This document shows positions 1 to 64,000 of a stretch of DNA of 64,000 nucleotides, one piece after another; position 1 is the first letter of the stretch; each line of letters opens with the position of its first letter. The notes below the pieces were generated by a model. It was given only the letters and a program-made list of their open reading frames with translations, did no database searches and had not been told where the DNA came from. The position numbers were made by a program, and so were the translations under genes. The DNA lies in IMG/VR virus record IMGVR_UViG_3300033388_006651, positions 1 through 64,000 of that record. The stretch is one strand, 5' to 3'. Source of the DNA: a virus.

Positions 1-1
1 T

Positions 2-430
2 CAACGTCTCATTTTTGGCGAAGACAGCACGACGACCGACGGCATCACGACGCTTAACCCGCGGTCCTACAGCACGAGCCCAACTGGCCTGAGCGGGGAA
101 GCGACCGCGGATGCCGAGGGTGACTTGGAAGATCTGAACCAGGATTTTTCCGATGCCGTGGAAGGTGAAATCCTGACTTTTCTCGTAGGGCCCAATGCGG
201 GAAGTTATCGGCTCGAAACTCTTCTCGGAAACAACGGAGGAGCCGTTGGTTTGGTCCCTGCGGGGTCCCTGGTGACGGGTGTGCGAGTTGCGCCGAGTAT
301 CCTCCAAATCGCCACCAGGATGCCACAGGAAGCCATAGGGCAGATCTACAAGGTCACGGTGGAGCGCCTGGGTGTCCGCACACCTTTTACCGTTCTGGCC
401 GAGGACGTTTCGGCTCAATTCTACATCTAG
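2..430 (+). CDS. Virion protein, C-terminal part (5' end outside window)
   Basis: The reading frame is open from base 2 to the TAG at 430, giving about 142 residues of a protein that starts upstream of the window. A TTG at 125 could act as a start, but the open upstream frame and similar Thr/Ser/Gly-rich composition favour a truncated longer gene. No family motif was recognised. The composition and the tail-type genes that follow in the same direction suggest a structural protein of the virion. The 68-nt gap to the next gene contains a possible ribosome site but no obvious terminator. Confidence 0.6.
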   Translation, partial: QRLIFGEDSTTTDGITTLNPRSYSTSPTGLSGEATADAEGDLEDLNQDFSDAVEGEILTFLVGPNAGSYRLETLLGNNGGAVGLVPAGSLVTGVRVAPSILQIATRMPQEAIGQIYKVTVERLGVRTPFTVLAEDVSAQFYI

Positions 431-498
431 CGGCTTCGGTGGCCGGCCTATACCCAGCCCAAGGATAGAACTGCCGAATTCCCGGCCGAGGAAGCAAC

Positions 499-2832
499 AT
501 GGCTACCGCACTGATCCAAAGTCTCGTCAACGGTATCAATCCGGTGGTTGGGGCGAGCCGCGATGATCTCCGGGCAGGGGATACCGTAGAGCTCTCCGAT
601 GTTGGCGGTCCCGCCAACACCTACGCCTGGTCGATCGCTTACGCCCCCCAAGACAAGGACCGGGTGGATTCTGCCGCCGTCCTTGTTGGCAACATCTTCG
701 GCCCTGGTCCCGTCACCTTCGATGTCGATAACCAGGGCGCGTACCTGATTCGTCTCGTCATTGACGCAGGTCTCCCAACCCAAGACGAACAGTACGTTCG
801 TCTTCGCTACGACACGTTCTTCGGGGATTTGTCGTTGGTCGCGGCCGGTGAGCGCCGTGACGGCAGTGGCATCATCCCTGTGGACATCTCCGCAGAGGGG
901 TGGGCCGACGACCAGAACTTCAATCTCAACCGACTTCTTTGTCTGGTCCAGCACGTCAGTGCGAGCGGTCGCATCATCTACGTCGATGCGAACCGTGGCA
1001 AAGACAATTTGGCGGTTCCGAACGATCCCGCCATCGCAGAAGGGTTCGCTGACTTTTCCACGATCACCGAGGCCATCCTCGCGGCCGAGACCAACGCCGA
1101 TTTCAACGGTGGCGTCCTCCCGAGCGCAACACAGCCCATGATCGTGGCCGTGCGGCCTGGTTTTTACGAAGAGGACATCGAGTTCAAGCCTTACGTTCAC
1201 GTCATCGGATGGCCGTCATCCGGCGGCGGGACCGGTGAGCACCCTGACTTTGATCGTAGCGTGAACATTCGGGCCGCGAACGGAGGCGTGGCTCCCGCCG
1301 AACTGACGTTCACGGCCAACCTCCCGAACCTGGGCGAGTACTGCTACCTCTCGAACCTCATCCTCGAGAACGTCGGGGCCACGACCAACGCGCTGCTTCG
1401 CAAAGTTGGTGAGGGTGACGTGTACCTGGTCAACACCGAGCTGCTCCAGAACGGCGGTGGCGCGGTCGATCAAGGGTCCGGTGTTTCCGTCGAACGCGGT
1501 CGGGCTTTCCTTGAGAACACTCGGGTCATTCAGACCGATACATTCAGTCACGAATCGACTGCGTTCAGTGTCACCTCGACGTTGGGCACCTCCGCTCTTT
1601 TTGCGAAGGAGTCGATGTTCATCGGGCCGAGTATTGGTCAGGTGGACCCCACCCAGTTCGGTGGCGTCACGGCTCTGTTCAAGGGCACGAAGTTCCAACA
1701 GGTTCAAAACGCCGGTGCCGGCACCGAGTTCGCGATCCAGAGCTGGTCCGAAGACCTCATTTTTGACGATGGCTGTCAGGTCATCGTCGATGCGGCGAGT
1801 GCCATCACGGAAGCCATCGAGGTCAACGCGGATGCCGTGGGCGTCCCGGGCGATCTTTCCCTGACGCTTCGTCGGACTCTTCTTGGCGATACGACCACAG
1901 GAGCTCCTGGGTTCCTGGGTTTCACGATCGACAGCACCGGTGTTGGTGGCACGGCCTACTTGCGGATGGCGTCGTCGGAGTACGGCACGATCACCCAGGT
2001 CGGTGCCGTCACACGTCAGGCCCTCACCATCGGTACATCCTTGTTCTACGACAACACGGTTTCGGGCCTTGTGTCGGAGAACGTGCAGGACGCTATCGAC
2101 GAGATTGCCGGCGGCGGTGGTGGTGGCGCGGCTCCGAGTACCGCACCGTTCGTCACGCATGCGGTTTCAGGCGCCCTGACCGATTACCGTATTTTCAGTA
2201 ACGGTACTGGTACGACAGCCACTGTCGGCGGCGGCAACGGTACACCGGCTCAGGTTGATATCACGGCCACCGGTGTGGCTGCGGGCGCGTACACACGCAC
2301 CGATCTGACGGTCAATGCGCAAGGGCAGCTCACGTTGGCTGCGAGCGGTGTGGTCCAAGAGACCTACTCCCGGCAGATGCTCGTCGTGACTCCGCCTGCG
2401 GTCATCGTTCCGCCGCTCATCGTTCAGGAATACGATGTCATCAACAGCGCGACGGGGTTCACGTTCCTTGCGGGCCCTGCGGGCGCTCCAGGGGCTGCCG
2501 GTCCCCTCCAGCTTATCTGGGCTGTAGGTGGCCCATTCACGGTCGGTACCTTCCTTCAAGTGTACTTGGCGCCGTTCGGTGGCCCGATTGTTCCCATCAT
2601 CGATCCTGGCGGTGGTGCGGGATACGCCGCAGCCGGTTTCGATCTCAGTTTCTTGCCTGGTCCCATCGCACCGGGTGTCCCCGTCGGCGCTTTCATCGTC
2701 CAACCGCTTGCGCAACTGGGCTTTGTGGTGCCTCCCACGGTTCCCCACATGCTTCTGTTCCAGGTCACCTACCCAGCACTTCAACCTGTCGGAACAGACG
2801 GACTGACTGTGTCTCTCACCGGTAGTGTCTAA
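499..2832 (+). CDS. Tailspike or tail-fibre-like protein with beta-helix region
   Basis: This 777-residue protein is probably part of the adsorption apparatus. Residues 157-235 look like the entry to a right-handed beta-helix of the pectate-lyase fold: IYVDANRG, then a repeated-event segment FSTITEAIL, then MIVAVRPGFYEE. Around residues 525-545 there is a fibre-type segment, LVSENVQDAIDEIAG followed by a glycine run, and near residue 600 the tail-fibre motif AGAYTRTDLTVNAQGQLTL. The last 150 residues are Pro/Gly/Val rich. The start ATG has GAGGAAG just upstream. The virion role is inferred from these motifs and the neighbours. No catalytic residues were identified, so enzymatic depolymerase activity is only a possibility. 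Confidence 0.7.
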   Translation: MATALIQSLVNGINPVVGASRDDLRAGDTVELSDVGGPANTYAWSIAYAPQDKDRVDSAAVLVGNIFGPGPVTFDVDNQGAYLIRLVIDAGLPTQDEQYVRLRYDTFFGDLSLVAAGERRDGSGIIPVDISAEGWADDQNFNLNRLLCLVQHVSASGRIIYVDANRGKDNLAVPNDPAIAEGFADFSTITEAILAAETNADFNGGVLPSATQPMIVAVRPGFYEEDIEFKPYVHVIGWPSSGGGTGEHPDFDRSVNIRAANGGVAPAELTFTANLPNLGEYCYLSNLILENVGATTNALLRKVGEGDVYLVNTELLQNGGGAVDQGSGVSVERGRAFLENTRVIQTDTFSHESTAFSVTSTLGTSALFAKESMFIGPSIGQVDPTQFGGVTALFKGTKFQQVQNAGAGTEFAIQSWSEDLIFDDGCQVIVDAASAITEAIEVNADAVGVPGDLSLTLRRTLLGDTTTGAPGFLGFTIDSTGVGGTAYLRMASSEYGTITQVGAVTRQALTIGTSLFYDNTVSGLVSENVQDAIDEIAGGGGGGAAPSTAPFVTHAVSGALTDYRIFSNGTGTTATVGGGNGTPAQVDITATGVAAGAYTRTDLTVNAQGQLTLAASGVVQETYSRQMLVVTPPAVIVPPLIVQEYDVINSATGFTFLAGPAGAPGAAGPLQLIWAVGGPFTVGTFLQVYLAPFGGPIVPIIDPGGGAGYAAAGFDLSFLPGPIAPGVPVGAFIVQPLAQLGFVVPPTVPHMLLFQVTYPALQPVGTDGLTVSLTGSV

Positions 2833-2833
2833 T

Positions 2834-2856
2834 CCCAACCCCAACCCCAACCCCAA
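2834..2856 (+). repeat. CCCCAA tandem repeat (four units, first incomplete)
   Basis: The 40-nt gap between two virion genes consists largely of CCCAA followed by three exact CCCCAA units. The opposite strand reads TTGGGG repeats, four G-runs that could fold as a G-quadruplex. It is followed directly by TTTGTGCTGTG, a motif also present just before the chaperonin gene. Confidence 0.85.
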
Positions 2857-2872
2857 CTTTGTGCTGTGGTAG

Positions 2873-5800
2873 ATGAGCGTTTTTGGTTACGGACTTGAGC
2901 CCTACGGAACAGGACCCTATGGGGGACTGGGGGGCGTCATGCTTCCACCCACGGTCCCTCCGCTTGGAGGGTATGGGGGGTACGGCTACGGCACGAGTCC
3001 TTACGGAGCCCTGGGCGGTTTCGGAAAACCAACGATCGCGATCACTGGGGGCTACGGCGGCTGCGCCTATGGCACCGGCGCGTACGGCTGCATGGATGCG
3101 CTGGCGAACCCGCCAGAGGTCATCGCAGCGATCTCCATCACCGGGTTCATCATCGAGGTCTTTTTCTCGAACGAGATGTCGCCGGATGCCGATCTTTTCG
3201 ATCCGGCAAGTTACACGATCCTCGACCTCATCGGTGCTGCGCCCGTCACGGTCATCAGCGTCCAAGAGGGCGTCCCTGGTGTCTGGGGTCCGACTTCCGT
3301 TCTCCTGAACCACACCGGCACCACCCTCGGGGGCCTCTACCGCGTGATCGTGGTTGGGCCTCGAGATATTGGTGGAACTGCAATCGCCGCCTATGCCCCT
3401 TTGAACCAAGCCGAAGTGCTGTGCAAAGGCGAGCCGCCTCCTTTCACGATCACTCCTGAGTCGGGTACGGAGCTTCGGTACGACTTCGAGCAGGACATGT
3501 TGGACGAAGCTGGGTTCACTCCTGGCATCTTGCAACTCGATGCCTACGGGTACGAGACCACCTTCCCGCAGAACATCATCCCTCAGAGCGTCACGCATCC
3601 GTACAACGCCGACTTCAAGCAGGTGAAGGTCGATGTCATCGGGATGACCTCGGCCGACTACGTCGGTGTCGTGAGCCCTGCGACGGCATTTGACTATGAT
3701 GCGACGTTTTTGCCGAACGATCCCCAGGCGGACTTCATGTCCCAGGAGATCGGGAGCGGCACGACGACGCAAGGCATCGACGAAATCCTGCTCACCGTGC
3801 CCATCGGGTTCGGGTACGGCTGGAGGTTCCTGGACACGAGCGGCAAGCTCATCCCAGGGTCGAGTTACCGCGCGGATGTGACGTTCGATGCGTCGGCGGC
3901 TGTGCAGATCGACCCGGTACCGGGTGCCGACAGTGTCCTCCTGATTTTGATCAACGATGGGGCCGTCCAGGTCGACCTGTCGTTCAAGCGTGTCGCTGGG
4001 ATCGACACCCTCGAGATCAACTCAGGGACTTTCACAGCCAGTTCGAGCATCGATTGGACAAGCCAAGCCGTCACGGTCTCTTTGGTTCGCAACCAGAAGG
4101 CGGACACGTACACCGTCGTCGTTAACGGCGAGCCCATCGTTGCGGGGCTGACTGCGGATTTCGACGGAGCCCCAGGATTCCCCGCAGGCATCCAGTTCCT
4201 TCTCAACCCTGACGGCGTCTACGACATCATCGATTTCCCGTTGCAGGGCATCTTGTTCACGGCAACGCAGACGGTTTTCTCGGCAGCGTGGAACTTCCTT
4301 CACAACCTAGGGGCGCCTTTCCTGGGGTCGGCTGCGAATGCCAAGGACTTCCTCCTGACGGCCAAGGGGCCGTTGGTGAAGGGGTGGGGAGACGCCACCC
4401 CTGCGACGAAGGGGGACGTGGTGGTTTACGTGAACGGGACACCGATCGAGGTCGAGTTGGTCAACCCGTACTACGGCAAGATCTTCCTCGTCATCCCGAT
4501 TCCGTTGATGCCTCCTGGCACGATGGACGTGGCTGTGGACTACATCTGGTTCCCGTCGCCCATCATGGCGATGGCCGGCCTCAACACCTTGGGGGTGGTC
4601 CTCAACAAGTACGACTGCAAGCCGCTGTGTCCCACGGGAGGCAACTCCAATGGGGTAGGCCTGCCTGGTGGGGGCACCAACGGCATCGAGTTCTCCCGGT
4701 TCCCGATGGGCCTCGTGCTGGGCCCTGGGGGCCCTGACATCCGCAAGCCGCTGCTCCGCAGTCCTCGGTTCGTCGCGTTCCAAAAACCCTACACGGCGTC
4801 TCTCAACAGCCCCACGTCGATGCTGTTGAACCGCAACCCGCACCAGGTCGCACTCTCCGATGAAGAGCGCGATCTTGAGGGTGTCGTGGTGTTTTACGAG
4901 GGCACCGTTGACCCCGTGGACGCCACTCCCGCTTGGGCCCTTGTTGGGGTCGATGAGCTCGACGGGTTCGATCCTACCGATCCGGCTTTCGATCTCATCC
5001 AGCCTCCCAACCTCTTGTCTCTTGAAGAGGCCATGGCTGACGGGATTTTCCAGGTTTTCAAGGCCACCAGCGGTCCTTACGGTGAAGGTGAAGTTACCTT
5101 TTTCACGCAAGAGATCGAGACGGACTTCCAGCAGTCCCTCATTTTGGTGGCGCGGTTCCAGGTGCTTCCGTCAACCACGTTTGCGGCAACCGAAGAAGAG
5201 GCCGAGATCCTCCCCTCTCCGGATGGGGTGTTTACGGGTGTTGGGTTCGGGTGTCACACGAACGACCACCTCTACTTGGTGGGGTGCTTGATCATCAATG
5301 ACGTGCAGCACGTCGGCATGCTGGTGGACCCGGCTTTCCCGGAGCTTGCAGAGTCCTGGGAGCTTGCGTACCAAACTCCTATCGAGATCTTGGACGCTAC
5401 GTCTTTCCGGACGGACAGCGACGCGCTGCCGCAGCTCATTCGAGAGCGGTTGATTTCGGACGACCTTGTTCGCTTCCAGATCCTGGACGGGACCCAAGCC
5501 GGTACCTACGAAGTCCTCCAGATCGTCGATCAGACTGACGGTACGAGCACGGTTTTCATCGATCCCTCGTCCTCTTTCCCGGCCGACTCTCAGCTTTTCG
5601 GGAACCGTGATTTCACGATCGTGTTCGAGGCTCGTTGGGATGGGGACGGCCAGGTGGGGCGTCCAGTGACCTACCGGCTCGTCATCAAGAACGACATCAA
5701 GCTGTTGCCCAAGGGCTTCGCTGAGTTGTTTGTGGGGAGTTCCTTTGCCGGGTCTTCTTTGACGCTCGAGGGGGCTCCTCCTTTTGCGATCCCTCCCGAT

Positions 5801-8371
5801 GGTGTGCTGCTGTACCCCACGGGTCAGGACGGGGAGATCTTCTGGGGGTCCCTGGACCGTCGAGCTCGCAACCTGAGTAGCTGGAACTTCATGCGGTACG
5901 CCGTCGATCCGGCGGTCACCACACAGAACTTCCGTCAGATCGTTGTCGCCGCGGAGATGAACGTCCTCCCCGAGGACGACCCGAATAACATCTGGTTCCT
6001 CACCCAAGAGTTTGGATCGCGCATCATCGATGCGACGGGCGACCAGGTTTTGCTCAAGGCGACCTCTGCTGACAACCAGCTCGGAGTTGAAGGCCAGGAT
6101 TTGACCATCGGGTATGCGCGCGTTGAGCCGTTCCTGACACGTCGCCTGGCCATTGACTTGGACACCACGTTCCAGGTGGACAGCGGAGTCCTGGGTGCGG
6201 GAGACCTGCTCTACAGCGTCCGTGATGGCCTACGCGAAGTTCGCCTGGGGACCCTCTTGTACGTGGAAAGTGCGACCGAGCGGTCTCTGTTGAATCTCGA
6301 AAACCTCTCGTTGTCGGGCCTGTTGTTGCCTGACCAACAAGGATGGATCAAGAGCGGGGGTCTGACTCTCGAGCAAGTTCAAGGGCAGCGGCTCCAGTTC
6401 ACCCAGGTTGCTGGGGAGACCCTCCTCTACTCCCTGATTCTGCTTCAAACCGGAGTCACGGAGTTGGCTGGTGATGGCCGTATTTTTGAGTCGCGCATCC
6501 AAGTTGTGACGATAGGGGCGACGGACGCTGATGGCGATACCGGCATCTTCATCGGCACCGATGTGGGGCCGATTGGCGCTGCTCGGGGTGTTGGCCTACA
6601 GCTTCGTGTCGCAGCCGGTGCCGACCCCGACCAGGTGTTCCTGTTTTCCCTGGAGACGGGCCTCGAAGTTGCAGCCTTCGACGTGGCATGGAACGACGGT
6701 GAGATCCACACGTATCGAGTCATTGCCGACACGGACACGGATACGGTCACTGTGGTTGTGGACGACGTGGTTCTTGGGACCACGGACTACACGTTGTTTT
6801 CGTTCTCCTCCACGGACACGCAAGCCACGTTGGGGTTCGCAAGCACGACGACGGATGCCCAGATCCAGATCGAAGATTTCTCGGTGGTGGTGCTGCCGCC
6901 TTCGACAGCCATGCGCACGTTGGGCGTTTGGCTCGGAGGTGACGTAGACGACATCAACCAGTGGAAAATCCCTCGGACGGACACGCTGGATGTGCCCAAC
7001 TCCGATCTCACTGCCGTGGTCGAAGAGATGGACTGGCGTTCGAGGATTCGGGCCCGGATTCATCGAGATCCCGGTTGGGGTGTCACCATTTTGCGTCCAG
7101 ACCTGCCGCCTCCTCCTGGGTTCACTGGGGATTTTGCGACGCAGTTCACGGAGCCGAGTGCTGGGTGGATCAACGTCGAGTACCGAGACCTTCCGCGAAG
7201 CCCGTCGGATGAAACGTTGGGGTTCGTTTCCTTCGGATCTCTGGACCCGAGGTCGATCAGCCAGACGCGCATCGACGAGGTTCGCTACCGGATCTACAAG
7301 TACGCGACCGAAGACATCATCATGCCGCCGCACATGGTGTTGAACCAGTTCAACGTCATCACGAGCGGAGAGTTTTTCGAGGACACCACCGTGGAGGTGG
7401 TGACGGTGATCTCGGAGAACGCCACCACGATCCAACTGGCCGGCGCGAACATCACCGCAGCTCGTGTGTTCCAGGTGTTGGTCACAGTGCGGGATGGGTC
7501 GCAGATCCTCCTTTTGCCGGACGTTTTCTCCTTCGACGTAGCGACCCAGATCATCACCATCACCGATCCAGCCTTTGAGCTCGACATCCTGTTTTTTGGA
7601 GAGGAACCGGTTGACGAGGATCTTGCTATCTTCAACGAAGATGTCGAGTTCCCGGATGATAACCAGACTCCCATCAAGATCCCGGTGGAGGTCAGCTTTG
7701 CCCCTGGCCGACCGCTGACCAAGACCTACCTGTGCTCGCAGCCACTCCTGGATGGCACCACGTTGCTCAACGAGGGGACGCCACCTTTCGAGACTTCTCA
7801 GGTGATGACGGACGAGGGCTTCTTGGCGTGGGGATCGAGGATCAACGATCCCAACGACCTGCTCAACACGGACCCGGATTTCATCCTCAACGATCCGTTT
7901 CGGTTCCGAGATTTCCGTTCAGACCCGAAGACGCAGTTCGAGGACATCGATTTCTGCGAAGTGTCCGAAGGTGAAGAGTGTCGCCTTTCGCCGTTTTGTG
8001 ACGATGGCTTACCGGGTGCCGCAGAAGCGGGAAATCCCGGCAACGATCCTGGCGACATCGGCAACGGATTGATCGGCATCGGACTCTCAGGCTTGGCTTT
8101 CACCGAAACGCAGCCCATCACATTCAGTGACGGGCCAGTCAATGGTTTTGGTCAACCTACCAGCAGCACTTTCCTCATGGCGAGCGGGGGAGACGCACCA
8201 CCAGGGGGCAATCTCCAAGAAGCGATTTTGTTCACGCCGCTCGGTCCGGAAACGCCTCCCTTCCAAGGTCCTGACGGTACTGTGGGATGGAGTGTGTTTG
8301 GTCAGCTTTACGACACGCTCACGGACACAACCACCAACATCTTTTTCGGAACAGAGTCGCTCGGTCCGTAG
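2873..8371 (+). CDS. Giant virion protein with Gly-Tyr repeats and lectin-like domain
   Basis: This 1832-residue protein is probably a tail or fibre component. The first 85 residues are a low-complexity Gly/Tyr/Pro region with three related units (PYGTGPYG, GYGTSPYG, AYGTGAYG). Beta-rich segments follow. Residues about 1175-1340 resemble a concanavalin/LamG-like jelly roll (FESRIQVV, LQLRVAAG, HTYRVIAD, VTVVVDDVVLG, IQIEDFSVVV), a fold that often binds carbohydrate or protein. The C-terminus contains a Cys-bearing Asp/Gly-rich segment. The ATG follows the CCCCAA repeat and lacks a clear Shine-Dalgarno. No enzymatic motif was seen. The structural role is inferred from size, composition and position. 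Confidence 0.65.
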   Translation: MSVFGYGLEPYGTGPYGGLGGVMLPPTVPPLGGYGGYGYGTSPYGALGGFGKPTIAITGGYGGCAYGTGAYGCMDALANPPEVIAAISITGFIIEVFFSNEMSPDADLFDPASYTILDLIGAAPVTVISVQEGVPGVWGPTSVLLNHTGTTLGGLYRVIVVGPRDIGGTAIAAYAPLNQAEVLCKGEPPPFTITPESGTELRYDFEQDMLDEAGFTPGILQLDAYGYETTFPQNIIPQSVTHPYNADFKQVKVDVIGMTSADYVGVVSPATAFDYDATFLPNDPQADFMSQEIGSGTTTQGIDEILLTVPIGFGYGWRFLDTSGKLIPGSSYRADVTFDASAAVQIDPVPGADSVLLILINDGAVQVDLSFKRVAGIDTLEINSGTFTASSSIDWTSQAVTVSLVRNQKADTYTVVVNGEPIVAGLTADFDGAPGFPAGIQFLLNPDGVYDIIDFPLQGILFTATQTVFSAAWNFLHNLGAPFLGSAANAKDFLLTAKGPLVKGWGDATPATKGDVVVYVNGTPIEVELVNPYYGKIFLVIPIPLMPPGTMDVAVDYIWFPSPIMAMAGLNTLGVVLNKYDCKPLCPTGGNSNGVGLPGGGTNGIEFSRFPMGLVLGPGGPDIRKPLLRSPRFVAFQKPYTASLNSPTSMLLNRNPHQVALSDEERDLEGVVVFYEGTVDPVDATPAWALVGVDELDGFDPTDPAFDLIQPPNLLSLEEAMADGIFQVFKATSGPYGEGEVTFFTQEIETDFQQSLILVARFQVLPSTTFAATEEEAEILPSPDGVFTGVGFGCHTNDHLYLVGCLIINDVQHVGMLVDPAFPELAESWELAYQTPIEILDATSFRTDSDALPQLIRERLISDDLVRFQILDGTQAGTYEVLQIVDQTDGTSTVFIDPSSSFPADSQLFGNRDFTIVFEARWDGDGQVGRPVTYRLVIKNDIKLLPKGFAELFVGSSFAGSSLTLEGAPPFAIPPDGVLLYPTGQDGEIFWGSLDRRARNLSSWNFMRYAVDPAVTTQNFRQIVVAAEMNVLPEDDPNNIWFLTQEFGSRIIDATGDQVLLKATSADNQLGVEGQDLTIGYARVEPFLTRRLAIDLDTTFQVDSGVLGAGDLLYSVRDGLREVRLGTLLYVESATERSLLNLENLSLSGLLLPDQQGWIKSGGLTLEQVQGQRLQFTQVAGETLLYSLILLQTGVTELAGDGRIFESRIQVVTIGATDADGDTGIFIGTDVGPIGAARGVGLQLRVAAGADPDQVFLFSLETGLEVAAFDVAWNDGEIHTYRVIADTDTDTVTVVVDDVVLGTTDYTLFSFSSTDTQATLGFASTTTDAQIQIEDFSVVVLPPSTAMRTLGVWLGGDVDDINQWKIPRTDTLDVPNSDLTAVVEEMDWRSRIRARIHRDPGWGVTILRPDLPPPPGFTGDFATQFTEPSAGWINVEYRDLPRSPSDETLGFVSFGSLDPRSISQTRIDEVRYRIYKYATEDIIMPPHMVLNQFNVITSGEFFEDTTVEVVTVISENATTIQLAGANITAARVFQVLVTVRDGSQILLLPDVFSFDVATQIITITDPAFELDILFFGEEPVDEDLAIFNEDVEFPDDNQTPIKIPVEVSFAPGRPLTKTYLCSQPLLDGTTLLNEGTPPFETSQVMTDEGFLAWGSRINDPNDLLNTDPDFILNDPFRFRDFRSDPKTQFEDIDFCEVSEGEECRLSPFCDDGLPGAAEAGNPGNDPGDIGNGLIGIGLSGLAFTETQPITFSDGPVNGFGQPTSSTFLMASGGDAPPGGNLQEAILFTPLGPETPPFQGPDGTVGWSVFGQLYDTLTDTTTNIFFGTESLGP

Positions 8372-8411
8372 CGGTTTTCGTCCTATCAGAAGGCAATAAC
8401 AGGGAGATCCC

Positions 8412-9071
8412 ATGCCCAGAGTAATTCGTGAAAACATGCAGAGAGCCCGCACGGGCTTCAAGGTCGGCATGGGAACCCGCATGGCGGAGAACGCCATGAT
8501 CATGGCGACCGCCAAAGGCCGCGTCTTCATCGAGATGCACGATGCCGCAACGGGCATCCTGCAAGAACATCGAGATGTCCACAACGTCGTCACGCTCGAC
8601 GCCAGCCTTTTGGTTGCGCGCTTGATGAAGGACCCGCGAGAGCCCGCACACGGGATCAACATGCTCGGTGTTGGCACCGGGGCCCCAGGCGCTGTGCTCA
8701 ACCCCGACGCCCCGTCGAACGAACAGCGTCGGCTCAACAACGCGATTGCACGAAAGCCTTTCTCCGAAACGACTTTCCGTGATGCCAACGGAGCGGCAGT
8801 CGCGATTCCCACGAACGTCGTGGATTTCACGACGATCTACGGTGAGTCGGAGGCCGTCGGGCCGCTCAACGAGATGGGTTTGCTTTCGACCATCTCGGAC
8901 AACACGGGGACCATCAACAACAATCCGAACTTCGCAGGCAACGGCGGTCAGGCATACGACCCGTCCATCGATGTCACGAACTACGACATCCTCGTCAACT
9001 ACCTGACGTTCAGCGTGATCTCGAAACCCGTGACCTCAATTTTGACGGTGACCTGGCGCTTAAGTTTTTGA
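8412..9071 (+). CDS. Tail-fibre-family protein
   Basis: This 219-residue protein begins 41 nt after the previous gene with GGGAG upstream of the ATG. The segment HNVVTLDASLLVARLMKD followed by INMLGVGTG resembles the N-terminal part of phage tail-fibre proteins, where an 'N-x-V-V ... LL ... GTG' pattern is common. The C-terminus, LVNYLTFSVISKP followed by LTVTWRLSF, is a beta-strand pair of the type that ends tail proteins. It is the smallest member of the virion cluster. A structural or receptor-contact role is inferred from these patterns and the neighbours. Confidence 0.55.
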   Translation: MPRVIRENMQRARTGFKVGMGTRMAENAMIMATAKGRVFIEMHDAATGILQEHRDVHNVVTLDASLLVARLMKDPREPAHGINMLGVGTGAPGAVLNPDAPSNEQRRLNNAIARKPFSETTFRDANGAAVAIPTNVVDFTTIYGESEAVGPLNEMGLLSTISDNTGTINNNPNFAGNGGQAYDPSIDVTNYDILVNYLTFSVISKPVTSILTVTWRLSF

Positions 9072-9078
9072 GTAGGCC

Positions 9079-9864
9079 ATGAAGACCTGTCCCTCATGCT
9101 GCGTCGATAAAGACGCCTCCGAATTCGGCAAGAACAAGCGCCGGAAGGACGGCCTTGCGTGTTACTGCTGGGAGTGCTCGCGCAAGAAAGCCCGGGAGTA
9201 CGCCAGGACGCCGACCCAACAGATCAAGCGCAAAGGCTGGTATCAGGAAAACCGGGAGAAGGTTCGAGTCCAGAACAAGGAGCGTTGGGAGACCAACAAA
9301 GAGAAATACGAGCCTGCGCGGCAACAGTGGGCTGCAGACAACCGGGACAAGATGCTCGGCTACTACAAGGACAAGGGCACCGCGCACCGAGTTTTCGTTG
9401 ACCAAATTAAGTTCGGTCAACCGTGTCTCGATTGCGACAAGACCTTCCCTCCTTACGTGATGGAGTTCGATCATGTACGAGGGGTCAAACGTCACAACAT
9501 CGGCAAAATGGCCAACCATAGTCGAGAGCGTGTTCTCGCTGAGATCGAGAAATGTGAACTCATCTGTTGTGTCTGTCACCGCATCCGCAGTCACGCACGC
9601 CGGGAGCCAGCAAAGACCCCTAAATTGATTCAGTTCCGGGTGTGGATCAACGAAATCAAAGACGCACCTTGCACGGGTTGTTCTTTGGTGTTTCCTCCCG
9701 AAGCCATGGATTTTGATCACGTAAACGGTGAAAAGATTATCCAAATTTCAGATATGTGGTCTTGGGGACGCCCCAAGGTTCTCGCTGAAATCGCCAAGTG
9801 TGAACTGACTTGTGCAAACTGTCATCGTGAACGCACCGTGTTTCGCATGAGGGAAGCAGCGTAG
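9079..9864 (+). CDS. Free-standing endonuclease with two tandem HNH-like units
   Basis: This 261-residue protein has an N-terminal Cys cluster (CPSC then CWEC, residues 4-33), a charged helical linker and two consecutive HNH-like units. Unit 1 reads CLDC, MEFDHVRG, CELICCVCHRIR (about residues 116-174). Unit 2 reads CTGC, MDFDHVNG, CELTCANCHRER (about 198-256). Each has paired Cys zinc ligands and the central D-H of the nuclease motif. Such genes are usually mobile homing endonucleases. It sits between two virion genes, 7 nt after one and 2 nt before the next, so it seems co-transcribed. Cleavage activity and target are unknown. Confidence 0.8.
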   Translation: MKTCPSCCVDKDASEFGKNKRRKDGLACYCWECSRKKAREYARTPTQQIKRKGWYQENREKVRVQNKERWETNKEKYEPARQQWAADNRDKMLGYYKDKGTAHRVFVDQIKFGQPCLDCDKTFPPYVMEFDHVRGVKRHNIGKMANHSRERVLAEIEKCELICCVCHRIRSHARREPAKTPKLIQFRVWINEIKDAPCTGCSLVFPPEAMDFDHVNGEKIIQISDMWSWGRPKVLAEIAKCELTCANCHRERTVFRMREAA

Positions 9865-9866
9865 CC

Positions 9867-12800
9867 ATGCCCACTCGTCCCAAGTTCTATCCGGCTTCTG
9901 TCAGCCGGTACCTGGATCCCAAAGAGCGATCTTGGGACACCGTCGTTGCCGAATTTGGAAAGCTCGTTCTCGACTCGGAGAAGAACCTCGAGCAGGACAT
10001 CCGTGATCTGGACCGTATCCGAGACCTGTCGCGCTCCGTCCCTTCGGGATGGGTGAGAGGTCAGAGTCGCGGGGACGCTTTCGACGAGTTCAGTTTCGAT
10101 GACCCTTGGCTTGCGGGTCCCGTCCTCAACCCCGACTTCATCGCCAACACTTTCCACATGCAGAAGGTGCAGGCGCTCGTGGCCGGGATGCTGCTCGACA
10201 TCGAGTACGTGGACACGGACACCAAGGGCGACAACCTGATCACGCTCGACGTTCCGAGCCCTCCAGGAGCTCCTCCCGGTTTCAAACGTACCGATTTCGT
10301 GTTCCTTGAGGTTTGGCTTGCTCTGGTGAGCGACAGCCCGGCCGCTCGTGGCACGCTGGTTGTGAGCGATCCGGTCACGGCCAACCCTGGTGACACCATC
10401 ACCGTGGACGGTGTGGTCCTCACAGGCGTCCTCGTTGCGCCGGCCGCGAACCAGTTCCAGATCTTCAACGTCAGTCCTACGAACACGGCTGCCAGTATCG
10501 CTACTCAGATCAATGGCATCGTCCCGACGGTCACGGCGACGGCGAACGCCAACATCGTTCGGATCACGGCCAACGATTCTGGAACCGTGGGCAACGCCTA
10601 CACCTTGGGGAGTTCCAACCCTGCGGGGATTTTGGCGTCCGGCGGTTTCCTGACTGGCGGCGTCGATACCCCGAACAAACCGACGCAGAACTCCATCTAC
10701 CGTCACGGCAACGTGGATTCATCGGCTGCGGTCGCATTGCCCGATGACATCGAAGACCCCACGGTAGGGGCTGAGACGACCAAGCGCGTCCAGATTCAGT
10801 ACCGCATCCGCCACACCGGTGAGGCCGAGGGTGTCGATTTCAAGCTCCAGGCAGACGGGTTCTCCAACCCCTTCATCCTGGCGCAGGGATCTCAGGTTGC
10901 TCCTGTGGCCCTGTACCCGTTCGTTCCGGCAGACAACAAGACCGTCATCGACAACAGTGACGCTCGAGATGGCGTGGCCGGTCCCGACATTGGATACGGC
11001 ATCCTCGACAACGGCCTGTGGATTTCGGGTGAGGGCACCGCCGCTTCGGCCGCGGACCTCGGGACCATCGACGGTTTCGTCTACGCCATTCCTATCGCGT
11101 TCGCGTTCCGCAAGAACGACAACACCGCCAGTGGTGGCTTCGATCCTGCCAGCAACACGAATGGCGGCCTCCTCTACAACCACGCTGCGACGCCGAACAC
11201 CAACCTGTTCCTGACGCCCGTCGCTGTTGGCGAGTCGAGTCGTCCCGATGGTGGCTTCGCAGATGCCATCGGTCCCACGGACGTGATGGACCTTCGTCGT
11301 CACATCCGGATGAACGGTCAGGACCTGGCAGCCGAGCTCCAGTTCCAGATGCAGGCGCTCCAGGATGGCACCACGCGGACCTGGGCCATCGACACCGCCT
11401 CCAAGCAGATCATGGGGTCTGGCTCGGGCGATGTGTCCACGCAGAACCTTGTGGCCAACGAGGTCGGCCGCACGGCCGCATCAGGAGGCATCCCCCCACT
11501 TTCCGGTGACACCACGCGTGGCGTCACCATCCGCAACTTCGATCACTTCGCACGTCGTTTCGGTGACCAGCCCGTTGTCGAGCGAGTCGTTCTGGCTCTC
11601 CTGCCCGGAGACGACATTGCGACGTTCCCAGGCAAGTACGTGGTGCGTCCTGGCTACGCGGCAGCGTTTGCCGGTTGGGCCGAAGAGGACGAGATCAACA
11701 TCAACCTGGCGGACTTCAACATGTCCACCTTGGGAGACTTCGATCCGACGAACGTCGAATCGTGGCCCGTACCCGCAGCCGACTACGCGTCTTTGATTCC
11801 GCCTGGGACGTTCGTCACGGACGTGCTGTCGATTTTCCACGATGACGGGAACTGGAACGTTGCCGTAGACCAGACGGTCAAGCCCACGGCCATCATTGGA
11901 CTTGGCACGTCTCACATCCAAGTCTCGCTCGACGTGAACCCTGTCCAGGTGACGGGCGGTATCAATGCAGCGGATCACGACATGGTCGGCACGTTGGTGT
12001 CGGGTGACGTGGGTTCGCCTCGTCGTATTTTCATCGAGCTTGAAGTGACGTACCCGCTGGGAGTGGGGACCACAGACACGCCCGATCTTGAGATCACTCC
12101 TGACGATCCGCCGTACCCGTACGGTCCGATGCTGGAGAACTGGCTTCCCACGGGACCGGACCAGCGACCTACGGACATGGAAGATCGGTTGGCTCCGAAC
12201 TTCCGGTCTGGTTTTCGTGAAGTTCATATCGAGTACATCGCCAACGATCCTACGGGCGGTGGTGGCAACGCGGGTATCCCCATCGGTACTTTGACGCCGG
12301 AGACGGTGGTGAGCCGAGACCCGAGCAGTTTTGTGCTCCCGCGTCGTTTCTTCGGCGATGCGACCACAAGCATCACGGTTACGGACGGGGACGATGGCAA
12401 CCCGCGTGATGTGGACGACCCTAACACCGACTACGGTGCTTCCACCCGTTTGGTGAATCTCGACATTGGAGGGCCCGCCCCGGCGATCCCTCTGTCTGGC
12501 GCAGGGCAGACGTTGTGTGAAGTTCGATTCTTCGCTCAGGATCCTGTTCCCAACTTCGGTCCTGCCGGAGCCGGTTACCAGCAGACCATTTACTTCCGTA
12601 CGAACGCGCCTCAGACGGTTGGCACCAAGGAAGGCGTCATCAGTACGACCATCCAGGATTTCCCGTACACGGGTGCTACCGGGCCGCTGCCTTCGACGCT
12701 TGAGGTCGAGCCGCTGTACGTGTCCCAGAACGTCTGGACCGGCCAAGTGGGCATGGGCAGCGTGGAGCTTCCGTTCCCGTACTTCGCCCCGTTGGACCAG

Positions 12801-13298
12801 CTCCCGGTCAACGACGGCCAGACGGAGACGGTGCCGCCCCCAGACGCGTTCCCCGGCGAGTACTACTTCGCGGCCACGGCCAACATCTCCATCGACGACT
12901 TCGATGCTGAGGTCGGCACGCTTGCCCTGCACACGTTGGTGCCACCCGAGGGGTCCATCCAGTGGACGATCGGTGGGACGCCTACGACGGACGAGCCTTT
13001 CAAGGACATCGAGTTCCGCGCCGTGTACCCCGTCATCAACCGCAGCGGTCACCGGCCCACGGGGATGGCTCAGGGCATGAGCAATGTGGTGCGTCACAAG
13101 GTGTTCCAGCCCACGCTGGTTCGCTCCAAGCAGGACAGCGTGCTGTTCCGCAAGGACGAGGTGCTCTTGCTTGTGGTGACACGCTGGGCTGTGCTCGATG
13201 CCAACAACGACCTGACCTTTGCGGACTCGGGCGGCAACACCGGCGTCGGTGTGTTCCGGACGAAGAACCTTTTGATGGTCGCGGGGAACCAGGAGTAA
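9867..13298 (+). CDS. Large virion protein, paralogue of the 23640-29345 protein
   Basis: This 1143-residue protein is collinear with the N-terminal third of the product of 23640-29345. Shared segments are RTDFVFLEVW (residue 141), DDIEDPTVGAETTKRVQIQY (ending near 312), DGFVYAIPIAFAFRKND and DVMDLRRH. Between the first two, this protein has about 109 extra residues (155-265) that form a discrete beta module with TITVDGVVLTG and VRITANDSGTVGNAYTLG, similar to modules seen in other tail proteins. The N-terminus is charged and helical. A baseplate or tail role is likely, but the exact position in the virion cannot be read from sequence. Confidence 0.65.
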   Translation: MPTRPKFYPASVSRYLDPKERSWDTVVAEFGKLVLDSEKNLEQDIRDLDRIRDLSRSVPSGWVRGQSRGDAFDEFSFDDPWLAGPVLNPDFIANTFHMQKVQALVAGMLLDIEYVDTDTKGDNLITLDVPSPPGAPPGFKRTDFVFLEVWLALVSDSPAARGTLVVSDPVTANPGDTITVDGVVLTGVLVAPAANQFQIFNVSPTNTAASIATQINGIVPTVTATANANIVRITANDSGTVGNAYTLGSSNPAGILASGGFLTGGVDTPNKPTQNSIYRHGNVDSSAAVALPDDIEDPTVGAETTKRVQIQYRIRHTGEAEGVDFKLQADGFSNPFILAQGSQVAPVALYPFVPADNKTVIDNSDARDGVAGPDIGYGILDNGLWISGEGTAASAADLGTIDGFVYAIPIAFAFRKNDNTASGGFDPASNTNGGLLYNHAATPNTNLFLTPVAVGESSRPDGGFADAIGPTDVMDLRRHIRMNGQDLAAELQFQMQALQDGTTRTWAIDTASKQIMGSGSGDVSTQNLVANEVGRTAASGGIPPLSGDTTRGVTIRNFDHFARRFGDQPVVERVVLALLPGDDIATFPGKYVVRPGYAAAFAGWAEEDEININLADFNMSTLGDFDPTNVESWPVPAADYASLIPPGTFVTDVLSIFHDDGNWNVAVDQTVKPTAIIGLGTSHIQVSLDVNPVQVTGGINAADHDMVGTLVSGDVGSPRRIFIELEVTYPLGVGTTDTPDLEITPDDPPYPYGPMLENWLPTGPDQRPTDMEDRLAPNFRSGFREVHIEYIANDPTGGGGNAGIPIGTLTPETVVSRDPSSFVLPRRFFGDATTSITVTDGDDGNPRDVDDPNTDYGASTRLVNLDIGGPAPAIPLSGAGQTLCEVRFFAQDPVPNFGPAGAGYQQTIYFRTNAPQTVGTKEGVISTTIQDFPYTGATGPLPSTLEVEPLYVSQNVWTGQVGMGSVELPFPYFAPLDQLPVNDGQTETVPPPDAFPGEYYFAATANISIDDFDAEVGTLALHTLVPPEGSIQWTIGGTPTTDEPFKDIEFRAVYPVINRSGHRPTGMAQGMSNVVRHKVFQPTLVRSKQDSVLFRKDEVLLLVVTRWAVLDANNDLTFADSGGNTGVGVFRTKNLLMVAGNQE

Positions 13299-13302
13299 CG
13301 CC

Positions 13303-16300
13303 ATGCCTCGTGAAGTAGATCCCGGCACTATCCAAAAGGGTACTGGTCTTGCGAACCAGGACTCGGTGGGCTCCAACTCGTTCACGGACGAAGTCATCGA
13401 GGGACAGAATAAGGGGCTCGACGCTCACCTCAACGACCCCGAGGATGCGCACCCGGCTTCGGCGATCTCGACCACGGGATCCAACGGTGCCTACGATGGG
13501 AACGATGTCCAGGAGAACCTGGATGAGCTCGCGGGCCTGGTTCCGATGCGACCTCCCACGATCGGCAACTTCGAAACGGTCACGACGTTCACGGGGATCA
13601 CCGACTGGGGTGTGCTCAAGATGCGCGATGCGGGTTTTGTCCAGCGCGGTGATGTCACGCCTCCAGTTGCGGCGAGTCCGACGAACGATTTCTTCGTCTA
13701 CAGCGAGTTTTGGTTCCCGCCATACGAAGCGCAGAACATTTTCGCCACTGCGATTGCTCCGAACCCTCCGGGTGATGTGTTCACGACTCCGGGTAACGAC
13801 CCGGATACGGACCTTACGTTCAATGTGGCAGACGGCGGCTACACCGGCGGGGGTCCTGGGTTTACACATCAAGGTGGTTTTACGCGCACGGTCCCTGTCG
13901 TGGAGACGGCGCGCACTTTGAACACCGCAGCCGACCCCGAAGTGGTCCTCTCTGGCGCGGTCTATCCCGCAGACCGAGGTGTGGTTGCCCTGTTCCATTG
14001 GCCGGCCGACGGGGGTATTGCGGAGTTCCTGGCACAGCCCCTGACCGACCGTGTCATTGCGGCTCTCCTGTGTGGCCAAGGAATCAACGGCGGCGACGGC
14101 GACGGCGACTGTGACGGAGGCCCAGGCGGCATGTTCGCGGAGGGCGACCCGAATGTATTCGCGTTCCCAGGTCGAGCTGCTGGTCAGTACGACCTGCTCG
14201 AAATCCATACCGGTTTCGACGCACAGGCCGGTGTCGCGATCCCTGCTGGTCCTGAGCCGGGAGCGGGTCAGGTGCGGTTGGGTACCGACCCGGCTGCTGG
14301 GGTTCCTGTCGTAGTGGGTGGGATTCCCATCTTTGGTGGCACCCCGGCAGGCACTGGTGGTGGCAACATCAACAACTTCTTCCGATACCGGTTGCCGTAC
14401 CTCGACGACTACACGACTGCCACGGGCATCGAATTCACGCCGGCTGTCCAGAAGCCGCGCTATTTCGAGAAGCCTGCGGTTTCGTTGGATCCCGGTGCGG
14501 ATCTGACGCAGGCAGGAGATTTCGCCAATTTCACGAAAGACTACTGGACGTACCAGGTCTCTCGTTACCGGCACCAGTTTGATCGGGCGTCTTTCGGCGA
14601 TCCGGACAACGGGTCGTACATCCTGTTGCACTTCCGTCGGGAAACGGATTTCGAGTCGTTCGCTCGAGACGGCATCATGCCGGACGACGTTGGGTTCGGG
14701 TACGACATGTGGAGCGCCAACATGGTGAACTACATCAACCCCGAGAGCGTGGACAACCTGGTGGACTCTTCGCTCCCCTTCGCGCCCACGACCTCGACGG
14801 CGTACCACCTGCACCGGTCGGCGGTTTTCGTCGATTCTGACACCATCGTGGGCCCTCTCGGCGCGGCGTACACCTTCGCAAGCGAAGTGGACGAGACCAT
14901 GTTCGTGTCGGGGATCCAATACTTCCTTCCCAACGGAAGCGGGATCGGTACCAACTGGCAGATTGATACGCTGACGTGGGGTGCGAGCGGGATGTTCTCG
15001 CCCACGTATCTGCTGGGCGATGACAACCTTCCGCCCACAGACGAGACTCCGGGTTTTTGGCACCGGCCGAACACCATCCTGTACCTGGGGATGGCCACGG
15101 CCGACTCCAACATCATCAATGGCCTGGGCGTCGGCTACACCGGCACCGCGTTTTACCAGCGCGTGGATTTCAACTACACGGACCTCGACTCCGTGAGCGG
15201 GCCCTTCGATCTGACCGTTGGCCCGACCACCCTGGATTCGGCGGACATCATCCTTCTCGGTGGTGATACGGCGGTCACATTCGGCGGTGACGACAACCAG
15301 TGTCACTTCTGGTTCGACGCAAGGCTTCGAGTCTTCGCTCGGAAACCGCAGAACCAGCAAGACGCGACGACCCCGAACACGACGTTCTTGTTCCCGAACC
15401 CCACAGGGGATTCGCTGCTCATGCACACCACGTCCCATTCGCCGTCGTTCGACAGCGGTGGTGACTACGGCAACTTCAAGACCGGTGCTGGCGATTCGCC
15501 TCCTCGTGTCAACCTCGAGAACCCTCGCAAGGACGTGGAAGAGCGGTTCTATGACGAGGTCTACCGTGTCGCTGAGACGACGCTGGTCTCGATCGATGCG
15601 AGTTACAACGCCGGGTTGGGGATCGGCAACTTGGTAGGACCGGGACTTCCTTTTGGACCTGGAGGCCCTCTCGAGCTTCCAGTCCGGTTTGCCGGTGAGC
15701 CTTTCGCAACATTCGGCAGCGCGTCTTACCTGCGTGCGGACTATTACGTTGAGGACCTTGCTACGAGTGGCCTCGTTCTGCTTGAGCTCCAAGTCAGCGG
15801 GCTTCCAGATCGCGATCCGCCAGCTACGGACGGGGTCGAGAACCCGTGTCCGTTCAGCGGTCAGGTGCTCTTCCCGCAGATCGATTACCTGGGCGGTGGC
15901 TTCCGCCCTTCCCTGGCGGATGGTGACATCACTGCTGCGCAGTTCGACTACTCGGCTGGTGGTGCCGCTGATCGGTTCTACTACCGGATGTTCGATGCTG
16001 CCTACAGCAACCAGGCAGCCCCAGATCAGGAGCCCACCGTTGTGGGTCAGCCCTTTTTGACGTTCCGTATCGACGGGCTCACGCTGGCTGATTTTGTGTA
16101 CACGCCTGCGGGACCGGGTAGCCCTGAGATTGCGCTCGAGCTCAAGATCCCTGGCCTCACGACATGGATGGACATGGGTCGCAAGGACATGGACGGTCCG
16201 TCGAAACAAGATCCTCTGGCCGATGGTGCCGGGTGCCAGATCATCGACCCCACTGCGACTTTCGATGGGCGTGACGCTGTCACCGGTACTGTGTTTTGTC

Positions 16301-16563
16301 AGGTGCGTGTGAACGTGGGGCCGGCCATCAACATCTTCGCCAATACCGGCGCAGTTGCTGGAGCGGCTGCCGGGGTTGCTCCCGTGTTCTTCCGTGCCCG
16401 GATTCGTTCCGGAGGAGGTCTTGCGCTGAACTTCACACAGGGAGGGCCTAGCGCGACTACGGATGTTCCTCGTGCTCTCACGGGCGTCACCCTTCTTCGG
16501 CACAGCACTGGCCTGGGCCCCAACGATGCAACTCCCTACGGGCCTCCCACCCCGTTCCCGTAA
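13303..16563 (+). CDS. Large virion protein, function unassigned
   Basis: This 1086-residue protein starts 4 nt after the previous stop, with AGGAG upstream of the ATG. The N-terminus is hydrophilic, with the segment YDGNDVQENLDELAG, a phrase common in tail and fibre proteins. The rest is Gly/Pro/Asp/Thr rich and predicted to be beta-strand dominated, with a short acidic Gly-Asp run near residue 265 (GGDGDGDCDGG). No signal peptide, membrane segment or enzymatic motif was seen. The virion assignment rests on composition, size and tight linkage to other structural genes. Confidence 0.55.
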   Translation: MPREVDPGTIQKGTGLANQDSVGSNSFTDEVIEGQNKGLDAHLNDPEDAHPASAISTTGSNGAYDGNDVQENLDELAGLVPMRPPTIGNFETVTTFTGITDWGVLKMRDAGFVQRGDVTPPVAASPTNDFFVYSEFWFPPYEAQNIFATAIAPNPPGDVFTTPGNDPDTDLTFNVADGGYTGGGPGFTHQGGFTRTVPVVETARTLNTAADPEVVLSGAVYPADRGVVALFHWPADGGIAEFLAQPLTDRVIAALLCGQGINGGDGDGDCDGGPGGMFAEGDPNVFAFPGRAAGQYDLLEIHTGFDAQAGVAIPAGPEPGAGQVRLGTDPAAGVPVVVGGIPIFGGTPAGTGGGNINNFFRYRLPYLDDYTTATGIEFTPAVQKPRYFEKPAVSLDPGADLTQAGDFANFTKDYWTYQVSRYRHQFDRASFGDPDNGSYILLHFRRETDFESFARDGIMPDDVGFGYDMWSANMVNYINPESVDNLVDSSLPFAPTTSTAYHLHRSAVFVDSDTIVGPLGAAYTFASEVDETMFVSGIQYFLPNGSGIGTNWQIDTLTWGASGMFSPTYLLGDDNLPPTDETPGFWHRPNTILYLGMATADSNIINGLGVGYTGTAFYQRVDFNYTDLDSVSGPFDLTVGPTTLDSADIILLGGDTAVTFGGDDNQCHFWFDARLRVFARKPQNQQDATTPNTTFLFPNPTGDSLLMHTTSHSPSFDSGGDYGNFKTGAGDSPPRVNLENPRKDVEERFYDEVYRVAETTLVSIDASYNAGLGIGNLVGPGLPFGPGGPLELPVRFAGEPFATFGSASYLRADYYVEDLATSGLVLLELQVSGLPDRDPPATDGVENPCPFSGQVLFPQIDYLGGGFRPSLADGDITAAQFDYSAGGAADRFYYRMFDAAYSNQAAPDQEPTVVGQPFLTFRIDGLTLADFVYTPAGPGSPEIALELKIPGLTTWMDMGRKDMDGPSKQDPLADGAGCQIIDPTATFDGRDAVTGTVFCQVRVNVGPAINIFANTGAVAGAAAGVAPVFFRARIRSGGGLALNFTQGGPSATTDVPRALTGVTLLRHSTGLGPNDATPYGPPTPFP

Positions 16564-16574
16564 GGATTACCACG

Positions 16575-19500
16575 ATGGCCGAATTTACCGATCAGGAAAA
16601 AGAACTCCTCGACAAACTCCGCAAGGGGTTTGAGAGTGATGCCAAAACGCGTTCGCAGCTTGAGCCGTGGCAAGAGCTCATCGACCGGGACGAGACGGTC
16701 AATGCGAACCGTGCTTCGGCTGCGGCCAAGATCATCGAAGGGTTCGCAGGCTCTTGGGCAGCCCAGTACAACTTCGGTATGGGATCGAGCATCGTGCCCT
16801 CGGGAGCGCTCGTTAGCGAGGCGGTGACCAGTGCCGATCCCCAGGGGCCTCCCATCCCCGTCCGTGCCAAGACCAGCAAGCTGGGCTTGCGTGGAGCACC
16901 GGAGATCAACTTCGTCCCGTACAACTGGCGCACCAACACATTTGGTAGCAAGGGGCCGTCCCTGGTGGGGCATCCCATCGGATTCCAGATCGTGGGTCCG
17001 ACGCTCAAGTCTCCTGTGATGAACTGGACCTGGCAGGTCCTCGAAGGCGCTGGCCCCAACGGCGGGGACCTACTTCGCATGGCTGTGCAAACTGATGGCA
17101 CCGCCAATGTGATGGAGCCCTACGCTGCTGGGGATTTGGGTTTGGCCTACGGGCCTTTCGGCACCAGCGGATGGACGATCGGTGACGCTGCGGAACCGAA
17201 CGGCGGCCTCTATGTCCTGATCGCAGACGACGGTCTCAATTCGGGTTCGATTCCGGCCGGTCGTGTACCGATGGCAGCCTTGGATCGGTTTGTTGAGACG
17301 GCGCGGTACGAGATTTTTCGAGTGGCTTCGTTGCCAGTCGTCGGGGTCGGCGACCCTTACGAGATCGAGCTGCATCCCGACAAGAGCCTCAGCACCTATT
17401 TCGATCTGCCCGCGGTATCCATTGACCGCAGCATCCGGGCCATCACGATGGTGCGTCCCTACGTGGCACGCCTCCAGGCTGTTCCGCAGTCCGGGGCGGC
17501 AGGGGGCAACGATGGCGAATCGGTCTCAGGACGCGAGCAGGCGTTCGTGGTGGTGTCTCCTGAGCGGGCAGCCAGCGGGGACAACTTCCCACCGTTTCAG
17601 GGCCCGGCTGTGACGGACGGCACCTGGATTCAGGGTGGGTTCACGGACTCTCGACAGCCTGGAACTACCACGGCTGGCGAGCCGAGTGCGTACGGTGGTG
17701 CGGCCCGTCTGCCCGTTCCCATTCCAGTCCAAGAGGCAAGTGCAAGCGTGGAGAAAGCGTTTGTGCCGACCGTTTTGGTGGGCCAGTGGGCCATCACGGT
17801 GCCTTCGCTGACTCCGTACACGACGGGTCTTTTTGCGTCGCAATTCCCCATCGTGAATATCACGGTCACCCAGCGTTCCGACGATCTCCCGGCTCTAAGT
17901 CAAGGATCGATTCCGAGTTGTCTTGGATGGTTCGATGCGGTGACTACCAACGTGGCGCCTGATCGAGTTTTCTTGAATCGGGTACCCGAGACGGATCCCC
18001 AAACGGGTCTCACCTACTGGGGCCCTGGCCCCTGGGTTAACAGCCTGATTGGGACTCAGACCGTAGGGCTTCTGGCCACGCTGCATGAGCCCATCTCGAG
18101 TTTGTGGGTTGAGGAGTTCAACCTGGATGCGGTTGAGGCATCGCGGGTAAAAACCATGATCGACCCGCAGTGGGTAGGCCGGTTTGAGAAGCAAATTTCT
18201 GACCCACTTCTTGTGGGGCTTGAGCCTGCGCCCCCTCCCGGGTCGGGGCCTGGTCGGGCTGACCGTGCGATCTTTGACACGCGTTCGATTGCGGCTGGTG
18301 GTCCCATTCCGAATGCCGAGAACCCAGGCAACCTGATGGACCTCGGGTTTCGGATGGTGCTGTTTCCAGCCAAACCGGATCCTAACGACATTACCCAGAC
18401 GATCCCGAACTTCGATCTGCCGATCACGGGACGCGAGCTCGTCATCGACGGCTCCATCAACGAGAAGCAGTACATCGACATCGACTACTCGTCGGGTGTC
18501 GTACGGTTGAGTCATCCACCTCCTGAGTCAAGAACGACCATCCCCAGTGAGCCTTCGGATGTCATCCCGGATGGCATCAGCGGACTCACCGGTAACAACC
18601 CGCGTGGCGAGGTGGTCTTGTTTGCGGCCTGTGTTCCTTACTCGATGGAGGATTCCCAGCTCGGCACCGGTGTCCGACTGACGGCGAGTGCGGGGGAGGG
18701 GGCTTCAGACTTCGATGCTTACAGCACCGAGGTGTCGGCCAAGATCGATCTGACGAACACCACGTTCTCAGGTGTCGCTCCTTTCTTTGGGCCATCGCTT
18801 ATTGCGCCGCTCCCGATCGAGATCGTCCTTGACCGTCTGTGGGACGGCCCGGAAACCGGCGTCATCACGATCGCGGCAGGTTCGGACACCGCTACCTCTT
18901 TCGGTCGGTGGGGGTACACCACGAAACGTACTGTTACGCCCGCAGGAGGGGTTCCGGTTACCGCTCTCGGCGGACTTTCGTCTCTTACCGTAGTAGCCGA
19001 CCCCGATCCCTCTTTGTTTCCGGGCGAACAGACTCGCAACATCACCCTGCGACGTGAAGTTGTTTTTCACAGGGAAGGCGTAAGCATTGCGGCGTTGTCC
19101 GACATTGTGAGCGGTGACACCTACTACGGAAGTTCGACTCGTGCGGATACCCTTCGATTTGAGCGTGCTTCACTGGTGCCTCAGCTCGATGGTTCGATGA
19201 GCGTTCGTCCTCGTCCTGATCTGGCGATCCAGCTCGACCGCGCCACCGGTCATATTTTGCCGGCCAAACTGTCACTTCCGTTAGACACGGTAGTCAATCC
19301 GGTGCCTCCTGCGGGCCCTGGGTTCCCGTACTTCTCTGAGCAGGGTGTTTTCGCAGGGCTGTCTTATCAGGCGGATGCCTCTAATCCTGTCGGGATCAAT
19401 GCGGGGTTGACGTACAACGCGGGGATCCTTCCAGGAGTGGGTACGGACAACCGTGGTCCGGATCAGCGTCTGGAGATGCCTGGTGCAGTCCTCCCGCTGT

Positions 19501-20132
19501 GGCACGGGGTCATCACTCAAGATGGGGGCACTGCGGGTGCGGGTTCGTTCTTCCTTTCCACGAATTTCCGTTTTGTGGCGAAGATTGGGGTGACGTTTTT
19601 GGCGTCTGGCGCCGTGTCGGACGCTACGGGCTTCGTCGGGCTCATTCAGGACGCGACGGGGCCAGCGCTCACCCCCATCGTTTCGACGCTCTCAGATCCG
19701 GCCCTAGCGCCCGTGGGTCACGACTACATCGGGTTCCAGTTCGATACGACGGCAGCTCCGGTCTGGCGCTTTTGGACGCGAGGTTCGAGTGGTGTGGACA
19801 ACCTCATTTCTACGACGGCGGTTGTGGATCGAACGATCCTGCTCACCCTTCAAGGACCCTTCTATTTCGTCATCGAAAGTCCCCGAATCGGTGCCACAGA
19901 TGTCGATTCGGTGGTTGTTAAAATGGGGGTCTACGACGCCAACAAGGTGTTGCTGAGCAACATCACGGTGACAAACAAAGACCTGCTTCCCGCTCCTTCG
20001 GGACGAGGCTTTTTCACGAGCGCAGCGGTTCGTGAAGAATTTGTCGCGCTGAACCGAGGAGTTAATATGCTCATTTATTCCATGAGCATCGTTTTCGACA
20101 CCGACATCGACGACCTGCCTCCACTGCCGTAG
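16575..20132 (+). CDS. Large virion protein with C-terminal lectin-like region
   Basis: This 1185-residue protein begins with a charged helical stretch (EFTDQEKELLDKLRKGF). Most of the remainder is Gly/Pro/Thr-rich beta sequence. From about residue 988 to the end, alternating hydrophobic strands (FRFVAKIGVTFL, DYIGFQFDTT, VWRFWTRG, FYFVIES, VVVKMGVYD, MLIYSMSIVFD) resemble a concanavalin-type jelly roll, suggesting a binding domain. AAGGA precedes the ATG. It is the last gene before the reverse-strand lipoprotein gene, and the stops of the two genes are only about 20 nt apart. Confidence 0.6.
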   Translation: MAEFTDQEKELLDKLRKGFESDAKTRSQLEPWQELIDRDETVNANRASAAAKIIEGFAGSWAAQYNFGMGSSIVPSGALVSEAVTSADPQGPPIPVRAKTSKLGLRGAPEINFVPYNWRTNTFGSKGPSLVGHPIGFQIVGPTLKSPVMNWTWQVLEGAGPNGGDLLRMAVQTDGTANVMEPYAAGDLGLAYGPFGTSGWTIGDAAEPNGGLYVLIADDGLNSGSIPAGRVPMAALDRFVETARYEIFRVASLPVVGVGDPYEIELHPDKSLSTYFDLPAVSIDRSIRAITMVRPYVARLQAVPQSGAAGGNDGESVSGREQAFVVVSPERAASGDNFPPFQGPAVTDGTWIQGGFTDSRQPGTTTAGEPSAYGGAARLPVPIPVQEASASVEKAFVPTVLVGQWAITVPSLTPYTTGLFASQFPIVNITVTQRSDDLPALSQGSIPSCLGWFDAVTTNVAPDRVFLNRVPETDPQTGLTYWGPGPWVNSLIGTQTVGLLATLHEPISSLWVEEFNLDAVEASRVKTMIDPQWVGRFEKQISDPLLVGLEPAPPPGSGPGRADRAIFDTRSIAAGGPIPNAENPGNLMDLGFRMVLFPAKPDPNDITQTIPNFDLPITGRELVIDGSINEKQYIDIDYSSGVVRLSHPPPESRTTIPSEPSDVIPDGISGLTGNNPRGEVVLFAACVPYSMEDSQLGTGVRLTASAGEGASDFDAYSTEVSAKIDLTNTTFSGVAPFFGPSLIAPLPIEIVLDRLWDGPETGVITIAAGSDTATSFGRWGYTTKRTVTPAGGVPVTALGGLSSLTVVADPDPSLFPGEQTRNITLRREVVFHREGVSIAALSDIVSGDTYYGSSTRADTLRFERASLVPQLDGSMSVRPRPDLAIQLDRATGHILPAKLSLPLDTVVNPVPPAGPGFPYFSEQGVFAGLSYQADASNPVGINAGLTYNAGILPGVGTDNRGPDQRLEMPGAVLPLWHGVITQDGGTAGAGSFFLSTNFRFVAKIGVTFLASGAVSDATGFVGLIQDATGPALTPIVSTLSDPALAPVGHDYIGFQFDTTAAPVWRFWTRGSSGVDNLISTTAVVDRTILLTLQGPFYFVIESPRIGATDVDSVVVKMGVYDANKVLLSNITVTNKDLLPAPSGRGFFTSAAVREEFVALNRGVNMLIYSMSIVFDTDIDDLPPLP

Positions 20133-20152
20133 GCGCTCAGGATCCTACGAGA

Positions 20153-21313
20153 TCACTGACAGCCCCACCGAAAGTTGTCGATGAAAACGTAACTGTCGAG
20201 TGTCCCGTCGAATCCGTCGAACACCGCGAAAACGATCGTCACGGTGTCTCCTGGAGGTAGAAAAGCGACCGCGGTATTCCAGTCGGTGGCCCCGCTCTCA
20301 GCCATGCAAGTGCCCACGAGAGCAGGCGCCGAAGGTTCGTAGTCAGGTTCAAAACCGATTGTGTTGAGGGAGACGGCGTTTCCTTGGTCCGTCAAGGCAA
20401 CATTGCCCGTCCAATCTCCGGCTTCGAGCCAAACGAGGAACATGTCGTTGTACCCGCTGCCCACATCGCCTGGAATGCCTCTGGAAAGGAAGGCCCAGTC
20501 GAAGCTGAACTGGTCCACCGTTTCAGGCACCGTCACTTGGACACGAAGCTCCATGTAGTCGTATGTGTTGAAGGAGATTTGAGAAAGCTGCCCCTGGATC
20601 GTGTTGGAGCAGTCCCCTGTGCCTACTAACTCGGGATAGAGGTAGCAGTCTCCGGCATTGGTTTCCTGGATCGGGGCCGGGAGATCGAGATCTCCCGGTT
20701 CCTCAACGTCGCCGAGAAACTGGCTGCATGTCGTCATATCAGGAGGGAGATCGAGATCGCTAGTGTGTCCCGTGCCCAGAACCAAATAGCGCTCACCCTC
20801 GGTGGGATCCCAGGTGTCCGTTGTGCCGAAATGGGTTCGTGCTTCCCACCCCTCTTCCATCGCGGTCACCCCTGCCGACACCTGGATCTCCCCGGGGCAC
20901 CCAAGGCCGATCAACGCCGCAGCGTCTAGCCCTTCTCCTTCGTCACAAGGCGCGTGCTGAGGGACTACGCATGCCGGGCAGTCCACGTCCGGGTCAAGGC
21001 CACACGGGAGATCCTCATCACCGTCGCCGTCCCCGTCTCCACTGGTCGTGCTGGCGTCCGTGCTGGAGGTCGTGGAGGCGTCCGTGCTGGAGGTCGTGGA
21101 GGCGTCCGTGTTTTCACCTTCTCCACTTCCTGCGGTTCCCGTACCGGCCTCTTCCATGGTCGAAAGATCAGGGTTGAATTCAGCAGCGCAGCCGAGAGTC
21201 AAAACGGCACCCAACAAACATCCAATGATCGATCCCCTCATGCTGAAAAGTGTAGCAGGTGCGATCCCTTTCGTGGAAAGCGCGCTCGGGGAACTGTTTT
21301 GGTTGGGACCCAT
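20153..21313 (-). CDS. Myxobacterial-type surface lipoprotein carried by the phage
   Basis: This reverse-strand protein of 386 residues is unlike its neighbours. An internal Met at residue 25 (ATG at 21241) begins a typical lipoprotein leader, MRGSIIGCLLGAVLTLGC, with Cys 42 as the likely lipidated residue. If this is the true start, the protein is 362 residues. A linker of three STDASTT-like repeats and a GDGDGDGD run follows. The Cys-containing C-terminal domain (SFDWAFLSRG, YNDMFLVWLE, DSYVFIDNFRWGC) resembles choice-of-anchor-L domains of myxobacterial outer-surface proteins. A phage-type bipartite promoter lies directly upstream. Likely roles are host envelope modification or superinfection exclusion; both are inference. 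Confidence 0.7.
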   Translation of the reverse strand: MGPNQNSSPSALSTKGIAPATLFSMRGSIIGCLLGAVLTLGCAAEFNPDLSTMEEAGTGTAGSGEGENTDASTTSSTDASTTSSTDASTTSGDGDGDGDEDLPCGLDPDVDCPACVVPQHAPCDEGEGLDAAALIGLGCPGEIQVSAGVTAMEEGWEARTHFGTTDTWDPTEGERYLVLGTGHTSDLDLPPDMTTCSQFLGDVEEPGDLDLPAPIQETNAGDCYLYPELVGTGDCSNTIQGQLSQISFNTYDYMELRVQVTVPETVDQFSFDWAFLSRGIPGDVGSGYNDMFLVWLEAGDWTGNVALTDQGNAVSLNTIGFEPDYEPSAPALVGTCMAESGATDWNTAVAFLPPGDTVTIVFAVFDGFDGTLDSYVFIDNFRWGCQ

Positions 21314-21317
21314 GGTG

Positions 21318-21349
21318 CTTTGTGCACGGAGCTAGGGAACTTTTTACAC
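21318..21349 (-). promoter_or_regulatory. Bipartite promoter-like element upstream of lipoprotein gene
   Basis: Read on the minus strand this is GTGTAAAAAG, 10 nt, CCGTGCACAAAG, ending 4 nt before the upstream ATG at 21313. The same two boxes with the same 10-nt spacing lie just before the DNA ligase gene (46617-46648). Promoter function is inferred from position and conservation. Confidence 0.6.
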
Positions 21350-21610
21350 AAGGATTTCGCCAAAGGGCCTCTCAGGGGGCCTCCCGACCGATCCACGGGA
21401 TCGAGAGATGCGCCAGGAGCGCTCAGGGTGCTTGCTGCCCCCTTTGAGACTGGGAGGGCTGGGGCCATTTTTCCGCTTATAGGCGCCCCCGTTGTAGGGC
21501 CGCTGAATGCAGATCGAAGCCACAGTTGTCGAAGGCGCTCCCCTTCAACAAGCGATCGAGTTTCCCCTCGGTAGGGTGAATCCAGTGCGACCTGAGCAGG
21601 GGGAGACGGC
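21350..21610. other. Divergent intergenic region without recognisable gene
   Basis: This stretch separates the reverse lipoprotein gene from the forward virion gene at 21611. It holds a small perfect inverted repeat, CGATCC-ACG-GGATCG (21389-21403). No convincing coding frame, tRNA or terminator was seen. A forward promoter is expected here because transcription of the next virion genes must restart, but none could be identified with confidence. Confidence 0.4.
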
Positions 21611-22399
21611 ATGAGGATCGTTGCGACACTCGACTCGAACGAGATCATCCAGTTGGAGAAGAACCCACCCAATGGCGTGGGCGTGGCTCGGAATGGCCAG
21701 TACATGGTCCCTATCGCAGAGGGGGTGAAGGTCGCTGTTGAGCCCGATAGTTTCATCATCCCCACCTCCGATCCCAACTCGGTGGTAGCGCGGAACTTCG
21801 CAGGGTTACTCGTCCAACACCCGCAGTTTGAAAACGTCCTCTTCAACCCCCTCATCGAGGGCGGCGATATCGACGATCTCGATCCGGCGGGTGTTTTGAA
21901 CGAAGGGTCTCCGGTGACGGATTCCTACATTTCACGATTCCAATTTGGTCGTGGGACGGCCGGGCCCCTCCCTTCGGGAAATGCTGCGAACTCGGTCGCG
22001 GTCCTTCCTCAAAATGAGAGTGTGGGTCCTGGCTTTGAACGTCCCGGCGTGATCGTTACGAACACCATCGACGTGGGTCCACTCACCGGTGGGATCGGCG
22101 CTACGGAGTTTGCCGTTTATTGGTACGTGTACGAATTTTCGACGACCGTTGACGTGCGGTCCAGCTTCGGAACTTTTACGGGTCAGAACTCTCCGGCGAT
22201 CCGGGAGGTCCTTGAGATCGACCAAGAACCGTCTGACTTCGAGGTCTTCATCTCGATCAACGATGGTGCCAACTATTTTCCGATCGAGCGGTTGCTCCCA
22301 GTTGCGTTCTGCACCCCCGGGCTCCTCATCCGGTTGGCTTTCAAGAACACCAACTCCCTCAACAAGCGCTTCATCGCGCACTACGGGTTGCTTTTTTAA
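21611..22399 (+). CDS. Probable virion protein
   Basis: This 262-residue protein starts at an ATG with a strong GGGGGAG ribosome site. The first 90 residues (SNEIIQLEKNPP, VAVEPDSFIIP, NFAGLLVQHPQ) are beta rich. The C-terminal part contains FAVYWYVYEF, DFEVFISIND and LLIRLAFKNTN, and ends RFIAHYGLLF, as expected for a compact beta domain of a tail or decoration protein. It is the first forward gene after the lipoprotein insertion. No named family was recognised, so the virion role rests on location and composition. Confidence 0.5.
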   Translation: MRIVATLDSNEIIQLEKNPPNGVGVARNGQYMVPIAEGVKVAVEPDSFIIPTSDPNSVVARNFAGLLVQHPQFENVLFNPLIEGGDIDDLDPAGVLNEGSPVTDSYISRFQFGRGTAGPLPSGNAANSVAVLPQNESVGPGFERPGVIVTNTIDVGPLTGGIGATEFAVYWYVYEFSTTVDVRSSFGTFTGQNSPAIREVLEIDQEPSDFEVFISINDGANYFPIERLLPVAFCTPGLLIRLAFKNTNSLNKRFIAHYGLLF

Positions 22400-22400
22400 G

Positions 22401-23636
22401 ATGGCCAAACGTAGATACAGGAAGACGGCGACCTGCACGGTCTGTGAGTCGCCGTTCGACACGAGCAAGTACAGCGTTGCGCAAACGTGCTCCTCGCAGT
22501 GTCGAGGTGCCCTTCAACGTCAGAAGTCTGAATTGAAATTCCGGCTCGACGCTTTCGATGCGTGGACACCCGACATGGCCTACGCGCTCGGTCTGATTTT
22601 CAGCGACGGCAACATCACCAAACCGAAGCACGGATCTTGGCGCCTCCAATTCATCAGCACAGACCCAGAACAGACGACATGGTTCCACGGGTTCGTTGGT
22701 AATCCGAACAAGATTTCTGTTGTGATCCCTGAGCCGGGGATGATCCAGGGATGCGTCATCAACAGCACCAAGACTCAGTACAGGTCGATAACCGCAAGCG
22801 ATACGCTAGTGACACGTCTCAGAGATCTGGGCATTCGTCCTCGCAAGTCGAAAGAAGCCAATGGGCTGATGCAGGTCCCGGATGCAATGGTGAGCCATTT
22901 CCTACGAGGGGTTTGTGATGGGGACGGCTCTGTCATGTTCATCAAAAACGCGAAAATGCCAAAAGGGAAAACTCTCCGAAGCACTATCGTGTGTTATCCG
23001 AAGAAAGATCGCTTGTTTCTTTCGCGGCTTCTCCAAACCCTTGGAGTGCCCCATACGGTGACCGAGAAAACGGTCCGTATGGATGGCAGCCAAGCCGAGT
23101 TGTTCTGCAAGGCCATCTACGAAGGCGACGGTGTACGGCTCGAGCGCAAGCACCAGGTCTGGAAAAACTGGTGTGCGATGCGGGCCGACGTTGGGGGTCT
23201 GATCACGGAACGAGACCCTTACGAGCCTCTCCGTGGGGTGCGTTCCCAACCGTGGCATCGCTGGTTCGGTCAACTGCCGGATCGACAGATCGCCAAGAAA
23301 ACCGGGAAGGCCGTTAGCACCGTTGCCCTTGCTCGGAAAAAACTGGGCATTGATCCGGTGCCCCCGGCAAAGAAGATTGCCCCACGTCCGTGGCACTCCT
23401 CAGTTGGAGGGATGCCCGATTCTCATGTGGCTACGAAGTTCGGAATTTCTCCGGCCACCGTTCTGCACTACCGACGCAAAATGTCCGTCCCGATTTACAC
23501 CCCTTCAACACCGACGTGGCATGCACTCGTCGGTACAGTGTCTGACTCTGCTCTCGCCAGACAACTTGGGATCGACCGGAGCACAGTTTCGAATCATCGA
23601 CGCCGGTACGGATTACCGGCTGCAAGGAGCCTTTGA
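22401..23636 (+). CDS. LAGLIDADG homing endonuclease with three C-terminal HTH repeats
   Basis: This 411-residue protein has an N-terminal Cys cluster (CTVC then CSSQC), then two LAGLIDADG motifs, YALGLIFSDGNI at about residue 61 and FLRGVCDGDGSV near 166. The acidic catalytic residues are present in both. The last 130 residues contain three similar units of about 33-38 residues, each with WH, an IA/VA/LA helix, a Gly turn and a basic recognition helix (STVALARKK, ATVLHYRRK, STVSNHRRR). These read as tandem helix-turn-helix DNA-binding units, as found appended to many homing enzymes. It is inserted between virion genes, 1 nt after one and 3 nt before the next. Confidence 0.85.
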   Translation: MAKRRYRKTATCTVCESPFDTSKYSVAQTCSSQCRGALQRQKSELKFRLDAFDAWTPDMAYALGLIFSDGNITKPKHGSWRLQFISTDPEQTTWFHGFVGNPNKISVVIPEPGMIQGCVINSTKTQYRSITASDTLVTRLRDLGIRPRKSKEANGLMQVPDAMVSHFLRGVCDGDGSVMFIKNAKMPKGKTLRSTIVCYPKKDRLFLSRLLQTLGVPHTVTEKTVRMDGSQAELFCKAIYEGDGVRLERKHQVWKNWCAMRADVGGLITERDPYEPLRGVRSQPWHRWFGQLPDRQIAKKTGKAVSTVALARKKLGIDPVPPAKKIAPRPWHSSVGGMPDSHVATKFGISPATVLHYRRKMSVPIYTPSTPTWHALVGTVSDSALARQLGIDRSTVSNHRRRYGLPAARSL

Positions 23637-23639
23637 GCT

Positions 23640-26600
23640 ATGAGTCAAGATTTTGGGAATGGCGTGAGCCGCACTCTCGACGCGTTCGCGCGTCAGTTTC
23701 AAACCGTGGTTTTCCAGACCGGGATGCCACCGCTAGATAGCGAGTTAAATCTCGTCCAGCAGGACCAGGTCGAACAGCTCGCCCAGATGGTTCGGGCGGA
23801 AGCGCATTCCGGGTTCTTCTTGGACCCCACTCGTGCGCTCGAAGACTTCGTGACAAACGGCTCGTGGTCGAACCTGTTTGAGTTCGCTCAGCAGAAGGAC
23901 GACGCTGACGGCGATCCCGAAGAGCTTGCTCCGGTGATGTATGCCAACGTCAACGGTTGGATCATCCCCGTTGCTGGCAGCAACATCATTCAGGAGGGGA
24001 CGACTACCAACCAGATCAATCTGTTCCCGCCCCCTGAGAGCGATGCCCGGATTGACTTCATTTTCCTGGAGGCGTGGACCGTCAATGTCGCGCCCAATCC
24101 CAGCACGGCCAACAAGCCTGCGGCGGACAAGATCTGGAAGTGGGGCAACGTCGAGTTCGGCGCCACCAACCTCGACGACGACATCACGGATCCGACTATC
24201 GGTTTCGAGACCACGGAGCGCGTCCAGCTCCAGTACCAGATTCGGGTCGTGGGCTCAGGATCAGGTGCGGGCTCGAGCCCGGATCTCTCGGTTTACCCGG
24301 ATGGCTTGGGCGACCCCAACGTCTTCGCTCAAGGACCTCAGAGTTCGATCACCGCGTTCACCTTCGCCAACATGCGCAACCCTTTGGGGGACCCCTCCCT
24401 CTGGCGTGCCGGCGACGGAGACCCCCAGAACACCCTGGGCACCACCGACGGTTACGTCTACGCGGTTCCCATGTGCGCCGTGTTCCGGCGCAACAACCAG
24501 CCGTTCGTGGCAGTCAACCTGAGCGGCAACCCGAACCAGAACGGTGCGTTTGATCGTAACCCCTCGGCAGCCACTTTGGCCGATCCGCAAGACGGGGCTA
24601 AGCGTCTGACCACCATGGCGTTGGTGAACGACATGCTCCCTGAGCAGTTCACCGTGGACACCCTCATCGAGGTGGACAACCTCATCGGTTCGGGTTGGGA
24701 CGACCCCAACATCAACCTGACGAACGCTTTCATGGTGCTGGATGACGAGGTGATCGGCATCTCGGCGGTAGATACCACCTCCTCTCCCAATACCATCACG
24801 ATTCCAGCAGGTGGCCGTGGTCGGTGGGGAAGCGACCCTCTTACCCATGTGGGACGTAACATCAACGGCGATGTTGGCTCCGGCACCCCGGTGAACTTTT
24901 TCAACACGCGTGACGACGGCTTGTTCGCCGACGAGATCGCACAAGATGACATCCTCGACCTGCGTCGTGGCTGCAACCTCGGAGACTGGGACTACAGCCG
25001 CATCTTGCTGCACAATGTCGCCGCTCTGATGCGCAACCGTCTACGCTCCACCTGGAAGCAGGCCGGCAACGACGGTGGCGACACGCAAGGCGTGACGATC
25101 ACCGAGGTGGATTACCTCCTCCAAGACGGCGGCACGGCGGCTCCTTTTGGCACCGAAGCGCTTGATGGTCCTGACGGCATCCGACAAATCTGGTCGGACG
25201 CTGCAGCCATTCAAGGTGATGTGACGTTGTTGCTCAACCCCGATGGCACCATCAACGCGGGGTTCATTCAGACCCTCGACGATCTGGTGGACTGGGACGT
25301 TGGCGCGGATTTCAAACCCGCCGCGTTCATGAACAACATCAACAACACGACGCCGGGATTCACCGACGGCACCACGATTTTCCTGTACATCGGTGGTGAC
25401 GACGGCTCCAACGGAGCTCGCAAGACGTTCCGTGATGGCGGTACGCGTGCCGTTCGTTTCGTTGCTCCGCAGGAGTACTGGAAGACCCAGTTCCCCAACA
25501 GCAACACGGGACTGCAACATCCGGTGTCGCTCCTTTGGGTGAACTCGACCGAGTTCAACAACGGAAACGCAGCAGCCGGAGCTGGACTCCAGTCCCTGAC
25601 GCCGGCTGGCCCAGGTCAGACCGCGACCGAACACCCGGGACCGATGTACCCGCTCCAGTCACAGGACTTCGAGAAGCCCTTCCTGGTGTGTGGCGGCGTC
25701 CTCAACACGGCCTCTGTCATCACAGGCGTCGATGGTGCGACTCAACTTGAGGGGAACAGTCTCTCTGGTGGCACCATCCCTCTGGGAGAGGGCGAGATCG
25801 TCTTGCCCGGTATCGATTTCGATACCCCGGCAGATTGGTGGAGTGCCACCGCTCTGGGAGCGTTCGCCAATGACCCGAACCTCTTGAACTTCCCCGTCAT
25901 TCGGGGCCAGCGAACCCTGTGGGATCTCCTTACCAACGGAGGCAAGGACATCACCGGCAAGTCGTCGGAGGTGTACCTCATCATCTTCGGTGATGACGAG
26001 ACCACCGCGAACAACGGAGCTTTCCGCGTCATCGGAGCGGGCACCACGTCTGCCAACGGTGGCTTGACCACCAACCCTGCCAGCCAGAGCAACCGACTTC
26101 GTGTCGAGTTCATCTCGCAGGGGATCGATGACTTCGACAACACGACCACCAAGACTGTCACGGTCGAGATGCGGTCGCAGATCACCAACTCCGAGGACGG
26201 AAACGGCTCGGCCGGTGGCCCTGCTGCGATGACCATCACTTGCACGGACCTTCGGGCTGTTGCGGGTGGGGCGTCGAACCCTTGGAACGTGGAGAACATC
26301 AACCCTGGTGTGAAGCCGGGCCATTCGCTGACGACCCCGTTCGATTTCAAGGCCGTCTTGAACGTCACGATGATGTACCACCCCGGACGTGGGGCTATGG
26401 CTCGTGTGCCGGACAAGATCAACCGCATCACGATCCAGTCGCCGCTCAGTACGATTCTTCGTCAGAGCAAAGCGGTTCTCGATCCCAACTTCCCGAATGA
26501 GACGGGCGCTCCTGGGAACCCGGCCGAGGTCGATTACTGCCCCACGCATGTCCAGACGTGGAACCGGTTGCCCAGTTTGGGTCTTGCGGCTCCGCAGGCA

Positions 26601-29345
26601 CCGGACTACGGCGGCAACGTTGTCCTGAGTTCGGAGATCGATCGTGAAAACGAGAGTTTCTTCGACAACGGCTCCAAGACCCTGATGTTCCGGCCGTTCC
26701 AGCGGCAGGCGATGACCTTCCAGGGGTTCACGATCATCACGGATCTGGCCGACCTCACGTCGCTCCCGCCGGCCAACACTGACACGTTGCTCGGTGCGGC
26801 GACGATCGCCAATCCGCTCAACGGGACCCAGTACCCGAACCCGTCCCTCATCCCCAACGGTTGGGACGGTCCCAAGGACGATGCCAACATCTTCACGACC
26901 GGTCTGCGCATGGGGTACCCGGTGCCGTCCCAGTACGTGCCGCGCTTCGGTCGTCAGGACATCCCCTACTTCCAGGACAACGGTCCGATTTTCGGGGCCG
27001 GTGTCTTCTTGGAAGGCATCAACCACCTGTTCAGCGACAGCACCAATCTGACGAACCCCGTGTTCGACATCATCGGCGGTGAGGACAACCAGACGGGTGG
27101 CGTTCAGGTCACTCCGTTCTACCTCCAAACCGGTGCCACCGGCGGTCTCGAGTACGGCCAGTACGCGACCATCTTGGCCACGCTCACGCCCGCCTACCAG
27201 GGTCGTTTGACCACCGAAATCGGGGACGGTTGCTCTGAGGCGGCTGAGATCACCGCGAAGCTCAACGGCGTTGTCAGTTCGGACTTCGGTTCGGGCCTCA
27301 AGGGCATCATGTTGCCGCCGTACCTGGGCATCGCCCGGCTGTACGGGGTCTACGACCGACGTGACTTCGTGGCCAAGGGTGGTGTGACTTTCCAGAGTGA
27401 CCGTGTCACTCCCGAAGCCAACCCGGCCGTCAACTTGTTGCGTCGCGATGCGGACAAGCAGACCCTCTTCATCTGTGAAGACGGTGCGTTCGATTTGACC
27501 GGAGTACGCGGAGACCACACGTACATCGTCCCGTTCAACACGATCGACATCAGCAAGTCCCCGGAGTTCGTGGGCGGGGAGATCCCGGAGCAGCTTGAGT
27601 ATGTGCTTGAGTTCACCTCCTACGGGTTCGGCAACGGGTGGATCAACGAGAACAACTTCGTGATGGCTCGTCGCCACAACGGCCAGGGCACGCTCCGACA
27701 GGACATCGACAACCCCGAACTTTCGGGTGCGTTCATGAACATCCCGTCGTCGGCGCCTGATTCGAGCCGCCTCTACACGGCGTACAACCGCACCGTGTAC
27801 CAGGGCGACCCGTACATGACTCGCCAAGGGGCGACTCGGACGACCACGGACTACGAGAACCGCTACGGACAGGTCTCTCAGGGCAATGCGTTCGGCATGA
27901 ACGAGTCCATCCAGCAGTTCGACGCAGAAGGGGACCAAATCCCTGAGCGTCCCAACGCTCGGTCGTTCCAAGTCCTCGCCGCTGTGGATTTCTATACGAC
28001 GATGGGTACGGGAAATATCGGCGGTCGTTTGTTCGCCGGCACCGTGACCGATGTCGGGTACACCAACGATGCACTGCCCGCGGCAGACCGCATTCCTCCA
28101 GCGTCGAACACACCGGCCTGGAAGATCCTGACCCGTTCCTTCACGGAGGGACAGGCGAACGTCAACACGGACCGTGCTCAGGCTGTCCTCGAGATCACTG
28201 GTTCGTCGGCAACGGTTCCGGTCTTCGACTACACCGTTTCGGCGCTCACGATCTTCACCCCCGCAGGGCTTCCCGTGATCTTCACGGGTGTCAACGGGGC
28301 TACTGCCGCCGTCGATGAGTTCGATGCTTCGTCGCCTGATGTGGCCGTCGTGGCACGCGAGCTGTGGACGAAGATCAATGCTCGAACCGAGATCCAGAGC
28401 ATCGTGGCCGCGTTCAACGACATCGACTCGCCTCAGATCGAGATCGTGGCATTCGAGGTGGGAGCTGCAGGCAACGAGGTCAAGGTCCAGATCAACAACA
28501 CGGACGACTTCTTGCTCAAGGTCCCGACCACGGGCGCGCAAGGACTCAACGCGTTGTTGACGACGACCAGTTTGCTTGGTGGTGAGGATCTTCGTCTCAA
28601 CGCCGGCAACGGAACGACGCAGTTGGACCTCACCGGTATGACCGAGCGGATGCCGCTGGGTCTTCTGTTGCAGGACTCCGACTTCATCGGCGAGAACCCG
28701 CTCAACGACACCGCTTCGGCCGTCAACACCTTCTTCGGAGGGATTCGTCCGGTGCAGAGTCTGTTGCCTCTGACCGCTTCGGCCGGTGAGGAGTTCACAC
28801 GGTTCGCGGGGTCCCCTGGCGAGTTGATAGCTTCGTCGGATGGCGCGATCCTCCAGTACACGGCCTTCAACGAGGACACCAACCCAGGTGGTTCCAGGAG
28901 TTTCCGTCTGTTCCGTGGTGGCGGCTCGAGCCTCGTGCTCGGCGGTCGCAACCCTGGTGGTCCTGTGGACTGGTTCTCCGACACCATGGCGCCTGCTCTG
29001 ATGCCGGTGCTCAAGGGTGGTCTGCTGGCTTGCAAGGCTCTGTTGGTTCGCAACTTCGTCGAGGAAGCGTTCTCGACGGACGACACGACCACGGACGGTG
29101 ACGAGATTCAGATGGTGTTGCTCACCTTGGGCATCATCGGTGAGGAGCGCGCCGAGCAACAGCAGAACGGCATCACGATCGGCGGCATCATCAGCCCCAC
29201 CGGCTTCGGTGAGGGGTATGCGGCATCCGATCGTTACCGCATCGACGGGAAGCCCATGTTCGTGGGCCGCACTCGGGTCGTGCCTGATCCGGAGACCGTG
29301 CCCATGGCACCGTTCCCGGGCCGTGACGAAAGTGAGATTCTATGA
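23640..29345 (+). CDS. Giant virion protein, 1901 residues
   Basis: This is the largest protein in the window. The N-terminus (FQTVVFQTGMPPLDSELNLVQ, with preceding helical segment) resembles the start of phage baseplate or tail proteins in which a conserved 'L-D-x-x-x-N-x-x-Q' occurs. Residues 137-550 are collinear with the 9867-13298 protein: RIDFIFLEAW, DDITDPTIGFETTERVQLQY, DGYVYAVPM and DILDLRRG. Near 1507-1653 lies a beta module with IEIVAFEVGAAGNEVKVQI, similar to the module inserted in the paralogue. Ribosome site AAGGAG. A very long tail, fibre or baseplate component is the likely role. Confidence 0.65.
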   Translation: MSQDFGNGVSRTLDAFARQFQTVVFQTGMPPLDSELNLVQQDQVEQLAQMVRAEAHSGFFLDPTRALEDFVTNGSWSNLFEFAQQKDDADGDPEELAPVMYANVNGWIIPVAGSNIIQEGTTTNQINLFPPPESDARIDFIFLEAWTVNVAPNPSTANKPAADKIWKWGNVEFGATNLDDDITDPTIGFETTERVQLQYQIRVVGSGSGAGSSPDLSVYPDGLGDPNVFAQGPQSSITAFTFANMRNPLGDPSLWRAGDGDPQNTLGTTDGYVYAVPMCAVFRRNNQPFVAVNLSGNPNQNGAFDRNPSAATLADPQDGAKRLTTMALVNDMLPEQFTVDTLIEVDNLIGSGWDDPNINLTNAFMVLDDEVIGISAVDTTSSPNTITIPAGGRGRWGSDPLTHVGRNINGDVGSGTPVNFFNTRDDGLFADEIAQDDILDLRRGCNLGDWDYSRILLHNVAALMRNRLRSTWKQAGNDGGDTQGVTITEVDYLLQDGGTAAPFGTEALDGPDGIRQIWSDAAAIQGDVTLLLNPDGTINAGFIQTLDDLVDWDVGADFKPAAFMNNINNTTPGFTDGTTIFLYIGGDDGSNGARKTFRDGGTRAVRFVAPQEYWKTQFPNSNTGLQHPVSLLWVNSTEFNNGNAAAGAGLQSLTPAGPGQTATEHPGPMYPLQSQDFEKPFLVCGGVLNTASVITGVDGATQLEGNSLSGGTIPLGEGEIVLPGIDFDTPADWWSATALGAFANDPNLLNFPVIRGQRTLWDLLTNGGKDITGKSSEVYLIIFGDDETTANNGAFRVIGAGTTSANGGLTTNPASQSNRLRVEFISQGIDDFDNTTTKTVTVEMRSQITNSEDGNGSAGGPAAMTITCTDLRAVAGGASNPWNVENINPGVKPGHSLTTPFDFKAVLNVTMMYHPGRGAMARVPDKINRITIQSPLSTILRQSKAVLDPNFPNETGAPGNPAEVDYCPTHVQTWNRLPSLGLAAPQAPDYGGNVVLSSEIDRENESFFDNGSKTLMFRPFQRQAMTFQGFTIITDLADLTSLPPANTDTLLGAATIANPLNGTQYPNPSLIPNGWDGPKDDANIFTTGLRMGYPVPSQYVPRFGRQDIPYFQDNGPIFGAGVFLEGINHLFSDSTNLTNPVFDIIGGEDNQTGGVQVTPFYLQTGATGGLEYGQYATILATLTPAYQGRLTTEIGDGCSEAAEITAKLNGVVSSDFGSGLKGIMLPPYLGIARLYGVYDRRDFVAKGGVTFQSDRVTPEANPAVNLLRRDADKQTLFICEDGAFDLTGVRGDHTYIVPFNTIDISKSPEFVGGEIPEQLEYVLEFTSYGFGNGWINENNFVMARRHNGQGTLRQDIDNPELSGAFMNIPSSAPDSSRLYTAYNRTVYQGDPYMTRQGATRTTTDYENRYGQVSQGNAFGMNESIQQFDAEGDQIPERPNARSFQVLAAVDFYTTMGTGNIGGRLFAGTVTDVGYTNDALPAADRIPPASNTPAWKILTRSFTEGQANVNTDRAQAVLEITGSSATVPVFDYTVSALTIFTPAGLPVIFTGVNGATAAVDEFDASSPDVAVVARELWTKINARTEIQSIVAAFNDIDSPQIEIVAFEVGAAGNEVKVQINNTDDFLLKVPTTGAQGLNALLTTTSLLGGEDLRLNAGNGTTQLDLTGMTERMPLGLLLQDSDFIGENPLNDTASAVNTFFGGIRPVQSLLPLTASAGEEFTRFAGSPGELIASSDGAILQYTAFNEDTNPGGSRSFRLFRGGGSSLVLGGRNPGGPVDWFSDTMAPALMPVLKGGLLACKALLVRNFVEEAFSTDDTTTDGDEIQMVLLTLGIIGEERAEQQQNGITIGGIISPTGFGEGYAASDRYRIDGKPMFVGRTRVVPDPETVPMAPFPGRDESEIL

Positions 29346-29731
29346 ACCATTTGTCGCAGCAAATGATCTCCATTGAGCTCCGGAAGCCGCACATTCAGCG
29401 GCAACGGCGGAGACTCCAGGAGAAGCTGCGACAACCTGGCCTTTCGGCCACGGACCGGATCACCCTGCAAAACATGTTGGGGTTTCTTGGAAAACCAAAA
29501 GAGTACAAATGGACGGATACGCCTCAACCGGGGGCGATAGACCCTGGACCGATGCCTGTCGTTGAGATCGAACTCGACTTCGACGGTGCCACCTTCGAAA
29601 CACTCTCTACGCTGCCGCATTCACGGCTTTATCTCTACGCATATCAGGAAGGTCTGGAAGTCAAACCCGGTGATACCAAGGCTCTGGTCGTCAAGACGAT
29701 CTTGGCCGAACACCAAGGAGAAGAACCATGA
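29342..29731 (+). CDS. Small protein of unknown function in late operon
   Basis: This 129-residue protein starts at an ATG overlapping the previous stop by 4 nt (ATGA), which implies translational coupling. The N-terminus is strongly basic and helical (RKPHIQRQRRRLQEKLRQ). The C-terminal half contains acidic and hydrophobic segments (VVEIELDFDG, LYLYAYQEGLEVKPGD). It has no membrane segment or Cys motif, and no family was recognised. Position between the largest virion gene and a holin-like gene suggests a structural, assembly or lysis-associated role. Confidence 0.5.
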   Translation: MNHLSQQMISIELRKPHIQRQRRRLQEKLRQPGLSATDRITLQNMLGFLGKPKEYKWTDTPQPGAIDPGPMPVVEIELDFDGATFETLSTLPHSRLYLYAYQEGLEVKPGDTKALVVKTILAEHQGEEP

Positions 29732-30309
29732 AGAACCGACTCATGATGCTGCTAGCGTTGCTGGCCGTTTTCACCATCAGCGCCCCTGTACTTGCTGAGG
29801 CGCCTGTGGCTGCCGCGGCTGCCACTGGGGATACCAAAACCGACGACGCCAAAGCTGACGCTAAGGCTGACGACGCCAAAGCGCCTGACGCCAAAGCTGA
29901 TGACGCCAAAGCCGGAGACGGCAAAGAAGGCGATGCCAAGGTCGACGCGAAGGACGAAGCCAAGGCAGAAATCACCAGTGATGACGAGGCGGTTGCCGCA
30001 GCGTCAGCGCTGTTCACCGCCATTCAGGAAAAGCACTGGGGTCTCGCGTTGGGTCTCGGCCTTTCGTTACTCGTGTTCGGTCTGCGCAAGGCGAAGGTGC
30101 TTGCCAAGGTTCCTGCCAAGATGCTTCCGTGGGTCACGGCTGTGATCGGCGTGGTCGGCTACGTTGTGGCCGCACTCATGACGGATGGTGCCAACATGAC
30201 GGATGCGATTGTCGGAGGTGCCACAACGGGTGTCGCGGCTGTCGGTCTCTGGGAGATGGTGCTCAAGCACTTCCTCTCCAAAAAGGATGCTGAGGAAAGC
30301 ACTGCGTAG
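29728..30309 (+). CDS. Membrane protein, possible holin, with signal sequence and Ala-Lys-Asp repeats
   Basis: This 193-residue protein begins with a cleavable-looking signal peptide (LLALLAVFTISAPVLA, site after ALA). Residues about 35-85 are low-complexity repeats of DAKAD and DDAKA type. Three hydrophobic segments follow: LALGLGLSLLVFGL, WVTAVIGVVGYVVAALM and GGATTGVAAVGLWEMVL. The C-terminus is short and charged. A small multi-span protein at the end of the late operon, directly before a terminator, suits a holin, but no endolysin is adjacent. An envelope-associated structural protein is the main alternative. AAGGAG precedes the ATG. Confidence 0.55.
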   Translation: MKNRLMMLLALLAVFTISAPVLAEAPVAAAAATGDTKTDDAKADAKADDAKAPDAKADDAKAGDGKEGDAKVDAKDEAKAEITSDDEAVAAASALFTAIQEKHWGLALGLGLSLLVFGLRKAKVLAKVPAKMLPWVTAVIGVVGYVVAALMTDGANMTDAIVGGATTGVAAVGLWEMVLKHFLSKKDAEESTA

Positions 30310-30324
30310 CGTTGCGTGATGTGG

Positions 30325-30359
30325 AAGGGCCCGACTCACAAGGTCGGGCCCTTTTTTTT
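30325..30359 (+). terminator. Rho-independent terminator of the virion operon
   Basis: An 11-bp stem is formed by AAGGGCCCGAC and GTCGGGCCCTT with a 7-nt loop, followed by a run of eight T. It lies 16 nt after the holin-like gene and separates the late virion module from the chaperonin region. Confidence 0.92.
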
Positions 30360-30402
30360 GCCTTGGATTCAGGTCGTGACGATTACTAGGCTATGACCTG
30401 CG

Positions 30403-30434
30403 TAGAATGAGGGGAACTTCCCCTTCTTTGTGCT
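30403..30434 (+). promoter_or_regulatory. Putative promoter/operator before groEL-like gene
   Basis: A TAGAAT hexamer (30403-30408) is followed by a perfect inverted repeat AGGGGA-ACT-TCCCCT (30410-30424) and by CTTTGTGCT directly before the GTG start. TTTGTGCTGTG also occurs at 2859-2869, ahead of the 1832-residue protein. A new transcript must begin here because a strong terminator lies just upstream. Confidence 0.4.
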
Positions 30435-32063
30435 GTGAGACGACGAAAGAAACAACCTATCCGGGTGACTCAGGGCCTTGCGGCCAGGCGCCGTATGCTG
30501 GCTGGGGTGGCTGAGATGACCCGAGTGGTCGCCGCTACCTACGGACCCCGAGGGCGCACCGTGATGCTGGATCGAGCCGGCGGTGTTCTTTCCACGAAAG
30601 ACGGGGTGTCTGTCGCGTGGGAAATCGAGCCGGCAGACCCGCTCGCACGGCTGGGAACCCGCCTCCTCCAAGAAGCCTGCGACAAGGTCAACAAAGCATG
30701 TGGGGATGGCACGACGACCACTGCGATTTTGGTTCATGCGATCCTCCGACAGAGCCTCAAGTACGTGGCCGCCGGAGAGCACCCAGCTCGGCTTGCCCAG
30801 CACCTTCAACGGATTGCCCAGAGTTTCGAGCACTCCGAGTTATGGGACGTGATGTGCCCCGTTCCCGTCGATAGCGAGCTGCTGATGCGGCAAGTCGCTT
30901 TGACTGCCAGCAACGGAGACGAGGAGATCGCCGACGCCCTTGTGGATGCGTTCGGCCGTGTGGGGTCCGAAGGCATCATCGTGGTCGAGGAGGGGAAGAG
31001 CCGGGGGATCGAGCTCGATCACAAGACCGGGATGGAGATCGAGAAGGGGTGGGAGAGCAGCGATCTCTCTGGCCCTGACGGGGGACCTCGTCACATGGAC
31101 GTGCCGCTGGTTGCGTTGATCGATGCGGAGCTCACGACCTTGAAAGATGTGAGCTCCATCTTGGAGCAGGCTAGTCAGTTCCCGCACCCCCTCATCATCG
31201 TGTCGCGTGGGTGCTTCGCTGACGCGCTCAAGGTGTTGATCGCCAACGACCGGAAACTCGAGCGTGGTGACGGGGGCAAGTTCGAGGTGATCGCTGTTCG
31301 ATGTCCGGGCCATATCGATTTCATGCGTTCCCACCTGGACGACTTGGCTGCGCTCACCGGGGCGACCGTGCTCGACCCTTTGGTGACGCCTCTCGACAAG
31401 TTCACGTCGGAGATGTTGGGGTCGGCCCAGACGGCGACGGTGAAGAAGGAGTCCGCGACGTTTGTGGCGTTCGAGGACAAGTTCCCGCTCATCGAAGCAC
31501 GCGTCGAACAGCTTCAAAAAGAGGACACCGGGTTCAGTCACGACGCCGAAGAAATCCGCACGAGGATCGCAAAGCTGACTGACGGGTTTTGCGTAATGCG
31601 AGTCGGTGGGTGGTCCGAAACGGAACTTCGTGAAAAGCGAGCGAGGATCGAGGACGCGCTGGAGGCCCTTCGTGTGGCCATCGACGAAGGCATCGTTCCC
31701 GGTGCCGGGGTGGCGTACTTGGCGCTCTCGAACTTCCTGGAATTCGCCACGGATGGGCCCGCATCGAAGATACTCCAGGACGCGCTCAGGGAGCCTCTCA
31801 GGACGTTGGCCCGGAATGCGGGCAAGGAGGCACCCGTCGTCCTGCAACGCGTCCTGGAGGCGTCTCAGGAGCCTGGAACTACCAAGGCACTGGCCTCCTG
31901 GGAGGCTGGATGGGATGCCCGCACTGACACTGTGCGGGACCTCCGCGATCTCCCCGTCATCTGTGACCCTTTGGCGGTGGTGAAGGCCACCGTGCTCACG
32001 GCGATTTCGACCGCCTCAACCCTGCTGACCGCCGAGGTTGTGATCACGCGGGTAAACTCGTGA
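30435..32063 (+). CDS. groEL: Phage GroEL-like chaperonin
   Basis: This 542-residue protein matches Hsp60/GroEL along its length (E. coli GroEL is 548). Key ATPase segments are visible: TYGPRGRTVMLD, TKDGVS (Asp 56), GDGTTTT (Asp 91) and the second catalytic region RIEDALEALRVAIDEGIVPGAG with its conserved Asp. The apical domain contains PLIIVSRG and ALTGATVLDP. The C-terminus ends VVITRVNS and lacks the Gly-Gly-Met tail. The usual role is ATP-driven protein folding in the cytoplasm, here probably of phage virion or replication proteins. No groES-like gene is in the window. The GTG start has no clear Shine-Dalgarno, so translation may begin close to the transcript start. Confidence 0.93.
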   Translation: MRRRKKQPIRVTQGLAARRRMLAGVAEMTRVVAATYGPRGRTVMLDRAGGVLSTKDGVSVAWEIEPADPLARLGTRLLQEACDKVNKACGDGTTTTAILVHAILRQSLKYVAAGEHPARLAQHLQRIAQSFEHSELWDVMCPVPVDSELLMRQVALTASNGDEEIADALVDAFGRVGSEGIIVVEEGKSRGIELDHKTGMEIEKGWESSDLSGPDGGPRHMDVPLVALIDAELTTLKDVSSILEQASQFPHPLIIVSRGCFADALKVLIANDRKLERGDGGKFEVIAVRCPGHIDFMRSHLDDLAALTGATVLDPLVTPLDKFTSEMLGSAQTATVKKESATFVAFEDKFPLIEARVEQLQKEDTGFSHDAEEIRTRIAKLTDGFCVMRVGGWSETELREKRARIEDALEALRVAIDEGIVPGAGVAYLALSNFLEFATDGPASKILQDALREPLRTLARNAGKEAPVVLQRVLEASQEPGTTKALASWEAGWDARTDTVRDLRDLPVICDPLAVVKATVLTAISTASTLLTAEVVITRVNS

Positions 32064-32067
32064 AAAG
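32058..32067 (+). promoter_or_regulatory. TCGTGAAAAG junction motif
   Basis: This exact 10-mer spans the groEL stop and lies 3 nt before the next ATG. It recurs at four other gene junctions (45985, 49320, 56989, 61725). It is a candidate regulatory or promoter element of unknown mechanism. Confidence 0.35.
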
Positions 32068-32070
32068 CTC

Positions 32071-32892
32071 ATGCGCTATCAACTGATCCAACACAAGAAT
32101 GGCGTGTACACGCCGGACACCGTGGACGCCCTGCGGACGCTCGAGCAGCGTGTTGCCAAACTCAGCACGAGTCTCGTCGTTGAAGGTCGTCCACAGCCGA
32201 CGATGGGGTGGGGACAGGTTCGAGAGGACCCAGGGCCGACGGGGCTCCCTCCCGAGTGGAGCGCGGTTTCGACGGGGCGTGAAGTTTACATGCGCCTGGA
32301 GATGAACAAGGACGAAGGCTCCGAGGCAACGCGGCGTGAGCGTGAATTGGCGATGCTGTGGGGGCTCACGGTGCCGTTGGGGTTCACTCCGTACACGCGC
32401 TACCCGTTACCAGGGCCCCACGATCAGGTGTTTCACTTCTTCGGAGAGTGGACCACGATGATGGACCAGCTCCTGGGGGCCGGTCGTGGTGAGGCTGCGT
32501 GGCCGGGTTTTTGTGCTGCTGCACAACTTGACGTAGGAAAGTGGGAAGGCGGGCGCGGGACCGAGCGGCTCGTCCAAACTCACCTGCACCGGATCGGTTA
32601 CAACGTCGGCGCGATCGACGGCATCGTAGGGAACAAGACCCAAGGTGCGCTGAGGGCGGCTGGGATGCACTCCTTGGAAATGACCGAAGTGGCCAAGCAG
32701 ATCGTGAAAATGGTGCCGCACGTTCCAACGATCCTCGAAAAGGATGTGCAGGGTCGTTTGGAGATGCCTGACGTTGATTGGTCTATACATCCCTATGGAC
32801 AGGTACGCACGACGCGAACTGTTCGAGGGGCCGATTTTCACATCTCCGGTCCCGGCCGTGTCGTCATCGACGTTCGGGACCCTCCTACATGA
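32071..32892 (+). CDS. Protein with peptidoglycan-binding-like domain
   Basis: In this 273-residue protein, residues about 163-200 (LVQTHLHRIGYNVGAIDGIVG then TQGALRAAG) match the helical peptidoglycan-binding domain type 1, whose hallmark is 'LGY..G..DG..G..T..AL'. The N-terminal 150 residues, containing WGQVREDPGPTG and FTPYTRYPLPGPHDQVFHFFG, match no enzyme family that I recognise. It could be a cell-wall-targeting lysis or virion protein. No signal peptide or catalytic motif of an amidase, lysozyme or transglycosylase was seen. It lies 7 nt after groEL. Confidence 0.6.
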   Translation: MRYQLIQHKNGVYTPDTVDALRTLEQRVAKLSTSLVVEGRPQPTMGWGQVREDPGPTGLPPEWSAVSTGREVYMRLEMNKDEGSEATRRERELAMLWGLTVPLGFTPYTRYPLPGPHDQVFHFFGEWTTMMDQLLGAGRGEAAWPGFCAAAQLDVGKWEGGRGTERLVQTHLHRIGYNVGAIDGIVGNKTQGALRAAGMHSLEMTEVAKQIVKMVPHVPTILEKDVQGRLEMPDVDWSIHPYGQVRTTRTVRGADFHISGPGRVVIDVRDPPT

Positions 32893-33575
32893 CTCTTTCC
32901 ACGCTCAGCCCGAATCACGAGAAGGTCGCCTGGGCGTGGCTCGACAACCTGGTGGACAGGGCCCAGCGGGGCCAGAAGCGTCCGCCCACACAAACGGTCC
33001 CTGCGGATCTTCCGCCTGCGGTCAAAATGACGCCGCGCGCACGGGAGCAGTCCGTCCAGGATGCGTACGACGCGACGTTGAAGGTCCTCATCGCGACCAT
33101 CAAGTCGGAGATCGGTGGCATCCAGAGGGCTGAGGCCCAGTTCGCACGCCGAGCTGGCGTAGATCCGCTGTACTTCAACTGGTTCCTCATCAACGGGAAA
33201 CATTGGCCCTCGATGTCGAGAGACGCGAACCGGGCTCTTCGAGCGATCCAGAACATCTACCTGTGGTACGGCGCGGTGCCGAGCCACTGGAACAACATGC
33301 AGATCCCTGAGATGGCTCAGAGCCGTGATCGGGATCGTGAATTTAAAGTTTTCGGCAAATGGTTTTTGCAGTCGGTCATCCCGAAAATCGAACGCAAGTA
33401 CGTTCGTGAAATTTACAAACAGTCGCAGGATTTGGTGAAACAGTTCCGAGGCCAGGGCACCCCGCGTGATCCCAAAGCTGCGATCATGTTGATGCGGGAT
33501 TTCGAGAAACGTCTCGTTGCGGATCGCTTCCAACTCAAGCCCGCGGTTCAAGAAGTCGTCGATCTCTTTTCGTGA
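32889..33575 (+). CDS. Hypothetical protein, helical and basic
   Basis: This 228-residue protein starts at an ATG overlapping the previous stop by 4 nt. It is rich in Lys, Arg, Gln and aromatic residues, with long predicted helices (YDATLKVLIATIKSEIGGIQ, KIERKYVREIYKQSQDLVKQF). It contains no Cys cluster or P-loop. The segment FARRAGVDPLYFNWFLINGKHW is the most distinctive. It sits just before the SNF2 helicase gene and could be a nucleic-acid-associated accessory factor, but this is only inferred from charge and position. Confidence 0.5.
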   Translation: MTLSTLSPNHEKVAWAWLDNLVDRAQRGQKRPPTQTVPADLPPAVKMTPRAREQSVQDAYDATLKVLIATIKSEIGGIQRAEAQFARRAGVDPLYFNWFLINGKHWPSMSRDANRALRAIQNIYLWYGAVPSHWNNMQIPEMAQSRDRDREFKVFGKWFLQSVIPKIERKYVREIYKQSQDLVKQFRGQGTPRDPKAAIMLMRDFEKRLVADRFQLKPAVQEVVDLFS

Positions 33576-33591
33576 GGCGTATAAGTGGGGA

Positions 33592-36500
33592 ATGGATCTG
33601 GACCCGCGCCTCAAGGCAGCTCATGAGCGGCTGAAAGAGATTCGTAACGAAACGAAACTCACCCTCAAGCCAACCCCTTTGCTCAAGACGACCTTCACCG
33701 GGTTCGACGGCGAAGAGCACCCTTTCAACCTGCGGTACTACCAGGTGCAGGGTGTCCTCCACCTGGTGGCGATGAACCGGTTCCTGCTCGGCGACGACAC
33801 CGGCATCGGCAAGTGCGTCGCCCATGACACCCGGATTTTGACCGATCAAGGACTGGTCCCCATCCAGGACCTGTGGGCGGAAGGTCCCTGTGATCTCGAC
33901 AACCACCCCGAACCGGGCACGTTTGTGCCCGCAACGGACCACAAGGTTTGGACAGGCGCGCGGTGGGCGAAGATCAAGTCCTTTTACTATGACGGTGATC
34001 GGCCCACCAAGTACGTCGAGACCCGATACGGGTTCACGGTTGAAGGATCGCATCGCCATCCCATTCTGGTTCGCACGGAAGCAGGAGAAGAATGGCGGCG
34101 CCTTCCTGAAATTCAGGAAGGCGATTACGTTGTCGTCGAACGCCGCAAAGTGCGATGGCCTCAAGAAGCACCGGACCTGACATGGGAGCCCAGTCGAGCA
34201 CCGAACGCCAAGACGTACCCCCTCCCCGCCACACTGACTCCTCGTTACGCGCGATTGCTGGGTTACTTTGTGGCCGAAGGGAACTCCGCTAACCAGTACG
34301 GGTTTACCATCACGCAATACGACACCGAAATTCATGAAGACATCCGGGGGTGTTTGAAAGACGTGTTTGGCTGGGAGGGGAACGAAAACCGCGCCAACCG
34401 AAACGAGGAAATCGTGGTGTCGAGTGTGGTGCTTCGGGATTTTTTGGAGTTCTCCGGGGCAAAACATGTCACCTCGGAAGCCAAGCGGATCCCCTGGTCC
34501 GTCATGCAGGGAACCCAGGACTGTGCCGTGGAATTTCTACGAGGGTTGTTTGAAGGCGATGGGCATGCGCTCGCCATTGGGGGGATCGAATACACCTCCA
34601 AGTCTTTGCAATTAGTACGGGATATCCAGGCCCTTCTGCTTCGATTTGAAATTGTTTCACGAATAGCTGAGAAGGTGATTGATGATGAGTCCTACTGGCG
34701 TATGACCCTTCTTGGTGATGATGGCAGGGTGTTTCGCGATGGCATTGGATTCGTTTCGCGCCGCAAGACCGCTGATCTGCAAGTTGGTCTCGACAAACCC
34801 AGCAACACGAACCACGACATCATCCCTCATGTTGCCCATCTGGTTGGGCCGCTTTACGGAGCCCTGAAAGAAGCAACGCACGTTGGCGGCCCAAACGGGG
34901 CTCGCCAGGGGTCCGGGATCAAGCAGTTTGGAGACAGTTTCCGTAACTCCATCCAGCACGTTTTGGCGGGGCGTCGGAACCTCACGTATCCCAAGCTGCA
35001 AGAGCTTTTGAGCCATGCCGCCGATTTCAATCTCGAGGCCCTCCCAGAGTTCGTAGAGCTTCACCGCATCTCCCAGGACCATCATTTCTACGACCCCGTG
35101 ACATACCTTGACGATGGGGTGTGTCCGCTAATGGACCTGGAGATCGACGCGGAAGAGCACTCGTTCGTCGGCAACGGCATCGTCAACCACAACACGATTC
35201 AAAGTATCGCGGCCCTATGTTTCGTGTGGGCCAAGGACCCGAACATGAAGGCCGTCATCCTCACCAACAAGTCGGTGGTGGGTCAGTGGGCGCTCGAGTT
35301 CGACAAGTTCTGCACGCCGGACAACATCAACGTGATCACCTGCGTGGGCTCACCCACCAAGCGCGAGAAGATCTACAAGGAGTTCGAGGCGTCCACCGGG
35401 CCGACCGTCCTCATCATGGGGTACGCGACCTCTCGTCGGGACATCAAGTTTCTCCAGCACTGGAAGGACTTCGTCCTGATCTGCGACGAGGCCACTGCGT
35501 TCAAGAACCCATCCACGCAGACCTACAAAGTCATCCGTCACCTGTCCCGCAATGCGAGTCGGTTTTGGGCGCTCACCGCGACACTGATCAAGAACAATCT
35601 CATCGAGGGGTTCGCCATCTACTCGCTCCTCATTCCCGGCTTGTTCCCGAGCTCGAAGAACAAGTTCATGATGGAGTACTGCCTCACGCGGTTGCAGCCC
35701 ATCCCGGGTAGTCGCCGACAGATTCCGGTCATCATCGGATACCGCAGCGACCAGATCAAACGGTTCAAGGACAAGATCGATCCGTACTTCCTGTCGCGCG
35801 CCAAGTTCGACGTGGCCAAAGAGCTGCCCGTGCTCCAGATCAAGCAGCACAAGTGCGGCATGACTCGGGCCCAGCAGGCCAAGTACCAGGAGGCCCTCGA
35901 AGGGTTGCTGGAGAAGGACCTCTTGGACGAGGAGGTCGAGACCACGAAGCTCACCGCGCTGATCTACTGCCAGCAAATCGTGGACCATCCTGAGCTTGTT
36001 GACTGCGAAGGCGACAGCGACAAGATGAACGAGCTTTTCACGTTGTTGACCGAGGGGGATCTCGCAGACGAGAAGGTCATCGTGTTCAGCCGGTTCCGCA
36101 AAATGATCGACAAGCTCGAGGAAGTTGCGAGTTCCAAGAAGTACAAGATGAAAACCGTTCGGGTCACCGGGGCCGAAAACGAGGACGAGCGCAAAGCTGC
36201 GATGCAGGCGTTCCAGGACCCGAACTCCGATGTGCGCATCTGCTGGATCACGGAAGCGGCCAAGGAGGGCATCAATCTCCAGGCTGCCAAGGCCCTCGTG
36301 TTCTACGACAGCCCATGGTCTGCGGGAGACTACCTCCAATGTCTTGATGACGACACCGAGATTTTAACCCGGAGGGGGTTCGTGGGGCGCACAGAGATCC
36401 GAAAAGAGGACGAGGTCGCGGCTTTCAACCAGAACACTTCTGAGATTCGGTGGCAAGCCATTCGATCCATTACAGATCGTCCTTTGGCGCAGGGGGAGCA

Positions 36501-37650
36501 GATGTTCGAGATTAACTCTCGGCACCTGAATCTTCGCGTAACAGGGGGACACCGCATGCTTTACAGACGGAAGACACTCAAGGACAAGAAAGCCGTGTGG
36601 CCGGAAGCCTGGAGGATCGAGACTGCTGAGGAGATGGCCTCGGAGAGGTCTCACTACCAAGTTCCAGTCTCGGGTGAGCAGGAGGCCGAAGGACTCCCCC
36701 TTACTGAAGACCAACTTGAGTTTATCGGGTGGGTTCTATCAGATGGATCGCTTAACAAAGCGAACCGGCAACTCGTCATTGCGCAGGCCGTGCATCAGCC
36801 CCAAATTCACGATCTTCGTCATTGTATCCAGAAATGCGGTTTTGACTGGAGCGAGTATGACCGAGACCCTGAAAAGTGTGGGGGATTTCCGAATGGAAAA
36901 CCTCAGATCGTGTTCTCCATCCCGAAAGGCACTCAGGGAGGATCCCGTGCTCGTAACGGGTGGAAAGATCTCGAACCCTACCTGGACAAGGATTTCCCTC
37001 TCCTGTTGGAGAAAGCCACAAACCATCAACTTGCGGCCATGCTTCGAGGACTGCACCTTGGAGATGGCGCCAAATATCGCGGATCAGATTGGACGCAAAG
37101 GTCGTACCACATCTACACAAGTAGAAAGATCTTCGCGGACAGGCTGCAAAGCCTATGCGTGCGGCGAGGCTTCCGATGCAACGTGAGGCACGAAAAAGGA
37201 GGGCCGGGAAAAGCCCGTGAGAAGGACGGGTTTCATCTCCACATCAAGAAAACTAGTTCTTGGTCCCTTTGTGGCAACCTGAAACATGGTGACCGTTCTC
37301 ATCTGACTATTTCCCAAAGTAAACCAGAGGAACGCGTGTGGTGCGTCGAGAATGACATGGGGACCCTGGTCACTCGTCGTGCTGGGAAGGTGGCGGTCGT
37401 TGGAAATTGCTTGGGCCGCATGATCCGCATTGGATCGACACACGACCGCTGTTACGCGATCCACCTCGTAGCCAAGGGCACGATCGACACCAAGGTCATG
37501 GGCGTTCTGCGCACCAAGATGAAGCTCATCGAAGCCGTGATGGGCAAGCGCCTCAAGGGCGAAGGGATGGAGGACGTGGTGGTGTCATCCGACAACAGCA
37601 TCGACGACATTTTCTCGGCCCTCCAGGCGGACGCAAGGAAATACGCATGA
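33592..37650 (+). CDS. SNF2-type DNA helicase containing two inteins
   Basis: The precursor is 1352 residues. Removal of the two inteins leaves about 536, a normal size for a phage SNF2/SF2 helicase. Helicase motifs are clear: Q-like FNLRYYQVQG, Walker A DDTGIGK+T (split by intein 1), Ia KAVILTNKSVVGQW, II ICDEATAFKNP, III ALTATLIKNN, IV KVIVFSRFRKMID, V KEGINLQAAKALVFYD and VI DYLQ+CLGRMIRIGS (split by intein 2). The start chosen is ATG 33592, with GGGGA just upstream, rather than the open frame further 5'. The likely role is ATP-dependent DNA translocation in replication or recombination. It overlaps the next gene by 4 nt. Confidence 0.9.
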   Translation: MDLDPRLKAAHERLKEIRNETKLTLKPTPLLKTTFTGFDGEEHPFNLRYYQVQGVLHLVAMNRFLLGDDTGIGKCVAHDTRILTDQGLVPIQDLWAEGPCDLDNHPEPGTFVPATDHKVWTGARWAKIKSFYYDGDRPTKYVETRYGFTVEGSHRHPILVRTEAGEEWRRLPEIQEGDYVVVERRKVRWPQEAPDLTWEPSRAPNAKTYPLPATLTPRYARLLGYFVAEGNSANQYGFTITQYDTEIHEDIRGCLKDVFGWEGNENRANRNEEIVVSSVVLRDFLEFSGAKHVTSEAKRIPWSVMQGTQDCAVEFLRGLFEGDGHALAIGGIEYTSKSLQLVRDIQALLLRFEIVSRIAEKVIDDESYWRMTLLGDDGRVFRDGIGFVSRRKTADLQVGLDKPSNTNHDIIPHVAHLVGPLYGALKEATHVGGPNGARQGSGIKQFGDSFRNSIQHVLAGRRNLTYPKLQELLSHAADFNLEALPEFVELHRISQDHHFYDPVTYLDDGVCPLMDLEIDAEEHSFVGNGIVNHNTIQSIAALCFVWAKDPNMKAVILTNKSVVGQWALEFDKFCTPDNINVITCVGSPTKREKIYKEFEASTGPTVLIMGYATSRRDIKFLQHWKDFVLICDEATAFKNPSTQTYKVIRHLSRNASRFWALTATLIKNNLIEGFAIYSLLIPGLFPSSKNKFMMEYCLTRLQPIPGSRRQIPVIIGYRSDQIKRFKDKIDPYFLSRAKFDVAKELPVLQIKQHKCGMTRAQQAKYQEALEGLLEKDLLDEEVETTKLTALIYCQQIVDHPELVDCEGDSDKMNELFTLLTEGDLADEKVIVFSRFRKMIDKLEEVASSKKYKMKTVRVTGAENEDERKAAMQAFQDPNSDVRICWITEAAKEGINLQAAKALVFYDSPWSAGDYLQCLDDDTEILTRRGFVGRTEIRKEDEVAAFNQNTSEIRWQAIRSITDRPLAQGEQMFEINSRHLNLRVTGGHRMLYRRKTLKDKKAVWPEAWRIETAEEMASERSHYQVPVSGEQEAEGLPLTEDQLEFIGWVLSDGSLNKANRQLVIAQAVHQPQIHDLRHCIQKCGFDWSEYDRDPEKCGGFPNGKPQIVFSIPKGTQGGSRARNGWKDLEPYLDKDFPLLLEKATNHQLAAMLRGLHLGDGAKYRGSDWTQRSYHIYTSRKIFADRLQSLCVRRGFRCNVRHEKGGPGKAREKDGFHLHIKKTSSWSLCGNLKHGDRSHLTISQSKPEERVWCVENDMGTLVTRRAGKVAVVGNCLGRMIRIGSTHDRCYAIHLVAKGTIDTKVMGVLRTKMKLIEAVMGKRLKGEGMEDVVVSSDNSIDDIFSALQADARKYA
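33814..35193 (+). other. Intein 1 in the Walker A motif of the helicase (460 residues)
   Basis: The insert begins at Cys (CVAHDTRILTDQG) right after DDTGIGK and ends in HN, followed by Thr as the +1 residue. Splicing therefore rebuilds GIGKT. The block-B histidine is in EGSHRHPIL. A LAGLIDADG homing domain is embedded, with motifs LLGYFVAEGN and FLRGLFEGDGHA. All splice-junction residues of a class 1 intein are present, so self-splicing is expected. The helicase cannot bind ATP until splicing occurs. Confidence 0.9.
36340..37407 (+). other. Intein 2 in motif VI of the helicase (356 residues)
   Basis: The insert begins at Cys (CLDDDTEILTRRG) after SAGDYLQ and ends VVGN, followed by Cys +1 of CLGRMIRIGS. 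The penultimate residue is Gly rather than the usual His, as in some active inteins. The block-B histidine is in RVTGGHRML. LAGLIDADG motifs FIGWVLSDGS and MLRGLHLGDGA are present; the second has a less usual sequence. Motif VI holds the arginine finger, so splicing is needed for helicase function. Confidence 0.88.
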
Positions 37651-38804
37651 TCGATCCCGTGACTGTCCGGCGTCCCCTCGGAGACAACGCGTCTACCGCA
37701 ACGCTCTACTACGGGGCCGACTGTCGAGAGACTCTGCGAGGGATCCCTGAGAAGTCCGTCCATACCGTTGTCACGTCGCCCCCGTACTTCGGTCTACGGG
37801 ACTACGGGACCGGTGATGCGCAGATCGGTCTCGAGAAAACACCACAGGCTTTCGTGGCCCAGCTCGTTGAAGTGTTCCGTGAAGTTCGACGCGTACTTCG
37901 TGACGACGGCACTCTGTGGCTCAACCTGGGAGACAGCTACGCCAACGACACGAAATGGGGAGGCAGTAGCGGGGGCAAGCACGCCGCCGGGCTTCACGGT
38001 GCTACTGGCGTGGGACGAGGGAAGCGCCACACGGGGCTCAAGAGCAAGGATCTGATCGGCATTCCTTGGATGGTGGCGTTCGCTTTGAGAGCAGACGGCT
38101 GGTACCTGCGCAGTGACATCATCTGGTCCAAGAGCTCGTGCATGCCCGAGAGCGTGAAAGACCGCCCAACGAAAGCACATGAGTATCTGTTCCTGCTGTC
38201 CAAACAGCCCAAGTACTTCTACGATTCGGATGCTATCCGGGTGCCGGTGGCGAACCCAAAAGCGGTCGCGCACGGTCTTGGTTCTGTCGAAGCGTGGTCG
38301 GCTACACGCAACAACGCTTACGGCTTAGGAGACGCGTCGAAGGGTCAGCCGAAGGGACATGCGGGCACGCACAAGTCTGGCAAGAACAAACGCTCGGTGT
38401 GGAACGTGAACCCCAAGCCGTACCCGGGGGCGCACTTCGCCGTGTTCCCGCCTGAGCTGATCAAGCCGTGTATTTTGGCGGGCACTTCGGCAAAAGGCTG
38501 CTGCCCTGACTGTGGAAATCCCTGGGAGCGGACGGGATCGCGGGGGAAAGACGCGGTTACGTGGCGCCCCACCTGTGAGTGTGATGCAGGGGACCCAGTT
38601 GGGTGTACGGTTCTGGACCCTTTCAGCGGAAGCGCCACCACCGGATTCGTGGCCCTGAACCATGGCCGGGACTACGTCGGCCTGGATCTGAGTGATGAAT
38701 ACCGGGCTCTTGCCGAGGCCCGTCTTCTCGGTGAACGTCCGCCAAAAGAAGATGAAAATGGCGACGACGGGATCTTGGAGTTCTTCGGGGTAGAAGATTC
38801 GTGA
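37647..38804 (+). CDS. DNA methyltransferase, SPPY type
   Basis: In this 385-residue protein, catalytic motif IV is TSPPYFGLRDYG (Ser 44 to Tyr 47) and the SAM-binding motif I is DPFSGSATTGFVAL near the C-terminus. This order is the beta-class arrangement of amino-methyltransferases, and SPPY is most common in N4-cytosine enzymes. Between them lie a LWLNLGDSY segment, IPWMVAFALRADGWYLRSDIIW and a Cys-rich insert (CCPDCGNPW and CECDAG) that may bind zinc. It probably modifies phage DNA, for example to resist host restriction. It overlaps both neighbours by 4 nt. Confidence 0.9.
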   Translation: MIDPVTVRRPLGDNASTATLYYGADCRETLRGIPEKSVHTVVTSPPYFGLRDYGTGDAQIGLEKTPQAFVAQLVEVFREVRRVLRDDGTLWLNLGDSYANDTKWGGSSGGKHAAGLHGATGVGRGKRHTGLKSKDLIGIPWMVAFALRADGWYLRSDIIWSKSSCMPESVKDRPTKAHEYLFLLSKQPKYFYDSDAIRVPVANPKAVAHGLGSVEAWSATRNNAYGLGDASKGQPKGHAGTHKSGKNKRSVWNVNPKPYPGAHFAVFPPELIKPCILAGTSAKGCCPDCGNPWERTGSRGKDAVTWRPTCECDAGDPVGCTVLDPFSGSATTGFVALNHGRDYVGLDLSDEYRALAEARLLGERPPKEDENGDDGILEFFGVEDS

Positions 38805-39865
38805 GCCGAGAGTACGCCGATCCCGACTGCCCGGACTGCCGGGGGGAGGGGTTCATCTACGGAGCGTCCATGCTCGATGGGGGTCATTGCTGCCACTGCA
38901 TGATGGATGCGCTGAAACTCCAGAACATGGACAAAGTGTGGCCGTCCTTGGCGGCATCGAAGGAGTTTACGGACCTGCGTCTGAATCCTCCGTTGGCCAA
39001 ATTCCTGAACCACAGTATTTGGATCACAGGAAGAGAATCGTATTTTCGAGCGCACCTCAAAGCCGTGGCTTTCGTCCAGGACACCATGTGGGATGCGAGA
39101 GTGATCACGGACCTTGATCTGCTCGACGCATGGCTCAAGACCGCGAAAGCGCAGGGACACAAAATTTACGATTCGGAGATCGACAATCATGACCACCGGT
39201 TCGTTGCCATGGATGTTTCCGAGCTCGTTGAAACGTTCGGCCTTGTGATTTTGAAGCTCGGGGTGAAGCAAGCCCCAAACAAGGAGACGCACAGCGTCAT
39301 CCTTGAAGCCCTCGCCGTTCGTCGGCATTTGGGACTTCCGACGTGGATCGTGGACCAACCTGACCAACGCATCGACGACATGACCCACCGCGGTTACAGC
39401 GACATCCTTGAGGGGATGCTCGGTCACTGGCCACACCTTGCTTTGGTAGGCCCCAACATCAAGTTGATCGCTGGGGAACCGCCGCGAGGTGAGCCAGAAG
39501 TTGTTTCGGATGTGAGTGTGGATGACCTTTTGGAAACTGCACTTAGTGCCGACGACGAGGGTGGTGAAGACACCGAGGGCGACGGCGAAGACACCGAGGA
39601 CGCTGAGGACGGCGAAGACACCGAGGATGCTGAGGATGCTGAGGATGCTGAGGATGCTGAGGATGCTGAGGATGCTGAGGATGCTGAGGATGCTGAGGAT
39701 GCTGAGGACGAAGAGGAGGTCGAAGAAGAAGAAGAAGACGACGATGAAGAGGAGACCGAAAACTCGATGATCGCGGCCCTTCAAGCCAACGAGGAGCGGG
39801 CTGCTGAAAAAGAGCGGTACAAGCCCAAGAAGAAAAAGAAGAGTAGCTGGGGGCGCAAGAAATGA
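38801..39865 (+). CDS. Putative helicase loader/accessory protein with acidic repeat tail
   Basis: This 354-residue protein starts at a GTG overlapping the methyltransferase stop. The N-terminus carries CPDCRGEG and CCHC, a probable zinc-binding cluster. The central part contains VAFVQDTMWDARVITDLDLLDAWL, LVILKLGVKQAPNKETHSVILEAL and GLPTWIVDQP, reminiscent of AAA+-like loader proteins but without a clear Walker A motif. Residues about 250-315 are almost pure Glu/Asp/Ala, encoded by a 9-bp tandem repeat, and the C-terminus is Lys rich. It overlaps the DnaB-like gene by 4 nt, which supports a replication role. The loader assignment is inference. Confidence 0.55.
   Translation: MSREYADPDCPDCRGEGFIYGASMLDGGHCCHCMMDALKLQNMDKVWPSLAASKEFTDLRLNPPLAKFLNHSIWITGRESYFRAHLKAVAFVQDTMWDARVITDLDLLDAWLKTAKAQGHKIYDSEIDNHDHRFVAMDVSELVETFGLVILKLGVKQAPNKETHSVILEALAVRRHLGLPTWIVDQPDQRIDDMTHRGYSDILEGMLGHWPHLALVGPNIKLIAGEPPRGEPEVVSDVSVDDLLETALSADDEGGEDTEGDGEDTEDAEDGEDTEDAEDAEDAEDAEDAEDAEDAEDAEDAEDEEEVEEEEEDDDEEETENSMIAALQANEERAAEKERYKPKKKKKSSWGRKK
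39623..39703 (+). repeat. Nine tandem copies of GAGGATGCT within a coding region
   Basis: Nine perfect 9-bp units encode repeated Glu-Asp-Ala. Perfect identity suggests recent slippage expansion and likely length variation between relatives. The reading frame is kept because the unit is a multiple of three. Confidence 0.95.
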
Positions 39866-41442
39866 AGAATCTACTTCGTTCCTGCTTCGTCGCGGACCCC
39901 ACGACGGACAAGTCTGAGCTGTTCGCTCACAACTACCACGCGATGGTGGACTCGGGCCTCGGGTTTGACACTCCGGAGGACAACATCCTGTGGACGTTCA
40001 TCCAGGACTTTTTCAAGTCCCATGGTCACGTCCCCGAGCTCCAGACGATGCGGTCCCACTTCGCGACCGTGCAAGACACGGACGCGGTGGACCGTATCGA
40101 ACGTCTGGCGATGCTCAAGTCGAGGATGCGGGGTGACTTCCTCACTTACCTCGAAGAGAAAGCCACCGACCGACGTAACCGGATCGTGATGGACCTCGCC
40201 AAAGAGATGGCGCAGATCGTCACCACCGGCATCGAAGTCAAAGACCTGAAAGGCAATTCGACGAAACTCCTGGGGGCGATCGACGCGATGCGTTACGTCC
40301 TCGATCGGAGCCACGACATTGTGGCACCGACACTGGGGTCCAAGCTCTCCGGCAACTTGATGCAGGATGAGGATGACTTCATCGATCGCTATGACCGCAT
40401 CAAAGCCGACCCTCTCTACGGGGTTGGGCAGCAGTGTGGCATCAGCCAGATCGATGCCGTGCTCAACGGTGCCAAACGGTACGAGCTGTGGTTGCACACG
40501 GCGTACACCGGCGGTTTGAAGTCCACGTTCGCCCTGCACTGGGCCTACATCCAAGCCATCTATTACCGGGCCAGCTCCGTCTACTTCTCGATCGAGATGC
40601 CCTACGTGCAGGTCCGCAACCTGATCATGGCGATGCACTCGGCGCATGAGAAGTTCCGGGAGGTCCGTGAACAGCTCGGCATCACCGGCCTCGGCCTGGA
40701 ATACGACAAGCTCAAGACCTCGACGTTGGCTCCCAACGAGGAGAAATTCCTCAAGGAGTACGTCGTTCCTGATTTCAACAAGAAATCCACGGTGCGGGCG
40801 ACCGGGCCTTCTGCGGTCCAGGCGGAAGACTACGGCGACATCCATATCCGTAACCGGGATCCGGAAAAGCGCACGTTCACCATCGACGATCTGCGCTCCC
40901 AGGCGGAACTGGTTTTCGCCAAGACTCCCTTCTCCCTGATCTTCGTGGACCACGTCGGTCTGATGGATCCGCGTGAGAAGCACGGCGGCACCACGGAGAA
41001 ACTGAACGAGGTGCTGAAAGACCTCAAACAGTTGGCCATGGGGTTCAACCGTGGCATGGGCATCGCGGTGGTCGGGCTGTTCCAGATCAGTCGTGAGGGG
41101 TTCAGGTCCGCTGAGAAGAACGGCGGCCGGTACAATCTCACCCACCTCAGTTACGCGAACGAGGCCGAGCGTTCTTCGGACATCGTCACGGCAACGTGGA
41201 TCGACGACGAGTTGCGCAAACTCAACCGGGCGATTTTCATGTGTCTCAAAACGCGTGACACAAAACCCTTTGATCGCGTGCCTGTGCGGGTAGAATTTGC
41301 TTGTCGCCGGATGCTTACGGACAACACGTCGATCGAAGAGATTGACCAGAAGGTCAAGGACGCCAAGGGCGGCGAGGACGAGGACAAACAGAATTGGAAA
41401 AAGAAGGCGAAACAACCCGTGCCGGATTTGGACTTTGACTGA
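39862..41442 (+). CDS. DnaB-like replicative helicase
   Basis: This 526-residue protein has a helical N-terminal domain (NILWTFIQDFFKSHGHVPELQT) as in DnaB, and a C-terminal RecA-fold ATPase. The P-loop is the variant TAYTGGLKST (Lys 220), the Walker B is FSLIFVDHVGLMD, the partner of the following motif is AVVGLFQISREG, and SVYFSIEMP matches the conserved strand after the P-loop. The C-terminus is Lys/Asp rich. It should unwind the replication fork in concert with the polymerase and primase-type protein encoded further downstream. It follows the putative loader in a 4-nt overlap. Confidence 0.85.
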   Translation: MKNLLRSCFVADPTTDKSELFAHNYHAMVDSGLGFDTPEDNILWTFIQDFFKSHGHVPELQTMRSHFATVQDTDAVDRIERLAMLKSRMRGDFLTYLEEKATDRRNRIVMDLAKEMAQIVTTGIEVKDLKGNSTKLLGAIDAMRYVLDRSHDIVAPTLGSKLSGNLMQDEDDFIDRYDRIKADPLYGVGQQCGISQIDAVLNGAKRYELWLHTAYTGGLKSTFALHWAYIQAIYYRASSVYFSIEMPYVQVRNLIMAMHSAHEKFREVREQLGITGLGLEYDKLKTSTLAPNEEKFLKEYVVPDFNKKSTVRATGPSAVQAEDYGDIHIRNRDPEKRTFTIDDLRSQAELVFAKTPFSLIFVDHVGLMDPREKHGGTTEKLNEVLKDLKQLAMGFNRGMGIAVVGLFQISREGFRSAEKNGGRYNLTHLSYANEAERSSDIVTATWIDDELRKLNRAIFMCLKTRDTKPFDRVPVRVEFACRRMLTDNTSIEEIDQKVKDAKGGEDEDKQNWKKKAKQPVPDLDFD

Positions 41443-41453
41443 TGGGTACCCTG

Positions 41454-42251
41454 TCATCCGATGCCCAGCGCTTTCCGGACGGCCTCATTGGGGTCCGTCC
41501 GGAAATCGATTTCCCAGACCTCGACAAGTTCGATGTTTCGGGCTTTCAGCAACGCGCATTTCCGTTCATACCGACAGGCAGTTCGAATCTGGCTCGGGTA
41601 TTCAGGACCATTCGGGTAGATTCTTGGATCTGCGTGCCAAAAAGTCCCGTTCACTTCGACAGCGATGTTTTTGGAGGGCACGAAGAAATCGATAACAGCG
41701 CCGAATGTCCCGTCTGGGTTTCGAATCCTGTGTTGGGGCATGTTGTCGATTCCGAGAGAGTTCAGCATCTTTCCGACTTCTTTCTCCAGATGAGAAACAC
41801 GTGGGACACGGCCTTCAGCGATCGCTTTGGAGGTGGCCAACGAAAGTTTCTGCCTCGTCTCGGCCGACACCGTGTATCGTCCCTCTGCCTTTCTTTGCGC
41901 GTTCATTTTGCGGCGTCGTTCAGAGGACGCTTGTCGCACGTGAAGAGGTACCTCGTACGGTTTGGTCACTACCCTTCCAACGATCCCGCTCCCACGAGCT
42001 TTGTAATGACACGCTCGCGAACAAAGAAAAGCGTCGGTTTTCGAGAGCCGTTCCTGCGAAGGAGTTCTCGTCACTGGGGTTTCACAGACCGCACAAGGCT
42101 TCGTCTCCGAATCGGAGAGGATCTCAGCTCGACGAGCGTACGAACATTTTCTCGAGCACGTGGTCTGACGGCCATGTTTCAACCGAGCAGGATCTGCTTG
42201 GTACGATGTCCCACACACCGGGCAATTCCGGTTAACTAAACGAGAACTCAT
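41454..42251 (-). CDS. Homing endonuclease of the Vsr-like (EDxHD) type, reverse strand
   Basis: In this 265-residue protein the N-terminal half carries two Cys clusters (CPVCGTSY/CSRKC and CAVCETPV/CSRAC) of zinc-finger type, followed by a basic helical linker (RRKMNAQRKAEG). The C-terminal nuclease region contains VIDFFVPSKNIAVEVNGTFWH, RYERKCALLKARNIELVEVWEID, matching the very-short-patch-repair-like fold used by I-Bth0305I-type homing enzymes: an acidic residue, a Trp-His pair and a terminal Glu. It lies antisense between dnaB-like and methyltransferase genes. Its start overlaps a forward ATG in the palindrome CATG at 42249-42252. Confidence 0.8.
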   Translation of the reverse strand: MSSRLVNRNCPVCGTSYQADPARLKHGRQTTCSRKCSYARRAEILSDSETKPCAVCETPVTRTPSQERLSKTDAFLCSRACHYKARGSGIVGRVVTKPYEVPLHVRQASSERRRKMNAQRKAEGRYTVSAETRQKLSLATSKAIAEGRVPRVSHLEKEVGKMLNSLGIDNMPQHRIRNPDGTFGAVIDFFVPSKNIAVEVNGTFWHADPRIYPNGPEYPSQIRTACRYERKCALLKARNIELVEVWEIDFRTDPNEAVRKALGIG

Positions 42252-42282
42252 GATGAAAAAGGACCTAGTTCATAGGGTGGTC

Positions 42283-42378
42283 ATGGTTCGTCTCTGGCAC
42301 GGGGACTGTCTCGAACGACTTCGAGATCTGTCTGATGGTGCTGTAGGGACGATCCTTTGTGATCCACCCTATGATTAG
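42283..42378 (+). pseudogene. N-terminal fragment of methyltransferase with DPPY motif, frameshifted
   Basis: The frame reads MVRLWHGDCLERLRDLSD, then ILCDPPYD and a TAG stop. This is the classic start and catalytic motif IV of a DNA amino-methyltransferase. The next frame continues the family pattern as LADIAFMSKDWDD without a gap if one base is missing near GATTAG, that is, a -1 shift. Reasons could be a real frameshift, a programmed -1 event or a base error in the sequence. GGGTGG lies 3 nt before the ATG. The fragment joins in sense to the 42393-43859 gene. Confidence 0.75.
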
Positions 42379-42392
42379 CAGACATCGCATTT

Positions 42393-43859
42393 ATGTCAAA
42401 GGACTGGGATGACAACGACGTGCTGCGCAACGACAAGATCTGGCGGGAGTGTCTCCGAGTGCTGCGCCCTGACGGCATCTTCAAAGCGTTCGCGGCCACG
42501 CGGACCTATCACCGGTTGTGCCGCACCATCAAAACTGTAGGGTTCGTCGAGGTTCGGCTCGAGGCATGGCTGTACGGATGTCTCACCGACGATGCTGAAA
42601 TTCTGACTGAGAAAGGATGGGTGCCTGGTGTTGACGTGAAAATCGGAGACAAGGTGATGTGTTGGAGAAGCGATCTCGACGTGGCGGTGCTTATGCCTGT
42701 TGAGGACAAGACGCTTGCCCCTTTTGACGGTGATATGGTGGCTTTCGTTAATGACAACACGGATCAGTTGTTGACGCCCAACCACCGAGTCTACAAAAAA
42801 CATCGGTTCCGTAAACAGGTGGATGGGGTGCGTGTGTCTTCGCGTGAACCGGAGTGGACCGTAATGGAGGCGGCCGAGATTAATCGTTGGCAGCCCGTTC
42901 AACTGCCATTGGCAGCTTTCCACGAAGGACCGGGTTTGCAGAAGGACGAGTGGTATGCCGAACTCCTCGGCTGGGTTTGGACCGAGGGCGGTTTCGACAA
43001 GAACGGCACGGGGGTTCGCCTTTGGCAAAGCAGCGTGAACCCAGATCATGTTGATCTGATCAACACGCTTTTGGAAACCCATGTACCAGAGCATAAACAC
43101 TACGAACGAACTCGGAATTACAAGGGCCGCGACTACGTGGAACACTGCTGGTTTTTTTCCGGCGAACAAGCCCTACGTGTTCGCGGCGATTTGCCCGGTA
43201 AACATCCGACCTACGATTTGCTGTGGCGCATGACCCTTGAGGAGAAGGAAGCCTTTTCTCTCGCAGCCCTCCGCGGGGACGGAAGCAATGAGATCGTACT
43301 GTGGCAGAAGAACGAGGACGACCTTATATGGTACCAAACCCTTCTCCACATGACGGGACGACAGGGGCGGATCAATCTCCGAAAGTGGTGTTGTGGGGTC
43401 CACAACAATCCAACCACGGAGCTACAACAACGGCATCTCACTGCCGTGGACAAAGTTCCGTACAAGGGAAACGTGTGGTGCGTGAAAGTTCCGACCGGGG
43501 CTTTTTTCGCACGCCGCAATGGGCAGGTGTTCATCACAGGCAACTCCGGTTTTCCAAAATCCACGAACATTTCAAAAATGATCGACCGACAAGCCGGGGC
43601 TGAGCGAGAGGTTGTCGGCACCAAGCGTGGTGTCGGGGGCGAGAACATGAACGACATCGTGCACGGCAACGATGTCCGACAGACGACGGACGCTGGTGGC
43701 AAAGGGGTGGGGGCCTACGGCACCGGTGCCAAACAGGTCGCTGTGGATGTGCCGGTCACCATCCCTTTCACGGAGATGGCCAAATTGTGGGAGGGGTATG
43801 GAACTGGGCTTAAACCGGCTTGGGAAGCGGTGGTGTGCGGCCGAAAGAAATCGTCATGA
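42393..43859 (+). CDS. Methyltransferase middle portion interrupted by intein 3
   Basis: The product is 488 residues, of which 322 are intein. The host parts read DKIWRECLRVLRPDGIFKAF, TRTYHRLCRTIKTVGF, EAWLYG + SGFPKSTNISKMIDRQAGAE and LWEGYGTGLKPAWEAVV, all characteristic of phage-type adenine/cytosine methyltransferases just after motif IV. The DPPY motif itself is in the preceding frame. The SAM-binding motif is encoded separately in 44092-45555. No Shine-Dalgarno precedes ATG 42393, which fits reading into it from the upstream frame. The downstream gene overlaps by 4 nt. Confidence 0.8.
   Translation: MSKDWDDNDVLRNDKIWRECLRVLRPDGIFKAFAATRTYHRLCRTIKTVGFVEVRLEAWLYGCLTDDAEILTEKGWVPGVDVKIGDKVMCWRSDLDVAVLMPVEDKTLAPFDGDMVAFVNDNTDQLLTPNHRVYKKHRFRKQVDGVRVSSREPEWTVMEAAEINRWQPVQLPLAAFHEGPGLQKDEWYAELLGWVWTEGGFDKNGTGVRLWQSSVNPDHVDLINTLLETHVPEHKHYERTRNYKGRDYVEHCWFFSGEQALRVRGDLPGKHPTYDLLWRMTLEEKEAFSLAALRGDGSNEIVLWQKNEDDLIWYQTLLHMTGRQGRINLRKWCCGVHNNPTTELQQRHLTAVDKVPYKGNVWCVKVPTGAFFARRNGQVFITGNSGFPKSTNISKMIDRQAGAEREVVGTKRGVGGENMNDIVHGNDVRQTTDAGGKGVGAYGTGAKQVAVDVPVTIPFTEMAKLWEGYGTGLKPAWEAVVCGRKKSS
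42579..43544 (+). other. Intein 3 in the methyltransferase (322 residues)
   Basis: The insert starts at Cys (CLTDDAEILTEKG) after EAWLYG and ends FITGN with Ser +1 of SGFPKS. Block B is LTPNHRVYK. LAGLIDADG-type segments LLGWVWTEGGF and FSLAALRGDGSN are present. The penultimate residue is Gly. Its start closely resembles intein 2 (CLDDDTEIL), indicating that inteins of one lineage occupy different genes here. Confidence 0.85.
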
Positions 43860-44095
43860 TGAAAGAGGACAATCGGGTGTTCGTTCGTGTTCGTGGAGGT
43901 TGGCGTGTGGTGGACCCCGGTTGTGCTCTTGACGTGATGCCCCCCGACGGGTGGCCAGATCTCTCCTACGCTCTTCGGACGTATTCGGATCTCGTCATCT
44001 GGCGTGGGAGAATCGTCAAAGATCGATGGAACCTTTTCAACCTCACTGAGTTTTTGGCTGAACTCCGTGAACAAGGGATTTCGGTCGAGTCATGA
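43856..44095 (+). CDS. Small protein inserted between methyltransferase parts
   Basis: This 79-residue protein starts at an ATG overlapping the previous stop and ends overlapping the next start, so it is translationally coupled to both. It reads VFVRVRGGWRVVDPG and LVIWRGRIVKDRWNLFNLTEFLAELRE, and has no Cys cluster, P-loop or membrane span. It has no counterpart in normal single-chain methyltransferases. It could be a small regulator or a linker subunit, but the function is unknown. Confidence 0.5.
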   Translation: MMKEDNRVFVRVRGGWRVVDPGCALDVMPPDGWPDLSYALRTYSDLVIWRGRIVKDRWNLFNLTEFLAELREQGISVES

Positions 44096-45555
44096 AAATC
44101 GTAACGGTCACTCGGAAGCCGTGCACGTCGTCGAGTACGACGGGCAACGTGGTCGAGCATGACGCTGGTGCGATCAACATCGAGGCGTCGCGCATTGGGT
44201 TCGCGGACGCGCAAGACTTGGCGGTAGTCAAGATGAAAAACCCCAGCAACGGTGGGGCCGAGGCTGCTACCTCAGCCGTGTACGGGGCGAAACGTCCGCA
44301 GGGAAAGGTCACGGAGACAGGGCGTTGGCCTGCGAACCTGATCCTTCAACACAAATCCGGATGCAAACGCGTCGGGACCACGACAGTTCCTGGCTACACC
44401 ATCAACCGCTGGACGGATGGTGCGAAACCGTTTGGAGGGGGCGCCGGACACGAGTACGAGAGTGAAAGGCAGCCGGATGAGGAGGTTCCTGTCTGGGAGT
44501 GCGAGGATGGATGCGCTGTCAGAGGACTCGATGGGAAATATACGCCACCGCCAAAAGCGGGGAACCGTAGAAAATCTCTGAGGGGTACCACTGACGGGGG
44601 GGTTTATGGGGCGTGGGGGCCGGTGAGCCATAACCCCGACTATTTCAAGGATGATAATGGCACCGCGTCTCGCTTCTTCAAACAGGTACAGGGAACGGAC
44701 ATGAACGATCTTTCTCCCGAACTCATCGACTACCTCACCACGATGATCTCACCACCGCCCGAGTGCGAGCCTTTGGTGCTCATCGAACTCAATCTCGATG
44801 ACGTGGCGTGGGAACAGTATGAAGACAGCTCCGTCCACGGCATCATCACCGTCGGCAACCCTGAGCCGCACATGGACGCCATCGATCGTGTCCTGCGACC
44901 CGGTGCCCATCTCCTTGTCATCGCGCCGGATGAGGAGCCCGCAGGGTACCCCGCTGCCTGTGCGATCGAAGACTTCGGCTACGAGATCCGGGACGCCATC
45001 GCATTGCTCGATGAGCCCGGTGGTTTCCACTACGTCGCCAAAGCCAGTTCAGCCGAACGCAACGCTGGCATCCTGCTCCATGAAACGGAGACGGGGCGGA
45101 AGGTCCAGAATGAGCATCCAACAGTTAAGAGTATCGGCGTGATGGAGGCCCTTCTCCATGATGTACCCAAGGGAGCCCTCGTCGTCGATCCTTTCATGGG
45201 ATCCGGGACCACGGGCATCGCCTGTCTTCATACGGGCCACAACTTCATCGGCATCGACCAGGACGAGAACTACCTGCGCATCGCCGACCAACGGATCCGT
45301 CACTGGGACCGCGCCAAGAATGCGTGGAACGGTGCGACGATCGAGTCCGAAGCTGAGTTCGAGGAATCCGAAGAGCCGATGGAGCTCGACGATTTGTTTG
45401 GGTTGGCGGTCGAGGACCCCACCCCTGTTGGAGACTGTCGAGTTTGCGGAGAGCGGGACGAGGAAGAGGAGATCAAAGAGGGCGGCGAACGATTTGAAGT
45501 CTGTTCCCAATGCGCAGCCGATCGACCTCGTGTCCGAGCTTTCCTTGCGAAGTGA
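44092..45555 (+). CDS. Methyltransferase C-terminal portion with SAM-binding motif
   Basis: This 487-residue protein begins MKIVTVTRKPCTSS, then EHDAGAINIEASRIG and GRWPANLIL, the family's segment after 'KPAWE..V.RKP'. It then shows a methyltransferase-like fold where motif IV is replaced by VGNPEPHMD, followed by RVLRPGAHLLVIA, EDFGYEIRDAIALL, HPTVKSIGVMEALL and the intact SAM motif DPFMGSGTTGIA. A CRVCGERD...CSQC zinc cluster is near the C-terminus. It therefore seems to supply SAM binding while the DPPY motif sits on other polypeptides, as in naturally split methyltransferases. The role is inferred. Confidence 0.75.
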   Translation: MKIVTVTRKPCTSSSTTGNVVEHDAGAINIEASRIGFADAQDLAVVKMKNPSNGGAEAATSAVYGAKRPQGKVTETGRWPANLILQHKSGCKRVGTTTVPGYTINRWTDGAKPFGGGAGHEYESERQPDEEVPVWECEDGCAVRGLDGKYTPPPKAGNRRKSLRGTTDGGVYGAWGPVSHNPDYFKDDNGTASRFFKQVQGTDMNDLSPELIDYLTTMISPPPECEPLVLIELNLDDVAWEQYEDSSVHGIITVGNPEPHMDAIDRVLRPGAHLLVIAPDEEPAGYPAACAIEDFGYEIRDAIALLDEPGGFHYVAKASSAERNAGILLHETETGRKVQNEHPTVKSIGVMEALLHDVPKGALVVDPFMGSGTTGIACLHTGHNFIGIDQDENYLRIADQRIRHWDRAKNAWNGATIESEAEFEESEEPMELDDLFGLAVEDPTPVGDCRVCGERDEEEEIKEGGERFEVCSQCAADRPRVRAFLAK

Positions 45556-45558
45556 GCC

Positions 45559-45949
45559 ATGCGCATCGTAACCGTCGCCCGGAAGCCCTGTGAGTCCTCG
45601 AGCACGACCGCGAATGTGGCCGAGCATGAGGCCGGTGCGATCAACGTGGACGCTTGTCGGATAGGGGGACGCTTGTCAGGGGGACGCTTGTCGGATAGGG
45701 GGACGCTGGCCGGCCAACGTGATCGTGGTTGGCTCTGAACCTCAAGAGTTTCTGGATGCCCAGAGTGGTCAGCTCACAAGCGGCACGGGGACCGTGATGC
45801 GGGCTTCGTCGAAGGATAAACAAGGCAACCGGGGAATGGCTTACGGCGCTGAGAGCCGTCCTTACGGCGCTGTGATGGTCAGCTACGGGGACACCGGGGG
45901 AGCCTCCAGGTACTACAAATGCTTCGAGGACGGGGATCAGCCCGAATAG
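45559..45949 (+). pseudogene. Decayed duplicate of methyltransferase C-terminal segment
   Basis: The first frame reads MRIVTVARKPCESS, then EHEAGAINVDACRIG, almost identical to the start of 44092-45555. A micro-repeat (45649 onward) then shifts the frame. The next frame reads RWPANVIVVGS and ends ASRYYKCFED with a stop at 45949, the family's following motifs. The large SAM-binding part is absent. It is a truncated, frameshifted tandem copy. Confidence 0.8.
45649..45711 (+). repeat. Micro-tandem repeat GACGCTTGTC(GGATA)GGGG
   Basis: Units start at 45649, 45668, 45683 and, in degenerate form, 45702. Two are 19 nt and one is 15 nt because GATAG is shortened. The repeat lies exactly where the duplicated methyltransferase fragment changes frame, suggesting slippage as the cause of decay. 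Confidence 0.85.
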
Positions 45950-45984
45950 CCGTCAACTGGGCTAGTTTCCAGGCTACGTCCGTT

Positions 45985-45994
45985 TCGTGAAAAG
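45985..45994 (+). promoter_or_regulatory. TCGTGAAAAG junction motif
   Basis: This exact copy lies in the gap between the decayed methyltransferase fragment and the gene starting at GTG 46010. It is preceded by CGTT, as at 49320. Confidence 0.35.
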
Positions 45995-46009
45995 TCGGGT
46001 AAAACCAGC

Positions 46010-46573
46010 GTGAGCCAAACAGAAATGTACGTGGCGGGGCCGAACGGGGACGTGGAGTCCTACGCTGAGTTCAGAAATGCCCATGGAGGAGCGATGGCCG
46101 TGTGGCGCATCCTTTCCGAGAAGTACCTGAACGCGAAGGGCCCCGAGTTCATGATGCTGATGATGCAGGGGTTCAAGCCTCTGTTCGATCTGCACAAGCA
46201 GGGGAAGCTCGAGCCGTGGGAGGCCGTCGTTCTCACGACCACCTACGACAAGGTGTTCATCCCTATCGAACACGTCGCGTCGGTCGCATCCGCTTTCGAG
46301 AAATTCGTCGAGGTACACGGGCCTTCCCAAGAGGGGATGGTGTTCTCGATCCCGGAGCAGGCGAAGAACCTTCGTTTCATGCTGACCGAGGTCGAGGAGA
46401 AAGGCTGGCGGGGTGTCGGCTGGAACCAGAACTCGGTGAGCGAAGCGATCTGGCATGGGGATGGAGACACCCCCTACAACATCGACCGCGACACCAAACA
46501 CTGGGTCTGGCCCGAGAACAAAGCTGACCAGGAGGACGCGGAAGGCTCTTCGCGCGCTCCACGCGACGAGTAG
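46010..46573 (+). CDS. Hypothetical protein, 187 residues
   Basis: It starts with GTG, no good Shine-Dalgarno, 15 nt after the TCGTGAAAAG motif. It contains FRNAHGGAMAVWRILSEKYL, FMMLMMQGFKPLFDLHKQGKLEPWE, TTYDKVFIPIEH and a C-terminal acidic tail. The WHGDGDTPYNIDRD part is distinctive. No Cys cluster, signal peptide or membrane segment was seen, and no family was recognised. It is the first gene of a transcription unit that leads into the DNA ligase, but a separate promoter-like element lies between the two. Confidence 0.5.
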   Translation: MSQTEMYVAGPNGDVESYAEFRNAHGGAMAVWRILSEKYLNAKGPEFMMLMMQGFKPLFDLHKQGKLEPWEAVVLTTTYDKVFIPIEHVASVASAFEKFVEVHGPSQEGMVFSIPEQAKNLRFMLTEVEEKGWRGVGWNQNSVSEAIWHGDGDTPYNIDRDTKHWVWPENKADQEDAEGSSRAPRDE

Positions 46574-46595
46574 AGTGGTCTCTGAGCCTTCTTTT

Positions 46596-46617
46596 CACGA
46601 TTTGAGCCGAAATCGTG
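46596..46617 (+). promoter_or_regulatory. Inverted repeat upstream of ligase promoter element
   Basis: CACGATTT and AAATCGTG form a perfect 8-bp stem around GAGCCG. There is no T-run, so a terminator is unlikely. It abuts the bipartite element starting at 46617 and could be an operator or transcript-end hairpin. Confidence 0.45.
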
Positions 46618-46648
46618 TGTAAAAAGGTCGAAAGGTCCGTGCACAAAG
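46617..46648 (+). promoter_or_regulatory. Bipartite promoter-like element before DNA ligase
   Basis: GTGTAAAAAG, 10 nt, CCGTGCACAAAG, ending 1 nt before the ligase ATG. Both boxes and spacing equal those before the lipoprotein gene on the other strand (21318-21349). No Shine-Dalgarno separates it from the ATG. Confidence 0.6.
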
Positions 46649-46649
46649 T

Positions 46650-48674
46650 ATGAGTAACCGCAAACAGCAGGAATTGGTCGAACGTATTGAGGAGATCGTC
46701 GCTGAGCTTAGGCCCGCGCGTTACGCCTATTACAACGACGATCCGATCATGTCGGACGCCGAGTACGACCTTCTCGAAGATGAGCTTCGGGAGGGCATGG
46801 ACGCGCTTCGGAAGATCGTCGAGAAGAAGACGTTTCTCGACTTGGTCAAGGATGTCGTGGTTTTCCTCAAGGGCGTCGGAGCCAAAGCGGCCAAGAAGAC
46901 CAAGTGGAAGACGGTCAAGCACAGCGCCCCGATGGGTTCGCTGATGAAGGTCAAGACCTCCGACGAATTCATCAAGTGGTACGCGGCTCTTACTCAAAAG
47001 ATCGCGAAGGCGAAGAGCGACGGTGACATCGACAAGGCTTCGTCCGAGCAGGTCGGCAGCGAGAAGCTGGACGGCATCTCCCTGAGCCTCAAGTACGTCA
47101 AGGGCAAGTTCGTCCAGGGCGTCACCCGTGGTGACGGCGAGGAGGGCGAGGACATCTCCCGCAACGTGCGTTTGATGAAGGGGTTCCAGGACAACGTGCG
47201 CGATCTGACCGGCATGGTCCGTGCGGAGATCATCCTCAAGAAGTCCGACCACAAGAAGTACCTCTCCGAATACAAGAACCCGCGCAACGCGGCCAGCGGT
47301 ATCGCCAAGCGCGAGTCAGATCCAGAGCCCTGCAAGCACCTCACGATCATCTGCTATCAGATCATCAGTGAAGAGCACGACATCACTTCCAAGTCGATGG
47401 AGTTCAAGATGCTCAAGGCGCTTGGGTTCCTCACCCCGAACTGGAAGATCTGCAAGACCCAGGACGCCGTGCTCAAGATGTACCAGGACTACATCGACGG
47501 GAAGCGCGAGAAGTTGGACTACGAGATCGACGGGTTGGTGTACGAGTGCAACATCCTCGCCATCATGGAGCACTTGGGCGAGCACGATGGCCGTCCCAAG
47601 GGCGCCCGTGCGTTCAAGTTCCCCCACGAGGAGCAGCCGACCCGGCTCCGCAAGATCGTGTGGCAGGTGGGCAAATCTGGCCGCGTGACGCCCGTCGCTT
47701 ACTTCGAGACTGTGGACCTCGTTGGAGCCAGCGTGAGCCAGGCGACGTTGCACAACATCAGCAACATCCACCGGCTCGCCGCCAAGTCTCCGCAGACTCT
47801 CATGGGGCTCGGCGATACCATTTTGGTGTCCCGTCGGGGCGACGTGATCCCCCAAGTCGAGAAGGTGATCAAGGCATCGAAGAATGCCCGCTACCTCGTG
47901 CCCACCGAGTGTCCTTCGTGTGACACGAAACTCAAGATGAAAGGCGAGTACCTCATGTGCGGCAACGGGGCTCGGTGCCCGGCGCAGCAGAGCGGCTCCA
48001 TCAAGCGTTGGGTCGAGAAGCTCGACATCAAGGACTGGGGCGGGACGCTCATCGAGGCCCTGTGCGAGAACGGGATGGTCGTCACCATCGCCGACCTCTA
48101 CGGGCTCGACGAGGACGCGCTGGCTGCGGTGACGCTCTCCGGCAAGAGGGTCGGCAAGAGCACGGCCAAGAAGGTCATGAAGAACCTGCGGGCCAAGATG
48201 GAATTGCCCATTGGGGACTTCGTCGGCTCCCTGGGCATCGACCTGTGGGGACGTTCCATGGTCAAGCTCCTGGCGGCAGCCGGCATCGACACCATCGAGA
48301 AGATGGAAGATGCCGCCGTTGGGGACATCGCTCGCATCCCGCGTGTCGGTGAGACCAAGGCCGTCGCGTTCGTCAACGGCTTCGGTCGGCGCAAGAAACT
48401 GATCGATGACCTCCTGGCTGCTGGCGTCACCGTCAAAGCGCCCATCGTCGGCGGCAAATTGTCCGGGGTGTCCTTCTGCTTCACCGGAGTGCGCGACAAG
48501 CCGCTCATGGTGGACCTCGAGAACGCTGGCGCCACGGTGAAGGGGAGCGTTGGGAGCGGCCTGACCTACCTTGTGGTAAAGTCCAAGACCTCCTCTTCGG
48601 CCAAAATGAAGAAGGCCAAGGCGCAAGGGACTTCGATCGTGACCCTTGATGAGGCAAAGGCTCTTCTCCGATGA
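46650..48674 (+). CDS. ligA: NAD-dependent DNA ligase
   Basis: This 674-residue protein has the complete LigA layout. Domain Ia for NMN binding reads YYNDDPIMSDAEYDLL near residue 30. The adenylation motif is SEKLDGISL with catalytic Lys 139. ARAFKFPHE and IDGLVYE are nucleotidyltransferase segments. The OB-fold region contains VGKSGRVTPVA, and the zinc finger is CPSC...CGNGARCP. HhH repeats follow, and a C-terminal BRCT domain reads GVSFCFTGVRD then TYLVVKS. It seals nicks during replication, using NAD. Its length is that of bacterial LigA, longer than most phage ligases. The ATG follows a promoter-like box directly, so the transcript may be leaderless. Confidence 0.97.
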   Translation: MSNRKQQELVERIEEIVAELRPARYAYYNDDPIMSDAEYDLLEDELREGMDALRKIVEKKTFLDLVKDVVVFLKGVGAKAAKKTKWKTVKHSAPMGSLMKVKTSDEFIKWYAALTQKIAKAKSDGDIDKASSEQVGSEKLDGISLSLKYVKGKFVQGVTRGDGEEGEDISRNVRLMKGFQDNVRDLTGMVRAEIILKKSDHKKYLSEYKNPRNAASGIAKRESDPEPCKHLTIICYQIISEEHDITSKSMEFKMLKALGFLTPNWKICKTQDAVLKMYQDYIDGKREKLDYEIDGLVYECNILAIMEHLGEHDGRPKGARAFKFPHEEQPTRLRKIVWQVGKSGRVTPVAYFETVDLVGASVSQATLHNISNIHRLAAKSPQTLMGLGDTILVSRRGDVIPQVEKVIKASKNARYLVPTECPSCDTKLKMKGEYLMCGNGARCPAQQSGSIKRWVEKLDIKDWGGTLIEALCENGMVVTIADLYGLDEDALAAVTLSGKRVGKSTAKKVMKNLRAKMELPIGDFVGSLGIDLWGRSMVKLLAAAGIDTIEKMEDAAVGDIARIPRVGETKAVAFVNGFGRRKKLIDDLLAAGVTVKAPIVGGKLSGVSFCFTGVRDKPLMVDLENAGATVKGSVGSGLTYLVVKSKTSSSAKMKKAKAQGTSIVTLDEAKALLR

Positions 48675-48675
48675 A

Positions 48676-48942
48676 ATGTCCGATTTGCTACCCATGCGTC
48701 GTGACGAGGGGCGTCCGGGTCTCTACCGTGACTCCGAGAACGGCAAACTCGGCGGGGTGTGTTCTGGCGTCGCCCGTTGGACGGGCGTCCCTTCTGTGGT
48801 CTGGCGCCTCATATTCGCAGCAATGTTCTTCGGGTGGGGTACTGGGCTCGTGTTGTACGTGCTCCTGTGGTTCCTCATGGACGATCCCCCGAAGCCGACG
48901 CAGCCAGCGCTCCGCAGTTCAACCGTCGAAGCTCTGTATTGA
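48676..48942 (+). CDS. PspC-domain membrane protein
   Basis: This 88-residue protein starts at an ATG 1 nt after the ligase stop, although Met 7 (48694) is an alternative. The segment GLYRDSENGKLGGVCSGVARWTG, followed by VVWRLIFAAMFFGWGTGLVLYVLLWFLM, is a typical PspC domain: a short N-terminal 'LYR....KLGGVC.G.A' and a membrane span or hairpin. In bacteria PspC takes part in the phage-shock envelope stress response. Here it may act on the host membrane or interact with the host system. The call is strong; the role in the phage is inferred. Confidence 0.8.
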   Translation: MSDLLPMRRDEGRPGLYRDSENGKLGGVCSGVARWTGVPSVVWRLIFAAMFFGWGTGLVLYVLLWFLMDDPPKPTQPALRSSTVEALY

Positions 48943-48951
48943 GGTGAACCT

Positions 48952-49299
48952 ATGGCATTTGGAAAAATAGACCAACGCGCGTACAAAAAAGCACTGCATG
49001 AGGCGGTCGATAGCTATTCAGGAGTGCCGTCAGTTAGCGACGTTCTGGACAAGATGGCCAGGGCAGAAAAGGAGCACCCGAACTACCTCAACAACGAGAC
49101 GGTCCGTGACAGCCTTCACAAATATCTCCTCGCGCACAATGCACCTCGCGCAAAGAAGTTCGTGGATCACCTCCCGGACACGACGGCGGCCCCTTGGGTT
49201 GTGGCATCGATGATGGCGGGAATGGCGGTGCTCGCTTTTGGGGCAATCGCCCTTGTTGTCGGGTTGGCGATTTTCCTGTTTCAGTATTTTTTCGGCTAG
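48952..49299 (+). CDS. Small protein with C-terminal membrane segment
   Basis: This 115-residue protein has a soluble, charged N-terminal part (KIDQRAYKKALHEAVDSYSG, KMARAEKEHPNYL) and one long or two short C-terminal membrane spans (WVVASMMAGMAVLAFGAIALVVGLAIFLF). GAGGTGAACCT precedes the ATG. Together with the neighbouring PspC-domain gene it forms a small membrane-protein pair after the ligase. It could be an envelope-acting or lysis-related protein. No family was recognised. Confidence 0.6.
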   Translation: MAFGKIDQRAYKKALHEAVDSYSGVPSVSDVLDKMARAEKEHPNYLNNETVRDSLHKYLLAHNAPRAKKFVDHLPDTTAAPWVVASMMAGMAVLAFGAIALVVGLAIFLFQYFFG

Positions 49300-49319
49300 G
49301 CCGGATCGAACTCAGCGTT

Positions 49320-49329
49320 TCGTGAAAAG
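49320..49329 (+). promoter_or_regulatory. TCGTGAAAAG junction motif
   Basis: This exact copy lies in the 69-nt gap before GTG 49369. A TATAGA hexamer lies downstream at 49351-49356 and could be a -10 element. Confidence 0.4.
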
Positions 49330-49368
49330 ATGAGCGTGGCACGGCTGCGCCTATAGAACCCCCTTCTT

Positions 49369-50067
49369 GTGACTTCCTACCTTACGGTGGGGCGACGCCC
49401 ACCGAGGGGGTACAAGAAGAGCATGAAGCTCGCGGACGCATACGAACGGCTCCAATGGGGCGCCCCGTTGTCATTTGAGCGAGCTGCGCTCGGGGGCGAG
49501 AACGACGCGCCGACGTTTCCTCGTGGGATCGGCACGTCGGTCCACATGTTGATCGAGCTCTACCTCGACATACACCGGAGCCGAACCTCTCAGTTCGGAC
49601 GCCCATATTTCCTGGTTCGGTGTCTGTCCTCAGGACAAGGGAGAGAGCTACGAGACTGGCTGTCGAGAATCCATCACAGGCTCGATCTCGACGTGGACCT
49701 CGACCGTGTCCGGTTTTCCCCTACGAGTGGGGGTACCGAGAGGATTCGTGGGGAGATTTGGTATTCGTGGGCCATTTTCTGCGATCACTCGGTCAAGGAA
49801 GAGGACACCGTTGGGGCCGATCGTAACGTGGGACCTTACGGTCTCATCCGTCGTCTCGAGCCAGACAACTCTCGCATCCGTCCGTTTTGGAGAGCCTATG
49901 ATCGTGATGACCGGTATATCGGTGCGCTCACCGACAACGGCAAAAGCGATCTGATGGATACGGCAACGTGTCCCATCACGTTGGGAGGCACGCGGCCAAC
50001 GACGTACCCGGCGGCTTTCCTGGGAACCGATGTGAGTGTCCGTCTCCGAAAGGCGTTTGCTCGATGA
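49369..50067 (+). CDS. Hypothetical protein, 232 residues
   Basis: It starts at GTG 49369 without clear ribosome site; ATG 49423 is a possible shorter start. It is basic, with many Arg residues. The segments LADAYERLQWGAPLSFERAAL and YGLIRRLEPDNSRIRPFWRAYD are prominent, and RIRGEIWYSWAIFCDH is the hydrophobic core. No recognised domain, zinc cluster or membrane span was found. The end overlaps the next start by 4 nt, so it is coupled to the primase-type zinc finger gene. A role in the replication module is possible but unsupported by motif. Confidence 0.45.
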   Translation: MTSYLTVGRRPPRGYKKSMKLADAYERLQWGAPLSFERAALGGENDAPTFPRGIGTSVHMLIELYLDIHRSRTSQFGRPYFLVRCLSSGQGRELRDWLSRIHHRLDLDVDLDRVRFSPTSGGTERIRGEIWYSWAIFCDHSVKEEDTVGADRNVGPYGLIRRLEPDNSRIRPFWRAYDRDDRYIGALTDNGKSDLMDTATCPITLGGTRPTTYPAAFLGTDVSVRLRKAFAR

Positions 50068-50663
50068 GCTTCGAGCGCATGCGTGCCCGTGCGGAACGGG
50101 TCAAGACCGAGTGCGATCTCGGAACTCTTTTGCAGGATTACGGCTACGCCGTTTTCTCCGACCGCCATCGGGAGCAGCAGTTCTCGTGTGACCTGCACGG
50201 CGTGGACAACAGCCCGTCGGCTCGTCTCTACGGCCACAACAACACGACCTACTGCTGGGCCTGTGGGAAGACCCGAGACCCTATCTCCTACGTGATCGAG
50301 AAGGAGCTCCTGAACTTCCGGGGTGCCGTGGAGTATCTCGAAAAGAAGATGGGGCTCCCTCCTCTTCCCTGGTCCGATGACCACGAACGTCCCGTCACCG
50401 TCGAGGATGAGATCAGCAAGATCGAGAAGACCTCGACGACCGTCACCTACGCGCAAGCCAAACAGCGCCTGGGCAAGTTCCTGGAGTCGCTGACTACCGA
50501 CCGTGATATGGGTTCAAGCTCTCTCCTCTCGTTCTGGGAGGTGTACGACCGGGTGGACTACGGCGTGGCTCGAGAGAACTGGGAGGAGCACAAAGGTGCG
50601 GCGGCGATGGAGGGGTTGCGGGAGCGTGTCATGAAGAAACTCCAGGAGGTGTCGGGGCAGTGA
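50064..50663 (+). CDS. Primase-type CHC2 zinc-finger protein
   Basis: This 199-residue protein has a zinc-binding pattern FSCDLHGVDNSP then YCWACGKTRDPISYVIE near residues 40-80, matching the CHC2 zinc finger at the N-terminus of DnaG-type primases (Cys-x2-His ... Cys-x2-Cys). NFRGAVEYLEKKMG follows in the usual place. The TOPRIM catalytic domain of primase is absent, since the remaining 110 residues are helical and charged. It may direct template recognition for a separate primase, or be a regulatory relative. It lies directly upstream of the polymerase module. Confidence 0.75.
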   Translation: MSFERMRARAERVKTECDLGTLLQDYGYAVFSDRHREQQFSCDLHGVDNSPSARLYGHNNTTYCWACGKTRDPISYVIEKELLNFRGAVEYLEKKMGLPPLPWSDDHERPVTVEDEISKIEKTSTTVTYAQAKQRLGKFLESLTTDRDMGSSSLLSFWEVYDRVDYGVARENWEEHKGAAAMEGLRERVMKKLQEVSGQ

Positions 50664-51115
50664 TCACGGGCATGCGTTACGCCATGATCCAGGACCCCGA
50701 TCGCTTCCGCATAGTTCCGGTGCTTTACCCGACGCCGTTGCCCGACAATCTATGGGGAGTCCTCCTTCCGTTGCGCGATACCGTCTGGGGCGCGCAGATT
50801 CCGACCGTCACTGGGGAGGCGTTATCACATGCGTTGCATGGCGACCCGAAGGCGTTTCTTGAAATGTTGGGGCGCCCACCTCGAGGCCGACCGTTACGTT
50901 TGGAGATGGAGGATCGCAGGTGCATCGAAGCCCAACACGAAACGTGCGCCCTGGCGGGATCGCACTGCGTACCAGGGTCGGGCAAATTGCCCGATTGCTA
51001 CCTCGCACCCTACGAAGATCCCACGCTGAGACTCCTGGCGGTCACTGTGGGCCGGGCGTGGGACGAGGGGCGCGCGGTATTCGTCGTAGAGGGCCCTGAG
51101 TTTATGGTTCGGTGA
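50660..51115 (+). CDS. Hypothetical protein, 151 residues
   Basis: It starts at GTG overlapping the previous stop by 4 nt. It contains FRIVPVLYPTPLPDNLWGVLLPL, MEDRRCIEAQHETCALAGSHCVPGSGKLPDCYLAPYE with four spaced Cys, and AVFVVEGPEF. The Cys pattern may bind a metal or a cluster. It is not otherwise like a known family. It sits between the primase-like zinc finger and the DNA polymerase genes. Confidence 0.45.
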   Translation: MITGMRYAMIQDPDRFRIVPVLYPTPLPDNLWGVLLPLRDTVWGAQIPTVTGEALSHALHGDPKAFLEMLGRPPRGRPLRLEMEDRRCIEAQHETCALAGSHCVPGSGKLPDCYLAPYEDPTLRLLAVTVGRAWDEGRAVFVVEGPEFMVR

Positions 51116-51154
51116 ATTCCGGGGAGTAGAACCTCCGAGCGAGAGGACCCACCG

Positions 51155-54100
51155 ATGAGTTTCCTGGATGAGTTGGAAGTAGCCACACGGCCTGATGTTG
51201 AAAAGAAGCCTTGGATGAGCAAGGTAACGATGGAACTTGTTTCCGTCGAAACCCTTGAACGCGTCATCGACGAGTGTATCGAAGCCGGGCATTACGCCCT
51301 CGACGTTGAGACCACCGGTCTGGACAACCGCTATTTCAAGGAAATGGGCGGCACCAAGGACAAGATCGTCGGGATCTGTTTGAGCCCTGACGGACACCGG
51401 GGCTACTACATCCCGGTTCGTCACAAGAAGGGTCAAGAACACAACATTCCCCTGACGCTTTTCAACGAGCAGATGCTCCGACTCGTGGAATCGGAAGCCA
51501 TCGCCATTTTCCACAACGCCAAATTCGATCAGGAGTTCCTCCAGTTCAACGGCGGCGCGACGCTGGGCATCTGGGACGACCCGCTCAAGTTCGAGGACAC
51601 CCTCATCCTGGCGTGGCTCCGGAACACCCGCGAACGGAACAAGGGCCTCAAGCATCTGAGCAAGGTCGAGCTCGACAAGGAGATGATCGAGATTACCGAT
51701 CTCTTCGGAAAGGATGAAGTCAAGAAGCGCAAGGGCTACATCAACTTCGAGGAACTCGACCCCTCCTGGGAGCCTTGTATTTGGTACGCGTGTTCGGACG
51801 CGATCTGCACCTACCTGCTCTACCAAGTTCTGCACCCCCAGGTGGTGGCGCCGGACGGGAACCGGGGCCGTGGCCAGGAAGTCGTGTACCGCCTGGAGAA
51901 GATGTGCCTTCCGGCGACACGCTGGATGGAGCGGTGCCGGGTTTGGATCGATCCCGAGAAGGTCTCCGAGCTGATTCAGATCGGTCAGGTCGAATACTTC
52001 GAGTGCATCATCACCATCTACGATTTCTGCAACAAAGCCCTCGGCCGCAAAATCGAGCCCGGCTGGGTGCGTCTCCTGCGTGAGAAGTTCATCCCCGACG
52101 ACGCCGACTACAACATCAACAAGCAGATCGAGGACCTGCGTCTGGAAGCGAACCGTGGTCGGATGGATGACTACGACGCGAACGGTCATTTCATGAAGAC
52201 CCAGTCAGGGTTTGCCGAACGCTACGACATTCTCAGTCGCCAGCAGCTCGGGCCTCTGTTCGAGGAACTCAAGATCCCGGACCTCCGCAAGACGGAGAAG
52301 TCCGAGCAGATCATGACGACGCAGTCAGAGATCGACCGGCTCAACGAAAAGTACGGGCACCGGTACTCGTTCCTCCCGAAGATCAAGCGCCTGGGCGAAC
52401 TCCAGAAAGCCCTGGGCACGTACCTGATCTCCCTGCACAACGACGTGGGCCCTGACGGCACCCTGCGCATCAACTACCGTCAGACCGGCACAGACACGGG
52501 ACGTTTCACGACACCGTCTTCACGTCGTCCGCAGCTCGACGGTGGGACGAAGTTCCCGATGCACGGCACACCGGCTTCGTACGACAAGACTCGACCAGAG
52601 TGTCTTCTCCGGATTCGTGAGGCCATCAAGGCGCGACCCGGCAAGCTCATGGCTGCTCTCGACTTTGGCGGCGTGGAACTCAGGATCGCCACCATCCTGT
52701 CTGGCGAGCCCAAGTGGCTCGAGGAGTATTTCCGTTGCAGCACCTGTGGTCAGGAGTTCGAGCGCGGTGACGGCAAGAGCACCCCGGAAGCGCCCCCGGC
52801 TTACTGCCCCAAGTGCGGCGACGACCGCATCGGCGATCTCCACACGCTCACCGGCGTCACCTTCTACGGCAACGAGCGCATGTCCACCAAAGAGGGGAAG
52901 GGGCTGCGACAGGGTGCCAAATCTGCAAATTTCGCTATGGCTTACGGAGGGGGTCCGAGCGCCATCATGCGTGCCATCGAAGGTTGCACCGAGCAGGAGG
53001 CTGCTCGGCATCACCGGACCTTCAACAACACCTACGGCACGCTGAAAGCCTGGTGGGATCAGATCAAGGGCTTCGGTCGCAAGCACGGCTACGTGGCCAC
53101 GGCCTTCGGGCGTCACTACCCGCTGCCCGACATCCGGTTGCCCATCAGCCAGCGCGATGTTGCCAAGGACCTTCGCGAGAAGTACCAAGCCAAGATCGAA
53201 GCCGGCAAGGAGGCCACGGCGCCGACCGACGCGGACGTGAAGAAGTTCATGGACTTCAACCGAAAGTTCCGGGCGAAGGCCGAGCGTAACGCGACCAACG
53301 GACCCATCCAGGGGTTGAGCGCGGACATCACCAAGCTGGCGATGGCGCTGATCTACCGCGAGTGCAAGAAGCGCGGCTGGTTCGACAAGGTGGCGATGAC
53401 CATCACGATTCACGATGAGCTTGTGTTCGAGATCGATCTCGATCTTGCACCCGAGGCTCTTGAGGTGTTCCAGGAGATCATGACCCGGAACAAGACGCTC
53501 CTGAATCTCAAGTGGAGTGTCCCGCTGACGACGGACTGCGAGATCGGGCACGATTGGACCGTCCCCTGGGACATCAAGGATTTCAAGTTCCAGCGTGTGC
53601 GTGCCGACGGTTTCCAGACCAATGAGCACGGGGGGCTGTACCGTCACGAAAAAGACGATAAGAACGGCAAGTTCAAAGCAGGTGAGTTGGGGGCCAAGCG
53701 GTGGCCTCCTGAATACGTGAAAACATTCGGTGCCGTGTACGGCTTCGCGCCGGTTACGGAAAACTTGACCGCCGAAGAAGGTAAAAAGTTCTTCGGTGAC
53801 GACTGGACGCCGTTGCCGCTGTCGGACAAGGCGACGGCCCCGGTGCGCCCTTTGAGCATCACGACGGCCAGTAGTCCGCAGCCGTCCTCCAGTGTTGCTC
53901 AGACGCCTCAGATGCCCCAGGAGCCTTCGCAGCCCACTCCCGCGCCCGTTGCGGCACCCACGTTGGACACCGCTCCTGCTGCCCCTCAGCGCCCCTCACC
54001 GGTGCAGCTTGAGAAGGGCGAACCGTTCCAATACGAGCTCCGTGAGATTGGTGTAGGAGTCGCGGAAAAATTGGCCCGTGTGATCGTACAGTGTCAGGGG

Positions 54101-54220
54101 CGCGGCGCTCATCCATTACGCGTCATCGACCCTACGGGAAAATCTGTCCTGTGGGATGGAGCGACCATCATGGTCAACCCTGTCGAGTTCAATATCGCCG
54201 CCAACTACCACGGGATCTAA
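51155..54220 (+). CDS. polA: Family A DNA polymerase with zinc-ribbon insertion
   Basis: This 1021-residue protein has a 3'-5' exonuclease domain: DVETTGLD (Asp 50, Glu 52), FHNAKFDQE and YACSDAICTYLLY. Polymerase motif A is ALDFGGVELR (Asp 503), motif B RQGAKSANFAMAYG (residues 585-598) and motif C TIHDELVFE (Asp 754). Between motifs A and B a four-Cys zinc ribbon is inserted, CSTC (528-531) and CPKC (551-554), not usual in Pol I. After residue 800 a Pro/Ala-rich linker leads to a 65-residue terminal domain. There is no 5' nuclease domain. It should be the phage replicative polymerase. GAGAGGA lies ahead of the ATG. Confidence 0.95.
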   Translation: MSFLDELEVATRPDVEKKPWMSKVTMELVSVETLERVIDECIEAGHYALDVETTGLDNRYFKEMGGTKDKIVGICLSPDGHRGYYIPVRHKKGQEHNIPLTLFNEQMLRLVESEAIAIFHNAKFDQEFLQFNGGATLGIWDDPLKFEDTLILAWLRNTRERNKGLKHLSKVELDKEMIEITDLFGKDEVKKRKGYINFEELDPSWEPCIWYACSDAICTYLLYQVLHPQVVAPDGNRGRGQEVVYRLEKMCLPATRWMERCRVWIDPEKVSELIQIGQVEYFECIITIYDFCNKALGRKIEPGWVRLLREKFIPDDADYNINKQIEDLRLEANRGRMDDYDANGHFMKTQSGFAERYDILSRQQLGPLFEELKIPDLRKTEKSEQIMTTQSEIDRLNEKYGHRYSFLPKIKRLGELQKALGTYLISLHNDVGPDGTLRINYRQTGTDTGRFTTPSSRRPQLDGGTKFPMHGTPASYDKTRPECLLRIREAIKARPGKLMAALDFGGVELRIATILSGEPKWLEEYFRCSTCGQEFERGDGKSTPEAPPAYCPKCGDDRIGDLHTLTGVTFYGNERMSTKEGKGLRQGAKSANFAMAYGGGPSAIMRAIEGCTEQEAARHHRTFNNTYGTLKAWWDQIKGFGRKHGYVATAFGRHYPLPDIRLPISQRDVAKDLREKYQAKIEAGKEATAPTDADVKKFMDFNRKFRAKAERNATNGPIQGLSADITKLAMALIYRECKKRGWFDKVAMTITIHDELVFEIDLDLAPEALEVFQEIMTRNKTLLNLKWSVPLTTDCEIGHDWTVPWDIKDFKFQRVRADGFQTNEHGGLYRHEKDDKNGKFKAGELGAKRWPPEYVKTFGAVYGFAPVTENLTAEEGKKFFGDDWTPLPLSDKATAPVRPLSITTASSPQPSSSVAQTPQMPQEPSQPTPAPVAAPTLDTAPAAPQRPSPVQLEKGEPFQYELREIGVGVAEKLARVIVQCQGRGAHPLRVIDPTGKSVLWDGATIMVNPVEFNIAANYHGI

Positions 54221-54224
54221 CCCA

Positions 54225-54890
54225 ATGCTGAAACCCCTGACGACCATTTTCCGAGATCACGAGATCACTCTCGAGTGCACTCACAAGAAGATCTTCCCTC
54301 CCCCTCAGATGTACGGGTCCACGCCCGAAGACATCGACACCCTGTGGAAGCAGGGCGTCATCGATCAGAACCAGTACCAGCAGCTCCGGGTCTGGAAAGA
54401 GAAGTGCGGCATCATGGTGATGGGACCGCGCTGTCTCGACTGCCCGTTGGCGAAAAAGCAGAATCCTCGTCCCGGGCGCCCCAACGTCATCGAGACCGAG
54501 TCGTGGATTGCGGCGAAGGAGAAGATGCACTGGGCCGACATGAAGGCCGGCAAGCTGGCCCCTCCCGGAGATACGATCGTGGTCGAAGGAAAGGCAACTC
54601 TCACCGTAAAGATTGCTTCGGAGCCGGAGACTGTGGTCAGCGAGAAGGGGTTTGTGAAAAAGGGAACGCCGGTGCCCGTCGCCGTCGTGGAGCCCCAGGA
54701 AACAGAGCCCGCGGCCGAAGAAACGCTCCCCGAAGAAACGATGGAGGAGGCTCCGGCCGAGCCCGAGAAGGAGACGCTGCTCGACGCCCTCAAGAACCCT
54801 GACAAGTTTCTCGTTCAGGAAACCGATCCGGAACCTGAGTCCGATGACGGCTTGGGCGACGACATTCTGGACGCGCTCGCGGACGACTGA
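54225..54890 (+). CDS. Hypothetical acidic protein in polymerase operon
   Basis: This 221-residue protein starts 4 nt after the polymerase stop. The N-terminus contains spaced Cys residues (ECTHKK, EKCGIMVMGPRCLDCPLA). The C-terminal 80 residues are Glu/Pro rich (EETLPEETMEEAPAEPEKE) and end in a short acidic motif, DDILDALADD. Such acidic tails often mimic DNA or contact single-strand-binding proteins, but this is not shown here. Co-transcription with the polymerase suggests a replication role. Confidence 0.5.
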   Translation: MLKPLTTIFRDHEITLECTHKKIFPPPQMYGSTPEDIDTLWKQGVIDQNQYQQLRVWKEKCGIMVMGPRCLDCPLAKKQNPRPGRPNVIETESWIAAKEKMHWADMKAGKLAPPGDTIVVEGKATLTVKIASEPETVVSEKGFVKKGTPVPVAVVEPQETEPAAEETLPEETMEEAPAEPEKETLLDALKNPDKFLVQETDPEPESDDGLGDDILDALADD

Positions 54891-55918
54891 TGGCGAAGAA
54901 GCCGCCCAAGCTGAGTCTCGGAGATCGGGTTCTTGGAATGACGCCCCGCAAGAAGCGGGATCTCCTTGCTGGGTGCAATGAAGCTGGCAAGCAGTGGTTT
55001 CATCCGGACGATCACGTCTTCATGAAGACGTTCTGTCGTCTCTGCAAGAACGCAGACTGCATCCGTGCCAAGGGAGCCATCAGCCCTTGGCACACCCGCA
55101 TGGCGGAACAGGTGGACTACCTGCTCAACGATCCGGCGTTTTCCGACATCACGAGCGAAGCCCATCGGGATCTGGCCAACCAGGCGTTCAACGACATCGG
55201 CCACAAGATGCAGCGCCTGGAGATCGCCAAGCAACGCCAGGACTGGGAAATCCCGGAAGGCCCCACCGATGGTTTCGACAAGGTGGCTGCACCGGACACG
55301 ACGGACCAGTTCGATGAGGCCGCCAAGGAGCTCGCCCGAGCTCGGGGCAAGAAAGAGCCTGATCTTCCGCGTCCTCAAGGGGAGGATGCTCCGGCGCATT
55401 TCCAGGTCGATGAGGACGACGACGATCCGTACGAGTACGACACGGACTACCCGAGTTCGGATGGGAGTCGCACGTACCACGTCACGCTCGACAAGGGCGG
55501 TCACTGGGCCTGTGAATGCAACGGCTACAAGCACCGCAAGAAGTGCAAGCACATCGATACCGTCGCCCAGTGGTACCGGGAGCAACTTGAGCGTGATGAT
55601 GACGACGATGATGATGACGACGACGGCTCTTCAGGAGGGCCCACAGGAGGTGCACCGGCGCAACTTGAAGCACCCCGACCTGCTGCCCCGGAGCCACGAC
55701 CTGAACCGCCGCCTCGAGACCCCAGGCTTCCTGCAGAGCCGCGTCCTTTCAACACACCGATGCCGCAAGGTGGCGTGATGGTCGGGCGTGAGGACATGCC
55801 ACCTGACCAGGGGCAGCAGCGTACGAGTGCTCCGCAGAAAGATCCTTGGGCAATTCCCACGCAGAAGGTTGTGGAACCCGGCGCGAGAGTTACCTTGAAG
55901 AGCAAGAAGAAGCCATGA
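54890..55918 (+). CDS. SWIM-type zinc-finger protein
   Basis: This 342-residue protein starts overlapping the previous stop (TGATG). The N-terminal part has Cys and His residues (CRLCKNADC). Residues about 203-220 read HWACECNGYKHRKKCKHIDT, the SWIM pattern Cys-x-Cys-xn-Cys-x-His. An uninterrupted ten-Asp run follows, encoded by alternating GAT and GAC, and then a Pro-rich tail ending KSKKKP. SWIM fingers bind DNA or protein in recombination and chromatin proteins. Its role in this phage is unknown; a replication or recombination accessory is likely from location. Confidence 0.65.
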   Translation: MAKKPPKLSLGDRVLGMTPRKKRDLLAGCNEAGKQWFHPDDHVFMKTFCRLCKNADCIRAKGAISPWHTRMAEQVDYLLNDPAFSDITSEAHRDLANQAFNDIGHKMQRLEIAKQRQDWEIPEGPTDGFDKVAAPDTTDQFDEAAKELARARGKKEPDLPRPQGEDAPAHFQVDEDDDDPYEYDTDYPSSDGSRTYHVTLDKGGHWACECNGYKHRKKCKHIDTVAQWYREQLERDDDDDDDDDDGSSGGPTGGAPAQLEAPRPAAPEPRPEPPPRDPRLPAEPRPFNTPMPQGGVMVGREDMPPDQGQQRTSAPQKDPWAIPTQKVVEPGARVTLKSKKKP

Positions 55919-56994
55919 GTGACGAAAAAGCGTTCCTTGATGCGGTGCTGCGATTCGGCCATGAGTTCCTGGACAAGAATCCCGGGCTCATTGATTTGAT
56001 TGAAACGGCTCGAGCCGGTGCGCTGGACCCCAAGGAGGTCATCAAGGAGGTGTGGCGTGCGGCGGCCGAGAACCAGGAGTTCCAAGACAGCGTGCAGAAA
56101 GCTCTGTCGGAAGCCTTCGGAGTCCAGGATTCGACAGCACTGGCCAAGCTACCCGAGCGCGAGAAGATGCTCGAACGGTGGGGATTCTCGGATGAGGATT
56201 TGGTCTTCCAGCCCTTCGAGAATCGACCTGACTACAAGATGCTCCATCCGCTGTTGATGGGGATGATCGTCGAACTCATCCAGTTCGATGGCGACATTCC
56301 TGAGCTGCGTACCGGCCCTCTTCCAGAAGGCGGCTCCCCGGCAGTTCCCGTCAAAACAATGGCCCGCAACCCGGTGGTGATCGGCGCCATGCTGCGGCGA
56401 GCCAGTGAAGAAGTTACTCTCGAACTCGGCGCAGCCAAAATCGAACAAGACCAGAAGGTTGCGGCCCTCATCCAAGCACTTCCCGAAGGCGACCCTGCGG
56501 TTTCTGGGCTTGTGCGTCAGGAGACTGAGCGAGGGCTTGCGGTGCCGGGGTACCGCCCCGGGCAGAAGGCGCAGATGCGAGAAGTGGAAGCCCCCACCGG
56601 ATCCCAGCTTGCGCGTATGCCTTTCAAGGAGAAGCAAGAGCTGGCCCACAAGGCGCTGACCAGTACGCAGGGTCGGCGCTCGGCCGTGCCGGTGATTACA
56701 GAGATGATGGCTGCGGCTTTGGGCCCGATGGTCCAAAAGCTGGAGATCGTGGCTCGTAACGCTAACGATCCGTTCGCCGAGGCGGAATGGGCGGTGCAGA
56801 TCGACGGAGGCGTCTCCGAACGCAATCCGAATTTCAACTTCATCGACACTGCGGCCCAGTCGCTGACCAACAAACTGCGTCGGGAACTCGGGGCCCAAGA
56901 TGCTTGGGGTGATGAGTACGAATTGGTGGTCGCTCCCATCAATACGGTTGACGACCGTCGCGTTGGCTGGCGGGCTGCTTTGTACGCTTCGTGA
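55915..56994 (+). CDS. Hypothetical protein, 359 residues
   Basis: It starts by overlapping the previous stop. It is predicted to be helical and acidic in the first 90 residues, with LKLPEREKMLERWGFS-type helices and then PVKTMARNPVVIGAMLRRASEEV. The C-terminus is beta rich and ends VGWRAALYAS. No zinc cluster, P-loop or membrane segment was found. It ends within a TCGTGAAAAG junction motif. It belongs to the polymerase-linked operon. Confidence 0.45.
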   Translation: MSDEKAFLDAVLRFGHEFLDKNPGLIDLIETARAGALDPKEVIKEVWRAAAENQEFQDSVQKALSEAFGVQDSTALAKLPEREKMLERWGFSDEDLVFQPFENRPDYKMLHPLLMGMIVELIQFDGDIPELRTGPLPEGGSPAVPVKTMARNPVVIGAMLRRASEEVTLELGAAKIEQDQKVAALIQALPEGDPAVSGLVRQETERGLAVPGYRPGQKAQMREVEAPTGSQLARMPFKEKQELAHKALTSTQGRRSAVPVITEMMAAALGPMVQKLEIVARNANDPFAEAEWAVQIDGGVSERNPNFNFIDTAAQSLTNKLRRELGAQDAWGDEYELVVAPINTVDDRRVGWRAALYAS

Positions 56995-56998
56995 AAAG
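56989..56998 (+). promoter_or_regulatory. TCGTGAAAAG junction motif
   Basis: This copy spans the stop of the upstream gene. A GCGTAAAAAGGAGG segment follows (57013-57026), so the next gene has a strong ribosome site and may have its own promoter. Confidence 0.4.
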
Positions 56999-57030
56999 GG
57001 CGCTCAGGCTTTTGCGTAAAAAGGAGGAAG

Positions 57031-57405
57031 ATGGTGGTCACCGTGTCCAGTCATATCTCCGCAGTTCGCGCAGCCGTGGAGCACGCACGTCAAAGTGGGA
57101 GCTGGATCGTCATTGTGGCGCCGTCCGGAGGGCCCGAGACGACGCTCCAGGAGACCCTCACAGCCGTCCGGCCGCCTGACGCCGCCATGGGGGGCCGAAC
57201 CCTCCTGATACCTGGTGGCGGGCGTGTGACGGTCACAGGAGGGTCTTGTGATGTGGCCGGGGAGGGTTACTTCATGATGACCCTGGGCTACGACACCAAA
57301 TTGACCCCCAGGGAAGAGATCGCTCTCCATGGTTGGCGTCAGAATGCCGCCGGGATGGTTACGATGGGTGCACAGCCAGGTGAGCTGAGGATCATACGAA
57401 AATGA
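57031..57405 (+). CDS. Hypothetical protein, 124 residues
   Basis: A perfect AAGGAGG precedes the ATG, the strongest ribosome site in this region. The protein contains VRAAVEHARQSGSWIVIVAPSGG and TLLIPGGGRVTVTGGSCDVAG. The alternating hydrophobic pattern suggests an alpha/beta fold. No recognised motif or zinc cluster was found. It overlaps the next gene by 4 nt. Strong translation suggests that it is needed in quantity. Confidence 0.5.
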   Translation: MVVTVSSHISAVRAAVEHARQSGSWIVIVAPSGGPETTLQETLTAVRPPDAAMGGRTLLIPGGGRVTVTGGSCDVAGEGYFMMTLGYDTKLTPREEIALHGWRQNAAGMVTMGAQPGELRIIRK

Positions 57406-57845
57406 GACAGCTTTGGATTTTTCGCGTATCGGGAGGGGAGCCTTTTCAACTTCAAGTGACGGGCAACCCGTCCATGAATTACGACGGGCGCCCCAATGCG
57501 CTCCTTCGGACATTGTGCACGCGCGAGCAAGCGATGACGCTGGAGGCTGAGATCCGGGCGAAGGGTTGCACGGTCGAAGCGAGTTGCCCCGATGAGAGCC
57601 CCGCGCAAACAGAGAAGCGCAAGAACATCATGCACGTCCTCGGGGGCGAGATCACGTTCCCCTCTGTCAAGTGCGCCGAGTGTGCGTGGTTCGATCCAGC
57701 GATTCCGAGTTTGTGCGGTGCTGGTTTCTCGAGCATCGCTGACCGCAAGGGTTGGGACGACGACGCCATGAAGGGCGTGATGGAGAGCGAGAAATACGCG
57801 GACGACTTCGCCAGTTGCCCTATCCGGGACGACCAGATGCAATGA
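57402..57845 (+). CDS. Hypothetical protein with Cys cluster
   Basis: This 147-residue protein starts in a 4-nt overlap. The N-terminal half contains LWIFRVSGGEPFQLQVTG. The C-terminal half carries CAECAWFDPAIPSLCG then SCPIRD, four Cys that may bind a metal. This resembles small phage proteins with a C-x2-C-xn-C pattern but no family is certain. It is located in a run of small coupled genes between the polymerase and methyltransferase. Confidence 0.45.
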   Translation: MRQLWIFRVSGGEPFQLQVTGNPSMNYDGRPNALLRTLCTREQAMTLEAEIRAKGCTVEASCPDESPAQTEKRKNIMHVLGGEITFPSVKCAECAWFDPAIPSLCGAGFSSIADRKGWDDDAMKGVMESEKYADDFASCPIRDDQMQ

Positions 57846-58099
57846 AAGCGAAAACGGAAGAAGACAGGATTTTGGACGCCCGTGAGAGCGCGTTCATGTG
57901 GGGCGCCACGGCGCTGGCGACCGTGCTGGTTGTGCTCGGGGTCATCGGTGCCCAGTACGACAAACCGTGGTGCACGATGGACCTTGCGGAGGTTCCTCGT
58001 GGGATGGAGCTTTTTGCCCTGGCAGTGTGTGCTCTCGGGTACAAAGGGTCCCGGTGGTTTGGCGTGAACCGGTTTGACCCGAAGCGGAAAAAGAAATGA
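57842..58099 (+). CDS. Small membrane protein, 85 residues
   Basis: It starts in a 4-nt overlap (ATGA). Two membrane segments are visible, ATALATVLVVLGVIGA and ELFALAVCALGYKG, and both termini are charged. The C-terminus is basic (FDPKRKKK). The positive end and two spans suit an inner-membrane hairpin. It could be a small envelope modifier or holin-like protein, but no lysis genes are adjacent. The next gene starts in a 4-nt overlap. Confidence 0.5.
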   Translation: MKAKTEEDRILDARESAFMWGATALATVLVVLGVIGAQYDKPWCTMDLAEVPRGMELFALAVCALGYKGSRWFGVNRFDPKRKKK

Positions 58100-58728
58100 G
58101 CGACGACGAAAAAGAGAAACGGAGCCCCCAACTCGAAGTTCGCGATGGCGGCATGCCCCCACGCGCCGAAGTCCAGAAGCTCCTCAAGGGGACTTTCCTT
58201 GATGTCTATGGCGAGAACTATATGGGCAGCGGGCTCGGGTTCTCTGATTGGATGCGCACGATGGACATCCTTCGTTACGAGCGCTGGTACGGGAACCAGG
58301 CCCGTGACGAGAAGAGGCGCCGGATGAAGTACCTGGTCGCCCTGTGCGCTGAGCAGGAGCGCTTGGTCGAAGCTGATATCACCGCCACGGGGTTGTCCGA
58401 GTCGGTGATCGAGTGCCTCGTCGAGGGTGACTGGAACAGCGTGAAAAGCTGGACCACTGCGCTCAAGTTCGAGGACGAGAACCAGTCCTGGCGCGAAGAG
58501 ATGCAGAAGCGGTTCGCCAAGTTCGTGGAGATCGCCGAGGAAGCCTACGAGACGCGCCCGAGGGCCTTCTGCCCTGTGTGCCGGCGCCCCACTCCGAAAG
58601 AGAACATCGGCTCGTTCAAGGACGGCCGTCACGAATGTCCGTGGTGCGCCATCATCCACGATGACGACGGCGAAGCCATCGAGAAGAGCAAAGCCCATCT
58701 GAGCCCCGTGGAGGATACCAATGAGTGA
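58096..58728 (+). CDS. Protein with C-terminal zinc ribbon
   Basis: This 210-residue protein has central helices (RYERWYGNQARDEKRRRMKYLVALC, WREEMQKRFAKFVEIAEEAYE) and near the end a zinc ribbon, CPVCRRPTP then CPWCAIIHDD. The last 25 residues are acidic. It may bind nucleic acid through the ribbon. No named family was recognised. It overlaps both the previous and the next gene, consistent with a coupled operon. Confidence 0.5.
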   Translation: MSDDEKEKRSPQLEVRDGGMPPRAEVQKLLKGTFLDVYGENYMGSGLGFSDWMRTMDILRYERWYGNQARDEKRRRMKYLVALCAEQERLVEADITATGLSESVIECLVEGDWNSVKSWTTALKFEDENQSWREEMQKRFAKFVEIAEEAYETRPRAFCPVCRRPTPKENIGSFKDGRHECPWCAIIHDDDGEAIEKSKAHLSPVEDTNE

Positions 58729-59113
58729 CATGTTACCCCTGGGCACCGTGCTCGATCATCCGTGCCCTGAGTGCGGGAGCACGATGGTGCTCCGCAAAAG
58801 CAAGTACGGGGTCTTCTACGGCTGCTCGGAGTTCCCAAAGTGCAAAGCTGCACACGGGGCCCACAAGAGTTCCGGCAAGCCCCTGGGCACGCCGGCCAAC
58901 AAGAAGACCAAGCAGGCCCGGATGCGTGCTCACGCGTCCTTCGACACGCTGTGGAAGGACAAGCACATGGACCGAAGCGCCGCGTACGTGTGGATGCAGG
59001 AGGCCATGGAGATGACCGAGGACGAAGCCCACATCGGCAAGTTCAGCGAAGAGCACTGCGACCAGCTCGAGATGCTGGTCAATGATTATCTCGAAGAGCA
59101 GGACGATAAATAG
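58721..59113 (+). CDS. Topoisomerase-type zinc-finger protein
   Basis: This 130-residue protein has a zinc finger CPECGSTMVLRKSKYGVFYGC, then C-terminal Cys (SEFPKCKA), matching the small topoisomerase I C-terminal Cys4 finger. The following region, HASFDTLWKD and RSAAYVWMQEAM, then HIGKF, resembles the DUF3268-like phage zinc-finger protein. It could assist DNA topology or protein contact. No topoisomerase catalytic domain is present. Start overlaps the previous gene by 8 nt. Confidence 0.7.
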   Translation: MSDMLPLGTVLDHPCPECGSTMVLRKSKYGVFYGCSEFPKCKAAHGAHKSSGKPLGTPANKKTKQARMRAHASFDTLWKDKHMDRSAAYVWMQEAMEMTEDEAHIGKFSEEHCDQLEMLVNDYLEEQDDK

Positions 59114-59115
59114 CC

Positions 59116-59367
59116 ATGGCTGATGCACCCAAAAAAAAACTCGCCGACCTTTGGAACGACTACGCGACCAAAGTGCTCCCTGCAAATGCTATCCCGGTCC
59201 AGGTGATCCAGTTGAGGAGGGCGTTCTACGCTGGGGCCTATGCCACCCTCACCGAACTGGTGAGTCAGGTTGGGGATGAAGAAGATGCGAACTTCGACAT
59301 GCTGGGCGGGTTCTTTCAAGAAGCCGAAGAGTTCTTCGTTTCCCAGATCAAAGGCGCTTCGGCTTAG
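59116..59367 (+). CDS. Small conserved-looking phage protein
   Basis: This 83-residue protein follows 2 nt after the zinc-finger gene. It contains VIQLRRAFYAGAYATLTELVSQ, a phrase often seen in short phage proteins with unknown role, and an acidic C-terminal half. It has no Cys cluster or membrane span. It lies just before a methyltransferase gene, with only 5 nt between them. Confidence 0.5.
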   Translation: MADAPKKKLADLWNDYATKVLPANAIPVQVIQLRRAFYAGAYATLTELVSQVGDEEDANFDMLGGFFQEAEEFFVSQIKGASA

Positions 59368-59372
59368 TTTTC

Positions 59373-60212
59373 ATGGCCCAGAAGATGTGGCTGGTCCCGG
59401 CCCTCGACGGGCTCATAGATTTGAACGACGACTCGGTTGACCTCATTGTCACCGATCCGCCGTACGACACGCTCGAGAAATGGCGCAACATGGGGACGAC
59501 GACCCGGCTCAAGAAGTCGAAGCAGTCGAGCAACGAGTGGTTCCCGACGTTGACTTTTGCCGAGCTCGAGAAGGTCTTCGTCGAGTGTTTCCGGGTCCTC
59601 AAGAAGGGCACGCACATGTACATCCTGTGCGACGAGGAGACGGGTGACGCGCTCAAGCCCATCCTCAAGGCGATTGGGTTTGACATGCGCAAGAGCCTGA
59701 TCTGGCACAAGGTCGGCAAACGTATCGGGGTCGATGTGGACTGCCCTCGCTGTGGCGAGTACGAGATGGACGACCACACACCCGGGACACCCGGCATGGG
59801 TTACCCGTACCGCAGCCAGTGGGAGATGGTGCTGCTCGCCCAGAAGGGCAAGCGCAAGCCTCCCGAGAACCGATCAGTCCGCAACGTGTTGACCGTGCCG
59901 TGGATCAAGCGTAAAGGCGCTTACCCCACCCAGAAGCCTCATGAACTTGCTCAAACTTTCATAACTCAGAGTAGCTCACCAGGAGATTTGGTGTTGGATC
60001 CCTTCGCGGGATCCTGTTCGACTGGTTACGCGGCTTTTTTGGAAGGCCGGGATTTTTTGGGATTCGACATCAGTGAAAAAGCCGTTAAGTTTGCCCGGGA
60101 GTGGCAATCCTCGTGGCTCAAGATTGAGGCTGAAAACATCCCAGAATCCCCTGGGACCCCGTCTATCCTGGATCTGTTTGGAGCGCCCGAAGAATCCGCT
60201 GACGACACATAG
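59373..60212 (+). CDS. DNA methyltransferase, DPPY type
   Basis: This 279-residue protein has catalytic motif IV VTDPPYD near residue 28, a CPRCGEYEM half-cluster near 128, SQWEMVLLAQKG, TQKPHEL and the SAM motif DPFAGSCSTGYAA near 205. That is the beta-class arrangement of adenine-N6 (or cytosine-N4) methyltransferases. It is the third methyltransferase locus in the window, and unlike the fragmented one it is intact. It probably modifies phage DNA against restriction. Its last 50 nt overlap the end of the reverse homing-endonuclease gene. Confidence 0.9.
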   Translation: MAQKMWLVPALDGLIDLNDDSVDLIVTDPPYDTLEKWRNMGTTTRLKKSKQSSNEWFPTLTFAELEKVFVECFRVLKKGTHMYILCDEETGDALKPILKAIGFDMRKSLIWHKVGKRIGVDVDCPRCGEYEMDDHTPGTPGMGYPYRSQWEMVLLAQKGKRKPPENRSVRNVLTVPWIKRKGAYPTQKPHELAQTFITQSSSPGDLVLDPFAGSCSTGYAAFLEGRDFLGFDISEKAVKFAREWQSSWLKIEAENIPESPGTPSILDLFGAPEESADDT

Positions 60213-61059
60213 TCGAGTCTTTTTTCATTTCGGATTCCCACACGCGTACCGTAGTGAACCCGCACGCGGTCATGTAGGCGTCCTGTGCTTTGTCCCAGTT
60301 GCGTTGGCGTTGTTGCCGAGCGCTGGGATTCGGGTAGCGAACCGGATTTGCGTGCCAGTAGTCGCCGTCGAATTCAATGACCAGGGTTTGTCCGGGAACC
60401 CAAGCATCTACGGTGAACCGCCCATTCACGGTATGCTGAGGCTTGTATGAGATCCCGAGATCCTTGAGCATCGTGTAGCAGCGACGTTCAAAATTGTTCG
60501 GCTGACGTTTTTGTTGCTCTGCGTTCATCCGGCGCAGCATAGCGATCCGCTCCGGGTCCCGATCACGGCATTGGAGGGAGCAGTATTTCCGGTTGGAGTG
60601 CGTGGCAGCGGAAGGGGAACACCAAAAGGTCTGTTTACAGATTTTGCAGGTGTACGAAATTTTGTTGCGGCTCTGCCATCGGTCGTGACATGTGGTGGAA
60701 CAAAAGCGGGCAGTTTTTCGAGATTGCGGGACGACAAACTTCGAATTGCATTGTCCGCAGTTTTTTGTGATCTGGTCTTTTCGGTTTTTGAGTGCACATG
60801 AGAGTGTGCAAAACCGACTGCTGTTTCCGCGCCCTGCGGGGATTTCATAGGAGGTTCGGCAACCTTCACATGTCCTTTGTTCTGGTGGTCGTTTTGGACG
60901 GGGTTGACGAGGGCGACGTTGGGTTGGGATCCCCAGTTGGCGCCGCCATCGCATAACCGTGGTCCCAGAGACTCCGAAATGTGTTCCTAAGTCCGTATCC
61001 GAATTGCATTCGTACCTTTCACGCAAGAGCGCTTCGGAGGGCCGCGAGGCTTTGTGCAC
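60163..61059 (-). CDS. Homing endonuclease of the Vsr-like (EDxHD) type with N-terminal HTH
   Basis: In this 298-residue protein an N-terminal helix-turn-helix (TDLGTHFGVSGTTVMRWRRQ) precedes three Cys clusters (CEGC, CGQC, CKIC). The nuclease part reads FTVDAWVPGQTLVIEFDGDYWHANP then QRQRNWDKAQDAYMTACGF and VRVWESE, the same fold as the 41454-42251 protein. It starts at GTG 61059, within CGTGCACAAAG, a box similar to the ligase promoter. It lies antisense between methyltransferase and 61116 genes. Related to selfish DNA endonucleases. Confidence 0.8.
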   Translation of the reverse strand: MHKASRPSEALLRERYECNSDTDLGTHFGVSGTTVMRWRRQLGIPTQRRPRQPRPKRPPEQRTCEGCRTSYEIPAGRGNSSRFCTLSCALKNRKDQITKNCGQCNSKFVVPQSRKTARFCSTTCHDRWQSRNKISYTCKICKQTFWCSPSAATHSNRKYCSLQCRDRDPERIAMLRRMNAEQQKRQPNNFERRCYTMLKDLGISYKPQHTVNGRFTVDAWVPGQTLVIEFDGDYWHANPVRYPNPSARQQRQRNWDKAQDAYMTACGFTTVRVWESEMKKDSTMCRQRILRALQTDPG

Positions 61060-61115
61060 GAAGTTATCTTACCTGGATATGCTCTGATCGGTAGCTCGCC
61101 TATCGTTCCTTCCAA

Positions 61116-61730
61116 GTGAGGATGCAAAGCGTCACTGCCACTCCTGACTTTGTCCCCCATGAAGCGTGGGACCAGTTCGCATGGCTCGTGCCCCACGAGA
61201 CGGGCAAGGAGCCGTGGTTCTACAGGGCGTTCCGGAACAAGCGCCCCAACACGCGGCGTCTTCCTTCGGACCCGAACTTCATGAAGACGGTGGACCCGGA
61301 ACTGCAGCCGCTCGTCGGTTGGCTGCATTCGCGTGGAGTAACCACGGGACCTTCGTGTTCGGGACACGACATCAACAAGCGCGGGTTCCACGAGATCTAC
61401 GCCGGGCTCGAACGCGACGCCACCAAAATCAAGACGGCTGGTCTGACGCTGCAAGATCCGGAGAACGGTCGCGACTACGTGATGCAGGACAACAACTACC
61501 AGCTCCCCTGGGGCTCGTTCGATTCGTTCCGCAAGGTGGCCAACCAGCATCAGCCGGTTGGGTGGCTCCCGTTCTACACGACCGATCTGCGGGCAGGGCT
61601 TGCGTTGGGCACTGGGCCTGGGTTCGAGATCAAAGAGACGGCTCCCGACATGTACGGGATTCGGACGACGGGCGAGAATCCTGACGCATGGCGTCTGGCA
61701 TCGGACGTATTGCATCGCGCCCTTTCGTGA
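61116..61730 (+). CDS. Hypothetical protein, 204 residues
   Basis: It starts at GTG 61116, with ATG 61122 as an alternative. It contains HEAWDQFAWLVPHETGKEPWFYRAF, VGWLHSRGVTTGPSCSGHDIN, and DAWRLASDVLHRALS at the end. One isolated CSGH is the only Cys-containing motif. No family was recognised. It follows the reverse homing gene and ends inside a TCGTGAAAAG junction. Confidence 0.5.
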   Translation: MRMQSVTATPDFVPHEAWDQFAWLVPHETGKEPWFYRAFRNKRPNTRRLPSDPNFMKTVDPELQPLVGWLHSRGVTTGPSCSGHDINKRGFHEIYAGLERDATKIKTAGLTLQDPENGRDYVMQDNNYQLPWGSFDSFRKVANQHQPVGWLPFYTTDLRAGLALGTGPGFEIKETAPDMYGIRTTGENPDAWRLASDVLHRALS

Positions 61731-61734
61731 AAAG
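61725..61734 (+). promoter_or_regulatory. TCGTGAAAAG junction motif
   Basis: This copy spans the stop of the upstream gene. A TAATAT hexamer (61744-61749) follows before ATG 61755, so a promoter may lie here. Confidence 0.4.
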
Positions 61735-61754
61735 TCGTTTCGGTAATATGTTGG

Positions 61755-62435
61755 ATGGCTGAAAAGCCCCAACTGGCGCTCCCAGGGATAGTGCCGCCCA
61801 TCGAGCTCCTGTACGAGGACGATGAGGTCATCGAGTTCGTCGAGCACGTTTACGGGGGCGTGGACATGTTCAACATGCCCGCAACGCACTACGGTAAAAC
61901 CGGTCGAAATTGCATCCACTGCAAGGTCATCTTCCTTAAAGCTGGGAAGCCCGAGGCGAAAGTAGGGACCCTCGAGAGCCTCTGGATTTACGAAGATAAT
62001 GCTGGAAAACCCATCCGCTCCAATATCGCGCTATCCTGTCCGGGACCGGGGTGTACGTTGACCGGGGAAGCACTAGAGCGAGCACGCCACAACAAGCAGG
62101 AAATCCGGCACACGAACGAGCAAGTTCACCGGGTCGAGAAGCAGCAGTACGCTCTGGCCGCGGCGATGGAAGGTCGCATCACTCAGCTCGAGCAGGAGAA
62201 CAAGGCACTCAAGGAGCAGGTCGGTCAGGTCACTCAGCTCGACATGAAGGAGTTGGCCGCACACCTTTTCGCGTTGGCCGAGCAAGCCAAGGAGCAAAAG
62301 GCGCTCGAGTCCGTGGAGAGCAAGGGCCGCGTGGTCCAGATCCCGAAGGAGCTTGCCGAGATCATCGACGTGGTGGGGATCCCGGTCGAGGCCGAAATCA
62401 TCGAAAAGGAAGAGGACGATGCTGAACCTGAATGA
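61755..62435 (+). CDS. Coiled-coil protein with Cys pair
   Basis: This 226-residue protein contains the N-terminal VYGGVDMFN, then CIHCKVIF and SCPGPGC, four Cys that could bind zinc. Residues about 108-155 form a likely coiled coil (VEKQQYALAAAMEGRITQLEQ, KALKEQVGQVTQL). The C-terminus is Glu rich. It may scaffold or regulate another protein. No family was recognised. It overlaps the next gene by 17 nt. Confidence 0.5.
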   Translation: MAEKPQLALPGIVPPIELLYEDDEVIEFVEHVYGGVDMFNMPATHYGKTGRNCIHCKVIFLKAGKPEAKVGTLESLWIYEDNAGKPIRSNIALSCPGPGCTLTGEALERARHNKQEIRHTNEQVHRVEKQQYALAAAMEGRITQLEQENKALKEQVGQVTQLDMKELAAHLFALAEQAKEQKALESVESKGRVVQIPKELAEIIDVVGIPVEAEIIEKEEDDAEPE

Positions 62436-62964
62436 CACCCCGGATACCGTCCTCGACCTGTGCGAAGGCGAGGCGTCTTTCTTGACGGCCCCGGTGAACA
62501 ACCGGTTCGACGCGTACCGGGAGTACGAAGTGCTGTGGAAGTATCCGCACCGCTTTGGGGGCTACCGTCGGGGGCTGTGGGAGAAGCTCAGGGACTACAT
62601 CGACACGGGGGTGCGGTGGGGCAACGTCCACGATCTGTTCCAAGCCATGACTTTCCTTGGAGGCGACTGGGTTCCCTTTGACATGCCTGCTGCCAAAAAG
62701 ACGTGGGGATGGTCTCGTCCGGACGGCACCGATCGTCAGAGCGTGCTGATCGACATGGTCAAAGAGGGATGGCACGGCACCCGCCAGGACTTTCGCCGGA
62801 ACTGGCACGAGGAAGGTCCCTTGCGCCCTCTGATCGAAACACCAGAGGGACGCAAGGAGATCGCACGCATGTTGACGACAGGCGATCACTGTCTTGAGTT
62901 CAAGGATGGCGAGTTCGTTCCCGCCATCCTCCGACACCTGGGTTACCAGAGCTCGCTGAGGTGA
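62419..62964 (+). CDS. Hypothetical protein, 181 residues
   Basis: It starts inside the preceding gene (17-nt overlap). It contains FDAYREYEVLWKYPHRFGGYRRGLW, GNVHDLFQAMTFLGGDW and REEGPLRPL-like segments. It is Trp/Arg rich, with no Cys cluster or membrane span. Its end overlaps by 22 nt, tail to tail, with the release-factor gene on the other strand. Function unknown. Confidence 0.45.
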   Translation: MLNLNDTPDTVLDLCEGEASFLTAPVNNRFDAYREYEVLWKYPHRFGGYRRGLWEKLRDYIDTGVRWGNVHDLFQAMTFLGGDWVPFDMPAAKKTWGWSRPDGTDRQSVLIDMVKEGWHGTRQDFRRNWHEEGPLRPLIETPEGRKEIARMLTTGDHCLEFKDGEFVPAILRHLGYQSSLR

Positions 62965-63621
62965 CCCCTCATGTAGAGCTTGGCTCGCATTGTCTTGTCC
63001 GTGTTGTGGTCGTGGACGGTGTCGCGTTGGATGGCGATTGTCCGGACCTTGTCCCCTCGAGCTCCACCACCGATCTGCTTGCGCCGCTTGGAGTTCCGCT
63101 CTTTGACGCGCTTGGTGGTGCCGGCAACCAGCAGTCGAGCCCGTAGGACCTCTCGTGCTGTCTGTCGGTTGATGGGCTGGCTCCGGCCGCCGTCGACCCG
63201 AACTTTGATGCCCGAGGGCCTGTGGACCAGGATGACGCAGGTATCGGTTTTGTTCCGATGCTGGCCGCCGGGCCCACTGCCGCGAGTGAAGGACTCATCC
63301 AGATCGCGCTCGTCGAGCTCGACCTCGTGGGCCTTCGGTTCTTGCAGGACCGCGACCGTCACCGTGCTGGTGTGGACGCGACCTCGCTTTTCGTTGGGTG
63401 GTACGCGTTGGAAACGGTGACCGCCTGCTTCGTGGCAGAACGCAATGTCAGCGTTCTTGCCGGAGATGCGCATCAGCAAAAAGCCGGCGCGCTCCTCTAG
63501 CAGTTCGTGGTCAAAGGTGCTCCAAAGAACAGTACCGGGTGTAGATGCGATACTGTTCCTGGACCAGATTTTTGGCGTCTTCGCCGCCTTCTGCGGCACG
63601 AATTTCTACGAGAATGCTCAT
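62943..63621 (-). CDS. Phage release factor expressed by a +1 programmed frameshift
   Basis: The first frame starts at ATG 63621 and reads MSILVEIRAAEGGEDAKN, ending after 36 codons in CTT TGA. If translation slips +1 at CTT, reading GAC next and skipping base 63513, it continues as LDHELLEERAGFLLMRISGKN to a stop at 62943, giving about 225 residues. The second frame contains release-factor domain segments HEAGGHRFQRVP, GRVHTSTVTVAV and the peptide-release motif GSGPGGQHRNKTD. The N-terminal domain 1 of RF1/RF2 is missing. The discriminator tripeptide is PPN, where RF1 has PxT. Role: stop-codon-dependent peptide release, likely to tune termination in the infected cell. Confidence 0.9.
63511..63523 (-). 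promoter_or_regulatory. RF2-type +1 programmed frameshift signal
   Basis: On the minus strand: GGAG (63523-63520), CAC spacer, CTT, TGA, then C. E. coli prfB has AGGGGG, 3 nt, CTT TGA C. The internal Shine-Dalgarno and spacer are therefore matched exactly. Low release activity at UGA should favour slippage. Confidence 0.85.
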
Positions 63622-64000
63622 GACTACTGTCTCTTTCAGCCCCGAACAGCATCGCTTTGGCAAGCTCTGCAAACGAGGACACGGTTACGAGGATACTGGA
63701 AAAAGTCTTCGGTTCAAATCGAACGGAAGTTGTGTGATGTGTGTCCGGGAATCGAGCGCTCAGTACCACCAGGAGCACAAGGACGAGATCCACGCTCGGG
63801 CAAAAGGGTGGCGTGCTGAGAACAAAGAATTTCTTCGTGAGAAGATGAAAGGGTACGAGAAACAGTACGGGAAGACCAAACGGGGACAGGAGGTCCGCCT
63901 TCGAGCTCGAAGATCACGGAAAGCCGAGGGACGGGATAAGATCACCCGCGATAAATACCGTCGAACCAAAAAAGGCCGTGAGTCTCAGCGCCGGTGTAAT
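63614..64000 (+). CDS. Zinc-finger protein of HNH-homing type, N-terminal part
   Basis: The frame is open from ATG 63614 (or 63620) to the window end, 129 codons. It reads LCKRGHGYEDTG then SCVMCVRESS, a Cys-rich finger (Cys-x4-Tyr-type), followed by strongly basic helices (YHQEHKDEIHARAKGW, RKAEGRDKITRDKYRR). The pattern resembles the N-terminus of phage HNH homing endonucleases, as at 9079, where the nuclease unit comes last. The nuclease part would be beyond the window. The second ATG shares the palindrome CATG (63619-63622) with the reverse release-factor start. Confidence 0.6.
   Translation, partial: MLMTTVSFSPEQHRFGKLCKRGHGYEDTGKSLRFKSNGSCVMCVRESSAQYHQEHKDEIHARAKGWRAENKEFLREKMKGYEKQYGKTKRGQEVRLRARRSRKAEGRDKITRDKYRRTKKGRESQRRCN

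What the first reader, a model, noticed from the sequence alone, without database searches (positions are those of the whole stretch)
62943..63621. Phage release factor with an RF2-style autoregulatory +1 frameshift
The reverse-strand gene is split into a 36-codon first frame (MSILVEIRAAEGGED...) and a second frame carrying the GGQ release domain. They meet at GGAG-CAC-CTT-TGA-C, identical in layout to the bacterial prfB signal: internal Shine-Dalgarno, 3-nt spacer, CUU UGA C. Joining them yields a seamless domain (LDHELLEER). A phage that carries its own release factor and has kept the feedback switch would be able to sense host termination capacity.
Basis: partly seen in the sequence, partly recalled or inferred. 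Interest (0 to 1): 0.95.

Follow-up and report, generated by a model that had tools for sequence, protein, structure and literature searches.

The report
Phage release factors behind leaky stops
A virus of bacteria carries its own gene for a protein that ends protein synthesis, and the gene is interrupted by a stop signal that ribosomes must slip past; hundreds of related phage and some soil-bacterial genes share this, which suggests the protein is made mainly when stopping is failing.

Summary
On the minus strand (63621-62943) a 36-codon frame meets the GGQ frame at GGAG-CAC-CTT-TGA-C; fused, they give a 225-residue class-I release factor without domain 1. Relatives rule out sequencing error. 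In 107 of 108 distinct frameshifted relatives (phages, and chromosomes of Nannocystis, Minicystis and Archangium) the shift is at CTT+stop: TGA 84, TAG 21, TAA 2; the other combines readthrough with a CTT-TAG-C shift. Most have a Shine-Dalgarno 2-3 nt upstream. Another 150 relatives have one or two in-frame stops, nearly all UGA, mostly where ordinary RF1 has a near-invariant Trp; many also carry a downstream RNA hairpin. About 95% of fetched members (258/271) need recoding. Sampled carriers use the standard code.

The mechanism is RF2-like, but the protein is RF1-type (Q71, P74, usually T76), so UGA should not be its own codon. The site lies in domain 2, not before domain 1 as in prfB, so it looks convergent. 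Gate stops switch UGA/UAG repeatedly without change in the decoding motif. Best reading: a backup RF made when host termination is slow. Sensing is inferred, not shown. No earlier description turned up in the literature searched.

The parts
63511..63621 (-). 0-frame ORF: 36 codons (MSILVEIRAAEGGEDAKNLVQEQYRIYTRYCSLEHL) plus UGA stop; holds the conserved GG tip (residues 12-13) of domain 2
   Evidence: G12 and G13 invariant in 47 relatives
63520..63523 (-). internal Shine-Dalgarno-like GGAG, 3 nt upstream of CTT
   Evidence: SD-like at this spacing in 92 of 107 relatives
63511..63516 (-). shift site CTT TGA (followed by C at 63510)
   Evidence: CTT in 107 of 108 distinct frameshifted loci
62943..63512 (-). 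+1-frame ORF from GAC to TAA: rest of domain 2, GGQ domain and C-terminal part
62943..63621 (-). whole recoded gene, fused product P0001, 225 aa, domain-1-less RF1-type release factor (phrog_19918)
   Evidence: NCBIfam prfA 192 bits, prfB 127, prfH 71 (none reaches its cut-off); closest solved structure RF1 2fvo
63393..63401 (-). decoding tripeptide P-P-N (RF1 P-x-T position)
63261..63269 (-). catalytic GGQ motif

Best explanation
The gene encodes a domain-1-less, RF1-type class-I release factor that can be made in full only if ribosomes slip +1 from CUU to UUU at an internal UGA, helped by a Shine-Dalgarno-like GGAG three bases upstream (frameshift shown by comparison, not by experiment). Slippage at such sites rises when the stop is served slowly, so the factor should appear when termination is limiting, for example late in infection, and should supply extra termination or rescue capacity to a phage that also carries its own tRNAs (inferred). 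What is conserved is a leaky stop in this region: relatives use UGA, UAG or rarely UAA with a frameshift, or in-frame UGA readthrough (probably as Trp), often with a downstream hairpin, or two stops in series. In UGA-gated members the factor probably does not read its own gate, so it would monitor the host's RF2 step; in UAG-gated members the same layout could be true feedback (inferred).
For: 107 of 108 distinct +1-shift loci have CTT before the stop (TGA 84, TAG 21, TAA 2), +4 base C in 81, SD-like sequence in 92. A further 133 loci have one in-frame stop (TGA in 131) and 17 have two. 113 of these stops lie in one alignment column where ordinary RF1 has Trp in 40 of 44. +4 U, the strong-termination context, occurs in 1 of 107 shifts and 1 of 133 readthrough sites (about 1e-8 at a 15% rate for the latter, loci treated as independent). 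Readthrough members have a protein-preserving RNA-fold signal just downstream (mean z -1.83 over 32 cluster representatives, p 2e-7; 23 other single-stop members -1.5), shift members none (-0.03), ordinary RF1 -0.24. Terminase, RecA-type and helicase genes found in these records have no internal stops. RF1-type residues are alike in UGA- and UAG-gated members, and the gate stop changes about 17 times by parsimony on the tree. The gene sits beside four tRNA-Lys genes on the same strand in this phage, near tRNAs in many relatives and next to a tmRNA in L109. A model of a TGA=W product (L158) has mean pLDDT 91.8 and matches ribosome-bound RF1, TM 0.91.
Against: No expression, proteomic or reporter data; sensing, timing and benefit are inferred. 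The window's own tripeptide is PPN, not PxT, so its codon specificity is uncertain. An RF1-type factor would not relieve poor UGA termination directly. 13 of 271 short members are open in a single frame, so the gate can be lost. 15 of 107 shift sites lack an obvious SD. The hairpin is not seen in every readthrough member.
Confidence: 0.72

Rival explanations
1. Classical autoregulation as in prfB: the factor recognises its own gate stop (UGA as well as UAA/UAG), so abundance of the factor shuts off its own synthesis.
For: Same site layout as prfB. UAG-gated members (21 of 107 shifts) fit RF1-type feedback directly. The PPN/PPT tripeptide and the K/R-R/K that follows differ from ordinary RF1, so altered specificity is possible.
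Against: Q71 in 100% of shift members and P74 in 88-96% are RF1-like (RF2: V and S), and residue frequencies are similar in UGA- and UAG-gated members although the gate switches repeatedly.
Confidence: 0.25
2. Fixed attenuation: the leaky stop only sets a low dose of a protein that is toxic in excess, without sensing.
For: Release-factor overexpression slows growth (PMC12421855). Mechanism, stop identity and position are interchangeable while leakiness is kept; two stops in series occur (17 loci).
Against: A weak start codon or weak SD would be simpler. Repeated choice of termination-coupled devices, one with efficient RF2-type stimulators, argues for coupling.
Confidence: 0.22
3. Sequencing error or decaying gene.
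For: Ordinary default for split genes; a Nannocystis pusilla locus (L207) looks error-affected.
Against: Over 250 distinct loci carry internal stops, GGQ is invariant, and the stops have specific non-coding stimulators. Complete chromosomes of cultured strains carry it.
Confidence: 0.01
4. The carriers use a reassigned code or selenocysteine, so the in-frame UGA is ordinary.
For: UGA is in-frame in 131 single-stop loci; downstream hairpins resemble SECIS in placement.
Against: No internal stops in terminase, RecA-type or helicase genes found. No SelB above its cut-off in 24 records. RF1 has Trp in that column. Does not explain frameshift members. The tRNA-Sec search was uninformative because it cross-reacts with other tRNAs.
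Confidence: 0.02
5. Split gene: the GGQ frame is translated from an internal start as a separate ArfB-like rescue protein.
For: The GGQ frame of the window is open upstream to a GTG at 63599.
Against: The first frame holds conserved domain-2 residues (E6, G12, G13, D15 invariant in 47). The upstream reach of the +1 frame varies widely (7-44 codons). CTT, SD and +4 context would not be conserved.
Confidence: 0.03

Closest known systems
Bacterial prfB (RF2) programmed +1 frameshift
   Same: SD-like element, 3-nt spacer, CUU, stop codon, C; +1 slip at a stop codon; class-I release factor
   Different: Here RF1-type, no domain 1, site in domain 2 (codon 36), stop often UAG; prfB has 0 UAG in 8,164 motifs and prfA has no programmed frameshift (PMC12421855)
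Mimivirus R726 / Megavirus mg280 class-I release factor
   Same: Virus-encoded RF gated by UGA-C readthrough followed by CUU UAG C / CUU UAA C frameshift (PMC3521657); L325 here combines the same two events
   Different: That is a eukaryotic/archaeal-type eRF1 of amoeba viruses; this is a bacterial RF1-type family in phages and bacteria, usually with one event, convergent
PrfH (RFH) with RtcB
   Same: Domain-1-less class-I RF in bacteria with RF1 and RF2
   Different: PrfH tripeptide differs and PrfH pairs with RtcB. Nannocystis carries an RtcB-adjacent RF-1-domain gene as well as this one. No RtcB in the window's genome
RF1/RF2 reported in huge phages (PMC7162821)
   Same: Phage-encoded release factors; huge-phage records LR745206, LR745208, LR756501, LR756502 and LR756504 hold recoded members
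   Different: Recoding is not mentioned there: 'frameshift' does not occur in its main text
ArfA
   Same: Synthesis of a rescue factor depends on failure of the process it backs up (PMC8012679)
   Different: Truncated mRNA and tmRNA, not stop-codon recoding

Membership tests
prfB-type programmed +1 frameshift | SD-like element 3 nt upstream, CUU, stop, weak +4 base | tested here: met
prfB-type programmed +1 frameshift | gate stop is one read by the encoded factor (autoregulation) | tested here: inconclusive
RF2 | SPF/SPY tripeptide and Val at the RF1 Gln position | tested here: not met
   P-P-N and Q71; NCBIfam prfA 192 > prfB 127 bits
RF1 | PxT and conserved Gln, GGQ | tested here: inconclusive
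   Gln71 and GGQ present; family mostly P-P-T, but the window has P-P-N
RF1 | domain 1 present; full-length prfA model cut-off reached | tested here: not met
   Starts at profile position about 105; 192 of 400 bits needed
PrfH | match to prfH model above cut-off, RtcB partner | tested here: not met
   71 of 167 bits; no RtcB in G000
Recoding-gated viral RF (mimivirus type) | viral class-I RF needing frameshift and/or readthrough | tested here: met
Recoding-gated viral RF (mimivirus type) | eRF1 homology | tested here: not met
   bacterial RF1 homolog
Termination-failure sensor | output rises when termination is slow | not testable with these tools
   needs a reporter assay

The most novel reading that the evidence does not exclude
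A large family of phage and bacterial release factors, on the RF1 side, in which the conserved feature is a leaky stop in domain 2; +1 frameshift and UGA-Trp readthrough interchange, with UGA or UAG as gate and mechanism-specific stimulators (SD for the shift, a hairpin for many readthrough sites), making a termination-failure-induced backup release factor. This would include the in-frame-UGA readthrough RF gene and the RF1/UAG counterpart that the 2016 review PMC5009743 lists as unknown in bacteria.
Probability: 0.65. Interest if true: 0.92.

Novelty: new variant of a known kind. Interest (0 to 1): 0.86.

Why it matters
Recoding control of release factors has been thought confined to RF2 and to giant-virus eRF1. 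Here a further bacterial-type release factor carries it in phages, up to the 735-kb record LR756501, and in cultured myxobacteria. Two different recoding mechanisms at homologous positions offer a natural experiment on what is selected, and a handle on whether phages monitor host termination. It also means such genes are easily missed or called pseudogenes.

Tried and rejected
Reassigned genetic code: rejected for the records with a hit. Selenocysteine: no SelB above cut-off; the tRNA-Sec search cross-reacts with other tRNAs and is uninformative. PrfH/RtcB: separate gene, no RtcB in G000. Conserved downstream hairpin in frameshift members: none. One consensus structure for the readthrough hairpin: RNAalifold found none over the mixed set and only a weak 4-bp stem otherwise; a stem taken from one member pairs in 70% of cells against 64% (sd 1) for synonymous-codon shuffles, a test that does not remove relatedness. 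The larger z of -3.26 came from 52 related sequences of one clade, so the cluster-representative value is reported. Co-variation of the decoding motif with the gate stop: none seen.

Full report
CHECK. The finding's coordinates and layout are correct. The minus strand has a 36-codon 0-frame ending CTT TGA C, with GGAG three bases before CTT; the +1 frame continues to TAA at 62943. Pfam PCRF hits the two frames at consecutive parts of its profile, and the fused 225-residue product matches PCRF and RF-1, phrog_19918 and RF1 better than RF2 or PrfH, starting at profile position about 105, so domain 1 is absent. Solved-structure search gives RF1 first; in that alignment residue 36, the CUU Leu, pairs with the Trp of RF1. 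The motif by itself is not rare enough to convince (0.27 expected in the window), although the stricter form occurs once in the whole 146.8-kb genome.

RELATIVES. Six scans of IMG/VR, one of genome contigs and the INPHARED search gave 519 loci, 329 distinct by the GGQ reading frame. Apart from 40 classed as full-length factors (nearly all ordinary RF1, one RF2), two RF1 fragments, the error-affected L207 and 15 loci without a recognisable N-terminus (12 of them distant GGQ-domain relatives), there are 271 short members; 258 need recoding and 13 are open in one frame. Of 108 needing a +1 shift, 107 have CTT before the stop: TGA 84, TAG 21, TAA 2; +4 is C in 81 and U in 1; 92 have SD-like sequence at the RF2 position. 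L325 has an in-frame UGA followed by CTT TAG C. Another 133 have one in-frame stop (TGA 131, TAG 2) and 17 have two, including the 634- and 735-kb phage records LR745206 and LR756501. The sample is biased towards relatives of the queries, though one query alignment (A6) was made only of single-frame members.

READTHROUGH MEMBERS. 113 of the stops lie in the alignment column where 40 of 44 ordinary RF1s have Trp, usually after a Gly codon and before A, the context in which UGA is misread by tRNA-Trp (PMC5289835). Terminase, RecA-type and helicase genes found in these records are uninterrupted, so UGA is not generally reassigned in the records with a hit. Keeping the protein and the gene's own codons, RNA folding in the 66 bases starting two codons after the stop is stronger than shuffled (mean z -1.83, 32 cluster representatives, p 2e-7; other single-stop members -1.5, p 5e-6), and is absent in frameshift members (-0.03) and ordinary RF1 (-0.24). 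Some members show no signal, and base pairs could not be fixed to one consensus. A TGA=W product was modelled with mean pLDDT 91.8, top match ribosome-bound RF1, TM 0.91.

DESCENT AND SPECIFICITY. A quick maximum-likelihood tree places the family in one branch (SH-aLRT 99) apart from RF2 and next to RF1; PrfH and two divergent members are long branches of unsure place. On that tree the gate stop of shift members changes 17 times, with at least 5 changes for UAG forced by starred branches. RF1-type Gln71 and Pro74, and Thr or Asn at 76, are found alike in UGA- and UAG-gated members. Bacteria of this group that carry the gene also have RF1 and RF2, and their prfB genes keep the canonical frameshift site before domain 1. 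Hence the site here was not inherited from prfB in any simple way; convergence is the likeliest account (inference). Nannocystis also has an RtcB-adjacent PrfH-like gene, so this family is separate from PrfH.

SETTING. In this phage four tRNA-Lys genes lie just beyond the window on the same strand, the first of 20 tRNA genes within about 23 kb; relatives L004 and L005 also have tRNA-Lys genes nearby, L018 has 33 tRNA genes, and L109 has a tmRNA overlapping the end of the gene. A chaperonin GroEL, DNA polymerase A, DnaB-like helicase and NAD-dependent ligase fit a phage genome.

MECHANISM. Shown by comparison: an internal stop that must be bypassed, of two mechanistic kinds, under selection for poor termination context and mechanism-specific stimulators. 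Inferred: that output rises when termination is slow, that the factor adds termination or rescue capacity, and that UGA-gated members therefore monitor RF2 without being read by their own product. Autoregulation in the strict sense is possible for UAG-gated members and would need altered specificity in UGA-gated ones. Fixed low dose is the main rival without sensing.

KNOWN BEFORE. prfB frameshifting is classical; a survey of 8,164 motifs found no UAG and no programmed frameshift in prfA (PMC12421855). A 2016 review states that readthrough-gated RF2 genes and a UAG/RF1 counterpart were unknown, with a giant-virus eRF1 the only related case (PMC5009743; PMC3521657). Huge phages are reported to carry RF1 and RF2 (PMC7162821). 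A frameshift survey of 1,106 prokaryote genomes reports prfB; prfA and RF1 do not occur in its main text (PMC3711429). Nothing describing this family was found in the open-access library searched; preprints and most subscription papers are not held.

Noticed in passing
window 33517-37650: SNF2-type helicase ORF carrying a LAGLIDADG domain and weak intein/Hint hits, probably an intein.
   Followed up: no
window 30435-32063: Phage-encoded chaperonin GroEL.
   Followed up: no
window 63611-63640: The RF start codon and an ATG of the divergent plus-strand ORF share CATG, so the RF has no upstream intergenic region; the neighbouring protein has no Pfam hit.
   Followed up: partly
L325 around 2100-2170: Release factor with UGA readthrough followed by CTT TAG C frameshift, the same combination as in mimivirus R726.
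   Followed up: partly
L274, L277, L096, L100, L104, L113 and 11 more: Two in-frame stops about 8-13 codons apart in one release-factor gene, including the 735-kb phage record LR756501.
   Followed up: partly
L018, L019, L021: Divergent short members with the shift site at codon about 22 instead of 36; the L018 locus holds 33 tRNA genes.
   Followed up: no
L109 3660-4173: tmRNA gene directly downstream of, and overlapping the end of, a readthrough-gated release factor.
   Followed up: no
INPHARED records such as OR846590, CAKLQH020000004: Records labelled as phage hold full-length bacterial-type RF1 or RF2, with bacterial neighbours in the annotated ones, so probably host contamination.
   Followed up: partly
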